48,339 nt of DNA from Bacteroidota bacterium. GTDB lineage: Bacteria; Bacteroidota; Rhodothermia; Balneolales; Balneolaceae. The stretch covers positions 1,351-49,689 of the forward strand of contig PZPG01000011.1 in assembly GCA_003045995.1 (NCBI GenBank). Reading direction: 5' to 3'. Both the position numbers and the translations under genes were made by a program. Within the stretch, counting starts at the first letter, position 1, and every line of letters starts with the position of its first letter. Under the pieces are notes generated by a model. The model was not told the DNA's origin. It saw nothing but the letters and a program-made list of their open reading frames with translations, and searched no databases. Shown here in pieces: positions 1-48,339 of this stretch.

Positions 1-159
1 ATCGGGTTCAGGTAAGGGATCGGGTTCAGAAAAAGAAACGGGCTGATTTTGGTTCCGATCCGGATTCTGAGCAAATAGTTCATCGCAGGACTGAAGCGTG
101 CCCAACCCTATCCAAAAAAGGAGTAGCAAAAGGGGGTATGAGTACCGCCCAGAGCTCAT
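1..159 (-). CDS. N-terminus of a secreted/membrane protein downstream of parB (truncated by window edge)
   Basis: The first 53 codons of a minus-strand gene are visible. The ATG is the complement of 157-159 and shares one base with the parB stop (TGATG), so the gene is the next cistron of the parAB operon and probably translationally coupled. Residues 1-30 look like a signal peptide or signal anchor: a short basic start, a leucine-rich core (PLLLLLFWIGLGTL), then LQSC and LFAQN. It could be cut at AQ, or lipidated at Cys25, although LQSC is an imperfect lipobox. An acidic, proline-rich stretch follows. In Bacteroidota the gene after parB is often a DUF5683 protein. That is a positional inference, because no domain residues are in the window. 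Confidence 0.6.
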   Translation of the reverse strand, partial: MSSGRYSYPLLLLLFWIGLGTLQSCDELFAQNPDRNQNQPVSFSEPDPLPEPD

Positions 160-1181
160 CAATTGTTATCATCAAGCAGGGAAAGAATGCGTTCGAGGTC
201 TTCGTCCGAATAGTACTCGATGCGTATCTCACCACCCTGCTGTTTGCTTTTCAGTTCCACCCTCGTTCCAAGCTGACGTCGGAGGTTCTTTTCAATACTT
301 TGTAAAAATGGGTTTATTTGCACAGGTTTTTTGCCGTTTTTCGAAGCAGTACCATTTGTCATTTGACGAACCAGGTCCTCCGTCTGACGTACAGAAAGGC
401 TTTTACGAACAATCTGGCGAAGCGCCTGCAGCTGTTCTGATCTGTTTTTCAGCGTAATCAACGCACGTGCATGACCGGATGTAATCTGCTCGTCACGCAG
501 CGAAGCAAGAATAAAGTCGGGGAGCTGCAAAAGACGAATTGTATTCGTGACCGTTGTTCGATTCTTTCCTACCCGTTCAGCAACTTGCTGTTGGGTATAT
601 CCGCACTCCTCAATCAGCCTCTGGTACCCCATGGCAATCTCCAGTGGGTGTAACTCCTCTCGTTGAATATTCTCTATGAGGGCAAACGCGATCATCTGCT
701 CATCATCTGCCTCCCTGATATAGGCTGGAATCTCTTCCAATCCTGCGAGACCTGATGCCCGCAATCTTCGCTCCCCGCTGATCAGTTCAAACCGTTTGGA
801 CCCCAGATAACGAACCGTCACCGGCTGAATCAGACCATGTTCCCGGATGGATGCAGCCAACTCCTCAAGAGCTTCTTCTTTGAATTCGGTACGTGGCTGA
901 TGAGGATTGGCCCGAATATGTTGTACGGGAATCATCAGCACAGTATTCACTTTCTCGGCAGGATCAAGTAGAACGGTGGATGCACCAGACGGGGAAGCTC
1001 CAGATGAGGAAGTTCCAGACGAAGCTCCTCCGGCCAAAGTCGCACCTGTTGAGTCCGTGGCATCGGGATTATTTAACCCCTCTATTTCTGCACGGTTTCC
1101 GGCCATATCTCCTGCGCCCTGATTCTCATGATAATCGGGAAAAAAGGCACCAAGACCGCGACCCAATACTTTTTTCTTCAT
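159..1181 (-). CDS. parB: ParB/Spo0J chromosome partitioning protein
   Basis: This 340-residue protein is a CTP-dependent DNA clamp that binds parS and works with ParA in origin segregation. The start MKKKVLGRGLGAFF matches the ParB N-terminus. The ParB/Srx core lies near residues 85-185, with GERRLRASG and the ENIQREELHPLE box. A helix-turn-helix follows (GYTQQQVAERVGKNRTTVTN), then a C-terminal dimerisation region. Residues about 40-72 are an Ala/Ser/Gly-rich linker encoded by degenerate 15-bp tandem units (975-1034), which the family does not normally have. The gene follows parA by 19 bp and overlaps the next gene by one base. Confidence 0.95.
   Translation of the reverse strand: MKKKVLGRGLGAFFPDYHENQGAGDMAGNRAEIEGLNNPDATDSTGATLAGGASSGTSSSGASPSGASTVLLDPAEKVNTVLMIPVQHIRANPHQPRTEFKEEALEELAASIREHGLIQPVTVRYLGSKRFELISGERRLRASGLAGLEEIPAYIREADDEQMIAFALIENIQREELHPLEIAMGYQRLIEECGYTQQQVAERVGKNRTTVTNTIRLLQLPDFILASLRDEQITSGHARALITLKNRSEQLQALRQIVRKSLSVRQTEDLVRQMTNGTASKNGKKPVQINPFLQSIEKNLRRQLGTRVELKSKQQGGEIRIEYYSDEDLERILSLLDDNN
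975..1034. repeat. 15-bp degenerate tandem repeat in parB linker
   Basis: About four 15-bp units such as CGGGGAAGCTCCAGA and TGAGGAAGTTCCAGA lie in frame within parB. They encode part of its Ser/Ala/Gly-rich linker between the N-terminal tip and the ParB core. Confidence 0.6.
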
Positions 1182-1200
1182 ATCAAATTATGTCCGTAAT

Positions 1201-1998
1201 CTACCCTGCAAGTACAGGACTATCCCGGAATAGTTTTCGGTTTCGATGGATCAGTTCCCGTGCCAGCGCAAGATAGTTCTGCGCTCCAGTAGAGGTAGCA
1301 TCATACATTAACGCTGGTTTCCCAAAGCTGGGTGCCTCCGCCAGACGTACATTCCTCGTGATAATGGTGTTGAACATCCGGGAATCAAAATAGCGTTTCA
1401 CCTCCTGGGCAACCTGATCCGAAAGTCTTGTTCTCGTATCATACATCGTGAGAAGAACTCCTTCGATCTCGAGTGATGTATTCAGATGCTGACGCACGAT
1501 TTTGATGGTATTAAGCAACTGCCCCAGCCCTTCTAGTGCAAAATACTCGCATTGAACAGGAATCAAAACACTATTGGATGCCGTTAGTGCATTGATCGTA
1601 AGCAATCCCAAAGAGGGCGGACAGTCGATAATGACAAAATCGTAGTCATCTGCAACCTCTTCCAATGCTTTTTTGAGAATTCTCTCCCGATGTTCCCGAT
1701 CGATCATCTCGATTTCGGCACCCACCAGATGGATGTGAGAGGGAACAATCTGCAGATAAGGTACTTCTGTTTCCCGGATTGCATCGCGAATTTCGGTACC
1801 TCCGACCATCACCTCATAGATGGAACTAGTGACGGATTTGGGCTCAATGCCAACACCACTGGTCGTATTACTTTGAGGATCGATATCAATAACAAGTGTA
1901 CTATGCTCAAGTGCCGCAAGACTAGCTGCCAAATTAATGGAAGTGGTTGTTTTTCCAACACCACCCTTTTGGTTCGCAACTGAGATGATTTTACCCAT
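1201..1998 (-). CDS. parA: ParA/Soj chromosome partitioning ATPase
   Basis: This 265-residue protein is a ParA-family ATPase that forms dynamic nucleoid-bound dimers to move ParB-parS complexes. The deviant Walker A motif KGGVGKTTTSINLA lies near residues 10-24. Walker A' follows in VIDIDPQSNTTSG, and Walker B in FVIIDCPPSLG. Length is typical of chromosomal Soj-type ParA, and there is no N-terminal DNA-binding domain of the plasmid ParA type. parB follows directly on the same strand, so the pair forms an operon. The start at MGKIISVANQKGG is the only sensible one; no Shine-Dalgarno sequence is evident. Confidence 0.97.
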   Translation of the reverse strand: MGKIISVANQKGGVGKTTTSINLAASLAALEHSTLVIDIDPQSNTTSGVGIEPKSVTSSIYEVMVGGTEIRDAIRETEVPYLQIVPSHIHLVGAEIEMIDREHRERILKKALEEVADDYDFVIIDCPPSLGLLTINALTASNSVLIPVQCEYFALEGLGQLLNTIKIVRQHLNTSLEIEGVLLTMYDTRTRLSDQVAQEVKRYFDSRMFNTIITRNVRLAEAPSFGKPALMYDATSTGAQNYLALARELIHRNRKLFRDSPVLAG

Positions 1999-2155
1999 AA
2001 ACTAAAAAACAGGATTGAATGCACGAATGTAAACACATCGATGATGTCGATTGTTGAAAGAAAGAGAATATAGCGCCTCCACTTTCGCTAATCAAAAATA
2101 GTTATTCACATTCTCCCGTTTCTAACGTGGGCAACCCTTGGTTTTCCGACAACCA

Positions 2156-2722
2156 TTAATTTGAACTGCCGGTCAAAACCACGTCTGAGTTAAAGAATCG
2201 ATCCCTCATTGTTCCAGGCACAGGTCCCATAGATGGCTGTAACTGGCGGAATATAGAATCCTGTTTTGAAGCCGTCGCAGAACCCTGATCCAGATACAAT
2301 ACTTCGTTGTAGTCTACCCACGGTTGCATCTCCGGGAGAGCGCCGGTCGAAGATTTTGCAACCCCATCTACCTGCTCCTGTGACGCATTGTCAAATGCCC
2401 CCAAGAATGAAAACCGGTTTTCAGTATCCAACATTAAATAGCTGGCTGAGAACGTAAATAGCACCATTGCCGCCATCAGTGTATAGGAGAAAGAAAACCC
2501 GCTTCCCCCTTTTGAACCAGAAAGCTGCACGATGTTTTGAATTAAAAAATCCGGAGGACTCACTTCCGGCAAGTCGGACAGTTTACCGCTAGTATGCTTT
2601 AACGTCTCAACTTCAATGAGCAGATTCTCATCCCTTTCTAACTTCCTCTCGAACATCATACGTTCGGTGGGGTCCATCTCGTCGTAAATATATCGTATTA
2701 GGTCTGTATCGTTTTCATTCAT
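2156..2722 (-). CDS. Anti-sigma-factor-like single-pass membrane protein
   Basis: The 188-residue protein overlaps the upstream ECF sigma gene by 4 bp, the usual arrangement for a cognate anti-sigma factor. The N-terminus (MNENDTDLIRYIYDEMDPTE) resembles the start of zinc-less anti-sigma domains: a short acidic helical segment counting residues of expression and dimerisation. One transmembrane helix lies near residues 78-98 (FSYTLMAAMVLFTFSASYLML), leaving about 90 residues in the periplasm. No HxxxCxxC zinc motif is present, so this would not be a ZAS-type anti-sigma. The assignment rests on topology and gene order; sequence similarity to a named family is not obvious. Confidence 0.7.
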   Translation of the reverse strand: MNENDTDLIRYIYDEMDPTERMMFERKLERDENLLIEVETLKHTSGKLSDLPEVSPPDFLIQNIVQLSGSKGGSGFSFSYTLMAAMVLFTFSASYLMLDTENRFSFLGAFDNASQEQVDGVAKSSTGALPEMQPWVDYNEVLYLDQGSATASKQDSIFRQLQPSMGPVPGTMRDRFFNSDVVLTGSSN

Positions 2723-3354
2723 ACGCTTTTGGTTTGTGTTGTATGATTTTCTTCAAACATTTTTCGAAGATTGATAAGAGCATATCGCATTCGTCCAAGT
2801 GCTGTATTAATCGAGACGTTTGTGAGCTCTGCAATCTCTTTGAATGGCATTTCGTAGTAGTGACGAAGCATGATCACGGTTCGCTGCTCTTCCGGCAACT
2901 CTGCGATATACTTCATCAACTCACTTGCGGATTCGTCCATCTCCAACTGTGTCTGCTGATCGATGGCAGATTCATCCTCAAGGCGGTCATAGAAATCATC
3001 TTTGGAATCGTCGTCGGTCGCCCCGCTAACATCCACAAATCGTTTCTGCTTTCGGATGTGATCGATCGTGGCATTGTGTGCGATTCTCATCACCCAGGCA
3101 ATCCACTTTCCCTGCTCATCGTACGTCTCATCCATTTTCGTGATCACCTTTGTAAAGGTGTCTTGAAAGATATCATTGGCCACTTCCTCATTGCGGACCA
3201 TGCTAAAAATGTATGAATAGATCTTGGTCTGATGACGATTTAGCAACTCCTGAAACGCAAGCTGGTCCTCTTTCTTCCGATACAGATGAACCAGTTCCTG
3301 ATCTTTCAGGTCCTGATAGCGTGCAGGTAAATTTTTTGTTTTTTTGAGTACCAT
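2719..3354 (-). CDS. ECF-type RNA polymerase sigma factor
   Basis: The 211-residue sigma-70 family protein has region 2 near residues 35-105 (NDIFQDTFTKVITKMD, then WVMRIAHNATIDHIRKQKR) and region 4 near 148-200 (LPEEQRTVIMLRHYYEMPFK followed by the helix-turn-helix around NVSINTALGRMRYALINLRK). Regions 1 and 3 are absent, as in ECF sigmas. A clear Shine-Dalgarno AAGGAGA lies at 3358-3364, a few bases before the ATG. It heads a bicistronic unit with the anti-sigma-like gene and may read on into parAB. The linker between regions 2 and 4 is long and acidic. Confidence 0.93.
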   Translation of the reverse strand: MVLKKTKNLPARYQDLKDQELVHLYRKKEDQLAFQELLNRHQTKIYSYIFSMVRNEEVANDIFQDTFTKVITKMDETYDEQGKWIAWVMRIAHNATIDHIRKQKRFVDVSGATDDDSKDDFYDRLEDESAIDQQTQLEMDESASELMKYIAELPEEQRTVIMLRHYYEMPFKEIAELTNVSINTALGRMRYALINLRKMFEENHTTQTKSV

Positions 3355-3357
3355 ATG

Positions 3358-3364
3358 TCTCCTT
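3358..3364 (-). promoter_or_regulatory. Shine-Dalgarno of the ECF sigma gene
   Basis: AAGGAGA on the minus strand lies four bases upstream of the ATG at 3354. It is one of the few strong ribosome binding sites in the window and fixes the sigma-factor start. Confidence 0.75.
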
Positions 3365-3463
3365 CTCTTTGATTTTTTATTGAGTCACGAGCCGTCCGAC
3401 CGCAACTAAATAATAAACCAAGAATACCGTCAAATCATTCCAATGTACCGGCAATATATCGGG

Positions 3464-5326
3464 TCAACGATCACTCTTCCAATGAAATTGTATGGCCTCC
3501 GAAATTTTTTTCGACACCACTCGCTCCAGCTCCTCCCGCGACGCTTCACGCACCGCCTGAACCGACCCAAACTCCTTCAACAACTTCTCGGCCGTCTTCA
3601 CCCCAACCCCCTCAATCGACGTCAACTCCGTCTGCAATGTCCGTTTCCGCCGCTTCTCCCGATGGAACGTAATCGCAAACCGGTGCGCCTCATCCCTCGC
3701 CCGCTGCAACAACTTCAGCGCCGGCGAAACCTTCGGAATCATTACCGCATCCATCCTCCCCGGCAAAAAAACCTCCTCCAATCGCTTCGCCAGCCCCGCC
3801 ACCTCGCACTGCCCCTCAAATCCAATCTCCCGCAACGCCTCCAATGCTGCATTCAACTGCCCCTTTCCCCCATCAATCAGAATCAAATCCGGCGCCTGCT
3901 GCCCCTCCCGCATCACCCGGCTGTATCGTCGCTTCACAATCTCCTTCATCGACGCAAAATCATCCGGCCCCTCCACCGTCTTAATCATAAACCGCTTGTA
4001 CGCCGATTTTCGCGGCTGCCCATCCACAAACACCACCATCGAGGCCACCGGATCCGACCCCTGAATATTCGAATTATCGAAACACTCGATCCTGCGCGGC
4101 AGCCGGTGCAAATGCAAATAGGTCTTCAAGTCCTGCACGGCCATCGGAATCCGCGTCTTCTCCTGCTTCTGCTTCTCCAAAATCCGCTCCCCAAGCTTGT
4201 GCCGCGCATTCCGAAGTGCCATCTCCACAAACTGCTTCTTCTCCCCGATCTTCGGCAGATGCAGCACCACCTTCCGCCCCAGCTGCTCCGCCAGGTAATC
4301 GATCAGCGGATCGGAATTCTCCGGCAGATCACTCACAAACACCTCATCGGGAATCGCCTCCGCATCCTGGCTCGTATAGTAATCCTCCATGAAATACTGA
4401 ATCAACTGAGCCCGGCTCCGGTCAGCCGCATTCTTCATCAACCGGTGAAACCGTCCAATCAGCTTCCCTTCACGAATCTTGAACAACACCCCACACGCCT
4501 CGTTCAGCTCCGGCTCGATCTCCACCGCAAACAGATCCCTGTTCACCTGGCTGCTATCCACCATCTTCATCTTCTGATTGTACCGCATCAGCGACTCAAT
4601 CCCATCCCGCAACAGCGCCGCCTCTTCATAATGCATCGCGTCCGAAGCGATCGACATCTCCTCCTTCATATCACGGATCAACGCCTCCGTCCGGCCGCCG
4701 AGTAGCCGCTCCACCTTCTTCATCGTTTCGCGGTACAACTCTTCCGGATCATCCCCTGAACAATTCCGAATATAATCGTTAAAACAGGTATGCCACTTCG
4801 GCACCCCGCGCGTTGGATCAATCGTCTTGGCCGACACCGCACACGTACACAGCCCAAACGTCTTGCGAATCATCTCCAGCATGCGCCGCATATGCCCAAC
4901 ATGATCATACGGGCCAAAATATTTACTCCCATCACGCCGAAACACCCTTGTCGGGTAAACCCTCGGCCGATCCTCTCGCGTCAGGCAGATATAAGGGTAG
5001 GTCTTATCGTCGCGAAACATCACATTGTACCGTGGCTGGTGCTCCTTAATCAGCTGATTCTCCAAAATAAGCGCCTCGCCCTCCGAATCGGTCACAATCA
5101 CCTCTACGTTCCGGATCTTCGACACCATAAGCCGGATGCGCTCGGCATGATCCGCCGATTCCCGCACGTACGACTGCACACGTGGCCGCAGCCGTTTTGC
5201 CTTACCGATATAGAGATGCCGCCCCTCCTTGTCGAAAAATTGATACACCCCCGGCTGCATCGGTAAATTCGCGATCTTCTCGTGGAGGCTCAGCTTGGTT
5301 TTCGGATCTTCTTGAGCCTGCTGCAT
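3464..5326 (-). CDS. uvrC: Excinuclease ABC subunit C
   Basis: UvrC makes both incisions in nucleotide excision repair with UvrAB. Domain order is complete: GIY-YIG nuclease at the N-terminus (PGVYQFFDKEGRHLYIGKAK), a cysteine-containing region (FGLCTCAVS), the UVR motif that binds UvrB, the RNase H-like endonuclease (DLILIDGGKGQLNAA), and C-terminal helix-hairpin-helix repeats (LTSIEGVGVKTAEKLLKEFG). The start chosen is Met at 5326, giving 620 residues and about 25 residues before PGVY, as in other UvrC proteins. The frame stays open upstream to an ATG at 5500. The extra 58 residues look unlike UvrC and cover a CATCAACCCGAA motif, so they are probably spacer. Codons favour G in the third position. 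Confidence 0.96.
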   Translation of the reverse strand: MQQAQEDPKTKLSLHEKIANLPMQPGVYQFFDKEGRHLYIGKAKRLRPRVQSYVRESADHAERIRLMVSKIRNVEVIVTDSEGEALILENQLIKEHQPRYNVMFRDDKTYPYICLTREDRPRVYPTRVFRRDGSKYFGPYDHVGHMRRMLEMIRKTFGLCTCAVSAKTIDPTRGVPKWHTCFNDYIRNCSGDDPEELYRETMKKVERLLGGRTEALIRDMKEEMSIASDAMHYEEAALLRDGIESLMRYNQKMKMVDSSQVNRDLFAVEIEPELNEACGVLFKIREGKLIGRFHRLMKNAADRSRAQLIQYFMEDYYTSQDAEAIPDEVFVSDLPENSDPLIDYLAEQLGRKVVLHLPKIGEKKQFVEMALRNARHKLGERILEKQKQEKTRIPMAVQDLKTYLHLHRLPRRIECFDNSNIQGSDPVASMVVFVDGQPRKSAYKRFMIKTVEGPDDFASMKEIVKRRYSRVMREGQQAPDLILIDGGKGQLNAALEALREIGFEGQCEVAGLAKRLEEVFLPGRMDAVMIPKVSPALKLLQRARDEAHRFAITFHREKRRKRTLQTELTSIEGVGVKTAEKLLKEFGSVQAVREASREELERVVSKKISEAIQFHWKSDR

Positions 5327-5390
5327 GGGTTCTGTTTGCTCGACTTGCAAAAGGGCGCTGGTTTTAGGTTTGCGTGGGTGGATTTGGGTT

Positions 5391-5400
5391 CGGGTTGATG
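5391..5400 (-). repeat. Dispersed motif CATCAACCCG(AA), copy 1
   Basis: On the minus strand this reads GCATCCGCATCAACCCGAAC. It lies upstream of the likely uvrC start, in spacer DNA. Confidence 0.85.
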
Positions 5401-5501
5401 CGGATGCTTTGTGGACTTGTGCAGGGATTTCGGCTTGCGGGAGTTCTGCGTAGTTGTGACACCGGGATGCAGGGATGCCTGGCCTTAGTTCAGATTCCAA
5501 C

Positions 5502-5551
5502 TTGTTCGTTGTTGCTCGATATCGTTCGAGATTGTTCGATATTGTTCGACC
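5502..5551. repeat. 10-bp tandem repeat, five units
   Basis: Five contiguous 10-bp units are visible: TTGTTCGTTG, TTGCTCGATA, TCGTTCGAGA, TTGTTCGATA and TTGTTCGACC. The period equals about one helical turn. The array lies in the divergent spacer upstream of both uvrC and the pseudouridine synthase gene, so either a regulator-binding array or neutral repeat drift is possible. Confidence 0.8.
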
Positions 5552-5663
5552 TACTCAGGATCCATCATTGATATCGTGCTGTTTCCTGTCGATATTGATA
5601 CTACTGATTTTCATTTGGTGATTCACTGCTGAGCCAGGCCACTATCACAAACATCAACGCAGA

Positions 5664-5718
5664 AACGAAGTTACCATTGTATAACGAAGTTGCCATTGTA
5701 TGAAGCCTCCATTTGTAT
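5664..5718. repeat. 17-19 bp tandem repeat overlapping a start codon
   Basis: Two near-identical 19-bp units (AACGAAGTTACCATTGTAT, then AACGAAGTTGCCATTGTAT) are followed by a related 17-bp unit (GAAGCCTCCATTTGTAT) whose end forms the ATG at 5717. The repeat therefore makes up the untranslated leader and start region of the next gene. Confidence 0.7.
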
Positions 5719-6394
5719 GAAGCCCCCATTTCCGATCCTTTACGAAGATAATCATCTTTTGGTTGTTTCTAAACCAGTGGGCTTGCTGTCGCAGGAGGAT
5801 TTCAGCGGACGGCCCGACATCCTCACGGTGGCAAAAAATTTTTTGAAAGAGAGGGACGAGAAACCGGGGAATGTGTTTATGGGGCTGGTACATCGGCTAG
5901 ACCGGGATGTTTCCGGGGTGATGGTTTTGGCGAAGACATCCAAGGCCGCGTCGCGACTCAGTGATCAGATCCGCCGGCGTACAGTGAAGAAGGTGTACCT
6001 GGCAGTGGTGGAGGGGGTGCCAGCTCCGTCCGCTGTTCTGGTGGATTTTCTGCGGAAGGATGGCGGGACGAACGTGGTGGAAGTTGTCTCGGAAGGCGTG
6101 CCAGGCGCAAAGCGGGCGGAGCTGCTGTACCGGAGAATCGCCGTGTCCGGGGAGTTCGCACTGCTGGAGGTGACGCTCGTAACCGGGCGACCGCACCAAA
6201 TTCGGGTACAGCTGGCGAACGCCAGGCACCCCCTCGCGGGTGACGCAAAATACGGCAGCCGTCACAACTGCAACCTGGCGCTCCTATCCTATCGCTTTGA
6301 ACTCGAGCATCCCACCCGTAAAGAAACGATGCTCTTCCAGGCCCCCGTGCCCAAAACTTGGCCATGGACACTCTTCGAAGTAGGAGAAAACTGA
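5717..6394 (+). CDS. RluA-family 23S rRNA/tRNA pseudouridine synthase
   Basis: The 225-residue enzyme isomerises uridine to pseudouridine in RNA. The catalytic motif HRLDRDVSGVMVLAKT carries the invariant aspartate (HRLD). Other family blocks are the early YEDNHLLVVSKPVGLLSQ and the late TGRPHQIRVQLA. There is no N-terminal S4 domain, so it is a short single-domain form closer to RluA or TruC-like members than to RluD. The ATG at 5717 (MKPPFPILYEDNH) is preferred; a TTG at 5690 would add nine residues encoded by repeats. The specific target nucleotide cannot be told from sequence. Confidence 0.9.
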   Translation: MKPPFPILYEDNHLLVVSKPVGLLSQEDFSGRPDILTVAKNFLKERDEKPGNVFMGLVHRLDRDVSGVMVLAKTSKAASRLSDQIRRRTVKKVYLAVVEGVPAPSAVLVDFLRKDGGTNVVEVVSEGVPGAKRAELLYRRIAVSGEFALLEVTLVTGRPHQIRVQLANARHPLAGDAKYGSRHNCNLALLSYRFELEHPTRKETMLFQAPVPKTWPWTLFEVGEN

Positions 6395-6775
6395 TCTGCC
6401 AAAACCTCAACGCATATCCCTCACACCACATCCCCCGCATCACACTAGCCGAATACCCTTGGAGTTCACAATCCCCGAATGCCAGGGTGCGCATCACTCA
6501 AGGTAAGTGGCTCTCGCATCAACCCGAAGCCCTACCCATAACTGGTAATTCTTACACCTTGCCGTTCTTACACCTGGCAATTCCTGCATCTTGTAATTCA
6601 CACACATGGTAATTCACACACATGGCAGTTTCCACACATAAAAATTCTTACACCTGGCAATTCATGCTGCTTGCAATTCACAAACATGGAGATTCTTACA
6701 CCTGGCAGTTTCCGCACATAAAAATTCCCACACCCCGTAATGCCCACACCCCGTAATGCCTACACCTGAGAATTT
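6395..6775. other. Convergent spacer dominated by a 16-bp repeat array
   Basis: The spacer between two convergent genes holds no recognisable gene. It contains one CATCAACCCGAA motif at 6517 and then a long 16-bp degenerate tandem array (6542-6781) ending in the era stop region. No hairpin-plus-T-run terminator was found for either gene. Confidence 0.7.
6517..6526 (+). repeat. Dispersed motif CATCAACCCG(AA), copy 2
   Basis: It reads TCTCGCATCAACCCGAAGCC and lies in the convergent spacer, 16 bp before the 16-bp repeat array. Confidence 0.85.
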
Positions 6776-6781
6776 CTATTC
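6542..6781. repeat. 16-bp degenerate tandem array, 15 units
   Basis: Fifteen consecutive 16-bp units can be laid out without a gap, for example CTGGTAATTCTTACAC, ATGGTAATTCACACAC, ATGGCAGTTTCCACAC, ATAAAAATTCTTACAC and CCCGTAATGCCTACAC. The approximate consensus is CTGGCAATTCTTACAC. Units differ at several positions but keep strict spacing over 240 bp. The last unit overlaps the stop codon of era. The array fills the convergent gap between two genes. Confidence 0.85.
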
Positions 6782-7753
6782 GCCATATCCGAGCGAGCGA
6801 ACCCAGCCCTCTTTTTCGCGCCATTTTTCACGCACTTTGACGTGCAGCTCCAGAAATGCCTGTCGGCCGGTGAAGGCTTCGATGCTCTTTCGTGATTGAA
6901 TTCCAAGGCGTTTGATGGCGCTTCCACCTTTGCCGATGAGCATTCCTTTCTGAGATTTTCGGTTGACAATGATGTCCGCAGAAATGCGATCCAGGTCTTC
7001 CTGCTCCTGATAACGAATCACTTCGACTGTACAGGAGTAGGGAATTTCGTCGTGAAAGAGCAAAAAGATCTGTTCCCGAATGAATTCCGCTACGAAGAAT
7101 CGCATCGGGTGCTCGCTGAGATCCTCTTTTGAATAGAGGGCAGGTCCGTATGGCAGATGGCGTTTTACCTCGTCCATGAGCGATTCGATTCCATCCTGTC
7201 GCAATGCGGAAACTTTGAGCGTGTTTTTGGGACGCAACGCCTTTTCTACAAAGGTTTGCAGCGCTTCAACCTGTTCCGGACGGGCTTTGTCGGTTTTGTT
7301 GATGATCAACAGCATCGGCTTTTGGATGGAGCGAAGCAGATCGATCACCTCATCACCCGGGACAGAGTCGGTTGGATCGGTGATGAACAGAATAAGGTCG
7401 GCGTCGGTTTTTGCCCGCTGCACGCTCGCCATCATCGCTTTCTGCAACTCGTATTCCGGGGTGATGACGCCGGGAGTGTCCAAGAAAATGATCTGGCTGT
7501 CTTCGTCGGAGTGGATGCCCACAATTTGATGCCGCGTGGTTTGCGGTTTGCGGGTGGTGATGGAGAGTTTGGTGCCCAGGATGGCGTTCATGAGCGTAGA
7601 TTTACCGGCATTGGGTTTGCCGATAATTGCAACGTACCCCGAACGGTGAGGTTCCGAGCCACGAGGTTCCGAGCCACGAGGTTCTGAACCATGAGATTCC
7701 GAACGGTGAGGTTGAAGATGGGGGGTATCCGGAGCCTTGGTTTCCTTATCCAT
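6776..7753 (-). CDS. era: GTPase Era
   Basis: Era is an essential GTPase that binds the 3' end of 16S rRNA during 30S ribosome maturation. The 325-residue protein shows G1 GKPNAGKST, G3 DTPG and G4 NKTD. It ends with a KH RNA-binding domain (LIGKGGSAIKRLGIQSRKSI) and the typical C-terminus around KVREKWREKEGWVRSLGYGE. The first about 38 residues are an extension with SEPRG-type repeats encoded by five 15-bp units (7648-7722), just before the GTPase domain. The gene overlaps the end of pdxJ by 8 bp, forming a two-gene minus-strand unit. Confidence 0.96.
   Translation of the reverse strand: MDKETKAPDTPHLQPHRSESHGSEPRGSEPRGSEPHRSGYVAIIGKPNAGKSTLMNAILGTKLSITTRKPQTTRHQIVGIHSDEDSQIIFLDTPGVITPEYELQKAMMASVQRAKTDADLILFITDPTDSVPGDEVIDLLRSIQKPMLLIINKTDKARPEQVEALQTFVEKALRPKNTLKVSALRQDGIESLMDEVKRHLPYGPALYSKEDLSEHPMRFFVAEFIREQIFLLFHDEIPYSCTVEVIRYQEQEDLDRISADIIVNRKSQKGMLIGKGGSAIKRLGIQSRKSIEAFTGRQAFLELHVKVREKWREKEGWVRSLGYGE
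7648..7722. repeat. 15-bp tandem repeat encoding SEPRG repeats in Era
   Basis: Five 15-bp units based on GAGGTTCCGAGCCAC (plus-strand view) are in frame with era. They encode a charged repeat ahead of the G domain. The first two units are identical. Confidence 0.85.
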
Positions 7754-8483
7754 GATTCCCGGTTCCGTGGTTCAGGATGGCCAGGTAGGCACGCACGGTT
7801 TTCTCGAGGCCGTCGAATACGGCGCGGGAGATCAGTGCATGACCGATACTGATTTCATGGAGGTGGGGAACTTCAGCAATAAGCCTCGGTAGATTCTGCA
7901 GGTTGAGGCCATGACCGGCGTTGACCTTCATTCCTGCAGAGTGTATCAATTCAGCAGCCGTACGAAGCCTGGCCAACTCCTCTTTGCGTATGGTTTCATC
8001 TTGTGCATTGGAAAACGGGCCGGTATGCAGTTCGATAGCATACACCCCCAGTCGAGCCGCAGTTTCGATGTCCGCAGGCACAGGGTCCAAGAACAGACTC
8101 ACAGGAACCCCAGCGTCTGTGAGTTTTGGTAGAACTCGCTCCCGAAAGTCTTCCTCCAGGGCTGTGAGTGCCAGGCCACCCTCCGTGGTAAGTTCCAGTC
8201 TCCCCTCTGGCACCAGGGTACAGATGTCTGGCTGGATCTCCGTGCATATTCCAATCATCTCGTCCGTGGCCGCCATTTCAAAATCCAGCGTACCCCGTAC
8301 GTGGGCTTTCAACCGTGTTACATCTTCGTCCCGAATGTGCCTCCTATCACCCCGCAAATGAAACACAATCCCGGACGCGCCGGCATTTTCACAGGCATAG
8401 GCTGCTTCCACGGGATCCGGATAGCCCTCTCCTCGTGCATTACGCAAGGTTGCAATATGGTCAATGTTCACTAAAAGCTTCAT
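7746..8483 (-). CDS. pdxJ: Pyridoxine 5'-phosphate synthase PdxJ
   Basis: PdxJ condenses 1-deoxyxylulose 5-phosphate with 3-amino-2-oxopropyl phosphate to give pyridoxine 5'-phosphate, the last step of DXP-dependent vitamin B6 synthesis. The 245-residue TIM barrel begins MKLLVNIDHIATLRNARG and keeps NAGHGLNLQ and the FEM glutamate segment. The usual HLREDRRHI reads HLRGDRRHI, a Glu-to-Gly change next to the conserved histidine. Upstream in-frame codons to 8582 add 33 residues unlike the family, so the start at 8483 is preferred. It overlaps era by 8 bp. Confidence 0.95.
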   Translation of the reverse strand: MKLLVNIDHIATLRNARGEGYPDPVEAAYACENAGASGIVFHLRGDRRHIRDEDVTRLKAHVRGTLDFEMAATDEMIGICTEIQPDICTLVPEGRLELTTEGGLALTALEEDFRERVLPKLTDAGVPVSLFLDPVPADIETAARLGVYAIELHTGPFSNAQDETIRKEELARLRTAAELIHSAGMKVNAGHGLNLQNLPRLIAEVPHLHEISIGHALISRAVFDGLEKTVRAYLAILNHGTGNHG

Positions 8484-8675
8484 AGAATGAGTCAAGGTTT
8501 CTAGTCTCAGAATCACGATGATTTGTGGTACGGAGGCGAGCAGTTTCTCTAAGAAGTGATCGCTCGGTATGTCCAAAACCATTTTGGCTTGAAAGTGATT
8601 CCGATTTTGCCTAGTCTTTGGTGAATTTAGGAAACTTTCTGACCGATTTTAAATACCGTTTCTACCAATGTTTTC

Positions 8676-9182
8676 ATGGAAAAGCCGCTACTGAATCCGT
8701 CCTCTCCATTTCGATTGCCTTTTGTTGTTCTGTTTCTTTTGCTGTCTGCGATTCTGTTTCAAAGCTGTGGTACGTCCGGCAGGACGTTCGATTCCGAAAA
8801 CCGTTCCCGCAGTTATCGGGTTGATGTTCTTCTGCAGGATGCTCACCGGGATTGGAGGGGAACTCCGTATCTATTGGGTGGCGCTGGACGTCGCGGAATC
8901 GATTGTTCCGCGTTCACCCGAGAGGTGTACAAAGAGTATTTTGGTGTGAGTTTACCCAGACACACACGGGATCAGATCCGTGAAGGCCGATCGGTGCGTC
9001 GCTCGGGAATCCGCCCCGGTGATATGATCTTTTTTGAGACGTCGCGTGGTGTGCTGCATGTGGGTATTGCCATGCAGAACGGACGGTTTTTGCATGCGTC
9101 GACTTCGCAGGGTGTTACCATTTCTGATTTGAGCAATCGCTACTGGTCGAAACGATTTTTGCGTGCACGTCGGGTGATCTGA
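8676..9182 (+). CDS. NlpC/P60 family cell-wall hydrolase lipoprotein
   Basis: The 168-residue protein is a predicted periplasmic or outer-membrane-anchored peptidoglycan peptidase. The signal peptide (residues about 13-30) ends in a lipobox LFQSC with Cys31 as the lipidation site. The NlpC/P60 domain follows, with catalytic Cys77 in GIDCSAFTREVY, His128 in VLHVGIAM and His140 in RFLHAS, so the Cys-His-His triad is complete. It resembles the Spr/MepS class that cuts DAP-type cross-links. A minus-strand copy of the dispersed motif lies at 8817, just before the catalytic domain. Confidence 0.92.
   Translation: MEKPLLNPSSPFRLPFVVLFLLLSAILFQSCGTSGRTFDSENRSRSYRVDVLLQDAHRDWRGTPYLLGGAGRRGIDCSAFTREVYKEYFGVSLPRHTRDQIREGRSVRRSGIRPGDMIFFETSRGVLHVGIAMQNGRFLHASTSQGVTISDLSNRYWSKRFLRARRVI
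8817..8826 (-). repeat. Dispersed motif CATCAACCCG, copy 3 (coding)
   Basis: Within the NlpC/P60 gene it is read as CGG GTT GAT G (Arg-Val-Asp) in the linker between lipobox and catalytic domain. The extended form is CATCAACCCGATA. Confidence 0.6.
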
Positions 9183-9239
9183 TTTCCAGATAGCACGCTT
9201 AACGTGGAATCTCCGTTCACCGGATGACATTCAGCATTC

Positions 9240-9419
9240 GCTGGATACCTCTTATCCTTTCGCAGGATTTCGTGCCTCCACCGGTTATCACAAATTTGCA
9301 GGATCTCCCATCCTCCGTGGTTTTCCCACCTTCAGAGGATTTTCCACACTCTCCGGTTATCCCATCTTTGCAGGATCTCCCACCTTTCCCAGAAATCTCC
9401 CCCACACTCTCCCACCATT
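9240..9419. repeat. 18-bp degenerate tandem array, ten units
   Basis: Ten consecutive 18-bp units can be aligned without gaps, for example ATTTGCAGGATCTCCCAT, CTTCAGAGGATTTTCCAC, ACTCTCCGGTTATCCCAT and CTTTGCAGGATCTCCCAC. Units alternate somewhat between a GCAGGAT type and a CCGGTTAT type, hinting at a 36-bp higher-order unit. The array lies between the NlpC/P60 gene and the dcw promoter. Confidence 0.75.
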
Positions 9420-9556
9420 ATTGATTTTGCTGATTTTAAACTAATTAATAGCTGATTTTAAGCTGATTTTAACCATTCTAGTGAGAAACTCTCAGGATAC
9501 CCGAGAGATGCACTGATCTTGCTTCGTAAAAGAACTTTCAGCCTGTAAAGCCCTTC

Positions 9557-9566
9557 CATCAACCCG
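9557..9566 (+). repeat. Dispersed motif CATCAACCCG, copy 4
   Basis: It reads CTTCCATCAACCCGACACTA in the dcw leader, just before the inverted repeat TAACTC/GAGTTA. Confidence 0.75.
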
Positions 9567-9644
9567 ACACTAACTCATTCATAGAGTTACAGATAGACGA
9601 TTGTTGCCCGTATTTGAATTCTTTTTGAAGGGGTAAATTTTTTC

Positions 9645-9676
9645 TTGACATATATAGATACAAAAAGTTACTTTCG
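9645..9676 (+). promoter_or_regulatory. Putative promoter of the dcw cluster
   Basis: TTGACA at 9645-9650 is followed by TACTTTCG at 9669-9676. The second element resembles the Bacteroidota -7 consensus TAnnTTTG with one mismatch, and the spacing to the -33-like TTG (21 bp) fits that promoter class. The MraZ repeats start at its end, so MraZ bound there would block or modulate initiation. Confidence 0.5.
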
Positions 9677-9700
9677 TGGTAGAAAGTGGTGAAAAGTGGG
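9676..9700 (+). promoter_or_regulatory. MraZ box: three direct repeats with 10-bp period
   Basis: GTGGT (9676-9680), GTGGT (9686-9690) and GTGGG (9696-9700) are separated by exactly 5 bp each. Two of them extend to AAAGTGG. Known MraZ operators are TGGGN or AAAGTG repeats with the same 10-bp spacing, directly upstream of mraZ. The layout fits autoregulation of mraZ and control of the whole dcw cluster. It also argues against the upstream GTG at 9696 as the mraZ start. Confidence 0.8.
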
Positions 9701-9767
9701 GAATTTTTACAAACCCTGCTTCTGCCACGATTTAGCAATCTTACGTGAATGTACTAACCTCTCCGAT

Positions 9768-10232
9768 TTGGCTAGCTTCAAAGGTGAATATCATCATAGT
9801 GTCGATGCAAAAGGTCGAGTAGCCTTTCCGGCGAAGTTGCGCAAGGCACTCAATCCGGATGCAGGAGAGCGATTCACACTATTACGAGGTCTCGAGCCGT
9901 GTCTGTACTTGTACCCGGGTGATGAATGGGAGCAGGTCGAAGAGAAATTATCGCGCATCAATAGCTTTTCGAAGAAAGGGCGAACGGTGAAGCGAAATTT
10001 TTTGAGGTTTGCGGAGGATGTCACGCTTGATGGCCAGCACAGGATTCCATTATCGGCTCAGTTGATGGAGTATGCTTCTATCGACAGCGCAGCCATTTTT
10101 ATCGGGAGCGGAGAACGCATCGAGATCTGGGCGCCGGATCAGCTCGAAAAACTGGATGAGGATATGAGTCCCGAGTCGTATGAAGAGCTTTTTGAAGAAG
10201 TTCTTGGTAATGACTCTCAGCCAGGGAGCTGA
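9768..10232 (+). CDS. mraZ: Transcriptional regulator MraZ
   Basis: MraZ is a ring-forming double-SpoVT/AbrB-fold DNA-binding protein that controls the division and cell-wall cluster. A TTG start at 9768 gives 154 residues beginning ASFKGEYHHSVDAKGRVAFP, which matches the MraZ N-terminus. The second AbrB-type half follows near residue 80 (DVTLDGQHRIPLS). A longer reading from GTG at 9696 would place the start inside the MraZ box and add 24 atypical residues. It is the first gene of the cluster, one base before rsmH. Confidence 0.93.
   Translation: MASFKGEYHHSVDAKGRVAFPAKLRKALNPDAGERFTLLRGLEPCLYLYPGDEWEQVEEKLSRINSFSKKGRTVKRNFLRFAEDVTLDGQHRIPLSAQLMEYASIDSAAIFIGSGERIEIWAPDQLEKLDEDMSPESYEELFEEVLGNDSQPGS
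10223..10228 (+). promoter_or_regulatory. Shine-Dalgarno of rsmH
   Basis: AGGGAG lies five bases before the ATG at 10234, inside the end of mraZ. It supports this start over the in-frame ATG at 10180. Confidence 0.6.
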
Positions 10233-10233
10233 A

Positions 10234-11160
10234 ATGGAGACTTTTTACGCACATACTCCGGTTCTGGCAGATGAAACAATGGATTTCCTTTGTACCGATA
10301 CGCATGGAGTATATGTGGATGCAACGCTTGGAGGCGGCGGTCATACGGCAAGACTGCTGGATCGATGCAGCGCGGATGCCAAAGTTTATGGCGTGGACCA
10401 GGATGAAGAAGCTCTGAATGCAGCGTGTGCCAGACTCGATCATGATCCACGTTTTCGGCCGGTCCGAGGAAACTTTGAGTTTCTGGAGACGCTGTTGCCT
10501 TCGGAATTGCACGGTACGATTTCCGGGTTTCTGTTTGATTTTGGTGTTTCTACCCATCAGATACGAGAACCGGAGCGTGGATTTAGTTTTATGCATGAGG
10601 GTCCCCTGGATATGAGAATGAGTGCACTTACGGGCAAAACGGCGGAGGAGATTGTAAATCTTGGCTCCTATGAGTACTTACGGGATCTTCTTTATCAAAA
10701 GGGCGAGGAGCGGAAGAGCCGTGAGATTGCCCGGTCGATTGTTGCAAGCCGGCCATTGCGATCTACGGGGGATTTACGCAAGGCGATTGAGGCTGTTGTG
10801 AAGGGACCGCATACGATCAAATCGGTTGCGAGGGTGTTTCAGGCGATTCGGATTGAGGTGAACCGTGAGCTGGAGGTGATCGAACATGCCTTGGAGCAAA
10901 GTTTACGGCTACTGAAGACGGGAGGGCGTATTGTGGCGATCTCGTATCATTCGCTGGAAGACCGCCTTGTGAAGAACTTTTTTAAGAGTGGAAATTTTCA
11001 GGGAACGGTTGAGAAGGATTTTTATGGTCATCCTATGACCCCGTTCCGCCTTCTGACAAAAAAACCGGTGGTGGCCGGCGATCAAGAGAGATCGCTAAAC
11101 CCGGCCTCCCGTAGTGCGAAGCTGCGGGCCGCCGAAAAGATTGTGGAGGGCGGGATATGA
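10234..11160 (+). CDS. rsmH: 16S rRNA (cytosine(1402)-N(4))-methyltransferase RsmH (MraW)
   Basis: RsmH methylates N4 of C1402 in the 16S rRNA decoding centre, using SAM. The 308-residue protein has the opening HTPVLADETMDFL, the SAM-binding loop VDATLGGGGHTARLL, the motif FDFGVSTHQIREPERGFSF, and the late ISYHSLEDRLVKNFF, all characteristic. The start at 10234 is preferred because it has a Shine-Dalgarno and family-like length. The stop overlaps the ftsL start by ATGA. Confidence 0.96.
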   Translation: METFYAHTPVLADETMDFLCTDTHGVYVDATLGGGGHTARLLDRCSADAKVYGVDQDEEALNAACARLDHDPRFRPVRGNFEFLETLLPSELHGTISGFLFDFGVSTHQIREPERGFSFMHEGPLDMRMSALTGKTAEEIVNLGSYEYLRDLLYQKGEERKSREIARSIVASRPLRSTGDLRKAIEAVVKGPHTIKSVARVFQAIRIEVNRELEVIEHALEQSLRLLKTGGRIVAISYHSLEDRLVKNFFKSGNFQGTVEKDFYGHPMTPFRLLTKKPVVAGDQERSLNPASRSAKLRAAEKIVEGGI

Positions 11161-11819
11161 GTATCATTAAAACTCCCGGTTCGAAGCGCAAGCCGAAGCA
11201 AAATCGCAGGGTTCTGTCTGGCGGGGCTGTAGCCGAACGGAAGTGGATGACGTTTTTGGATCGGGGGCTGGGTGCTGGGCGTGGATCTGCAGCGGATAGT
11301 GCGATGGGTGCGGGTGGTGCGAGAGGGCGAGATGGTGCTGGCATGGCCGCAAGAAGTGCGGGGAAGTCAGGAAATGTGGCAAGTGCGAGTGGTGCGCGAG
11401 GTGGAGCTGGCATGGCGCCAGGGACTGCGAGGACGGCAGGGACTGCGAGGACGGCAGGGAGTGTGGCAAGTGCACGCGATGGCCACCATTCCACCCGTAA
11501 GGATGCTGCAACCCGAAATGCCCGGACATCAACCCGAAATAAAAAACAGGGATTGAAGGCGTGGAAGGTGATTGCGTGGAGTTTGGGAGTCGGCCTGGCG
11601 GGTTTTCTGTACATCAGCCATCAGTATCAGACACAGCAGACGCTTTTGGAGGTTCGCGGGCTTGAGAAGAGTTACCGGCAGTCGTTGCTTCAGGTGCAGG
11701 ATCTGCAGATGCAGCTGGATCGGGTGACGGGGCCGAAGGAGATCTATCAGAAGGCGCGGGAGCAGGGGTTTGTGAATGCGGGGACGGACCATCGGGTGCT
11801 TAAAGTGGAGGGGGAGTGA
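11157..11819 (+). CDS. ftsL: FtsL-like division protein with long Gly/Ala-rich N-terminus
   Basis: The 220-residue protein sits at the FtsL position between rsmH and ftsI, overlapping both. A single transmembrane helix (WKVIAWSLGVGLAGFLYI, about 138-156) is followed by a periplasmic coiled coil (EVRGLEKSYRQSLLQVQDLQ), the expected FtsL topology for binding FtsB/FtsQ and activating FtsWI. The cytoplasmic part is about 135 residues of Gly/Ala/Arg-rich low complexity, against the usual 20-60, and is partly encoded by 18-bp repeats. The dispersed motif at 11527 lies just before the membrane helix. The name rests mainly on topology and position. Confidence 0.82.
   Translation: MSIIKTPGSKRKPKQNRRVLSGGAVAERKWMTFLDRGLGAGRGSAADSAMGAGGARGRDGAGMAARSAGKSGNVASASGARGGAGMAPGTARTAGTARTAGSVASARDGHHSTRKDAATRNARTSTRNKKQGLKAWKVIAWSLGVGLAGFLYISHQYQTQQTLLEVRGLEKSYRQSLLQVQDLQMQLDRVTGPKEIYQKAREQGFVNAGTDHRVLKVEGE
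11421..11474. repeat. 18-bp tandem repeat in the FtsL N-terminal region
   Basis: Two identical copies of GGGACTGCGAGGACGGCA and a diverged third copy lie in frame. They encode GTARTA repeats in the cytoplasmic tail of FtsL. Confidence 0.9.
11527..11536 (+). repeat. Dispersed motif CATCAACCCG(AA), copy 5 (coding)
   Basis: It is read in ftsL as A TCA ACC CGA (Ser-Thr-Arg) and followed by the A-rich AATAAAAAACAGG. A partial copy, GCAACCCGAAA, lies about 20 bp upstream. Confidence 0.85.
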
Positions 11820-14053
11820 TGGAGAATCGTGCCTCGATGCTGGCCAGGTTGTTTGTGTTGATGGGGTTGGTGATTCTGCTTCCGGTTGCCATTTCGTTGC
11901 AGATGGTACGGGTGAGTGTGCTTGAGGGGAGCGGGTTGAGGGAGTTGTGGAGTAGTCAGGCGATTGATTCGATCCCGATTCCGGCTGAGCGTGGGGCGAT
12001 TTATGATCGGAACGGTAAGCTGCTGGCGTCGAATCATGTGCGGTGCCATGTGGCGGTGGATCCGAATGTTCCGGGGGCGGATCCGGCTCGTTTTGAGGAG
12101 ATTGCCGGAATTTTGGCCGCGTATTCGGGGCAGGATATGGGGACGTACCTGGAGCGGATTCGTAGTGCAGGCAGCCGGTCTAGGTACGTGGTACTGGACC
12201 GGTCGGTTTCAATGGCGGCCTGTGATGAGCTGGAGTTGTTGTCGGACCGTTCGTTGATTCTGGAAGAGCAGTATAAGCGACGCTATCATTTTGGGAATTT
12301 GTCGGCACACTTGCTGGGGTATGTGGATCATCAGATGAGCGGGGTGACGGGACTGGAGGCGTTTTATGATGATGCGTTGCGGGGCGAGGATGGTGTGCAG
12401 CAGGTTCGGCGGGATCGTGCCAACCGGATTTTTTCCTATGTGGGTGCGCCGAAGCAGCCACCGCGAATGGGATATTCGCTGAAAACAACGATTGACGCGC
12501 ATCTGCAGGCGGTTGTGGAGGAGGAGTTGTTGCTGGGAGTAGAGAAGTATCGGGCGGAGTCGGGGACAGCGATTGTGATGGAACCATCGACGGGGCGCAT
12601 TCTGGCGATGGCGAATGTGCCGGATTTTCATCCAGGGGATCCGGCGGGGGCTGAGCCGCAGTTTCGGCGCAACCGGGCGATCGCAGACATGATTGAACCG
12701 GGCTCTACGTTTAAGCTGGTTGCTACGGTGGCGGCTATGGAGCAGAATCTGGTGGATCCGGATGAGTGGTTTGAAACGCCAGAAGATGGACGGAAAATGA
12801 TCTATGGTCAGTGGATGAGGGATCATGACCCGCTTGGCAAACTTACGTTCCGGGATGCAATCACCAAGTCATCGAATATTGTTTTTTCGGAAGTTGCGCA
12901 ACGGATCGACCCCGACACGTATTATCAGTATGCTCGGAATATGGGATTTGGCACGGTTACGCATGTAGATCTGCCGAATGAAAAGGCGGGCCGGTTGCAG
13001 AAGCCGTATGAGTGGAGTGGAGTGACGCTTCCCTGGATGTCGATTGGGTATGAAGTACAAGCTACTCCACTGCAGATTCTTCAGGCGTATGCAGCGTTTG
13101 CGAATGAGGGCGTGATGATGAAGCCTTTTATTGTGGAGCAGGTGGTGGATGAGCATGGGCAAAAGATTGAGGATACAGTGCCGTCGCGGGTGAGAAGCAT
13201 CGCCAAAAAAGAGACGATCGAGAAGCTGATTCCCATGTATGAAGCAGTTTTGTCGGACTCAGGTACGGCGTCCTGGGCAGCGGTGGAGGGGTTGAGGATC
13301 GCCGGAAAGACGGGGACGGCACAAAAATGGGTGGATGGGCGCTATACGACCCGGTACCGTGCCTCCTTTGCCGGTTTCTTTCCGGTGGAGGATCCGCTGT
13401 ATGCAGTGCTCGTGCTATTGGAGGAGCCGAAAGTGAGTTATTACGGAGGGTTTACATCCGGGTCGGTGTTTCGGGAGATTGCCTCCCGGATTACGGGGAT
13501 GGATCCGACAGTTCGTTCGGTTTTGCAGGATGCGGTTGTGAACGTAGTTGAGGATTCACTCCGGCTTTTTCCGAATCTGAGAGGGCTTACGCGGGAGGAG
13601 GCAGAGGCCAGGCTGGAGGCACTGGGAATGAAGACACTTGGAATGCAGGCAGATTGGAAGGCTTCCTGGATGGCGAATGAGGAGGGGGAAGATGTAGTGG
13701 AATCGTATCGTTTTCGACATTTCGAGTCGTCAGAGATGATGATTATGGAGCAGAGTCCGGTGCCCGGTGAGCCGATTGGAGATCAGCGTTTAACATTTAT
13801 ATGGGAACCGAAACCGTCCGTATTGCGGGGTGAGTCGGAGAGTCCTCACATCGTTGTGCCGCAGCTGACCGGTTTGTCAGTGCGCGCCGCATCTGCCATT
13901 GCACGGGAAGCAGGTCTGCAAGTAGCGCTTCAAGGTTCAGGTACAGTGGTATCGCAGTTTCCGTCGGCCGGAGAGTGGATGAAACCCGGCCGTACAATCG
14001 CGTTGCGTGGAAATCGCACCTTGATCAGCCGGCTGGCGGGGGCAGAACGATGA
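11819..14053 (+). CDS. ftsI: Peptidoglycan transpeptidase FtsI (PBP3) with C-terminal PASTA domains
   Basis: FtsI is the septal class B penicillin-binding protein, paired with FtsW. The 744-residue protein has an N-terminal membrane helix (about 8-30), the PBP dimer domain (ERGAIYDRNGKLLASN), and the transpeptidase with catalytic Ser296 in GSTFKL, SSN in KSSNIVF and KTG in AGKTGTAQ. Two PASTA-like segments follow (FPNLRGLTREEAEARLEALG and VVPQLTGLSVRAASAIAREA). The ATG at 11819 shares a base with the ftsL stop (TGATG) and has a strong GGAGGGGGAG upstream. The stop overlaps murE by ATGA. Confidence 0.96.
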   Translation: MENRASMLARLFVLMGLVILLPVAISLQMVRVSVLEGSGLRELWSSQAIDSIPIPAERGAIYDRNGKLLASNHVRCHVAVDPNVPGADPARFEEIAGILAAYSGQDMGTYLERIRSAGSRSRYVVLDRSVSMAACDELELLSDRSLILEEQYKRRYHFGNLSAHLLGYVDHQMSGVTGLEAFYDDALRGEDGVQQVRRDRANRIFSYVGAPKQPPRMGYSLKTTIDAHLQAVVEEELLLGVEKYRAESGTAIVMEPSTGRILAMANVPDFHPGDPAGAEPQFRRNRAIADMIEPGSTFKLVATVAAMEQNLVDPDEWFETPEDGRKMIYGQWMRDHDPLGKLTFRDAITKSSNIVFSEVAQRIDPDTYYQYARNMGFGTVTHVDLPNEKAGRLQKPYEWSGVTLPWMSIGYEVQATPLQILQAYAAFANEGVMMKPFIVEQVVDEHGQKIEDTVPSRVRSIAKKETIEKLIPMYEAVLSDSGTASWAAVEGLRIAGKTGTAQKWVDGRYTTRYRASFAGFFPVEDPLYAVLVLLEEPKVSYYGGFTSGSVFREIASRITGMDPTVRSVLQDAVVNVVEDSLRLFPNLRGLTREEAEARLEALGMKTLGMQADWKASWMANEEGEDVVESYRFRHFESSEMMIMEQSPVPGEPIGDQRLTFIWEPKPSVLRGESESPHIVVPQLTGLSVRAASAIAREAGLQVALQGSGTVVSQFPSAGEWMKPGRTIALRGNRTLISRLAGAER

Positions 14054-15816
14054 GAACGTATCAAGAAATACTCCGTTTTTGTGTGGATTGGGAGCAGGGT
14101 GCGCAGGATGTGCAGAGTTTGCGGGAGCATGGTGTGCAGGGGCAGGTAGGTCTTTCAAAACTTCCAGTGATTCGGCTTCCCGAGCAGGAATCGATTCGTG
14201 AGCGATTGCAGACATTATGTCATGGAATGGTTCAGACGGATTCGAGGAGTGTGAGTCCGGGTGATCTTTTTATTGCTGTAAGGGGGATTGCACAGGATGG
14301 CCACGCATTTACAGAGCAGGCTGCAGAGCGCGGTGCAACGGTCATAATAACAGAAGCGGATCCTACATGGAGTGGTGCAGAATATCTTGGCCCGGAGGAT
14401 GCAATTCACGTTCAGGTATCATCCACACGGAGGCTTGCAGGACCGCTTGCGCAGTATGTATTGGGGAATCCGGCCACATCCATGACCGTGATCGGGGTAA
14501 CGGGAACCAACGGTAAAACAACCACAGCAACGCTGATTGAGCAGTTATTGAGCGAGTGCGGTGCGGTTACGACGCTACTCGGAACCATTGAAAAGAGGTT
14601 TCCCGATGAGATCATTCAGAGTCGGCTCACAACAACCGGCCCGGCGGAACTGGCGGTGGATTTTGCCCGTGCGAGACGGGAGAACTCCGATGTGCTCGTA
14701 ATGGAGGTGTCGTCACATGCACTGGATCAGCACCGGACCGATGGAATTGCATTTGATGCCGCCGTATTTACGAATCTCACGCAAGATCATCTAGATTATC
14801 ATGGTACCATGGAGCAGTATGCACGGGCTAAACGGCGATTGTTTGATAATCTGCCAGAGGATGCACGTGCTTATTTTTTCAGGGACGATGCCTATGCCGG
14901 CTTTATGGCGGAGCAGTGTCGGGCGACATCGGTATTGTACGGGTTTGAGGAGGGTGCGGATCGGCAGGCAACCGGGGTGGAGCTGTCTGTGAGTGGTTCT
15001 CGGTTTGATTTGGCCGGCATCCCCTTTGAAACGAGATTGGTGGGACGCCACAATGTTGCGAATATGATGGCAGCTTTGTCGGTTTGTATGGATATGGGTG
15101 TAGAGCAAGAGGCCCTGCAGCATGCTTCGGCAAAGGTAAAAGGTCCTCGGGGTCGACTGGAGCGAGTGTTGCCGAGCAACGATGAAAATACCGGCAAGGC
15201 AGAGGATACCGGTAACGCAGAGAATACCGGCAAGGCAGAGGATACCGGCCTCACAAATAGCGCAGACAATCGTTCGTTCCCGGTTGTTTTTGTGGATTAT
15301 GCACACACCCCTGATGCCTTACAACATGTGTGTGATACGCTTCGTGCAGTGATGCCTCCCTCCTGCCAGCTTCACGTTGTGTTTGGGTGTGGCGGAGACC
15401 GGGACCGGGGCAAGCGTCCACAGATGGGGCATATTGCCGAACAATCTGCCGATCGCGTAACGATTACGTCCGATAATCCCCGCAGTGAGGATCCGATGGC
15501 CATTATCGGAGATGTTTTGGCGGGGTGCAGTGATCCGGATCGGATCGACGTGGAAGCCGACCGGCGCAAAGCGATTCGAAAGGTAGTGATGGGAGCTTCC
15601 GTCGGCGATGTGGTGCTGATTGCCGGCAAGGGACACGAAACTACGCAGGAGATGGCTGGAGTTCGCACACATTTGGACGATACAGAGGAAGCCCGTGAAG
15701 CGCTACAGGCCCGTGAAACACAACAGGCCCATGAGACACAACAGGCCCATGAAGAATTGCAAGCCCGGGGTGCGTCTCCCATCAACCCGAAAGAGAAAAA
15801 TGGGGAGGTGGCCTGA
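14050..15816 (+). CDS. murE: UDP-MurNAc-tripeptide synthetase MurE (meso-DAP type)
   Basis: MurE adds the third amino acid to UDP-MurNAc-L-Ala-D-Glu. The ATP loop is GVTGTNGKTTTATL. Asp475-Asn-Pro-Arg478 (SDNPRSEDP) is the meso-diaminopimelate specificity motif, so the wall should be DAP-type. At 588 residues it is about 90 longer than usual. The excess comes from an N-terminal stretch, an internal NTGKAED repeat (15187-15258) before the C-terminal domain, and a QARETQQAHE tail (15688-15777) ending at the dispersed motif. It overlaps ftsI (ATGA) and mraY (TGATG). murF does not follow, unlike in E. coli. Confidence 0.96.
   Translation: MRTYQEILRFCVDWEQGAQDVQSLREHGVQGQVGLSKLPVIRLPEQESIRERLQTLCHGMVQTDSRSVSPGDLFIAVRGIAQDGHAFTEQAAERGATVIITEADPTWSGAEYLGPEDAIHVQVSSTRRLAGPLAQYVLGNPATSMTVIGVTGTNGKTTTATLIEQLLSECGAVTTLLGTIEKRFPDEIIQSRLTTTGPAELAVDFARARRENSDVLVMEVSSHALDQHRTDGIAFDAAVFTNLTQDHLDYHGTMEQYARAKRRLFDNLPEDARAYFFRDDAYAGFMAEQCRATSVLYGFEEGADRQATGVELSVSGSRFDLAGIPFETRLVGRHNVANMMAALSVCMDMGVEQEALQHASAKVKGPRGRLERVLPSNDENTGKAEDTGNAENTGKAEDTGLTNSADNRSFPVVFVDYAHTPDALQHVCDTLRAVMPPSCQLHVVFGCGGDRDRGKRPQMGHIAEQSADRVTITSDNPRSEDPMAIIGDVLAGCSDPDRIDVEADRRKAIRKVVMGASVGDVVLIAGKGHETTQEMAGVRTHLDDTEEAREALQARETQQAHETQQAHEELQARGASPINPKEKNGEVA
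15187..15258. repeat. 18-bp tandem repeat inside murE
   Basis: Four 18-bp units based on AATACCGGCAAGGCAGAG are in frame. They insert an NTGKAEDTGNAE-type linker between the central and C-terminal domains. Confidence 0.85.
15688..15777. repeat. 18-bp tandem repeat encoding the MurE C-terminal tail
   Basis: Five 18-bp units based on CAGGCCCGTGAAACACAA encode a QARETQ/QAHETQ tail. The array ends two bases before a CATCAACCCGAA motif. Confidence 0.85.
15780..15789 (+). repeat. Dispersed motif CATCAACCCG(AA), copy 6 (coding)
   Basis: In murE it is read C ATC AAC CCG AAA (Ile-Asn-Pro-Lys), a different frame from the ftsL copy. The A-rich AGAGAAAAATGGGG follows. Confidence 0.85.
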
Positions 15817-16952
15817 TGCTTTTTCACTTCATTGATCAGCTGAATCGTGCCTATAACATCCCTGGATTCGGGGCATTTGATTATATCACAACCCGGTCGG
15901 CGGTGGCGGCTGTGTTTGCGTTGTTGATAAGTCTGCTGATTGGGAAACGGATGATCGAGTGGCTTGGAAGGATGCAGTTGCGCGAGACGATTCGGGAGGA
16001 TATTGGCCTGGATTCGCATTTGTCGAAGGCTTCGACGCCGACGATGGGTGGTCTGATTCTGATTTTGGCGATGGCGGTTCCCTCGCTTTTGTGGATGGAT
16101 CTTACGAGTGTTTATACCTGGATGATTGTGATGGTGGTGGTAACGCTGGGGATTGTCGGGTTTGTGGATGATTACATTAAGGTAGTGAAGCGGAATAAAA
16201 CGGGTTTGGCAGGACGATTTAAGGTGGCGGGGCAGGTGACGGTGGGGCTTTCGCTGGGGGCGGTGCTCTACTGGTGGCCGGATTTTCAGGATTTTAATAC
16301 GCTGACGACGGTTCCGTTTTTGAAAAATGTGAATATCGATTATGCCATTTTTGGGGCGGAGTGGAGTTGGCTGGTGTATATCCCTCTGGTGATGCTGGTG
16401 ATTACCGCGGTGAGTAATGCGGCGAATCTGACGGACGGGCTGGATGGGTTGGCGACCGGAACGAGTGCGATTGCCGGGGTGATTTTGGGCATTTTTGCGT
16501 ACGTGTCGGGGCGGGTGGATTTTTCCAGCTTCCTGAACATTATGTATCTGCCAGGTGCGGGGGAACTGACGATTTTTGCAGCGTCGATGATTGGGGCTTG
16601 TATTGGATTTTTGTGGTACAACACGCATCCGGCGTCGGTGTTTATGGGCGATACAGGGTCGCTTGCATTGGGGGGCGGATTGGGTGCGCTTGCAATTATG
16701 ATTCATAAGGAGTTGCTGCTGCCGGTGATTTGCGGGGTGTTTTTTGTGGAGACGCTTTCGGTGATTCTCCAGACTACCTGGTTTAAGTATACCCGGCGGA
16801 AGTATGGCGAGGGGCGTCGGATTTTTTTGATGGCTCCGCTGCATCATCATTTTGAAAAACAGGGGCTTCCGGAGTCTAAAATTGTAGTTCGGTTTTGGAT
16901 TGTGGCCATTTTGATGGGAATTATCAGCCTTCTGACCCTAAAACTTCGATAA
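15816..16952 (+). CDS. mraY: Phospho-MurNAc-pentapeptide translocase MraY
   Basis: MraY transfers phospho-MurNAc-pentapeptide to undecaprenyl phosphate, forming lipid I at the inner face of the cytoplasmic membrane. The 378-residue polytopic protein shows STPTMGGL, the aspartate motif VGFVDDYIKV, NLTDGLDGLATG, FMGDTGSLALGG and the histidine loop MAPLHHHFEKQG. It has about ten membrane segments. The start overlaps the murE stop (TGATG), with GGGGAGG upstream. Codons end strongly in G or T. Confidence 0.98.
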   Translation: MLFHFIDQLNRAYNIPGFGAFDYITTRSAVAAVFALLISLLIGKRMIEWLGRMQLRETIREDIGLDSHLSKASTPTMGGLILILAMAVPSLLWMDLTSVYTWMIVMVVVTLGIVGFVDDYIKVVKRNKTGLAGRFKVAGQVTVGLSLGAVLYWWPDFQDFNTLTTVPFLKNVNIDYAIFGAEWSWLVYIPLVMLVITAVSNAANLTDGLDGLATGTSAIAGVILGIFAYVSGRVDFSSFLNIMYLPGAGELTIFAASMIGACIGFLWYNTHPASVFMGDTGSLALGGGLGALAIMIHKELLLPVICGVFFVETLSVILQTTWFKYTRRKYGEGRRIFLMAPLHHHFEKQGLPESKIVVRFWIVAILMGIISLLTLKLR

Positions 16953-16983
16953 CGGAAACAACGGAAACAAAACACTACGATTG

Positions 16984-18351
16984 ATGAAACCCTTCGAGCT
17001 TCGGCATAAACAGGTGGTCGTGATTGGCGCCGGCATCAGCGGGATGGCAGCAGCGGAGTTGTTGCACCGGCAGGGTGCGATACCGTTTGTGTCGGATAGC
17101 GGTGCGATCCGGCCGGAGCGAAGGGAGCGGCTTCAGCAGCTGGGGATTGCGTTTGAGCAGGGAGGGCATTCGGAGCGAGCACTGGCAGGCGATCTGCTGG
17201 TGGTAAGTCCGGGGGTTCCAAGAACCATTGCCCCGATCCGGGTCTATCGCGAGTCGGGGCGAAGCGTTTGGACAGAGCTGGAACTGGCTTGGCGGTACAA
17301 TCGCAGCCCGGTGGTTGCAGTCACAGGAACCAATGGCAAAACCACGGTAACGCGCTGGCTTGGGGATCTGTTTGAGCGGGGTGGAAAACCGGCGGTGGTG
17401 GCGGGGAATATCGGTGTTGCAGTGTCGGATGTGGCAGATCATACTGCGCCGGACGCGCATCTGCTGCTGGAAGTAAGTAGTTACCAGCTGGAATTTGTGG
17501 AGACGTTTCGCCCGGATGTGAGCATCATTCTGAATATCACTCCGGATCATATGGATTACTATGGAGGCCGGTTTGAGGACTATGCTGCCGCCAAGTTCCG
17601 GATCACCGAACATCAAACCGAAAACGACTTTTTTATAACCAATGCCGATGACGAGGTGATGTCGGCGTTTCTTCCTGAACTGAAAAAACGTGCCCGTCAT
17701 CCGCGGATACTCACTTTTTCTGCCCGAAACGAGGTGGAAGAGGGACTGTTTCTTCGCGGAGACACACTGATTTTCAAATTTAATCAAACAGAGGAACCAC
17801 TGATGCAGATACAGGAATTTCATTTGTCGGGACAGCACAATGTGATGAACGGGATGGCGGCGGCGCTGGCGGCCCGGGTATCGGAGATTAAAAACAGCGC
17901 GATACGCGAGAGTTTGACCCGGTTTGAGGGAGTGGAGCACCGGTTGGAGCCGGTTCGCGAGCTGGACGGCGTGACCTACATCAACGACAGCAAAGCGACC
18001 AATGTAAATGCAGTGTGGTTTGCACTGGATAGTTTTGACCAGCCAATGGTGCTCATTTTGGGTGGGCGGGACAAAGGGAACGACTATCGGGAACTGGAGG
18101 AGCAACTGCGCGAGAAAGTGCATACGGTCATCGCAATTGGAGAGGCAGCAGATGCGATTGAAGCACAGGTAGGACCGATGGTTCCGGAACTATTGCGAGC
18201 GGATTCGATGGGACAAGCCGTTCGGATGGCGCGCAAGCAGGCAAAACGCGGAGAACTGGTGATGCTGAGTCCAGCATGCTCCTCGTTTGACATGTTTGAA
18301 AATTTTGAAGACCGCGGGAATGCGTTCCGGCAGGCGGTGCTGGAGCTGTGA
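16984..18351 (+). CDS. murD: UDP-MurNAc-L-alanine:D-glutamate ligase MurD
   Basis: MurD adds D-glutamate to UDP-MurNAc-L-Ala in the cytoplasm. The 455-residue protein has an N-terminal nucleotide-sugar domain (VVVIGAGISGMAAAELL), the ATP loop AVTGTNGKTTVTRWL, EVSSYQLEF, the NITPDHMDYYG block and the C-terminal INDSKATNVNAV and SPACSSFDMFENFEDRG. The TTG-ATG pair at 16981 leaves the ATG at 16984 as the natural start. A 31-bp gap with a CGGAAACAA direct repeat separates it from mraY. Confidence 0.97.
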   Translation: MKPFELRHKQVVVIGAGISGMAAAELLHRQGAIPFVSDSGAIRPERRERLQQLGIAFEQGGHSERALAGDLLVVSPGVPRTIAPIRVYRESGRSVWTELELAWRYNRSPVVAVTGTNGKTTVTRWLGDLFERGGKPAVVAGNIGVAVSDVADHTAPDAHLLLEVSSYQLEFVETFRPDVSIILNITPDHMDYYGGRFEDYAAAKFRITEHQTENDFFITNADDEVMSAFLPELKKRARHPRILTFSARNEVEEGLFLRGDTLIFKFNQTEEPLMQIQEFHLSGQHNVMNGMAAALAARVSEIKNSAIRESLTRFEGVEHRLEPVRELDGVTYINDSKATNVNAVWFALDSFDQPMVLILGGRDKGNDYRELEEQLREKVHTVIAIGEAADAIEAQVGPMVPELLRADSMGQAVRMARKQAKRGELVMLSPACSSFDMFENFEDRGNAFRQAVLEL

Positions 18352-18431
18352 TGAAGCTCATCAACCCCTGAGGATATCAATCCTGAGATCATCAACCCCT
18401 GAAAGAATTCATACAAAAATACACCAACACC
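18352..18431. repeat. Short murD-ftsW spacer with 15-16 bp repeats
   Basis: Three degenerate copies are visible, two of them GCTCATCAACCCCTGA and GATCATCAACCCCTGA with GGATATCAATCCTGA between. The units contain CATCAACCCCTGA, which resembles the dispersed motif but lacks its G. Confidence 0.6.
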
Positions 18432-19625
18432 ATGATATACACATCCAAAAACAGCGATCTTAGCTCGATTCTCGGCTCCACGCCGGACGAGTTGGAGACA
18501 AAAGGACGCGGCAGTGACCGTGTGCTGCTGGTGAGTGTTGTGATGCTCATGATGATCGGTTCGCTTTCCGTCTATTCCGCGATTGCATATTTCGCACAGA
18601 GTTACGGCCAGCCGGCAGGATCTTTTATCACCGGTCACCTGATCAAGCTCGGTATGGCGTTTGTTGTGATGCTGATCGTATCCAAGATGGATTATCATTT
18701 TCTGGCCCGTCTCAGCAAACCGATGCTGCTGGTAAGCTGGGGGTTGCTAATCTTCGTGATGCTCTATGGCGAAACGGTGTTTGGTGCACGCCGGTCACTC
18801 TCCGTGGGCGGACTTTCGTTTCAACCGTCCTCCCTGGCCGCGGTGTCACTCATTTTGTACCTCAGTACCCTCATCATAAGCAAACAGGAGTACATTAAGG
18901 ATTTCAAGCGCTCGTTTGTGCCGGCGATGGTTTGGACAAGCATTACCTGCCTGCTCATCGCACTGGAGGATTTCAGCAGCGCGGCTCTTTTGATGGTCAT
19001 TTCGATGGCTCTGCTGTTTGTAGGTCGCATGCACCTTATGCAGATCGGAGTCCTCATCCTGGTTGGTATACTGGGAGCGGGTGGATTGATTTTCAGTTCG
19101 GCCGAGCGGACAGCACGCGTGGAGCAGTATCTCGAACAGATCGTAACTGTGCAGTCCGGGGAGATTGCCCAGGGCGAAGGCTACCAGTCGCAGCAGGCCC
19201 AGATCGCCATTGCTCAGGGGGGCATCCTTGGCGTGGGCATTGGAAAAAGTACACAGCGGGACTTTCTGCCGGCACCCTACAACGATTTCATCTACGCCAT
19301 CATCGCCGAGGAGTACGGCCTGATCGGCTCCGGCGTAGTGCTGTTCCTTTTTGTCGTAATTCTGTTCCGCGGCTTTGTGAAGATCGCTGCCAAGGCCAAA
19401 GATCAGCTCGGCTTGCTGCTTGCAACAGGAGCTACGCTGTACATCACACTCTACGGATTTGTGAATGCGGCAGTGGCTGGCGGGCTATTCCCCGTTACGG
19501 GGTTGCCGATGCCGTTTGTAAGCTATGGAGGTACAGGAATGATCTTTGCCGGCGTGATGACCGGCATTTTGCTGAACATCTCCAAAGGGGTTCATCCCAA
19601 CAATCAACCGTTTTACATAGGGTGA
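18432..19625 (+). CDS. ftsW: Septal peptidoglycan polymerase FtsW (SEDS family)
   Basis: FtsW polymerises glycan strands from lipid II at the septum, together with FtsI. The 397-residue membrane protein has about ten helices and SEDS signatures: FGARRSLSVGGLSFQPS, the AEEYGLIGS segment, and PMPFVSYGGTGMIF near the C-terminus. A cytoplasmic N-terminal segment of about 30 residues precedes the first helix. It lies between murD and murG, so FtsW is favoured over RodA. Third positions favour C, unlike the neighbouring mraY. Confidence 0.95.
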   Translation: MIYTSKNSDLSSILGSTPDELETKGRGSDRVLLVSVVMLMMIGSLSVYSAIAYFAQSYGQPAGSFITGHLIKLGMAFVVMLIVSKMDYHFLARLSKPMLLVSWGLLIFVMLYGETVFGARRSLSVGGLSFQPSSLAAVSLILYLSTLIISKQEYIKDFKRSFVPAMVWTSITCLLIALEDFSSAALLMVISMALLFVGRMHLMQIGVLILVGILGAGGLIFSSAERTARVEQYLEQIVTVQSGEIAQGEGYQSQQAQIAIAQGGILGVGIGKSTQRDFLPAPYNDFIYAIIAEEYGLIGSGVVLFLFVVILFRGFVKIAAKAKDQLGLLLATGATLYITLYGFVNAAVAGGLFPVTGLPMPFVSYGGTGMIFAGVMTGILLNISKGVHPNNQPFYIG

Positions 19626-19626
19626 T

Positions 19627-21060
19627 ATGAGAGCTACCGGACACATATCGGAACCTGGATTGCGCGTGCTGATGGCTGCCGGAGGAACCGGTGGGCACGT
19701 GTACCCGGCTATTGCGATTGCCGATGCACTCCGTTCGCAGCTCGACTCTGTATCGGTTTTATTCGCAGGGACCAAAGACCGCATGGAATGGGTGGCCGTA
19801 CCAAAGGCGGGTTATCCCATCACCCCGATCTGGATCAGCGGCTTCCACAGGCGTCTGACCCTGCGTAACCTGCTGTTCCCTTTGAAAGTGATGGTGAGCC
19901 TTGTGCAAAGTTTGAAACTGATGATTCAATTTAAGCCAGACCTGGTGATTGCCTGTGGCGGATTTGTGTCCGGACCGATTGGCTGGGCTGCTGCGCGATG
20001 TGGAAAACGGCTGATGATTCAGGAGCAAAACAGCTATCCGGGTGTCACAAACCGGATGCTGGCCAAAGATGCCGACCTGATATTTACGGCGTTTGAAGAT
20101 GCCGCTGCCTACTTCCCCGCAGAGAAACCGGTGATACTCACCGGAAACCCAATCCGCCAGTCGATGCGTGTTGGGGATCCTGCCAAAGGAAAGAAGACCT
20201 ACGGACTGGATCCCGGTAAACCCTGCCTATTGGTGCTGGGAGGAAGTGGTGGTGCGCGGGAGATCAATGAGGCCCTGCTGCGAACGCTCCCGGAACTGCT
20301 TGGTCGTCTGAACCTTCAGGTGATCTGGCAGTGTGGCCCGGCGTACATCGAATCGGTCCAGGCACGGCTTCGCACGATGCTGGAAAATGGAGTTTTTGAT
20401 GGGACTTTGTCAAATGGGACAGAAAATTTTTCCCATTCCAGTTCGGATGTTTCCAACGTACAGGTACCCGGCTTACACGTTTCAGGCTACCTGAAAACGA
20501 TTGCCGATGCGTACAGTGCAGCCGATCTGGTGATCACCCGGGCCGGAGCCGGAACCTGCAGTGAACTGATGGTTCTGGGTAAAGCAGCGCTGCTTATCCC
20601 CTCCCCCAACGTCGCCGGAGATCACCAAACCAAGAATGCCCAATCCATGGCCGATGAAGGAGCCGCGGTCGTGCTGGCCGAAGCAGAGTTGGAAGACCAA
20701 TTGGTGAGTACCATTGAGGAACTTATTCAATCTCCGGAACGGCTTGTCAAACTCGCTTCTGCAGCGAAGGTGCTGGCCAAACCCAATGCGGCGCATGAGA
20801 TTGCCTGGGAGTGCCTAAAGAGATTGCAACGAGAAGATTCCGGTGCCGCGGGTGCGGAGTCCCATTCGGGGTTTGAAGCTGGCAAGCACAGACCATCTGC
20901 CACAACCGGAGTGCATCCGCATCAACCCGAGACCAAAAAACAGGGGGCCAAACAGAAACAGGGGGGCAAACAGAAACTGGGGCTAGAGCAGAAAGAGGGG
21001 CCAGTGCCGGAACAGGGGCCAGTGCAGAAACCACAATCCAAACCCGAGCGAGGCGTGTAA
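19627..21060 (+). CDS. murG: UDP-GlcNAc transferase MurG with a repeat-rich C-terminal tail
   Basis: MurG adds GlcNAc to lipid I to give lipid II on the inner face of the membrane. The N-terminal glycine loop GGTGGHVYPAIAIADAL, the IQEQNSYPGVTNR segment and the acceptor/donor block ITRAGAGTCSELMVLGKAALLIPSP identify it. The conserved fold ends near residue 395. The remaining about 80 residues are Gln/Lys/Gly-rich, encoded by five 18-bp units and preceded by the dispersed motif. There is also a Ser/Asn-rich insert near residue 260. It starts one base after ftsW ends. Confidence 0.97.
   Translation: MRATGHISEPGLRVLMAAGGTGGHVYPAIAIADALRSQLDSVSVLFAGTKDRMEWVAVPKAGYPITPIWISGFHRRLTLRNLLFPLKVMVSLVQSLKLMIQFKPDLVIACGGFVSGPIGWAAARCGKRLMIQEQNSYPGVTNRMLAKDADLIFTAFEDAAAYFPAEKPVILTGNPIRQSMRVGDPAKGKKTYGLDPGKPCLLVLGGSGGAREINEALLRTLPELLGRLNLQVIWQCGPAYIESVQARLRTMLENGVFDGTLSNGTENFSHSSSDVSNVQVPGLHVSGYLKTIADAYSAADLVITRAGAGTCSELMVLGKAALLIPSPNVAGDHQTKNAQSMADEGAAVVLAEAELEDQLVSTIEELIQSPERLVKLASAAKVLAKPNAAHEIAWECLKRLQREDSGAAGAESHSGFEAGKHRPSATTGVHPHQPETKKQGAKQKQGGKQKLGLEQKEGPVPEQGPVQKPQSKPERGV
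20920..20929 (+). repeat. Dispersed motif CATCAACCCG, copy 7 (coding)
   Basis: In murG it is read CAT CAA CCC GAG (His-Gln-Pro-Glu), the third possible frame. The longer context is GCATCCGCATCAACCCGAGA, followed by CCAAAAAACAGG, much like copy 1 upstream of uvrC. Confidence 0.8.
20938..21027. repeat. 18-bp tandem repeat in the MurG tail
   Basis: Five 18-bp units (AAACAGGGGGCCAAACAG, AAACAGGGGGGCAAACAG, and three more diverged) encode KQGAKQ-type repeats. The array begins eight bases after a dispersed motif. Confidence 0.88.
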
Positions 21061-21068
21061 GCAGAGCC

Positions 21069-22160
21069 ATGAAGAAACGCGAGCATCCTGCAATGATTAC
21101 AAAGCAACCGGTTTTCGGGCGCACCCGGCATATCCATATGGTGGGGATTGGCGGGATCGGAATGAGCGGGATGGCCGAGATTTTGCTGCTGCGCGGGTAT
21201 CATGTGTCGGGGTCGGACCGCAGCCGTAACGAGCAGACGGATCGGCTGGAATCGCTGGGGGCGGTGATTTATGAGGGGCATCGGGCGGAGCAGATTCAGG
21301 GGGCGGATGTGGTCGTGTATACCAGCGCAGTGAAAGCGGAGGAGAATGTAGAAACGGCTGCGGCACTGAGTGAGATGGTGCCAGTGATTAAGCGGGCGGA
21401 GATGCTGGCCGAGCTTATGCGTATGAAGTTTGGAATCGGTGTGGCAGGGACGCATGGGAAAACGACGACCACCACGATGTCGGGTCAGGTGATGCAGGCC
21501 GGGGGTTTGGATCCCACGATTATGGTGGGCGGGCGTGTGCATAGTTTTCAGAAAACGAATGCAGTTGTGGGTGCAGGGGACATCATGCTGGTGGAGGCCG
21601 ATGAGTATGACCGAACGTTTTTGAAGCTCTCCCCTTCGATGGTTGTGATTACCAATCTGGAAGCAGAACACCTAGATATCTACGCAGACCTAAACGATTT
21701 AAAGCAGGCATTTACCGAATTTGCCAATAAGGTTCCGTTTTATGGAGCGGTGATTTTGTGCATGGATGATCCAAACTTGCGCAGCATACTGCCCGATATT
21801 ACACGGCGGGTGATCCTTTACGGGCTTCATCCGAATGCCCGCGTGAGAGCGCTTGGAATAGAGTATGATCATTTTCAAACTCGGTTTGATGTAGAATTTG
21901 ACGGGCGGACGCTGGGCGAAATTGTGATGCAAGGCCCCGGTGAGCACAACGTGAAGAATGCTCTTGCCGCCATTGCGCTGGGGCTGGAACTGCAGATTCC
22001 ATTCCGGCAGATCGCGGAAGGGCTGGCGAACTTCCGGGGTGTGTTCCGGCGGTTTCAGCGTAAGCTGGAAAGTGAGCAGTTGCTGGTGATAGATGATTAT
22101 GCCCATCATCCCACCGAGGTACGGGCAACGTTGAACAGCATCAAAACCGGGCAACGTTGA
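21069..22160 (+). CDS. murC: UDP-MurNAc:L-alanine ligase MurC, N-terminal and central domains (frame broken)
   Basis: MurC adds L-alanine to UDP-MurNAc, the first peptide-side step of wall synthesis. This frame of 363 residues holds the Rossmann-like N-domain (HMVGIGGIGMSGMAEILL), the ATP loop GVAGTHGKTTTTTM, the EADEYDRTF and EHNVKNALAA blocks and the first part of the C-domain (IDDYAHHPTEVRATL). It then stops at 22158 because of an exact 26-bp tandem duplication (22125-22176). Removing one copy would join it in frame to the next reading frame as a 490-residue MurC of ordinary length. Either a sequencing or assembly artefact, an inactive gene, or a protein made in two parts is possible. Confidence 0.9.
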   Translation: MKKREHPAMITKQPVFGRTRHIHMVGIGGIGMSGMAEILLLRGYHVSGSDRSRNEQTDRLESLGAVIYEGHRAEQIQGADVVVYTSAVKAEENVETAAALSEMVPVIKRAEMLAELMRMKFGIGVAGTHGKTTTTTMSGQVMQAGGLDPTIMVGGRVHSFQKTNAVVGAGDIMLVEADEYDRTFLKLSPSMVVITNLEAEHLDIYADLNDLKQAFTEFANKVPFYGAVILCMDDPNLRSILPDITRRVILYGLHPNARVRALGIEYDHFQTRFDVEFDGRTLGEIVMQGPGEHNVKNALAAIALGLELQIPFRQIAEGLANFRGVFRRFQRKLESEQLLVIDDYAHHPTEVRATLNSIKTGQR

Positions 22161-22176
22161 ACAGCATCAAAACCGG
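22122..22176. repeat. 26-bp perfect tandem duplication splitting murC
   Basis: Bases 22125-22150 and 22151-22176 are identical. The periodicity extends back three further bases to 22122, giving 55 bp of perfect 26-bp period. Because 26 is not a multiple of three, the second copy shifts the frame and creates the TGA at 22158. The sense peptide of both copies is LNSIKTG, each in its own frame. Confidence 0.97.
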
Positions 22177-22567
22177 ATGGCCGGACCGGCGGGTAGTAGC
22201 CGTATTTCAGCCACATCTCTACTCACGCACGAAGGAGATGTACCGGGATTTCGGGCAGAGTTTTGGCGATGCGGATGTACTTGTGGTTACGGATGTGTAT
22301 CCGTCGCGTGAGGCTCCGATAGAGGGTGTGAGCGGGGGGCTGATTGCAGATGCAGCGCGGAATTATGGCACCCGGGAAGTGCACTATATCGAGCGCAAAG
22401 AGGACTTGGCGGACCGACTGCACGGGATTGTGGAGCCGGGCGATATTGTGATTACCATGGGTGCAGGCGATATCTACCGCTATGGTGAGCTTTTTGTGGA
22501 GCAAGTTCGGGAGCAAGTTCGGGAGCAGAACCCTTCAACAGTGAAGATCGAGGAGGAGACGCAATGA
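22157..22567 (+). CDS. murC: MurC C-terminal domain in a shifted frame
   Basis: This 136-residue frame supplies the rest of the MurC ligase C-domain: RVVAVFQPHLYSRTKEMYRD, VVTDVYPSREAPIEGVSG and VITMGAGDIYRYGELF. A TTG at 22157 overlaps the preceding TGA (TTGA), so re-initiation is conceivable, but no Shine-Dalgarno precedes it. A -1 shift between 22125 and 22158 would also join the frames; no canonical slippery heptamer is seen. Near the end a 12-bp direct repeat gives VREQVREQ. It overlaps ftsQ by ATGA. murB and ddl are not in the cluster here. Confidence 0.88.
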   Translation: MNSIKTGWPDRRVVAVFQPHLYSRTKEMYRDFGQSFGDADVLVVTDVYPSREAPIEGVSGGLIADAARNYGTREVHYIERKEDLADRLHGIVEPGDIVITMGAGDIYRYGELFVEQVREQVREQNPSTVKIEEETQ

Positions 22568-23439
22568 ACCGAAAGAATCAGGGCAACCGATCCGTAAAAT
22601 CTTTTTTACTCTTGTTTGCAGGGCTGGTCCTGCTGGCAGGTGCGGTCGCGGTTGGCATCACATACGAACGAAATATGACGCTGTATTCTGTGCATTTTGA
22701 GGGAGCTGTGCTAACCCCTGTCGAAGTTCTACAAGAGGTCTTCCCGGCCGACCCTGGCGTGCGTATCGACAGTCTCGATATGGAATTGCTGGCACAACCA
22801 CTAAGAGCGCTCCCGCATGTAAAGGAGGTTCGTTTTCGGCTTGATTCGAGAGGCCGCCTGCATGTGGACGTTCATGAGCGGCAGCCGGTCGGTGTGCTTG
22901 CAGACCGAACACCCGCAATGCTGGTGGATGCCGAAGGCGTAGCGATACCGATGGTGTACGGACTTCCTGTGGATCTTCCGCTGATCTACGGGGTTCCGCT
23001 GCCGGAAACTCGTGAAAGTGAGGGGCGCGGTGGTAGTGAGAGCCTTGGTGGTAGTGAGAACCTTGGCGGTAGTGAGAACCTTGGCGGTAGTGAGAGCCTT
23101 GGCGGTAATTCGATCCCTGGAGATAATGGAAACGATGGCGAGTCCATCACTCCGTTTTCCCAGGTGCGGGACTTGCTACTTGCTGCATCCAGTCGCTCGC
23201 TTATGGAGAAGTCACTGAGTGAAATTACCTGGTCGGAGGAGCAGGGTGTGGTTGCAATGAGTTCCGAGCGCTCCCTACTGCTGATTTTTGGACGGGGTGA
23301 TATGGATACCAAGTGGCGCCATTGGGAAGAATTTGCCGTGCAGGTATTGCCACGGGAGGAGTCGGCATCGTACCGATCGGTCGATTTCCGGTTTCGGGAT
23401 CAGATCGTCGCACGAACTACAGGAGGGGCTGATTTATGA
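22564..23439 (+). CDS. ftsQ: Division protein FtsQ
   Basis: The 291-residue bitopic protein has one membrane helix (about 13-35, FLLLFAGLVLLAGAVAVGIT) followed by a POTRA domain (LYSVHFEGAVLTPVEVLQEV) and the FtsQ beta domain (VDVHERQPVGVLADRTPAML). It links FtsL/FtsB to the divisome in the periplasm. A Gly/Ser/Glu repeat (GGSENLGGSESLGG, near residues 157-186) encoded by five 18-bp units interrupts the beta domain, which is unusual. Position between murC and ftsA supports the name. Confidence 0.9.
   Translation: MNRKNQGNRSVKSFLLLFAGLVLLAGAVAVGITYERNMTLYSVHFEGAVLTPVEVLQEVFPADPGVRIDSLDMELLAQPLRALPHVKEVRFRLDSRGRLHVDVHERQPVGVLADRTPAMLVDAEGVAIPMVYGLPVDLPLIYGVPLPETRESEGRGGSESLGGSENLGGSENLGGSESLGGNSIPGDNGNDGESITPFSQVRDLLLAASSRSLMEKSLSEITWSEEQGVVAMSSERSLLLIFGRGDMDTKWRHWEEFAVQVLPREESASYRSVDFRFRDQIVARTTGGADL
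23032..23121. repeat. 18-bp tandem repeat inside ftsQ
   Basis: Five in-frame units based on GGTAGTGAGAACCTTGGC (two of them identical) encode GSENLG repeats within the periplasmic part of FtsQ. Confidence 0.92.
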
Positions 23440-23531
23440 AGTACAAAAGTGAGGAACCGAAGAACCGAGGATCCAGAGCAAAAAGAGCATCTGCATCAAC
23501 CCGAAAAAGACAAAACCATGAGGGGATTTGA
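23436..23531 (+). CDS. Possible 31-residue basic micro-protein between ftsQ and ftsA
   Basis: An ATG overlaps the ftsQ stop (ATGA) and opens a 31-codon frame ending at a TGA three bases before the ftsA start. It begins MKYKSEEPKNRGSRAKRASA and is rich in Lys and Arg. It contains the dispersed motif, read Ser-Thr-Arg. It may be a real micro-protein, a device that keeps ribosomes moving to ftsA, or chance. No homologue is recognised. Confidence 0.3.
   Translation: MKYKSEEPKNRGSRAKRASASTRKRQNHEGI
23494..23503 (+). repeat. Dispersed motif CATCAACCCG(AA), copy 8
   Basis: It reads GCATCTGCATCAACCCGAAA in the ftsQ-ftsA spacer, followed by AAGACAAAACC. Together with copies 1, 7 and 11 it supports an extended form GCATCYGCATCAACCCGAA. 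Confidence 0.85.
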
Positions 23532-23534
23532 ATT

Positions 23535-24794
23535 ATGACAACAGAGAATGAGCGAATTGTAGTAGGACTGGACATTGGAACGACGAAGGTTTGCGCCGTG
23601 GTGGCATCGATCGATCCACAGGAGAGAATTCATATTCTGGGGGTAGGGAAGGCGCCGAGTGACGGGCTGAACCGGGGTGTGGTGGTGAATATCGACAAGA
23701 CGGTACAGGCGATCAAAACGGCGGTGCAGCAGGCGGAGCTTGCGTCTGGGATTGAGGTGAATTCGGTGAATGTGGGGATTGCAGGGGATCATATCCGGAG
23801 TGTGCGGAGTAAGGGAGTGATTACGATTAATAACCGGGATAAGGAGATTACGGTGAAGGATGTGGATCGGCTGCTGGAGGATTGCCAACGAATTATGTTG
23901 CCGCCGGATCAGCAGATTTTGCATGTGATTCCGCAGGATTTTGTGGTGGATGGGCAGGATGGGATTAGTGATCCCGTGGGGATGAGCGGGATGCGCATGG
24001 AAACAGAGGTGCACATTATTACGGGGCTGGTTTCGGCGGCGCGGAATATTCACCGCTGTGTGGAGCGTGCCGGGTATGAGGTGGCGGATATTATTCTGGA
24101 ACCATTGGCGAGCAGTTATGCGGTGCTGGAGAATGAGGAGAAGGAGGCTGGCGTGGCGCTGGTGGATATTGGCGGGGGGACGACAGATCTGATTGTGTTT
24201 CAGGATAATACGATCCGGCATACGGCGGTAATTGCAATTGCCGGGAAGAAGGTGACGGATGATATTCAGCTGGGGCTGAGCATTTTGCATGATCAGGCGG
24301 AGAAGCTGAAGCAGGGGGTTGGGGAGTGTTTTGTGGATTTGATTCGGGAGGATGAGTCGGTGACGATTCCGGGGATTGCGGGCCGGCCGCCGAAGGAGAT
24401 TACAAAGAGTATTCTGGCGAAGATTATTCAGGCACGGATGGAGGAGATTCTGGAGATTGTGGCGATTGAGTTGAAACGGAGCGGGTATGCGGATGCGCTG
24501 AGTGCCGGGATAGTAATTACAGGCGGAGGTTCGCTGATCCGGAATGTGCAGGTGTTGGCGAGTGAGATTTTGGGAATGGATGCGAAGATTGGGTTTCCTA
24601 AGGGGCTTGCCGGGGGACTGACGGATGAGGTGGATAGTCCAATCTATGCGACGGGGGTCGGGCTGGTGATTCATGCGTTTCGCACCGGACAACAGAGTGA
24701 GCCGCTGGGAGGGTCGCTACTGAAGGACAAGGGCGTGGATCAGATTTTAGACCGGATTACGAATCGTATGAAGGATTGGTTTAAGGAGTTTTAA
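23535..24794 (+). CDS. ftsA: Division protein FtsA
   Basis: FtsA is the actin-like membrane tether of FtsZ and recruits late division proteins. The 419-residue protein has the phosphate-1 motif VVGLDIGTTKVCAVVASI, the SHS2/1C insertion, phosphate-2 GVALVDIGGGTTDLIVF, the adenosine motif GIVITGGGSLIRNVQ and a C-terminal amphipathic helix (ITNRMKDWFKEF) for membrane binding. The region is extremely G/T-rich on the coding strand, which creates a long open antisense frame. Confidence 0.97.
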   Translation: MTTENERIVVGLDIGTTKVCAVVASIDPQERIHILGVGKAPSDGLNRGVVVNIDKTVQAIKTAVQQAELASGIEVNSVNVGIAGDHIRSVRSKGVITINNRDKEITVKDVDRLLEDCQRIMLPPDQQILHVIPQDFVVDGQDGISDPVGMSGMRMETEVHIITGLVSAARNIHRCVERAGYEVADIILEPLASSYAVLENEEKEAGVALVDIGGGTTDLIVFQDNTIRHTAVIAIAGKKVTDDIQLGLSILHDQAEKLKQGVGECFVDLIREDESVTIPGIAGRPPKEITKSILAKIIQARMEEILEIVAIELKRSGYADALSAGIVITGGGSLIRNVQVLASEILGMDAKIGFPKGLAGGLTDEVDSPIYATGVGLVIHAFRTGQQSEPLGGSLLKDKGVDQILDRITNRMKDWFKEF

Positions 24795-24850
24795 CAGACG
24801 TGAAACATCAGATGTGAAGTAACAGAAGTGAAGCAATAGACGTGAAGTAA
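24795..24850. repeat. 14-bp tandem repeat in the ftsA-ftsZ spacer
   Basis: Four consecutive 14-bp units are visible: CAGACGTGAAACAT, CAGATGTGAAGTAA, CAGAAGTGAAGCAA and TAGACGTGAAGTAA. They fill most of the leader of ftsZ, leaving about 35 bp before the ATG at 24886. Confidence 0.85.
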
Positions 24851-24885
24851 CAAACACAGCAATCAAACAAAAAAAGGTACAAATC

Positions 24886-26214
24886 ATGAACAATCTAAAC
24901 TTTAACTCACGATTTCATTTCGATGAAAGAGGGCAGGAAAATGCCAAAATAAAGGTGATTGGCGTTGGTGGCGGCGGTGGAAATGCCATCAATAATATGA
25001 TCCGAAAAGGGCTGAACAGTGTAGAGTATATCGCACTGAATACCGATGCACAAGCTCTTAAAACGAACGAAGCAGATCTCACCATTCAGGTGGGTGCGAA
25101 CCTCACCAGCGGCCTGGGCGCCGGTGCCCGACCCGAAATTGGCCGGGAAGCGGTGGAGGAGAACCGGCATGAGCTGGACGAGGCGGTCGATTCTGCCGAC
25201 ATGATCTTCATTACGGCCGGCATGGGCGGCGGGACCGGGACTGGAGGGGCACCGGTAGTTGCGGGTATTGCCAAACGCAAAGGGATTCTTACGGTTGGTG
25301 TTGTTACCACTCCATTCGAATGCGAAGGCAAAGTGCGTATGAAGTATGCGCTGGAGGGAATCAACGAGCTCAAGAAGAATTGCGACACCGTGATTGTGAT
25401 TCCCAACGAGCGTCTGCTAGACTTGTCCGACGAAAATACCTCCCTGATGGCGGCATTTGAAATGGCCAACGAAGTCCTTTACAACGCCACCCGCGGGATT
25501 TCCGACCTGATTTTGATGCCGGGTCTCATCAACCTCGACTTCGCCGATGTGCGTACGACGATGATGGACGGAGGCGCAGCGATTATGGGTTCCGCAACAG
25601 CAAGCGGTCCCGACCGTGCGGAAATTGCCGCTCGGGAAGCGATTAACTCCCCTCTGCTCGATGGGGTAAGCATTCGCGGTGCACGCAATGTGCTGGTAAA
25701 CATCTCGGCAGGCGGAAACCTCGGTATGAAGGAAACCACGTTGGCAACCAGCATCATTCAGCAGGAGGCCGGCGATGATGCAGAAATCATTCTGGGTACC
25801 GTACTCGACGAATCCTTCGACGAAGAACTGCGAGTAACCGTTATCTCAACGGGGTTTGATATTCAGGGTGAGAACGCAAAAGCCAAGATCGCCCCAAATT
25901 CTGTGCCCAACCGTTACCAGCAATCCATAAAGGATCGTCTACCCCGAGCGGAAGAGATGGGTCGTGCCGCTTCCATCTCAGGTGGGCAGTTTTACAAAGG
26001 TGAGAGCAACCTCAAAGCCCTGGATCAGCCGGCTGTGCAGCGACGTTCGATTCGTCAAATCCAAACGGACCACGAAAACGAACAGGCACACGAGCAAGTG
26101 GCACTGCGGCGCGAGGGCACTAGTAATTATGGCCATCATGGCGACCAGGAGCGGGAACGCATCGACAAGCGTAATAGCGATCAGCCAGCGTTTTTGCGCC
26201 GAATAATGGACTAA
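24886..26214 (+). CDS. ftsZ: Cell division GTPase FtsZ
   Basis: FtsZ is the tubulin-like GTPase that forms the Z-ring. The 442-residue protein shows GVGGGGGNAINNMI, the tubulin signature GMGGGTGTGGAP, and the T7 loop NLDFADVRT. A variable linker of about 100 residues follows, and a conserved C-terminal peptide (DQPAFLRRIMD) for binding FtsA. Third positions favour C, in sharp contrast to ftsA next door. It is the last gene of the cluster. Confidence 0.98.
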   Translation: MNNLNFNSRFHFDERGQENAKIKVIGVGGGGGNAINNMIRKGLNSVEYIALNTDAQALKTNEADLTIQVGANLTSGLGAGARPEIGREAVEENRHELDEAVDSADMIFITAGMGGGTGTGGAPVVAGIAKRKGILTVGVVTTPFECEGKVRMKYALEGINELKKNCDTVIVIPNERLLDLSDENTSLMAAFEMANEVLYNATRGISDLILMPGLINLDFADVRTTMMDGGAAIMGSATASGPDRAEIAAREAINSPLLDGVSIRGARNVLVNISAGGNLGMKETTLATSIIQQEAGDDAEIILGTVLDESFDEELRVTVISTGFDIQGENAKAKIAPNSVPNRYQQSIKDRLPRAEEMGRAASISGGQFYKGESNLKALDQPAVQRRSIRQIQTDHENEQAHEQVALRREGTSNYGHHGDQERERIDKRNSDQPAFLRRIMD

Positions 26215-26271
26215 CAGCGGGAATGATGGACTAACCGCAGGAGTAACTTACCGCGGGAGTAGGAGTTTGGT

Positions 26272-26376
26272 TCAGCCAGGAAATTCTGGATGCACCATAA
26301 GACTCTGTAATGCTTGGGAAAACCTGGATTCATCACGGAAGTGTTTTGTTTCAGGTTCAATCCCCCATTTGTTCAT
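26272..26376 (-). CDS. Possible 34-residue protein or gene remnant
   Basis: A minus-strand frame with ATG at 26376 runs 34 codons to TGA at 26272. It starts MNKWGIEPETKHFRDESRFS and ends MVHPEFPG. Amino-acid composition is protein-like, unlike the repeat-derived spacer around it, and the frame is open further upstream to 26421. It could be a small gene, or the decayed end of a longer one. I do not recognise the family. Confidence 0.3.
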   Translation of the reverse strand: MNKWGIEPETKHFRDESRFSQALQSLMVHPEFPG

Positions 26377-26430
26377 GAGCTTCACATACCAGGAATCGGT
26401 ATTCTGCCGATTCGTAGATTGCTAAATCAC

Positions 26431-26465
26431 AAAAGAGCATCTTTGACCGGATGCTCTTTTTTTTT
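26431..26465 (+). terminator. Rho-independent terminator downstream of ftsZ
   Basis: A perfect 11-bp stem (AAAAGAGCATC at 26431-26441 with GATGCTCTTTT at 26450-26460) encloses an 8-base loop and continues in a T run to 26465. It would end dcw transcription before the peptidase gene. Confidence 0.92.
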
Positions 26466-26502
26466 ACCATACTAGACTACTATTAAACCAAGATCAATCC
26501 CT

Positions 26503-28737
26503 ATGAAAACAACTTTCCTCCTATTTTCATCATTACTTTTCGCCGCTTTTGTGGCAATTTCTTGCGTTACCGAACAACCACTGACCAGCAACACTACCAA
26601 CTCCAATCCGGATGTTACAGAAGCCACCGCCTCATCTGCGACGGATTCTGGCATCCGCTACCCATCCACCCGTATGGGGGATGTTACAGATACCTACTTT
26701 GGCACTAGCGTTGCAGATCCCTACCGCTGGCTGGAAGATGACCGGTCGGAGGAAACCGGCACATGGGTGAAGGCTCAAAATGAGGTAACCTTCGGATACC
26801 TGGATTCCATCCCCTTCCGCGATCAGATTCGGGAACGCATCGCAGAGCACTGGAATTATGAACGGGTAGGCGCACCCTTTGAGGAGGGCGAGTACACGTA
26901 TTTCTACCGCAATGACGGTCTTCAAAATCAGTCGGTCCTGTATCGCACAAAAACCTCCAAAACCAGTGATGACACCAGTGATGACACCACCGATGACACC
27001 GTCACCGATACAGAAATCTACCTCGACCCCAATGAGTTTTCCGCAGACGGAACCACCTCCCTCGCCGGACTGAGCTTCTCCGCAGATGGCTCCCTGTCCG
27101 CCCACGCAATCTCGATCGGCGGATCCGACTGGCGCAACATCATCACCATGAATACCGAAACCAAAGAGGTGATCGGTGACACGCTCACTAACGTCAAATT
27201 TTCAGGTATCTCCTGGTTCGGCAACCGCGGGTTCTTTTACAGTAGCTATGAAAAGCCGGACGGCAGCGAACTATCGGCAAAAACCGATCAGCACAAACTC
27301 TACTTCCACGCCGTTGGAAGCCCGCAAAGCGAAGACGAACTCATTTTTGGCGGTGAGGAGATGCCCCGCCGATACGTCTTTGGCAGCGTTACCGACGACG
27401 ACCGCTACCTGATCATCTCCGCCTCAGTAAGCACCACCGGCAACGAACTATACATGATCGACCTCATGGCCGATTCCAAAAACCTCATCCCCATTGTAGA
27501 CAACACCGATCACGATCATTCGGTCATCGATAGTGACGATACCTACTTTTACATCTACACCAACCTGGATGCAGAAACCTATAAAGTGGTACGCGCTCCC
27601 ATCGAAAACCCCACACCGGAAAATTGGCAGGACATCATCCCATACACGCATCATGTTCTCACCGCGTCCACTGCAGGCGGTTCCATCTTTGCCAGTTACC
27701 TCAAAGACGTAAAAACTCAGGTGCTTCAGTACGACTACGATGGCAATTTGATCCGAACCGTTGAACTGCCCGGAATCGGAACGGCCAGCGGTTTTAGCGG
27801 CGACCGCGACGATGAAACCCTCTTCTATACTTTTACCTCGTTTACCTACCCTTCCACCATCTTCGAATATGATATCAAAACCGGCGAATCAACCCTCTAC
27901 TGGGCGCCGGAGATGGATTTCAACCCGGAAGAGTATGTCACCGAGCAGGTATTCTACTTCAGCAAAGACAGCACCCGCGTACCCATGTTCATCACCTACA
28001 AAAAAGGCCTCGAGATGGATGGTTCCAATCCAACGGAACTCTACGCATATGGCGGGTTCAACATCAGCTTACGCCCCTCATTTAGTGTCTCACGATTGAT
28101 CTGGCTGGAAAACGGTGGAATCTATGCACAACCGAATATTCGCGGTGGCGGCGAATATGGCCGGGAGTGGCACGTAGCCGGCACCCAGATGCAAAAGCAA
28201 AATGTGTTTGATGATTTCATCGCTGCTGCAAACTACCTGGTAGAAAACGGCTACACCTCCCATGACAAATTAGCGATTTCGGGCGGCTCCAACGGCGGAC
28301 TACTGGTAGGCGCCGTCATGACGCAACAACCGGAACTGGCCGCTGTGGCATTCCCCGCTGTCGGTGTACTCGACATGCTTCGGTATCATACCTTCACCGC
28401 CGGTGCCGGCTGGGCCTTCGACTACGGAACCTCGGAAGACAACCCAGACATGTTCCAATACCTGCTTGGGTACTCTCCGGTTCACAACGTGCAAGATGGT
28501 GTGCGCTACCCTTCCACCATGATCACTACCGCCGATCATGACGACCGGGTCGTGCCCGCACACTCCTTCAAATTTGCCGCCGAACTACAAGCCAAACATG
28601 GCGGGGAAAACCCAGTTCTAATCCGAATTGAAACCAACGCAGGCCACGGCGCCGGACGCTCCACCGAATCGCGAATCGCCGAACTCGCCGACAAATACGC
28701 CTTTGCCTGGTACGAAATGGGGGTAAACCCGTTTTGA
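26503..28737 (+). CDS. Prolyl oligopeptidase (S9A) lipoprotein
   Basis: This serine peptidase cleaves short peptides after proline. A signal peptide ends in the lipobox VAISC (Cys21), so it is probably membrane-anchored in the periplasm. After a Thr/Ser-rich linker come the family opening DPYRWLEDDRSEE, a seven-bladed propeller and the alpha/beta hydrolase. Catalytic Ser596 lies in SGGSNGGLLVG, the Asp in ADHDDRVVP and the His in NAGHGAGR. The 744 residues fit a secreted S9A enzyme. A 12-bp repeat (26962-26997) adds a DDTSDDT loop to the propeller. It overlaps the next gene by TTGA. Confidence 0.95.
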   Translation: MKTTFLLFSSLLFAAFVAISCVTEQPLTSNTTNSNPDVTEATASSATDSGIRYPSTRMGDVTDTYFGTSVADPYRWLEDDRSEETGTWVKAQNEVTFGYLDSIPFRDQIRERIAEHWNYERVGAPFEEGEYTYFYRNDGLQNQSVLYRTKTSKTSDDTSDDTTDDTVTDTEIYLDPNEFSADGTTSLAGLSFSADGSLSAHAISIGGSDWRNIITMNTETKEVIGDTLTNVKFSGISWFGNRGFFYSSYEKPDGSELSAKTDQHKLYFHAVGSPQSEDELIFGGEEMPRRYVFGSVTDDDRYLIISASVSTTGNELYMIDLMADSKNLIPIVDNTDHDHSVIDSDDTYFYIYTNLDAETYKVVRAPIENPTPENWQDIIPYTHHVLTASTAGGSIFASYLKDVKTQVLQYDYDGNLIRTVELPGIGTASGFSGDRDDETLFYTFTSFTYPSTIFEYDIKTGESTLYWAPEMDFNPEEYVTEQVFYFSKDSTRVPMFITYKKGLEMDGSNPTELYAYGGFNISLRPSFSVSRLIWLENGGIYAQPNIRGGGEYGREWHVAGTQMQKQNVFDDFIAAANYLVENGYTSHDKLAISGGSNGGLLVGAVMTQQPELAAVAFPAVGVLDMLRYHTFTAGAGWAFDYGTSEDNPDMFQYLLGYSPVHNVQDGVRYPSTMITTADHDDRVVPAHSFKFAAELQAKHGGENPVLIRIETNAGHGAGRSTESRIAELADKYAFAWYEMGVNPF
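26962..26997. repeat. 12-bp tandem repeat inside the prolyl oligopeptidase gene
   Basis: Three in-frame units of ACCAGTGATGAC type encode a TSDD repeat in a surface loop of the propeller. Confidence 0.8.
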
Positions 28738-29750
28738 TCCTCAACCGACGCGAAGCTCTTGCACGCCTGGGACGCTGGGCCGGAGGCGGCACCATTGCTG
28801 GTCTATTATCCCCGTTTTTTTCACGGGGTGATGGGACCGCTCCTCGGCTCGGAGTAAACATATCGGGCGGAGCGAACGCGCCAGGCGGGCCAACCACTCC
28901 AGGCGGACCACATGCACCAGACGGGACAGCCACAGCAACCAGAACAAACTACGTAGCAAGAACAAACTCCGCATCCAGAGCCAATGCGACCAACAAAATC
29001 CGGCAGTCGGTTTGCCGCTGGCCTTACGCTCAAATCCCTCTGGATGAGCTCTGCCGTCAGGCAGTATCGTTAGGAATTGAAGGCGTCGAACTGGTCGGCC
29101 CGTCCGAATGGGCCGTCCTCAAAAAACATGGTCTAACCTGCCCTATGGCAAACGGAGCCGAACCCGGAATAGACGTCGGGTTCATCGATCCATCCCTTCA
29201 CGCCGAACTGCGGCGTCGGTATGAATCAGTCATTCCACAAGTGGCGGAAGCGGGGTTCCCGCAACTTATCTGCTTCACAGGCAATGCAAATGGCATTGAC
29301 CCGGAAACGGGGATGAAAAACTTTGAGAAGGGCATCAAACCGCTTCTTTCTCTGGCTGAAAAATCCAACATAATTCTCTGCCTCGAGCTTTTCAACACCA
29401 AAGTCGACCACCCCGGGTACATGGCCGATAACACCGCCTGGGGCATCGAACTCTGCGATCGCCTGGGCTCGGACCACTTCAAACTCCTCTACGACATCTA
29501 CCACATGCAGATCATGGAGGGCGACATCATCCGCACCATCCGGCAGTACCACGACTACTTCTCTCATTACCACACCGGCGGGGTCCCTGGACGAAACGAA
29601 ATCGACAGCACCCAGGAGCTCAACTACCCCGCCATCATGCGAGCCATTGCAGACACCGGCTATCAAGGCTTCGTCGGCCAGGAATTTATCCCAACCCGTG
29701 AAAACCCCTTCGACTCCCTACGCGAAGCTGTCCAGCTGTGCGATGTCTAA
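28734..29750 (+). CDS. Tat-exported hydroxypyruvate isomerase-like TIM-barrel protein
   Basis: The 338-residue protein begins at a TTG overlapping the upstream stop (TTGA). The start region carries a twin-arginine signal (NRREALARLGRWAGGG), so it should be exported folded. After a repeat-encoded linker (28881-28934), the AP-endonuclease-2/xylose-isomerase-type barrel has EGVELVGPSEW, LFNTKVDHPGYMAD, LLYDIYHMQIMEGD and HTGGVPGRNEIDSTQELNY, as in hydroxypyruvate isomerases (Hyi). The usual Hyi acts in the cytoplasm; a Tat-exported form would act on an unknown periplasmic sugar or keto acid. Substrate is not determined. Confidence 0.88.
   Translation: MILNRREALARLGRWAGGGTIAGLLSPFFSRGDGTAPRLGVNISGGANAPGGPTTPGGPHAPDGTATATRTNYVARTNSASRANATNKIRQSVCRWPYAQIPLDELCRQAVSLGIEGVELVGPSEWAVLKKHGLTCPMANGAEPGIDVGFIDPSLHAELRRRYESVIPQVAEAGFPQLICFTGNANGIDPETGMKNFEKGIKPLLSLAEKSNIILCLELFNTKVDHPGYMADNTAWGIELCDRLGSDHFKLLYDIYHMQIMEGDIIRTIRQYHDYFSHYHTGGVPGRNEIDSTQELNYPAIMRAIADTGYQGFVGQEFIPTRENPFDSLREAVQLCDV
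28881..28934. repeat. 18-bp tandem repeat after the Tat signal
   Basis: Three in-frame units (CCAGGCGGGCCAACCACT, CCAGGCGGACCACATGCA, CCAGACGGGACAGCCACA) encode a PGGP-type linker between the Tat signal and the TIM barrel. Confidence 0.85.
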
Positions 29751-29754
29751 ATCC

Positions 29755-29787
29755 GGGCAGAGCAGACTCCCCACAATGTATCTGCCC
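29755..29787. terminator. Possible hairpin between convergent genes
   Basis: GGGCAGA (29755-29761) pairs with TCTGCCC (29781-29787) around a 19-base loop in the 65-bp convergent gap. No T run follows, so terminator function is uncertain. Confidence 0.3.
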
Positions 29788-29815
29788 CACCCCTGGGTAA
29801 CTGCCCTCTTATCTA

Positions 29816-32554
29816 TCAGCACCGGTCATCCGCAATACAGGCCTGCGCCGCCGCCAACCGCGCAATCGGCACCCGAAACGGCGAACAGGATACATAATTC
29901 AACCCCTGCTGATAACAAAACGTCACACTCCGCGGCTCCCCACCATGCTCGCCGCAGATCCCAACCTTCAAATCCGGACGCCGCTTCCTTCCATTCTGTG
30001 TAGCCATCGATACCAGCTGTCCAACCCCCTCCGTATCCAGCACCTGAAACGGATCGTCCTGCAAAATCCCCTCGCGCAGATACTCTCCTAAAAATTTACC
30101 GGCATCATCCCGGCTATACCCAAAGGTCATCTGTGTTAGATCATTCGTGCCAAACGAGAAAAACTCTGCGTCCTTGGCAATTTGATCCGCCACCAACGCC
30201 GCCCGCGGAATCTCGATCATCGTCCCAACGTGGTACCGCACCGAATCCGACACCTCGGCAAAGATCTCCTCTGCCGTATGATCAATCACCCACTTCTGCG
30301 CCCGGAACTCCTGCGACGTGCCTACCAGCGGAATCATGATCTCCGGTTCCACCACCAGCCCATCCTCCTTCAGCTCCAGCGCCGCCTCCAATATCGCCCG
30401 CGTCTGCATCTCCGTAATCTCCGGAAACGTAATCCCTAGCCGGCACCCGCGATGGCCCAGCATCGGATTAAACTCCTTCAGATTCCGCACCTTATTCGCA
30501 AACCGGCTTCGCTTCAGCCCCAATTCATCAGCCAACTCATTCAATTCCTCCTCCGTATCCGGCAAAAACTCGTGCAATGGCGGATCCAATAGTCGTATCG
30601 TCACCGGATACCCCGCCATCGTCCGGAAAATCTCTTTAAAATCCTCTTTTTGATAGGGTAGCAACTCAGCTAGGGCTTCCTTCCTGGCACGCGTGGTTTC
30701 CGAAACGATCATCCGCCGAATTGCCCGAATCCGATCCTTGCCAAAGAACATATGCTCGGTACGGCACAGGCCAATTCCTTCCGCTCCAAACTCCAGCGCC
30801 CTGCGGGCATCCTCGGGGGTATCTGCATTGGTGCGAACGCGCATACTTCGGTACTCATCCACCCACTCCATAAAATCGCGGTAATCCTGATCCGGCTCGG
30901 GATATACCACCTCCTTCTGCCCCATCAACACCAACCCTTTCGTGCCGTCCATGGAGATCCAGTCCCCTTCCCGTACAATCGTACTCCCGTTGGTAAACGT
31001 GTGATTATCGTAATCGATGATAATCCCCTCACATCCCGCCACACAGGGCTTGCCCCATCCGCGCGCTACCACCGCTGCATGGCTCGTCATCCCGCCGCGT
31101 GATGTCAAAATTCCCTCTGCTGCCGCCATACCGCCCACATCCTCGGGACTGGTCTCGATCCGCACCAAAATCACCGGATGCCCCGCTGCCGCCTCCGTTT
31201 CCGCCACTTTGGAGTCGAAAACGACCTTGCCAACCGCCGCGCCCGGCGATGCAGGCAACCCGGTGGCCAGAATCTCCTTCTCATCCACCTGCTCTGAGTC
31301 GATCTGCGGATGCAACAGCTGATCCAGATGCCGTGGCTCCACAAGACTCTTCACCGCTGTTCGCTTCGACACAAGACCATCGGCCACAAGATCATGTGCA
31401 ATCCGGATCGCCGCCCGGCCCGTGCGCTTCCCGCTCCGGGTTTGCAAGATGTACAACGTCCCGCGCTGAATCGTAAATTCAATATCCTGCATGTTGCCAT
31501 AATGCTGCTCCAGGCGTTTCCCAATATCGTGCAACTGCCCGTACTGCTCCGGCATCACCCCTTTCAGCTCCCCAATATCCTGTGGTGTCCGAATTCCAGC
31601 TACCACATCCTCCCCCTGTGAATTCAACAAAAACTCCCCGTACAGTACGTTCTCCCCTGTCGAAGGATTCCGTGTAAAAAACACGCCGGTGGCCGAATCG
31701 TCCCCCATATTTCCATACACCATCGCCTGCACATTCACCGCCGTCCCCAACAGCCCGGTAATGTGATTAATCTTCCGGTACTTCACAGCCCGCTGACTGT
31801 TCCACGACGAGAACACCGCATTCACTGCCCACTCCAACTGCTCATACGGATCACTCGGGAACATATACCCGGTCGCTTTTCGGTACACTGCCTTATACAA
31901 ACTCACTACCTCACGCAGGGCAGCCGTGTCCAGATCGGTATCCGATTCCACACCCCGATCCCGTTTCACCGACTCAATCGCCTCCTCAAACTTGCTGTGT
32001 GGAATTCCCATCACCACATCCCCAAACATATCGATAAACCGCCGGTAACTATCGTATGCAAACCGCTCATTGTTGGTGTGATCCGCAAGCATCTCCACCG
32101 TAGTGTCATTCAGGCCGAGATTCAGCACCGTATCCATCATTCCCGGCATCGATTCCGCTGCACCGGAACGTACCGATACCAGCAATGGATTCCGGGAACG
32201 TCCAAACGTCTGTCCCATCGCCTCCTCAATTGCCATCACTCCCCCGCGAATCTGCTCCCTCAGCCCCTCGGGCCAGGTGGAATCATGCTCCGAATAGTAA
32301 TGACACGCTTCCGTAGAGATTGTAAACCCCGCTGGCACCGGCATACCAATCCGCGACATCTCTGCCAAGTTCGCCCCCTTTCCGCCAAGCAACTGCTTCA
32401 TCGACCGATCTCCCTCTGCTGCCCCTGCGCCAAAAATGTACACATGTTTGCCCGTGCGGACGGATTCTGCGTGAACGGTTTCTGCGTGGATCGGTCCCTG
32501 GTGGATCGGTCTTGTATTTTCGTCTTTTTGATGCTCCTCTGGTCTTGTGTTCAT
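29816..32554 (-). CDS. ppdK: Pyruvate, phosphate dikinase
   Basis: PPDK interconverts pyruvate, ATP and phosphate with phosphoenolpyruvate, AMP and pyrophosphate. The N-terminal ATP-grasp part opens [20 protein letters not shown]. The swivelling phosphohistidine domain has [16 protein letters not shown], and the C-terminal PEP/pyruvate barrel has the catalytic cysteine in [12 protein letters not shown]. The ATG at 32554 gives 912 residues and has a strong AGGAGAA, whereas the frame is open to 32695 over a repeat-coded HPE-rich extension. Codons favour G in third position. Confidence 0.97.
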
Positions 32555-32557
32555 ACG

Positions 32558-32564
32558 TTCTCCT
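32558..32564 (-). promoter_or_regulatory. Shine-Dalgarno deciding the ppdK start
   Basis: AGGAGAA on the minus strand lies three bases upstream of the ATG at 32554. This favours that start over the in-frame ATG at 32695. Confidence 0.75.
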
Positions 32565-32575
32565 GCTGTTTTTAG

Positions 32576-32635
32576 TTCGGGGTGATGGAATTCGGGGTGA
32601 TGGGATTCGGGGTGATAGGATGCATGGTCATGCGT
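32576..32635. repeat. 15-bp tandem repeat upstream of ppdK
   Basis: Three near-identical 15-bp units (TTCGGGGTGATGGAA, TTCGGGGTGATGGGA, TTCGGGGTGATAGGA) and one diverged unit lie just 5' of the ppdK ribosome binding site. Confidence 0.88.
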
Positions 32636-32716
32636 TGCACTATCACCGGTTGCAGCAACCCCTGTTTCTATACAAGTGTCGTTTCTATGCTCCATGACGG
32701 TTCACTTTTCACTTCT

Positions 32717-32791
32717 ATCCCAAGTTGATCTATCCCAAGTCAAATTATCCCAAGTCTGTTGATCCCAAGTCTGTTGATCCCAAAGGTATTG
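32717..32791. repeat. 15-bp tandem repeat in the ppdK/DUF5686 spacer
   Basis: Five 15-bp units start with ATCCCAA: ATCCCAAGTTGATCT, ATCCCAAGTCAAATT, ATCCCAAGTCTGTTG twice, and ATCCCAAAGGTATTG. This is a different sequence from the nearby array at 32576, though with the same period. Confidence 0.9.
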
Positions 32792-32971
32792 ATATTGTTC
32801 TATTTTGGACAATCTTATCCAATTTACAAAATCAGCTCTTTATCTCCAAGCCAAAAAATGCGAATTCCCCTACACGTTCTGTAATGAAGACGCAGTCTTG
32901 ACAACTAATTCGGAGAAATGTTTGTTTACATGAGTATAAACATCAACCCATTAGACTTTACAACTGTTTTG

Positions 32972-35713
32972 ATGAGAATCCGCCAAATTTCCAGATCTAT
33001 TATTTTTGCATGGAGTGTCAGCTTGATCCTCTCCGTTCTGCCCCTGACTTCCGCAAGCGCACAGATGTCTCTCATCAACCCGACAACACCCACTCGCCAG
33101 GACTCCACAAAGCCCATCAATCCGGACGCCCAAAACGCACCCACACCCACGCAGGACAATCCCATCCCACCTACACAAACCAAATCCCTCCAAATCGAAG
33201 GCACCATCCTCGACGCGACCACCGGAGAAACCCTGCCGGCCGCATCCATCGCCATCAAAAACACCTACCGCGGCACCATCAGCAATAGCGAAGGACGCTT
33301 CACCATCCAGCCAGACTCCCTGCCCGCAACCCTTATCGTGCGCTTTATCGGATACCGCATGCAGGAGCTCACCCTCACAACCCCGCCGACCCAACCACTG
33401 CAGATCCGTCTAGAGCCCGAAATCCTGCAGATGGAAGAGGTTGTTGTCACCGGCGAAGACCCGGGTTTGTCCATCATGGAGCAGGTGATTGCGCGAAAAC
33501 AACTTTGGCAAGCCCGTCTTTTCACATACGAAGCCGATGCTTACACCCGCCAGCGCATCGAAAACGACACCACTATTGTTTCGATTAGTGAGAGTGCATC
33601 GGTGGTGTATTGGGATCGAACCAATGGTACACGTGAGCGCCAGCTGTACAAAAACCAAACGTCGAACATCAGCGAGGAACTCAACTTCGCCGGCGTTAGC
33701 TTTTTCCCCAATTTCTACGCCGATGACATCGAAATTTCCGGATTTTCCCTTGTGGGCGTCACCCATCCGGACGCTCTCGATTTCTACCGATTCTCCCTGC
33801 TCGACGTCGCCACGCAAGATGGCAAGCTGCTCTATACCATCCAGGTTCAGCCGCGGAGAACACTGCAACCGCTCTTCGAAGGTACGCTGAAAGTACTCGA
33901 CGAAGAGTTTGCCCTGCTCGAGGTAGATCTCAAACCCAACGATGTGGTCCGGTTCCCGCCGCCAGTGCAGGAGTTCGACCTCGCCTACCGTCAGCAATTC
34001 AGTAATTACGGCCGCGATTTCTGGCTCCCGGTCGACATGAATATCGACGGATCCATCAAAATCGGCATCATTGGCCTGGATTTTCCGCTCATTCGCTTTC
34101 GGCAGGTCTCCCAAATCACCGACTATCGTGTAAATGAACCCTTACCGGCCGGTATTTTCGAACAGGAAAGCCCGTTCATCACCTCCTACCCACGTCTATC
34201 CGAACGACCGGAAGAGATGCGATTACCTCTGAGCGAAGAGGAACAACAGGCGTATGCCACCATCGACAGTACACAAACCCTCGACAAAGCCTTCCAACCC
34301 ACCGGTTTCCTTGCACGTTTTACGGAAACCAGTGCCTCCGGCGAAACACAACAAGACACAAGCCGTACGCGGGGGTTCCAGGTGTCGGGAATCTTACGGT
34401 ATCAGCGGGTTGATGGGGCCACACTTGGGGCGAAAGTAGAACTGGACCGCAATCGATCTCCGCTGAAGCTCAGCCTCTCCCCGGTCTGGCACTTCAACCG
34501 TGGCGAAGCTGGAATCCGGGCTGGTGCACGGCTAGCACTGATCGACACGCAACGAGAACGGCAGCGTCTGCGGAGTCGGAGCAGTCGGAGCGGCCGGAGC
34601 GGCCGGAGCGGGGATGATGAAAGGGACAGTGATGGCACAAGGCGCAGTGATGGCACAAGGCGCAGTGATGGCACAAGAAGCGGTGATGGCACAAGAAGCG
34701 GTGATGGCGAAAGAGAGTATCCATTCCACCTTTATCTGTATGCAGACTACACAAACGACTCCGAAAATCGATGGGAAACTGCCACGTACCCCAATCTCAT
34801 TACCAGCGCTGTCACCGCAGCCGGCGGCCAGGACTACGGCGATTACTATCAAAAGGAAGCTTGGGCTGCAGAGCTGGAGGCACTCTTGCCCATACCGGGT
34901 CGCATCCGTCTCGCTTCCGGAATTCAATGGGAAAAACACACCTCTTTCGACTCGGAGTTGTTGCAAGACTGGAGTCTGTTCGGCTCACACGACCCCCGTC
35001 GTCCCAATCCGCGCATCGATGACGGCCGGCTCACCAGCCTCACCCTGCGCCTTGGCAACACACCAGAGGGACGTGCCGGAGCCCGGCCATCCGGTTTTGG
35101 CAGTCAGCGCGCATTTGAGGTCCGCCTGGAACATAGCCTGTCCTCCACGCTCGCGCCGGAACCCCATCAACCCGAACCCTTTTCCCCTCCTTTCCAACGT
35201 CCTGAAACGCTCACTTTCACCAAGCTGGACGGAGAGATCCGATGGAGTATGCCGACGTTCTATCAGCGGCGATTTTTCCCCAATGCACTGCATCTCACCG
35301 CCCGTGCCGGAATCACATTCGGCGACTTGCCACTTCAGCGCTTTGATGCAATCGATGGATCCCTCTTCCAGTATTCTCCCTTTGGTGTCCTCAAAACGCG
35401 TCGCCACCTGCCCTACGAGGGCGACCGCTACTGGCTAATCGCCGCAGAGCACGACTTGCAAAGTATTCTGTTCGAACGTCTGAAGATCCGTCCGCTGGTC
35501 GATCAGGGCACCGGAATCATTCTCTTTGCCACCGCAGGCCAGTCGATATCGAAGCGGCGTTTTCTCGACTACCAACCTATCACCTCAGATGGTGTTCACC
35601 TGGAAGCCGGGTTCAGCATCAATCGAATCGCTGGAATCTTTCGTGCAGATGTGGCGTTTCGCATGGACCAGCCCGGATTTTTCATCGGCGTCTCCGTGCC
35701 ACGATACTTTTGA
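32972..35713 (+). CDS. DUF5686/carboxypeptidase-regulatory-like outer-membrane protein
   Basis: This 913-residue protein is a predicted outer-membrane beta-barrel with a periplasmic front end. The ATG at 32972 gives a clean signal peptide (MRIRQISRSIIFAWSVSLIL) ending ASA; an ATG further upstream would add 18 residues. A Thr/Pro-rich linker is followed by a CarboxypepD_reg-like Ig fold (IEGTILDATTGETLPAASIA) ending in MEEVVVTG. The DUF5686 region and a C-terminal barrel follow, ending in an aromatic strand (GVSVPRYF). An 18-bp repeat (34631-34702) inserts a charged SDGTRR loop. There is no sign of a TonB plug. Function of the family is poorly known. Confidence 0.88.
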   Translation: MRIRQISRSIIFAWSVSLILSVLPLTSASAQMSLINPTTPTRQDSTKPINPDAQNAPTPTQDNPIPPTQTKSLQIEGTILDATTGETLPAASIAIKNTYRGTISNSEGRFTIQPDSLPATLIVRFIGYRMQELTLTTPPTQPLQIRLEPEILQMEEVVVTGEDPGLSIMEQVIARKQLWQARLFTYEADAYTRQRIENDTTIVSISESASVVYWDRTNGTRERQLYKNQTSNISEELNFAGVSFFPNFYADDIEISGFSLVGVTHPDALDFYRFSLLDVATQDGKLLYTIQVQPRRTLQPLFEGTLKVLDEEFALLEVDLKPNDVVRFPPPVQEFDLAYRQQFSNYGRDFWLPVDMNIDGSIKIGIIGLDFPLIRFRQVSQITDYRVNEPLPAGIFEQESPFITSYPRLSERPEEMRLPLSEEEQQAYATIDSTQTLDKAFQPTGFLARFTETSASGETQQDTSRTRGFQVSGILRYQRVDGATLGAKVELDRNRSPLKLSLSPVWHFNRGEAGIRAGARLALIDTQRERQRLRSRSSRSGRSGRSGDDERDSDGTRRSDGTRRSDGTRSGDGTRSGDGEREYPFHLYLYADYTNDSENRWETATYPNLITSAVTAAGGQDYGDYYQKEAWAAELEALLPIPGRIRLASGIQWEKHTSFDSELLQDWSLFGSHDPRRPNPRIDDGRLTSLTLRLGNTPEGRAGARPSGFGSQRAFEVRLEHSLSSTLAPEPHQPEPFSPPFQRPETLTFTKLDGEIRWSMPTFYQRRFFPNALHLTARAGITFGDLPLQRFDAIDGSLFQYSPFGVLKTRRHLPYEGDRYWLIAAEHDLQSILFERLKIRPLVDQGTGIILFATAGQSISKRRFLDYQPITSDGVHLEAGFSINRIAGIFRADVAFRMDQPGFFIGVSVPRYF
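33073..33082 (+). repeat. Dispersed motif CATCAACCCG, copy 9 (coding)
   Basis: It is read C ATC AAC CCG (Ile-Asn-Pro) just after the signal peptide of the DUF5686 protein, in its Thr/Pro-rich linker. Confidence 0.7.
34406..34415 (-). repeat. Dispersed motif CATCAACCCG core only, copy 10 (coding)
   Basis: In the DUF5686 gene it is read CGG GTT GAT G (Arg-Val-Asp). The flank is CTG rather than AA, so this may be a chance match within barrel-coding sequence. Confidence 0.4.
34631..34702. repeat. 18-bp tandem repeat in the DUF5686 gene
   Basis: Four in-frame 18-bp units (GATGGCACAAGGCGCAGT twice, GATGGCACAAGAAGCGGT twice) are preceded by shorter 9-bp GGCCGGAGC units. They encode a Ser/Asp/Gly/Arg loop between barrel strands. 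Confidence 0.92.
35165..35174 (+). repeat. Dispersed motif CATCAACCCG(AA), copy 12 (coding)
   Basis: In the DUF5686 gene it is read CAT CAA CCC GAA (His-Gln-Pro-Glu), within a Pro-rich barrel loop. Confidence 0.8.
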
Positions 35714-35856
35714 CGGCGATATTTTGACAGAACTTCACGGTATCTCACGACCACGAAAAAATGGATGCTTGTAATTTTTTTACCACACCCGTTACCTATA
35801 TTCCATAATCAAGTCAATCCAAAAAGAATCAACCCAAATCCATTTCAATCAACCCT

Positions 35857-37623
35857 ATGAAATCGTTCTTTAAAAATGTTTTCTCAGTCTTTGTTGCACT
35901 AATCCTTTTTTCCATCCTTTCCTTCTTTTTCATGGTCACATTCCTGGCCATCTTGTCCCCGTCCGACACCGTAACCGTGAAGGAAAATTCCGTTCTCCAT
36001 CTCGATCTTAACGGCAAAATCCTCACCGAGCGTAGTAGCCCCGATGAGTTTGCGATCCCACTTCCCATCCCTTTGCTGGGTAATGTGGGAGACGCTCCGA
36101 GTGTGGGAATTGATGAACTAAAAGAAGCCATTCGGGCAGCTGCCAAAAGCGAGAAAATCCGTGGAATCTTTCTTGAAGCCGGATCGATGGCAGGCGGTGG
36201 GCCGCTGATGCAGGATCTGCATAAAGAGCTTCTGGACTTCAAAGAGAGCGACAAATTCATCCTCAGTTATAGCGAAAACTACAGCGAACTTGGCTACATG
36301 GTTTCATCGGCTGCCGACTCTCTCTATCTGCACCCGTACGGCCTGATCGATCTGTCTGGTCTTGCTTCCCAGGGCATCTATCTGCGGGGCATGTTCGACA
36401 AACTGGAGATCGAGCCGGAAGTATTCAAAGTGGGCGAATTCAAGAGCGCTGTGGAAACGTTTATGAATTATGAGCGGAGTGATGAGGATCGGCTTCAGAC
36501 GCTCGAATTCCTGCGAGACCTGGATAACATCAATCTGGAAACGATTGCGGAAGCTCGGGGAATGGAATTTGACGATCTGAAAGAGATTAGCAACGAACTA
36601 CTCATTCGTCGCGCGGAGGACGCTGTGGAGCGTGGGGTGGCCGATGCAATTCACTACCGCAATGAGGTGATCCGGAAACTGGAAGCGATCACGGGTGCTG
36701 AGGAAGACGAACTCGAAACCATCTCTGCTTCCGATCTGAACAAGAGCCCTGAAAAATTGTCTCGCCCAACCTCACGGGATCGGGTAGCCGTTCTGTATGC
36801 AACCGGAGATATCGGTAGTGAAAGCAGCAATGGAATTCAAGATGCAGCGATGGTAGAAGAGATCGAAAAACTACGGGAAAACGACCGGGTGAAGGCAGTA
36901 GTTCTTCGGGTTGATTCTCCCGGTGGTGGCGTATTCGCATCGGAAGAGATCCGGCACAATCTGGAACTTTTGCAGGAGGAAAAACCACTGATTGTATCGA
37001 TGAGCAACGTGGCGGCGAGTGGTGGTTACTGGATCTCCATGCCGGCCGACACCATTGTGGCGCATGAAAACACAATTACCGGATCGATTGGCATCTTTGG
37101 AATTTTCTTTAATGTGCAGGGATTCATGGAGAACAAAACCGGCATCCGGGCTGATATTGTGAAAACCGGACGGTACTCCGATCTGCCAAACCCGGCGCGA
37201 AGCATGACACGCGGAGAGCGGGCGATCTTCCAGGAGCTGATTGAAGAAGGGTACGACCAGTTTATTGATGTAGTAGCCGACGGTCGCCAGATGGAAGAGT
37301 CCCGGGTTCGGGAGATTGCTGAAGGCCGGGTCTATAGTGGTCGGCGTGCTCTCGAGCTAGGTTTGGTAGACCTGCTAGGCGGACTGGATCTGGCCGTTGA
37401 AATTGCGGCGCAGAAAGCAGGGCTCGAAGAGTACCGTGTGAGTGAGTATCCAGCACAGCAGTCATTCGTAGAGCAGTTGTTCTCCGACATGGGGGCATCG
37501 GCTCGCACCCGCACCCTTAAAAATGAGCTAGGGCCGCTTTATCCGCTGTACGAACAGGCGCAGTCTGTGCTGAAGAATCAAGGAGTGCAGGCAAGGATGC
37601 CCTACGACATCATTGTTGATTAA
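35857..37623 (+). CDS. sppA: Signal peptide peptidase SppA (67K type)
   Basis: SppA is a membrane-anchored serine peptidase that degrades remnant signal peptides. The 588-residue protein has an N-terminal membrane anchor (about 8-33), and two tandem S49 domains as in the long type. The catalytic Lys196 lies in GEFKSAVETF of the first half and Ser388 in NVAASGGYWIS of the second, matching the Ser/Lys dyad of E. coli SppA. The leader contains two AATCAA-type repeats of about 20 bp running into the ATG. Confidence 0.95.
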   Translation: MKSFFKNVFSVFVALILFSILSFFFMVTFLAILSPSDTVTVKENSVLHLDLNGKILTERSSPDEFAIPLPIPLLGNVGDAPSVGIDELKEAIRAAAKSEKIRGIFLEAGSMAGGGPLMQDLHKELLDFKESDKFILSYSENYSELGYMVSSAADSLYLHPYGLIDLSGLASQGIYLRGMFDKLEIEPEVFKVGEFKSAVETFMNYERSDEDRLQTLEFLRDLDNINLETIAEARGMEFDDLKEISNELLIRRAEDAVERGVADAIHYRNEVIRKLEAITGAEEDELETISASDLNKSPEKLSRPTSRDRVAVLYATGDIGSESSNGIQDAAMVEEIEKLRENDRVKAVVLRVDSPGGGVFASEEIRHNLELLQEEKPLIVSMSNVAASGGYWISMPADTIVAHENTITGSIGIFGIFFNVQGFMENKTGIRADIVKTGRYSDLPNPARSMTRGERAIFQELIEEGYDQFIDVVADGRQMEESRVREIAEGRVYSGRRALELGLVDLLGGLDLAVEIAAQKAGLEEYRVSEYPAQQSFVEQLFSDMGASARTRTLKNELGPLYPLYEQAQSVLKNQGVQARMPYDIIVD

Positions 37624-37671
37624 TTGCGAGACCGGGAAGGGTCACCATCCGTGCTTACGTGAAAATTGATC

Positions 37672-37823
37672 CCATTCGAGGTGAGTAATACCACTCGAGG
37701 TGCGTAAGACCAATCCCGGCGACTAAGGCCACTGCAAGTAAGCAATATAACTCCCGGTGAGAAATTCCACTCACAGTGAGCGATTCCACTCACAGTGAGC
37801 GATTCCACTCCCGGCATACCGAT
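37672..37823. repeat. 19-bp tandem array, eight units
   Basis: Eight gap-free 19-bp units include CCATTCGAGGTGAGTAATA, CCACTCGAGGTGCGTAAGA, TAACTCCCGGTGAGAAATT and two identical copies of CCACTCACAGTGAGCGATT. Since 19 is not a multiple of three, no frame could read through it as a simple peptide repeat. Confidence 0.92.
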
Positions 37824-37868
37824 AGATTCCTGAACACCAAGGATTTTTTTACGGGCTGGGTGGATCTG

Positions 37869-37878
37869 CATCAACCCG
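37869..37878 (+). repeat. Dispersed motif CATCAACCCG(AA), copy 11
   Basis: It reads GGATCTGCATCAACCCGAAA in non-coding spacer, followed by AAAACCACC. It lies 45 bp after the 19-bp array and is the clearest intergenic example. Confidence 0.88.
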
Positions 37879-37984
37879 AAAAAAACCACCTTTTCTATAA
37901 CACCCCTTTTCCTATTACACCACCCTGGTAGAATAACTTCAAGATTCATTTAAAGATCAACTTCAAAAATAACTTCAAGTTCGC

Positions 37985-40900
37985 ATGAAAGCCAGAACCC
38001 GCTACTTGTTGCTGACAACGAAATCTGTATTTCTTGTACCTGTACTCATCCTGCTGTTCATCTTGGCGGCGCCTATGGCTTCGTCTTTATTCTTAGCTCC
38101 ATCATTCGAGGGCGCGTCTGCAGTTACGGCGCAAAATATGGCGAATGAGCGCCGTCTGGCAGATAATCCTTTTCAGGAATCTCGGAGTCATTCCCTGCAA
38201 CATGATCAGAGCCATTCCCAGCATCATCCCCTCGCCCCAAAAGTTCCGCTCGGATTTTCGATGTTCAACGGGCGCAATCACCCGGAACTCGACTGGCAAA
38301 CAGCCGAAACCGAGCATTTTCTGATCCAATACCCGAAACATCTGGAAGGGATCGAGTTGCAAGCGGCATCCATTGCGGAAGCCACCTATGAAGCCCTCTC
38401 CGCAAATCTTGGCGTTACGTTCGACTACAAAATTCGAATCTATCTTAGCGACGAAGATGAAATCGTGAACGGTTACGCAATGCCTTTTTGGAAGTCCTAC
38501 ACCAACATCTGGGTAGCCCTAAACGATGTGGCAGAGGGCTGGTCGGGGCCGGAAAAATGGCTCCGAACCGTTCTCGCACACGAACTCGCGCACATCTTCC
38601 ATTTCGAAGCGGTCAAGTCCAACGTAGGGTTGCTCGGAACGCTTCTCACAGCCCCTGCCCTGCCGGCTCCCTGGACGGAAGGGATCGCTCAGTATCAAAC
38701 CGAACCCTGGCATGCATTGCGCGGCGATGCCATTCTCCGAACTTCCATCTACGACGGCGCGCCCGACTTCCGTGATGGCCGATCGATGCAGAACCGTGGT
38801 CTTATGTACGCCAGTGGCAATGCCCAGCTACGCTATTTTGCTTCCGTGTATGGCGATTCGCTCCTGCCGAAAATCCTCAGCCATCGCAAAGAGCTGTTCG
38901 GCGGTCGCATGAAAGTGCACAATTTTGAAGAGGCTTTTGAGGAGGTTACCGGTACATCTTTTGCCGATTTTGAGGAGGAATGGCGCCGGCATATGAGCAT
39001 CTACTACTACACCCTGGCCGGCCAGATGGAGCGTAGTGACTCCCTGGCTTCTGATCCGCTAGAACTCCCGGGTCTGTTCAAAGGCGAGGCAGCCTTCAGC
39101 CCCGACGGATCGCAGCTTGCTGCCATCTATCTGGTCTCGGGCGCCAAACCGTATGAGCGACTTTCGGTTTTCCGGAACGATTCCACCATGGCGGAGACGG
39201 TGCTGGACGAAGGAGCATTCACCGGGCAGTTAAAATGGCATCCCGACGGGAGCGAACTCGTGTACGGCCGAAGCACGCGCGGAGAGAACGGGTCCATTGT
39301 TAACGATCTTTACAGGGTTCGGGTTGATGGGAAACCGGAACGGCTCACGCACTCCCGAAGAGCGAAAAATGCCGATTATACGCCGGACGGTCAGTCTATA
39401 GTGTACGTGGTGAACGAAAACGGTACAGGGAACCTGTTTTCTATGAATTTGTCCGATCGGTTGAAATCGGGTAGGTCGGATTCGGACAGGTCGGATTCGG
39501 GCAGGTCGGAAACCCGTATCACATCGTACGAGGGTGACAGTCAGATCGGTGCAATCGATGTCCATCCGACACGGCCTGTAGTTGCCTATGCTTTGTTCGC
39601 AAAGGATGGAGCCCGCCAAATCTCTGTGCGAAACTGGGAAACAGGGGAAACTATCATGCTCACAGATGGTATGCTAGATGATCGCAATCCGGTGTGGAGC
39701 CCGGATGGCCAGCAGTTGTTGTACACCAGTTTGCGGGATGATGTACCGAATCTGTTTGTAATCCATCCATTCGAGGGAACGGGGAGTGATGCGATTTCGG
39801 ATGAAGAGCGTGTCACGGCCTTATTTACCGGGGCCTCTGCCCTGCAATGGGTTTGGGCCGATAGCTCGTCCCATCAACCCGAACAGAAAAACGGCCAAGG
39901 TGAAGAACTGGGTGAAGTACAGAATGTCGAAACGGATGCCGGAAAGGGGGTGTCCGGAACCGATGGCCCGGCTGATGGATGGATTTTAGTGCGAAGAAGC
40001 GACAGCAAAATGGACAACGAGTTGCAATTAATCGATGCATCGCGGCGTGCATCGGTGTCCAGCTATCCCGAGCGTGCCTTATTGCCCGATGAGTATACGC
40101 GATGGACTACCCACCGACCGCCGAATGTGATTGCACCCGTAATTGCTCCGGATCCTTCGCTAATTCAGGCGCGCAGACCGTACGATTCGTTCCAGCAGAT
40201 CTCGCACATTGCAACGGTGCCATTCCCGGTGTATGATGAGGAAATTGGTGCCGGCGTTGGCGTTTTTACGGCATTTTCCGAGCCACTGTCCAAGCACATG
40301 ATTACCGGGCTAGGATATGTTTCGTTCCAGGATCCGGGCGAGAACAGCCTGCTTCTGCTCAATTACACAAACAACCAGCTTCGGCCTTCGCTGAATTTCA
40401 GTTTGTATCACAACAGTTTTACCTCGCGGCTGTATGAAGATGAGTTTTTGGTGACTACAAATTCGGGTCTGTCGGTGCTGGGGCTGCTGCCTCGCGACTG
40501 GATCGATTCGCCGTTTGGGGCCGGGTCGTTGTTTTCACGTCTTCGGTTCGATTACACCGATAGTGATCGGTTTTGGGAGCGTGACGATCTTCCGCCATTT
40601 TCACCGCTAGGTGATCCGCAGAGTGGCTGGCAGACCGACCTGACTCTGGGTTTTCAGCTGAAAAAACAAAAACCATATGCGTTTAATGTGATTCATCCGC
40701 TGGATGGGTGGGGTGTGGAGCCAAAACTGACACTGGCTACAAAGGCACTGGGCGGGGAAACAGAGTATCTGCGTGCGGATCTAAAGGCGTATACTATTTT
40801 ACCGTTTTTGGGGAACAGCCGTTTCTATCTGTATGGACGAGCGCTTGCGCAATCGGGCACAGCGTTCAATCAGGATTACATCGGGTTTAGCCGGTATGAT

Positions 40901-41317
40901 GAGATTACCTTTGGGGAGCTCGTTCCGGGGATCGATCTTTTTTACCGGGATACGGAGCGGGTCCGCGGGTTTCGGGAGGTGGCAACGGGAAACCGAATGT
41001 TGTTCTCAACGGTGGAGTACCGGTTGCCATTCTTGCCTAGTCTGGAGACACAGATTCTCGGGTTGGTTGGCTTCGGACGCACAACGCTGAGCGCGTTTCT
41101 GGATGTGGGTGCAGTCTGGAGCGACGATCTGCTCCCCGACGATGCCGCAGACGGAACGGTTACACGGGCCGGTGCAGGGTTTGAGCTAAAGAATGTCCTC
41201 AACCTCTTTGGAGTACCGATTCTGCACAGCATCGGATATGCACAACCGTTCGAAGATTTCGGCACCGAACGAAATCAAGAGATCTATTACCGGGTGCGGG
41301 CTACAGTCGCGTTTTAG
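37985..41317 (+). CDS. Metallopeptidase-like protein with beta-propeller and outer-membrane barrel
   Basis: This 1110-residue protein starts with a signal peptide (about 1-50). A gluzincin-like segment has HELAH at 199-203 (H-E-x-x-H) and a possible third ligand Glu232 in WTEGIAQY. A WD40-like (PD40/TolB-type) propeller covers about 350-640 with blades such as NPVWSPDGQQLLYTS. The last about 350 residues resemble a BamA/Omp85-type surface barrel, ending in YRVRATVAF with terminal Phe. It would therefore sit in the outer membrane with a periplasmic peptidase-like front. The 15-bp repeat 39467-39511 adds a SDSDRSDSGR loop. Related multidomain proteins exist in Bacteroidota, but no substrate is known. 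Confidence 0.82.
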   Translation: MKARTRYLLLTTKSVFLVPVLILLFILAAPMASSLFLAPSFEGASAVTAQNMANERRLADNPFQESRSHSLQHDQSHSQHHPLAPKVPLGFSMFNGRNHPELDWQTAETEHFLIQYPKHLEGIELQAASIAEATYEALSANLGVTFDYKIRIYLSDEDEIVNGYAMPFWKSYTNIWVALNDVAEGWSGPEKWLRTVLAHELAHIFHFEAVKSNVGLLGTLLTAPALPAPWTEGIAQYQTEPWHALRGDAILRTSIYDGAPDFRDGRSMQNRGLMYASGNAQLRYFASVYGDSLLPKILSHRKELFGGRMKVHNFEEAFEEVTGTSFADFEEEWRRHMSIYYYTLAGQMERSDSLASDPLELPGLFKGEAAFSPDGSQLAAIYLVSGAKPYERLSVFRNDSTMAETVLDEGAFTGQLKWHPDGSELVYGRSTRGENGSIVNDLYRVRVDGKPERLTHSRRAKNADYTPDGQSIVYVVNENGTGNLFSMNLSDRLKSGRSDSDRSDSGRSETRITSYEGDSQIGAIDVHPTRPVVAYALFAKDGARQISVRNWETGETIMLTDGMLDDRNPVWSPDGQQLLYTSLRDDVPNLFVIHPFEGTGSDAISDEERVTALFTGASALQWVWADSSSHQPEQKNGQGEELGEVQNVETDAGKGVSGTDGPADGWILVRRSDSKMDNELQLIDASRRASVSSYPERALLPDEYTRWTTHRPPNVIAPVIAPDPSLIQARRPYDSFQQISHIATVPFPVYDEEIGAGVGVFTAFSEPLSKHMITGLGYVSFQDPGENSLLLLNYTNNQLRPSLNFSLYHNSFTSRLYEDEFLVTTNSGLSVLGLLPRDWIDSPFGAGSLFSRLRFDYTDSDRFWERDDLPPFSPLGDPQSGWQTDLTLGFQLKKQKPYAFNVIHPLDGWGVEPKLTLATKALGGETEYLRADLKAYTILPFLGNSRFYLYGRALAQSGTAFNQDYIGFSRYDEITFGELVPGIDLFYRDTERVRGFREVATGNRMLFSTVEYRLPFLPSLETQILGLVGFGRTTLSAFLDVGAVWSDDLLPDDAADGTVTRAGAGFELKNVLNLFGVPILHSIGYAQPFEDFGTERNQEIYYRVRATVAF
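39320..39329 (-). repeat. Dispersed motif CATCAACCCG(AA), copy 13 (coding)
   Basis: It is read GTT CGG GTT GAT GGG (Val-Arg-Val-Asp-Gly) in a propeller blade of the large barrel protein. Confidence 0.7.
39467..39511. repeat. 15-bp tandem repeat in the propeller of the large barrel protein
   Basis: Three in-frame units (TCGGGTAGGTCGGAT, TCGGACAGGTCGGAT, TCGGGCAGGTCGGAA) encode a SGRSD-type loop. Confidence 0.9.
39872..39881 (+). repeat. Dispersed motif CATCAACCCG(AA), copy 14 (coding)
   Basis: It is read CAT CAA CCC GAA CAG (His-Gln-Pro-Glu-Gln) at the start of a Gln/Glu/Gly-rich insert in the large barrel protein, followed by AAAAACGG. Confidence 0.85.
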
Positions 41318-41389
41318 CGAAAATCTTTTTGCCGGTCCTCCTTCTAAAGAGGTGCTTTTTTACATATCCTCAACCTAAAAATTGGACTA

Positions 41390-42661
41390 TCAAAGCACGT
41401 TAAACCGCTCGAAGGCCGCTTTTTCGAGCTCTTCGCGGTGGTCGGGATGTGCAATATCGATGAGCGCCCGGGTGCGTTGCCGCAAACTCTTGCCAAACAG
41501 ATTTGCCACTCCATGTTCCGTCACCACGTAATGCACGTGCGCACGGGTTGTCACCACGCCGGCTCCCTGCTTCAGATACGGCACAATCTTCGACACCCCT
41601 TTGGCGGTTTGTGACGGCAGCGCAATAATCGGCTTTCCTCCCTCCGACAACGACGCACCCCGAATAAAATCCATCTGCCCGCCAACCCCCGAAAACTGAT
41701 ACGTTCCAATCGAATCCGCACAAACCTGCCCTGTAAAATCCACCTCAATGGCACTGTTAATCGCGGTTACCTTCGGATTCCGCCGAATCACCGCGGTATC
41801 GTTCACATAACTCGTATCCAGCATCTGAATCAGCGGATTATCATCCATATAATCATACAATGCCCGCGTCCCCATCGCAAAGGTGGCCACCACTTTGTCC
41901 GGATGGATCCGTTTCTTCGAATTGTTCACCACGCCCGACTTAATCAACGGAATCACCCCATCCGAAAACATCTCTGTGTGGATTCCCAAATCCTGATGAT
42001 CACCCAGCGCCGCCAAAACTGCATCCGGAATCGACCCAATCCCCATCTGAAGCGTCGCACCATCCTCAATCAGCTCCGCACAATTCTCCCCGATCTGCTT
42101 CTCCACATCACTCAATGGCTGTTGTGCATGTTCATAAATCGGGTCGTTCACCTCTACTGCCACATTAATATTCCGAACATGAATCAACCCATCCCCATGC
42201 GTACGCGGCATATTCGGGTTGATTTGAGCAATCACCGTTGTAGCATTCTGAATCGCAGCACGCGTAGCATCCACAGAAACACCTAGTGAACAATACCCAT
42301 GTTTGTCCGGCGGGCTCACCTGAATCATCGCTACGTCCAGCTCAATGATACGCCGGCGAAACAGCAACGGTACCTCACTCAAAAAAATCGGTACATAGTC
42401 CGCATCCCCCTCCTTCATCGCCTGCCGCACATTCTTCGCTGTAAAAAACGCGAACGTATTAAAATTTTCGCGATACTCCCGCTGCGTATACGGTGCCACC
42501 CCTTCGGTATGCAAATGATAGATATTCACATTCTTCAGCTCGTGATGCCGGGCGGTCATCGCTTTTACCAATTGCTGAGGTGCAGCAGCAGCCGTATGAA
42601 TGTAGATGTGATCGTTAGAACGGATGAGCTGAACTGCGTTTTCTGCGGAAAGTATATTCAT
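41390..42661 (-). CDS. Acetyl-CoA hydrolase/4-hydroxybutyrate CoA-transferase family protein
   Basis: The 423-residue enzyme belongs to the cat1/4-hydroxybutyrate CoA-transferase family, which moves CoA between acyl groups or hydrolyses acyl-CoA. The predicted catalytic glutamate is in LGIHTEMFSDGV. Glycine-rich CoA-binding segments are TLQMGIGSIPDAV and FSGVGGQMDFIRGA, and the end VTEHGVANLFGKSLRQRTRA is typical. Length matches the family. It lies downstream of ftsH on the same strand with a 111-bp gap. Substrate cannot be set from sequence; acetate/propionate/butyrate or succinate CoA exchange is likely. Confidence 0.92.
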   Translation of the reverse strand: MNILSAENAVQLIRSNDHIYIHTAAAAPQQLVKAMTARHHELKNVNIYHLHTEGVAPYTQREYRENFNTFAFFTAKNVRQAMKEGDADYVPIFLSEVPLLFRRRIIELDVAMIQVSPPDKHGYCSLGVSVDATRAAIQNATTVIAQINPNMPRTHGDGLIHVRNINVAVEVNDPIYEHAQQPLSDVEKQIGENCAELIEDGATLQMGIGSIPDAVLAALGDHQDLGIHTEMFSDGVIPLIKSGVVNNSKKRIHPDKVVATFAMGTRALYDYMDDNPLIQMLDTSYVNDTAVIRRNPKVTAINSAIEVDFTGQVCADSIGTYQFSGVGGQMDFIRGASLSEGGKPIIALPSQTAKGVSKIVPYLKQGAGVVTTRAHVHYVVTEHGVANLFGKSLRQRTRALIDIAHPDHREELEKAAFERFNVL

Positions 42662-42770
42662 AAAAAGATCGGTTTCTTGATTTTTTCAACATTGAAAGAT
42701 ACAAAGCCTGCCTCTGAAAGACACCAAAAACATACCTGAACGTGTACATATCCGGGCTGCTGTGCATCCC

Positions 42771-42780
42771 CATCAACCCG
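42771..42780 (+). repeat. Dispersed motif CATCAACCCG, copy 15 (overlaps ftsH stop)
   Basis: It reads GCATCCCCATCAACCCGACT. On the minus strand ftsH reads TCG GGT TGA through it, so its stop codon is inside the motif. Confidence 0.75.
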
Positions 42781-44803
42781 ACTCCCCTTCCTGCTTATTC
42801 CCCTTCTGCGCTTTCTCAACTTGCGCCTTCCCATTCTGCTCCTTCCCCTCCCGCACTGCCTGCTCCACCTCCTCCCCACTCACCTGATCTTTCTCGAGCA
42901 GCAACGCTGCAATCCGGTCCAATGCGTTTCGGTTTGATGCAAGTACATCCACGGCCCTGTCGAACGCCGCGTGTGATATCTTCTCCACCTCCTTATCCAT
43001 CTCACGAGCGGTTGCATCGCTATACTCCTGCTGCCGTGTAATCTCCCGCCCCAAAAACACCTCTTCCTGGCTGTGCTGAAACGCCATATGATGAAACGCA
43101 TCACTCATCCCCCAATCCATCACCATCTTGCGAGCCAGCTTCGCTACTCGCTGCAGGTCATTCTCCGCCCCGCTGGTCGACGTCCCAAAAACCTCCTGCT
43201 CTGCAGCCCGCCCTCCCATAATCACCGCCAGCTGATCCATCAGCATCTCCTTATTGTACAAATACTTCTCCTTCACCGGCAGTTGCTGCGTCACGCCCAT
43301 CGCCATACCCCTTGGGATAATCGTCACCTTGTGCACCGGATCCGCATGCTGCAACACCGCGGCAACCAGCGCATGTCCCGCCTCATGATACGCCAGCAAC
43401 TCCCGCTCCTGATCGTCAATCCGCATCCCTTCGCGCTCCAGACCCATCACCACCTTGTCCCGCGCCATTTCGATATCCTCCGGTAGGATGATTTTCCGTT
43501 CCGCTCGCCCGGCATACAGCGCTGCCTCGTTCAATAAATTCGCGAGATCCGCCCCACTAAATCCTGGCGTACTCCGCGCCAGAGCATCCAGATCCACGGA
43601 CGCATCCAGCGGCTTCTTCTTCGCATGAATTTTCAGAATCTCCAGCCGCGCCTCCTGGGACGGCAGATCCACCGTTACCTGGCGGTCGAACCGCCCCGGA
43701 CGCAACAGCGCCTTATCCAGAATATCCGGTCGGTTGGTCGCTGCCATAACCACAATATTTTCCGTCGGTTCAAACCCATCCAACTCCGACAACAGCTGAT
43801 TCAACGTCTGCTCCCGCTCATCGTGCCCGCCACCTACTCCGGCACCCCTCGTACGGCCAATCGAATCGATCTCATCCACAAAAATGATGCTGGGCGCCAT
43901 CTCCTTCGCCTTCTTAAACATCTCCCGAACCCGCTTCGCCCCCACCCCGACAAACATCTCCATGAAATCCGATCCGGTAATGGTGAAAAACGGCACCCCA
44001 GCCTCTCCGGCAACCGCCCGTGCCAGCAAGGTTTTCCCCGTTCCCGGAGGTCCCAGTAACAAGATCCCTTTAGGCAAGGTCGCCCCCAAATCCTTAAAAT
44101 GATCCGGATTTTTCAGAAACTCGATTACTTCACGCAACTCCGCCTTCGCTCCGTCCAGCCCCGCCACCATCTCGAACGTTGTTTTATTATCCTCCGGCCG
44201 CTGCAAGTGCGCCTGACTCTGCCCAATATTCATCATTCCGCGCCCACCGGCCCCCTGCATCCGCTGCAAAAAAACATACCCAAACAGAATCAGCAGAATC
44301 AAAGGACCCGCAAACACCAGCAAATACCACCAAAAACCGTCTCCCTCCGGCTCGGCAGACACCACAACTCCCTGCTCCTCCATCAGCGCCAGCAAACCCT
44401 CATCCCCAAACGACGGAATCACCGTCCGAAACCGATCATACGCCGTCGAATCCCCCTGCTGCGCCAAAAACACCTGCGACTGCGCCAGCTCCCCCCTCAC
44501 CTCATCCCCCTTCACATGCACACGCTCCACATTCCCCGCCCGTAATTGCGACCGAAACTCACTATACTCGATCTCTGGAACAGACCCAAACATTCCTCCG
44601 CCCGTCCGATCCCCGGTCACATAAAAAAACAGAAGCATCAGCAATAGAAACACATAAATCCATCCCACCCGTCCAAACCGGTTTCTCCCACCCAGCCCTT
44701 GTCCCTGACCCAGCCCTTGTCCCTGACCTTTTCTCTGATCCTGGCCATTTCTCTGCTCCTGGCCCTGTCCCGCACTCTTATTTTTTGATGAATCGTCTGG
44801 CAT
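42773..44803 (-). CDS. ftsH: ATP-dependent zinc metalloprotease FtsH
   Basis: FtsH is a membrane AAA+ protease that degrades misfolded membrane proteins and regulators. The 676-residue protein has two N-terminal membrane helices (near 47-64 and 160-178) flanking a periplasmic domain. The AAA+ module has Walker [17 protein letters not shown], Walker [12 protein letters not shown] and the second region of homology [20 protein letters not shown]. The protease has HEAGH ([11 protein letters not shown]). The N-terminal Gln/Gly-rich tail is encoded by 18-bp repeats (44685-44774), and the C-terminal Lys/Gln/Glu-rich tail ends in the dispersed motif. Confidence 0.97.
44685..44774. repeat. 18-bp tandem repeat encoding the FtsH N-terminal tail
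   Basis: Five 18-bp units such as CCCTGACCCAGCCCTTGT (plus-strand view) encode GQGQGL/NGQDQR repeats just before the first membrane helix of FtsH. Confidence 0.85.
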
Positions 44804-45128
44804 TATGATCCCGTTTACAAGTCACGTCCTGATGAAAAAATCTCTCGCCCCTTGAAGGTACAAAAGCATCACGGATTTCGGAACGTCACTTTAATATCAT
44901 TCCTAATTTTCCCATTTTCCTTCGTCACCTGTATGGCAATCTCCCAAATTTCATTCGAATCTGCTTCAGCACCCTAATCCACCCATGCACCCAAATCCGC
45001 CTACGCATTCAAACCCACCCATGAACCCAAATCCGCCTACGCATTCAAATCCACTTAATCACCCACCCGCATTCATCACAGCATTCCATAGAATTCAGCA
45101 AAACCGAAGTATTCGCGCCTAAAACTCC
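44804..45128. other. Divergent spacer between ftsH and the COX15-like gene
   Basis: The 325-bp spacer has AT-rich DNA next to ftsH, where its promoter is expected, and then an 18-bp tandem array (44941-45066). No other gene, hairpin or exact CATCAACCCG copy is seen. Confidence 0.55.
44941..45066. repeat. 18-bp tandem array (36-bp higher order)
   Basis: Seven 18-bp units can be aligned; the clearest are ATCCACCCATGCACCCAA, ATCCGCCTACGCATTCAA, ACCCACCCATGAACCCAA and a second identical ATCCGCCTACGCATTCAA. Alternation of two unit types gives a 36-bp higher-order period. Confidence 0.85.
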
Positions 45129-45836
45129 ATGAAAGATCTTATTCGTGATCGTAAAACACACTTTGCAGTCCTTCTTTTTTTCGGGTTGATGCAACTCCTG
45201 CTCGGACTGGCGCGACAACTCGGTGTCATCCCGGAATCTCCCTCCCTCCTGGCATTGCTTTATTTCGGAGTGATGATACCTACGCTTCTCATCGCTGTGC
45301 ATGCCTCTGCTACATCAACCCGTTCCACACGAGGTCCCACCCACCGGCGAAACCCGTTTCAGATCACTTTGCTTATGATTCTGCTGCTACTAACCGGCAC
45401 ACAAATCTACTGGGGCGTATTCACCTCCCTGCTGGACGCCGGCCACGTATACAACACGTTCCCTTCCATGTACGGCCAATGGATCCCCCCAGAGCTATGG
45501 GTTATTGACCCCCTACACCGAAACTTTTTCGAAAATCTGGTCACGATCCAGTGGATGCACCGGCTATTTGCCCTCTTGATCCTCCTCACAGTGCTGATGC
45601 TATGGGTACACACCTTTCTGATGAAGCAACGGCCTCTGATCATCGTACATCTGGTTGTATTCCTGCTCACTGTAACGCTGTTGAGCTATACTGCAGGGGC
45701 TTTCACACTCATCTACCATGTGCCAGCGTTTCTCACACTCCTCCATCAAATATCAGCGCAACTGATGATTACGGGAATCGGACTACTTCTTGGGGTTCAC
45801 TATTCCGGTTGGATAGAAGAGCAGGCGCAATCGTAA
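45129..45836 (+). CDS. Short COX15/CtaA (heme A synthase)-like membrane protein
   Basis: The 235-residue protein has about six membrane helices. The block GVFTSLLDAGHVYNTFPSMY-GQWIPP, then NFFENLVTIQWMHRLFALL, matches the heme A synthase signature LDAG-YNTFP-G and NFFEN-VQ-HR. A late LHQISAQLM supplies the partner histidine, so one heme-binding His pair is present (HR and LHQ). COX15/CtaA normally has eight helices and two His pairs in about 300-400 residues. Here the N-terminal helices lack the other His pair and the catalytic Glu loop. It may be a b-heme-binding half-protein rather than a complete heme A synthase. No cytochrome oxidase genes are nearby. Confidence 0.75.
   Translation: MKDLIRDRKTHFAVLLFFGLMQLLLGLARQLGVIPESPSLLALLYFGVMIPTLLIAVHASATSTRSTRGPTHRRNPFQITLLMILLLLTGTQIYWGVFTSLLDAGHVYNTFPSMYGQWIPPELWVIDPLHRNFFENLVTIQWMHRLFALLILLTVLMLWVHTFLMKQRPLIIVHLVVFLLTVTLLSYTAGAFTLIYHVPAFLTLLHQISAQLMITGIGLLLGVHYSGWIEEQAQS
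45182..45191 (-). repeat. Dispersed motif CATCAACCCG(AA), copy 16 (coding)
   Basis: On the minus strand it reads GTTGCATCAACCCGAAAAAA. In the COX15-like gene it is read as TTC GGG TTG ATG CAA (Phe-Gly-Leu-Met-Gln) within the first membrane helix. Confidence 0.75.
45313..45322 (+). repeat. Dispersed motif CATCAACCCG, copy 17 (coding)
   Basis: It is read A TCA ACC CGT (Ser-Thr-Arg) in the hydrophilic loop between helices two and three of the COX15-like protein. It lacks the trailing GAA. Confidence 0.6.
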
Positions 45837-45988
45837 AAACCACTCAACTTGAATAATTTTTTTTGCAAACCACAGTAAAACCATTGTGAGTCTCCTCCGT
45901 CTAACCAATGAAAATAAACGGAACCTTCTCATATGAAACCCTCTCATTCGGGACCATCGGGCTCAAAACCATCAACTCAGGCAAACAA

Positions 45989-47023
45989 ATGAAAACAAAC
46001 GTCACAGAAGTCCGGCAATATCGCGTAGCATGTTTAACACTATTGGCACTCATCATTGGACTACTATCAACAACCGGATTACAGGCACAATCGCCACGCG
46101 AAATCCCGGCAGGTCAGGCATCCTCAAATGAAACCTCATCCTACGACGCATTGCAGCGAAGGCAAGTACCAAACGTGGTTGCAGACCGGATGATACACCA
46201 ACTGCTTACTGAATATGCAGAAGAGCTTGCCATCACGGAAACCCAAAAAACTGCACTCCTTCAATGGCAATTTCAGAAACGGGGTGATGAGAGAGCCCGC
46301 AGGTTGGAACGAATGGAGGAAGGTAGGCGAAATGATCGGGATAGACGGAATGGAGTTGATTTCAATCGCCAACGACCGCAACAACCAGGTGGCGCATGGC
46401 AGCGAAGATTAGAGCGACAGGATGCAGGACAACGAGGTGGAGGGCAATATAACAGGCGTGGTGATGCGATGCCCGGACGTGGGATGGCTCCTCAACGTAA
46501 TGATGCGATGCCTGGACGAGGGGTAGCTCCACAACGTAGTGATGCGATGCCTGGACGAGGGATGGCTCCTCAACGTAGTGAGCAGGCCAGACGTAGCGAG
46601 ATCCCTGGACGTCCAGAAATGAGAGATCGTGCGCTTCAGCGCCTTTCATCCTCCATCGAAATGAAACAAAAAACTTCCGAAATTCTCTCGGAGGATCAGT
46701 TTACAGGATGGAAAAATCTTCAGATCAAAGAGGCAGAACAGGAATTCGAGGTGCGAATGTTGCGGTTGCAGATCCGCCTGGAGAATGCCGGAGTGACTGG
46801 TGAGAAACTGACCCGTGTTCTTACATTGCTTCGTGAACAGGCCGAACTAACACATGAACACCGTATTGCAGAGATCGGTCGCATGAAGATGCCCGATGAG
46901 CAAGAGTTGCAACGTTTACAAGAGCAACGAAAAACAATGCGTGAATCTCTTCGACAGACCAACGAGCAGATTAAGAATCTGTTAACCGCCAAAGAGTATG
47001 AGCAATTTCGCGGCAGGATGTAG
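45989..47023 (+). CDS. Spy/CpxP-like periplasmic protein with 13-residue repeats
   Basis: The 344-residue protein has a signal peptide (about 10-33, ending LQAQ), so it is exported. Two regions resemble LTxxQ-type Spy/CpxP helices (LAITETQKTALL and EILSEDQFTGWKNL), with a long charged coiled coil at the C-terminus. Between them lies an Arg/Gly/Met-rich stretch with three exact-length copies of DAMPGRGMAPQR(N/S). The start at 45989 is preferred over 45908 because it sits directly before the signal peptide. It is followed by an ECF sigma and an anti-sigma-like gene, so it may act as the periplasmic sensor or effector of that module. Confidence 0.7.
   Translation: MKTNVTEVRQYRVACLTLLALIIGLLSTTGLQAQSPREIPAGQASSNETSSYDALQRRQVPNVVADRMIHQLLTEYAEELAITETQKTALLQWQFQKRGDERARRLERMEEGRRNDRDRRNGVDFNRQRPQQPGGAWQRRLERQDAGQRGGGQYNRRGDAMPGRGMAPQRNDAMPGRGVAPQRSDAMPGRGMAPQRSEQARRSEIPGRPEMRDRALQRLSSSIEMKQKTSEILSEDQFTGWKNLQIKEAEQEFEVRMLRLQIRLENAGVTGEKLTRVLTLLREQAELTHEHRIAEIGRMKMPDEQELQRLQEQRKTMRESLRQTNEQIKNLLTAKEYEQFRGRM
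46463..46579. repeat. 39-bp tandem repeat in the Spy-like gene
   Basis: Three in-frame copies of a 39-bp unit (46463-46501, 46502-46540, 46541-46579) encode DAMPGRG(M/V)APQR(N/S). Copies differ at only a few bases. Confidence 0.93.
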
Positions 47024-47037
47024 TACATCAAGTAGCA

Positions 47038-47544
47038 ATGCTGAACGCAAACCCCCATGAAGAACAGGTTAAAGAGTTAATCGTGCTTTATCCGCGATTA
47101 CGTCGGGCGATGACCATCTTCATGTTTGGAAGTCGAATCGACGCAGATGATGTGGTGCAGGATGCCTATGAGAAAGCATTCGAGCGTATCCACTCTTTTC
47201 GCGAGGACTCTTCGTTGTATACCTGGTTATATCAGATTGCGCGAAATAGGGCCTTGGATCTGGTTCGTAAAAAAGCGCCCGATCTGATGGATGAGGAGGG
47301 TTGGATGGACCGGCTGATGGATGAGCGAAATGATGACCCTGGAGAAAGCGGTCAGGTGCAGGCTCTGCGACAGGCAATCCGGCAGCTTCCTTCCACCATG
47401 CGCGAAGTCGTTGTGTTGAAAGTCCTGGAAGGATTTTCTTATGAAGAGATGGAGCAGATCACCGGGGAGAACGTACAAACCTTAAAGAGTAGAATGTTTC
47501 GGGCAAAGAGACGATTGCACGAACTTATGAAACCAGATACATAA
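47038..47544 (+). CDS. ECF-type RNA polymerase sigma factor
   Basis: The 168-residue protein has sigma region 2 (ADDVVQDAYEKAFERIHSF, then YTWLYQIARNRALDLVRKK) and region 4 (LPSTMREVVVLKVLEGFSYE with the helix-turn-helix in ITGENVQTLKSRMFRAKRRL). It starts 14 bp after the Spy-like gene and is followed by an anti-sigma-like membrane protein. The order stress-protein, sigma, anti-sigma suggests an envelope or metal-stress response module. Confidence 0.93.
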   Translation: MLNANPHEEQVKELIVLYPRLRRAMTIFMFGSRIDADDVVQDAYEKAFERIHSFREDSSLYTWLYQIARNRALDLVRKKAPDLMDEEGWMDRLMDERNDDPGESGQVQALRQAIRQLPSTMREVVVLKVLEGFSYEEMEQITGENVQTLKSRMFRAKRRLHELMKPDT

Positions 47545-47555
47545 TTCACCAAACA

Positions 47556-47587
47556 CCTAATTTATAAGACACCTAATTTATAAGATA
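47556..47587. repeat. 16-bp tandem duplication before the anti-sigma-like gene
   Basis: ACACCTAATTTATAAG occurs twice in direct succession between the sigma and anti-sigma-like genes. A perfect two-copy repeat suggests recent duplication. Confidence 0.9.
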
Positions 47588-47607
47588 TCAAACAGCAGAG
47601 TGATGCC

Positions 47608-48288
47608 ATGATACAAAGCGAAAACAAGCAGCATTACAACCAAAACACCAAATTAGAAGCTCTAATCGAGGATGCACTGGAGGGACGCCTGGATGCGGAG
47701 GCATTGGAAAGACTGCATCGTGCTCTTGAGCACCACCCCGATTTAAAAGGAGACTGGGAGACATTGAATCGCTGGAACCCGTTTCAGGAGGTGGAACAGC
47801 TGGAACCGGAAAGTTCCTATCAGGAACCGGCATTTGAACAAAATCTAAAGCGGGCATGGACCGAGAAAACAGCCGGACAAAATCTCTATCAAATCACTTA
47901 CACCTATTTTATGCGATACGCTCTCGCTGCATCATTCACGATTCTTGCTGCGCTATCCCTGCTCAATTTGCAAACCGATATACCCGGAATCCCGGTCCTT
48001 CCAGGAATATCAGACAACTCTGGCAGTTCAGATATCTCTGTCAACCCTGACAACCCTGACAACCCTGACAACCCTGACAACCCTGGCATCTCTTGGGGTA
48101 ACATCAGCGAGGCCAGTACTTCAGAATCTTTCCTGGCCGAGGTTCAAGATTATCTGTATGGCTCAGATGAAAATCACTCTACTGCCTACTATCTTACACT
48201 TTTTGAAGCCGAACCTGGACAAGAGACAGCCACGGAAACAGATCGGCCAGTAGATACCAGCCCTGTTAACCAAACTCAATTACAATGA
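47608..48288 (+). CDS. Anti-sigma-factor-like single-pass membrane protein
   Basis: The 226-residue protein follows the ECF sigma gene. Its N-terminal about 85 residues are helical and acidic (LEALIEDALEGRLDAEALER, then ALEHHPDLKGDWETL), like the cytoplasmic sigma-binding part of anti-sigma factors. One membrane helix lies near residues 100-120 (YALAASFTILAALSLLNL). The periplasmic part contains a NPD-repeat loop from a 9-bp array (48043-48087). No zinc motif is seen. The stop overlaps the next start by ATGA. Assignment is by position and topology. Confidence 0.7.
   Translation: MIQSENKQHYNQNTKLEALIEDALEGRLDAEALERLHRALEHHPDLKGDWETLNRWNPFQEVEQLEPESSYQEPAFEQNLKRAWTEKTAGQNLYQITYTYFMRYALAASFTILAALSLLNLQTDIPGIPVLPGISDNSGSSDISVNPDNPDNPDNPDNPGISWGNISEASTSESFLAEVQDYLYGSDENHSTAYYLTLFEAEPGQETATETDRPVDTSPVNQTQLQ
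48043..48087. repeat. 9-bp tandem repeat encoding PDN repeats
   Basis: Four copies of AACCCTGAC plus a diverged fifth lie in frame. They encode an Asn-Pro-Asp repeat in the periplasmic loop of the anti-sigma-like protein. Confidence 0.95.
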
Positions 48289-48339
48289 ACGCACAATTCA
48301 AAGCGGGAGTCGCGCTCAGTATCCTGTTTATGATCGGAT
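48285..48339 (+). CDS. N-terminus of a membrane or secreted protein (truncated by window edge)
   Basis: An ATG overlapping the previous stop (ATGA) opens a frame that runs off the window after 18 codons, beginning MNAQFKAGVALSILFMIG. The hydrophobic stretch suggests a signal peptide or anchor. By position it may be another component of the sigma/anti-sigma module; nothing more can be said. Confidence 0.55.
   Translation, partial: MNAQFKAGVALSILFMIG

What the first reader, a model, noticed from the sequence alone, without database searches (positions are those of the whole stretch)
37985..41317. One chain with HExxH site, propeller and outer-membrane barrel
Seen: HELAH with a later TEG, PD40-type blades, and a BamA-like C-terminal barrel ending in Phe. 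A protease-like head attached to an Omp85-type barrel suggests a self-contained outer-membrane processing or quality-control machine. It lies next to SppA and a second barrel protein, so the region may be an envelope-maintenance locus.
Basis: partly seen in the sequence, partly recalled or inferred. Interest (0 to 1): 0.5.

Follow-up and report, generated by a model that had tools for sequence, protein, structure and literature searches.

The report
Membrane-anchored zinc peptidase with propeller
This gene appears to encode one long protein that joins a zinc-dependent protein-cutting head, a propeller-shaped middle and a barrel that would anchor it in the bacterium's outer membrane; the barrel-plus-propeller type is already described but little studied, and the cutting head makes it directly testable.

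Summary
ORF 37985-41317 (+) is one 1110-aa chain: probable signal peptide, HExxH head, TolB-like PD40 propeller, C-terminal Omp85-type barrel ending in Phe. In 22 aligned sequences (the window protein and 21 relatives at 33-59% identity) H199, E200, H203, E232 and Y275 are invariant, and the head is the most conserved module. Its profile matches M1-type gluzincin domains over 187 columns; the M48 match covers only the HExxH region. Against this, two divergent relatives (about 24-30% identity) lack the site, so the scaffold can outlive catalysis. The barrel keeps the Omp85 VRG motif; no POTRA was found. 'WD40-Omp85' was described in 2014 (PMC4104836), with no peptidase in the text I read; its 'metalloprotease' Omp85 subfamily is defined by PF00149, which is Metallophos. 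Best reading: an outer-membrane-anchored periplasmic zinc peptidase; a quality-control role is possible, unproven. SppA is adjacent in 2 of 16 relative loci, so the 'envelope-maintenance locus' is not supported. Both structure predictions failed (pLDDT 35, 28), leaving zinc geometry and barrel closure untested. New variant of a known kind, moderate interest.

The parts
37985..41317 (+). Whole gene, 1110 aa: gluzincin-like head + TolB-like propeller + Omp85-type barrel
37985..38134 (+). Residues 1-50: probable signal peptide, hydrophobic core about 14-36, ends ...AVTAQ; inferred from sequence, no signal-peptide program run
   Evidence: sequence; alignment (several orthologues also have a short leader ending in ...AQ)
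38246..39052 (+). Residues 88-356: gluzincin-like (Peptidase MA type) metallopeptidase head, the most conserved module (40/269 positions invariant in 22 sequences)
38579..38593 (+). HELAH, residues 199-203 (two inferred zinc ligands and the inferred catalytic Glu200)
38675..38683 (+). TEG, residues 231-233; Glu232 is the inferred third zinc ligand
38807..38809 (+). Tyr275, aligned with the Y of the M1 Y-x-K motif; inferred transition-state residue (role of the M1 Tyr recalled, not from a call)
39053..40054 (+). Residues 357-690: TolB-like PD40 beta-propeller (boundaries approximate)
39473..39510 (+). 15-base tandem repeat giving a Ser/Asp/Arg-rich insertion within the propeller region, absent from the 14 other rows of alignment A1
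40343..41284 (+). Residues 787-1100: Pfam Omp85 barrel match (profile positions 19-317 of 325)
40961..40972 (+). VRGF, residues 993-996: Omp85 loop-6 signature (motif recalled); VRG 22/22
41312..41314 (+). C-terminal Phe1110, barrel end signal (F aligned in 20 of 22; the other two end in Trp)
35857..37623 (+). Neighbour: SppA (peptidase S49), 588 aa; a homologue is near the gene in 2 of 16 relative loci
32918..35713 (+). Neighbour: CarbopepD_reg_2 + DUF5686 protein, 931 aa; no homologue near the gene in 16 relative loci
41390..42661 (-). Neighbour on the other strand: acetyl-CoA hydrolase/transferase

Best explanation
An outer-membrane-anchored, periplasm-facing zinc metallopeptidase. After export, the C-terminal POTRA-less Omp85-type barrel is inserted in the outer membrane. 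The TolB-like propeller sits just below it as a substrate- or partner-binding or gating module. The N-terminal gluzincin head (H199, H203 and E232 as ligands, E200 as base, Y275 as transition-state residue) cleaves polypeptides at the inner face of the outer membrane. Supported by sequence: the domain order, homology of each module and invariance of the catalytic residues among closer relatives. Inferred: zinc binding, catalysis, periplasmic side. Speculative: whether the substrates are misassembled outer-membrane proteins, precursors or peptides.
For: Five catalytic residues identical in 22 of 22 aligned sequences (window plus 21 at 33-59% identity); head the most conserved module (40/269 invariant versus 12/334 and 19/420). 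hhalign of the head with the heads of 18 PF13485 hits: 99%, E 4.8e-18; with 19 M1 domains: 96%, E 3.9e-9 over 187 columns, aligning HELAH, the EG Glu, the Tyr and the final F..eW; five unrelated pairings at most 0.6%. Propeller: profile A1 finds TolB chains at E 1.3e-24. Barrel: PF01103 above cut-off; 85%, E 6e-6 with 15 BamA/Omp85 barrels (83%); 97%, E 1.8e-11 with the group B barrel, itself 97.6%, E 3e-12 with that Omp85 set; VRG 22/22. Precedent for the topology: the patatin head of the Omp85 protein PlpD resides exclusively in the periplasm (PMC11116518, abstract).
Against: Two divergent relatives, G006 (L023 = L044, 979 aa) and G002 (L024, 702 aa), have no HExxH and no EGxA in the head; L023 keeps head, propeller and barrel similarity and the C-terminal Phe, so in some lineages the scaffold persists without the site. 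No structure: both predictions failed. The window protein alone does not hit PF13485 or PF01433 at E 1 or better, while it does hit M48, as do 11 of 15 A1 members. The barrel match to the BamA set covers 148 of 421 columns, and that set was chosen partly by an RG[FY] motif. PF01103 reaches E 0.01 in only 6 of 15 A1 members and in 1 of 5 group B proteins by hmmscan, although the genome search scored several of those frames above its cut-off. The strand scan separates barrel from head only weakly (27% of windows versus 20%). No localisation or activity data; gene context points to no pathway.
Confidence: 0.7

Rival explanations
1. BepA-like quality-control protease: the head degrades stalled or misfolded outer-membrane proteins, and the propeller plays a BamB-like scaffold role. 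(A special case of the best explanation.)
For: Location, catalytic head and BAM-related barrel fit. The 2014 survey calls WD40-Omp85 reminiscent of a BamA-BamB fusion (PMC4104836, section 10). BepA, a periplasmic Zn-metallopeptidase, acts in LptD biogenesis and degradation (PMC8423444, start of abstract in the listing).
Against: The head is not M48 by the features tested: no E-x-x-A-D-type motif in the window protein and an M48 match over 57 columns only. The window genome already has three strong and one weaker Trypsin_2 loci and two strong M48 loci; the one I read looks like an integral-membrane STE24 type (my reading). No BAM gene was identified among the neighbours looked up.
Confidence: 0.25
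2. Peptide-scavenging or peptide-processing enzyme: the propeller restricts access to oligopeptides, as in prolyl-oligopeptidase-type enzymes, and the head trims peptides entering through the outer membrane. (Also a special case of the best explanation.)
For: Propeller plus peptidase is a known gating arrangement (recalled). The expansion into four paralogous head groups suits diversified substrates better than one housekeeping role.
Against: No nutrient-uptake gene recurs among the neighbours looked up. In prolyl oligopeptidase the catalytic domain is a different fold (recalled).
Confidence: 0.25
3. Autotransporter-like display: the barrel translocates head and propeller to the cell surface, giving a surface protease or sheddase.
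For: The same idea was proposed for PlpD and for Omp85 with enzyme heads (PMC4104836, section 10).
Against: PlpD's enzyme head was found exclusively in the periplasm (PMC11116518, abstract). A propeller plus head of about 600 residues is bulky cargo (inference).
Confidence: 0.12
4. Assembly factor or scaffold with a non-catalytic head: a BamA/TamA-like insertase in which the peptidase fold only binds clients.
For: Omp85 is mainly an assembly and translocation family (PMC4104836, section 10). Two divergent relatives keep the layout but lack the catalytic motifs.
Against: In the window protein and 21 closer relatives all five catalytic residues are kept and the head is the most conserved module. 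No POTRA hit at E 1 or better.
Confidence: 0.1

Closest known systems
WD40-Omp85 subfamily of the Omp85/TpsB superfamily (Heinz and Lithgow 2014, PMC4104836)
   Same: TolB-like beta-propeller N-terminal to an Omp85 barrel, no POTRA domain
   Different: A gluzincin-like head precedes the propeller here; the sections I read mention no peptidase in this subfamily. Their supplementary tables were not read, so whether their members also carry the head is untested.
PlpD / patatin-Omp85
   Same: An enzyme domain N-terminal to an Omp85 barrel in one chain; the enzyme is periplasmic in PlpD (PMC11116518, abstract)
   Different: Patatin lipase instead of a zinc peptidase; a POTRA and no propeller. The window genome also has a patatin-POTRA-Omp85 protein, L073:2678-5074.
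Peptidase MA superfamily, Pfam PF13485, and family M1
   Same: HExxH, downstream Glu in an EG motif, Tyr in a Y..G motif, closing F..eW
   Different: 28 residues between HExxH and Glu232 rather than the 18 used to select the M1 set; no direct PF13485 or PF01433 hit for the window protein at E 1 or better
BepA / YcaL / LoiP (M48)
   Same: Zinc peptidases linked to outer-membrane protein biogenesis (PMC13067283, passage); weak Pfam M48 hit here (22.2 bits, cut-off 20.3; 11 of 15 members)
   Different: Only the HExxH region matches and the M48 downstream motif is absent; YcaL and LoiP are lipoproteins, not barrel proteins
'Metallo' Omp85 subfamily of Heinz and Lithgow
   Same: Name suggests a metalloprotease-Omp85 fusion
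   Different: Defined there by PF00149, which the Pfam copy names Metallophos, a phosphoesterase family (recalled) and not an HExxH peptidase

Membership tests
Omp85 superfamily | Omp85 barrel domain (PF01103) above curated cut-off | tested here: met
   29.5 bits versus 24, residues 787-1100. Among A1 members 6 of 15 match at E 0.01 or better.
Omp85 superfamily | Loop-6 (V/I)RG(F/Y) motif and strand F-x-D-x-G motif (motifs recalled) | tested here: met
   VRG 22/22, next residue F/Y 21/22; F 21/22, D 20/22 (2 E), G 15/22 (7 A)
Omp85 superfamily | Closed 16-stranded barrel | tested here: inconclusive
   AlphaFold2 pLDDT 28.1; hydropathy scan gave 16 peaks but discriminates poorly
BamA/TamA | POTRA domains / BamA equivalog model | tested here: not met
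   No POTRA at E 1 or better; OM_YaeT 20.7 bits versus cut-off 297.15
WD40-Omp85 | TolB-like propeller N-terminal to an Omp85 barrel, no POTRA | tested here: met
   PD40 E 4.9e-12, Omp85 E 7e-7, no POTRA at E 1 or better; TolB PDB chains E 1.3e-24 with profile A1
WD40-Omp85 | Sequence clustering with the 2014 members | not tested
Gluzincin / Peptidase MA | HExxH plus downstream Glu ligand | tested here: met
   22/22; profile match to M1 and PF13485-positive heads. Absent in two divergent relatives.
Gluzincin / Peptidase MA | Direct PF13485 hit above cut-off | tested here: not met
   No hit at E 1 or better for the window protein; paralogue L068:4113-7538 hits at 36.7 bits versus 32.4
Gluzincin / Peptidase MA | Bound zinc, peptidase activity | not testable with these tools
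   Head model pLDDT 34.6, unusable
M48 (BepA-like) | E-x-x-A-D-type motif after HExxH | tested here: not met
   Motif search of the window protein empty; profile match over 57 columns only
M1 aminopeptidases | HExxH-x18-E and PF01433 hit | tested here: not met
   28 residues between HExxH and E232; no PF01433 hit at E 1 or better
TolB | NCBIfam propeller_TolB equivalog score | tested here: not met
   59.7 bits versus cut-off 343.15: TolB-like propeller, not TolB

The most novel reading that the evidence does not exclude
A self-contained outer-membrane proteolytic machine: the propeller feeds chains to the zinc head and the Omp85 barrel is an active pore, extruding products or drawing in substrates. 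If so, the WD40-Omp85 subfamily would be a diversified set of membrane-embedded peptidases, with natural dead versions as scaffolds, rather than BamA-BamB-like assembly factors.
Probability: 0.12. Interest if true: 0.75.

Novelty: new variant of a known kind. Interest (0 to 1): 0.42.

Why it matters
WD40-Omp85 proteins were listed in 2014, and a 2024 paper still counted them among Omp85 members that 'have not been well characterized' (PMC11116518 passage). A conserved gluzincin site in front of the propeller turns an open question (what do non-POTRA Omp85 proteins do?) into a test of one residue, Glu200, and the two relatives that lost the site offer a natural comparison. It also suggests that a real metalloprotease-Omp85 fusion may be this one, because the subfamily called metalloprotease in 2014 was defined by a phosphoesterase model.

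Tried and rejected

Sequence search of the Protein Data Bank found no convincing relative of the head (one hit, E 0.74) and only TIM-barrel (HisF-type) hits for the barrel (5 hits, best E 0.0027, stretches of about 35 residues), rejected as spurious. The Pfam M48 label was considered and rejected for lack of the downstream motif and the short match, although the model does pass its cut-off and 11 of 15 A1 members hit it at E 0.01.

The conserved-neighbourhood idea was rejected. The minus-strand 109-aa ORF 37620-37949 has no Pfam hit at E 0.001, overlies 19-base repeats and has no room in L004 and L048, where the SppA-gene gap is 134 and 17 bases; treated as probably spurious. Promoter and terminator scans gave fewer sites than the shuffle mean and were not used. 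The hydropathy strand scan is too weak to count strands. Group C and D C-termini were tested as Omp85: C 1.8%, D 66.5% over 88 columns, so the architecture is not claimed for those two groups.

Discrepancy: the genome search scored Omp85 above cut-off in several group B frames (for example 33.9 bits in G000 C63), but hmmscan of five whole group B proteins listed PF01103 in only one, L161, even at E 10. I take this to be HMMER's filters on long proteins, unproven.

Motif scans on group B: a strict pattern found the EG motif in 13 of 18 and the Y..G motif in 4 of 18 head rows. A looser one found EGxA and a Y..G in 10 of 10 group B, 10 of 10 group C and 8 of 8 group D full-length proteins. The loose Y..G also picks up other sites (in several group A rows it caught a different Y), so Y275 counts rest on the alignment.

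Rows dropped before counts: groups were made only from closed ORFs of at least 800 aa selected to contain HExxH at residues 81-260, so that clustering could not show site-less homologues. Incomplete relatives such as L013, L017, L019, L021, L022 and L045 were left out. The divergent L023/L044 and the 702-aa L024 were left out of A1 and of the 22; when checked they proved to lack the site. The hhalign sets were chosen by motif: M1 by HExxH-x18-E (19 rows), M48 by HExxH...E-x-x-A-D (19 of 22 loci), BamA-type by RG[FY] (15 rows). The 22 are the 15 rows of A1 plus 7 of the 9 class-level loci L082-L090; L084 and L088 were not added.
Full report
What is there. The window belongs to a 2.37 Mb, 117-contig genome, 97% complete. 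The one named relative found for this protein is 'Bacteroidetes bacterium UBA2664' (L004, 57% identity). ORF 37985-41317 on + encodes 1110 residues. Pfam gives PD40 (E 4.9e-12), Omp85 (E 7e-7, residues 787-1100) and a borderline M48 hit (22.2 bits, cut-off 20.3) confined to residues 134-214. NCBIfam gives TolB-like and BamA-like scores far below their cut-offs. Sequence comparison with solved structures finds TolB for the propeller (E 1.3e-24 with profile A1) and nothing convincing for the head or barrel.

Relatives. In 38 related genomes every one has some match, but by my count of the listed rows a strong match (200 bits or more) occurs in 19 of 38, the window's own included. In a 118-genome sample of the phylum, 85 have a profile match at E 1e-10, many of them covering only propeller positions; matches of 700 bits or more are confined to the same class. 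Fifteen full-length rows were aligned (A1, 38-59% identity to the first) and seven more were added, giving 22. In these, H199, E200, H203, E232, G233, A235, Y237, Y275, G278, G290, D291 and W333 are identical in 22 of 22, and so is V993-R994-G995. Conservation is concentrated in the head: 40 of 269 positions invariant, against 12 of 334 in the propeller and 19 of 420 in linker plus barrel. In these sequences the head does not look like a decayed enzyme.

A result against. Two relatives left out of the 22 as too divergent (24-30% identity) were checked afterwards. L023 (= L044, genome G006, 979 aa) still aligns over head, propeller and barrel and ends in Phe, but has no HExxH and no EGxA in the head. 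L024 (G002, 702 aa) aligns over head and barrel and lacks both motifs too. In each of these genomes it was the best match, so some lineages keep the layout without the catalytic site. This makes a scaffold role possible in part of the family. I lowered the best explanation from 0.72 to 0.70 and raised the non-catalytic rival from 0.08 to 0.10 for this reason; the window protein itself keeps the full site.

What the head is. The single sequence does not hit PF13485 or PF01433 at E 1 or better, so I compared profiles. Head A against the heads of 18 PF13485 hits: probability 99%, E 4.8e-18. Against 19 M1 domains from related genomes: 96%, E 3.9e-9 over 187 columns, with HELAH on HExxH, the EG glutamate on the M1 EG glutamate, Tyr275 on the Y of the Y-x-K motif, and the closing F..eW aligned. 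Five unrelated pairings scored 0.6% or less. Against 19 M48 domains: 81%, but over 57 columns around HExxH only, and the M48 downstream motif is absent from the window protein. I therefore read the head as an M1/Peptidase-MA-type gluzincin rather than M48. It is not an M1 aminopeptidase by the features tested (28 residues between HExxH and Glu, no PF01433 hit). That H199, H203 and E232 bind zinc, that E200 is the base and that Y275 stabilises the transition state is inferred from these alignments and from recalled M1 chemistry.

What the barrel is. PF01103 passes its cut-off in the window protein but reaches E 0.01 in only 6 of 15 A1 members. The barrel profile matches 15 BamA/Omp85 barrels at 85% (E 6e-6, 148 of 421 columns; 83%). 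It also matches the group B C-terminus at 97% (E 1.8e-11, 305 columns), which in turn matches the BamA/Omp85 set at 97.6% (E 3e-12). The Omp85 model scores several group B frames above cut-off in the genome search but appears in only 1 of 5 group B proteins by hmmscan. The loop-6 VRG(F/Y) and strand F-x-D-x-G signatures (recalled motifs) are kept. No POTRA was found. A crude hydropathy scan is compatible with a strand-rich region but discriminates poorly, and the AlphaFold2 model of this part was unusable. A closed 16-strand barrel is likely but not shown.

Paralogues. Clustering 52 closed ORFs selected for an HExxH head gave four groups of 24, 10, 10 and 8 at both thresholds tried. The window's genome has at least one member of each: this gene (A); L049:4319-7477 (C); L068:4113-7538 (B); L050:5670-9617 (D). 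The head profiles are related: A with B, C and D at 99% or more, B with C 93.8%, B with D 98.7%; C with D was not run. EGxA follows HExxH in 10 of 10 B, 10 of 10 C and 8 of 8 D proteins, and the A-C and A-D alignments place Glu and Tyr opposite those of group A. Only groups A and B have clearly Omp85-like C-termini; C does not (1.8%) and D is doubtful (66.5% over 88 columns). The head-plus-propeller unit therefore seems to have been combined with different C-terminal modules.

Surroundings. SppA lies upstream, but an SppA homologue was found near the gene in only 2 of 16 relative loci and a homologue of the DUF5686 protein in 0 of 16 (ORFs of 150 aa or more, BLAST E 1e-8, loci of 6-18 kb, some ending at contig ends). 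Nine neighbours looked up elsewhere are of unrelated kinds. The genome has other envelope-type proteases: three strong and one weaker Trypsin_2 loci and two strong M48 loci, one of which reads as an integral-membrane STE24-type protein (type by my reading). The context therefore does not single out quality control.

How it most likely works. Signal peptide, export, barrel insertion; the propeller and zinc head hang in the periplasm, and the head cleaves polypeptides at the inner face of the outer membrane. The closest tested precedent is PlpD, whose enzyme head was found exclusively in the periplasm (PMC11116518, abstract, three passages). Quality control and peptide processing are two versions of this reading that I rate about equal; surface display and a scaffold role are less likely.

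Known or new. Heinz and Lithgow 2014 (PMC4104836; outline, passages, sections 10 and 13 read, supplements not read) list WD40-Omp85 as one of ten subfamilies and liken it to a BamA-BamB fusion; a word-start search of the main text for 'peptidase' found 0. Their 'Metallo' subfamily is called metalloprotease but defined by PF00149, which is Metallophos. A 2024 paper repeats 'metalloprotease' and WD40-like as poorly characterised. A 2026 review (PMC13067283, passages), two 2025 Bacteroidota BAM papers (PMC12611786 and PMC12578637, passages) and a 2012 survey of toxin systems that shared several search terms (PMC3482391, passages) showed no such protein in the passages seen. Seven full-text searches listed no paper whose title or abstract start describes a HExxH-propeller-Omp85 protein: 7 of 7 shown; 7 of 7; 20 of 62; 15 of 15; 15 of 222; 5 of 5; 1 of 1. 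Subscription papers are not covered. I call it a new variant of a known kind.

Noticed in passing
L023:163-3102 (= L044:7198-10137, G006) and L024:1465-3573 (G002): Two divergent relatives keep head and barrel similarity but have lost HExxH and EGxA: apparent natural pseudoenzymes of this layout. L024 is also shorter, 702 aa.
   Followed up: partly
window 34577-34708, 39473-39510, 44690-44764, 46457-46581 (and others among 59 repeat rows): Many short tandem repeats, several with periods of 15, 18 or 39 bases inside genes, giving in-frame low-complexity insertions; the one in this gene is absent from the 14 other aligned rows. May be a genome-wide habit of this lineage.
   Followed up: no
G000 C63, L068:4113-7538 and L049:4319-7477: Two of the head-plus-propeller paralogues of this genome lie within about 5 kb of each other on one contig, with a transporter-like ORF (my reading) and a PEP carboxylase between them.
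   Followed up: partly
PF13485 hits in 19 related genomes (L091-L108): Of the 18 best Peptidase_MA_2 hits, 17 lie in open frames of 1054-1163 aa (L106 lies in a 364-aa frame cut by the end of the held sequence), the size of the head-propeller-barrel proteins; none of 14 control genomes has a hit.
   Followed up: partly
L073:2678-5074: The same genome also has a patatin + POTRA + Omp85 protein (PlpD-like), so two kinds of enzyme-headed Omp85 coexist.
   Followed up: no
window 6565-6766: An 80-base unit repeated about twice (85% match) overlapping and next to 16-base repeats around 6.6 kb; not examined.
   Followed up: no
window 37620-37949: 109-aa minus-strand ORF between SppA and this gene, no Pfam hit, overlying 19-base repeats; probably not a gene.
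   Followed up: partly
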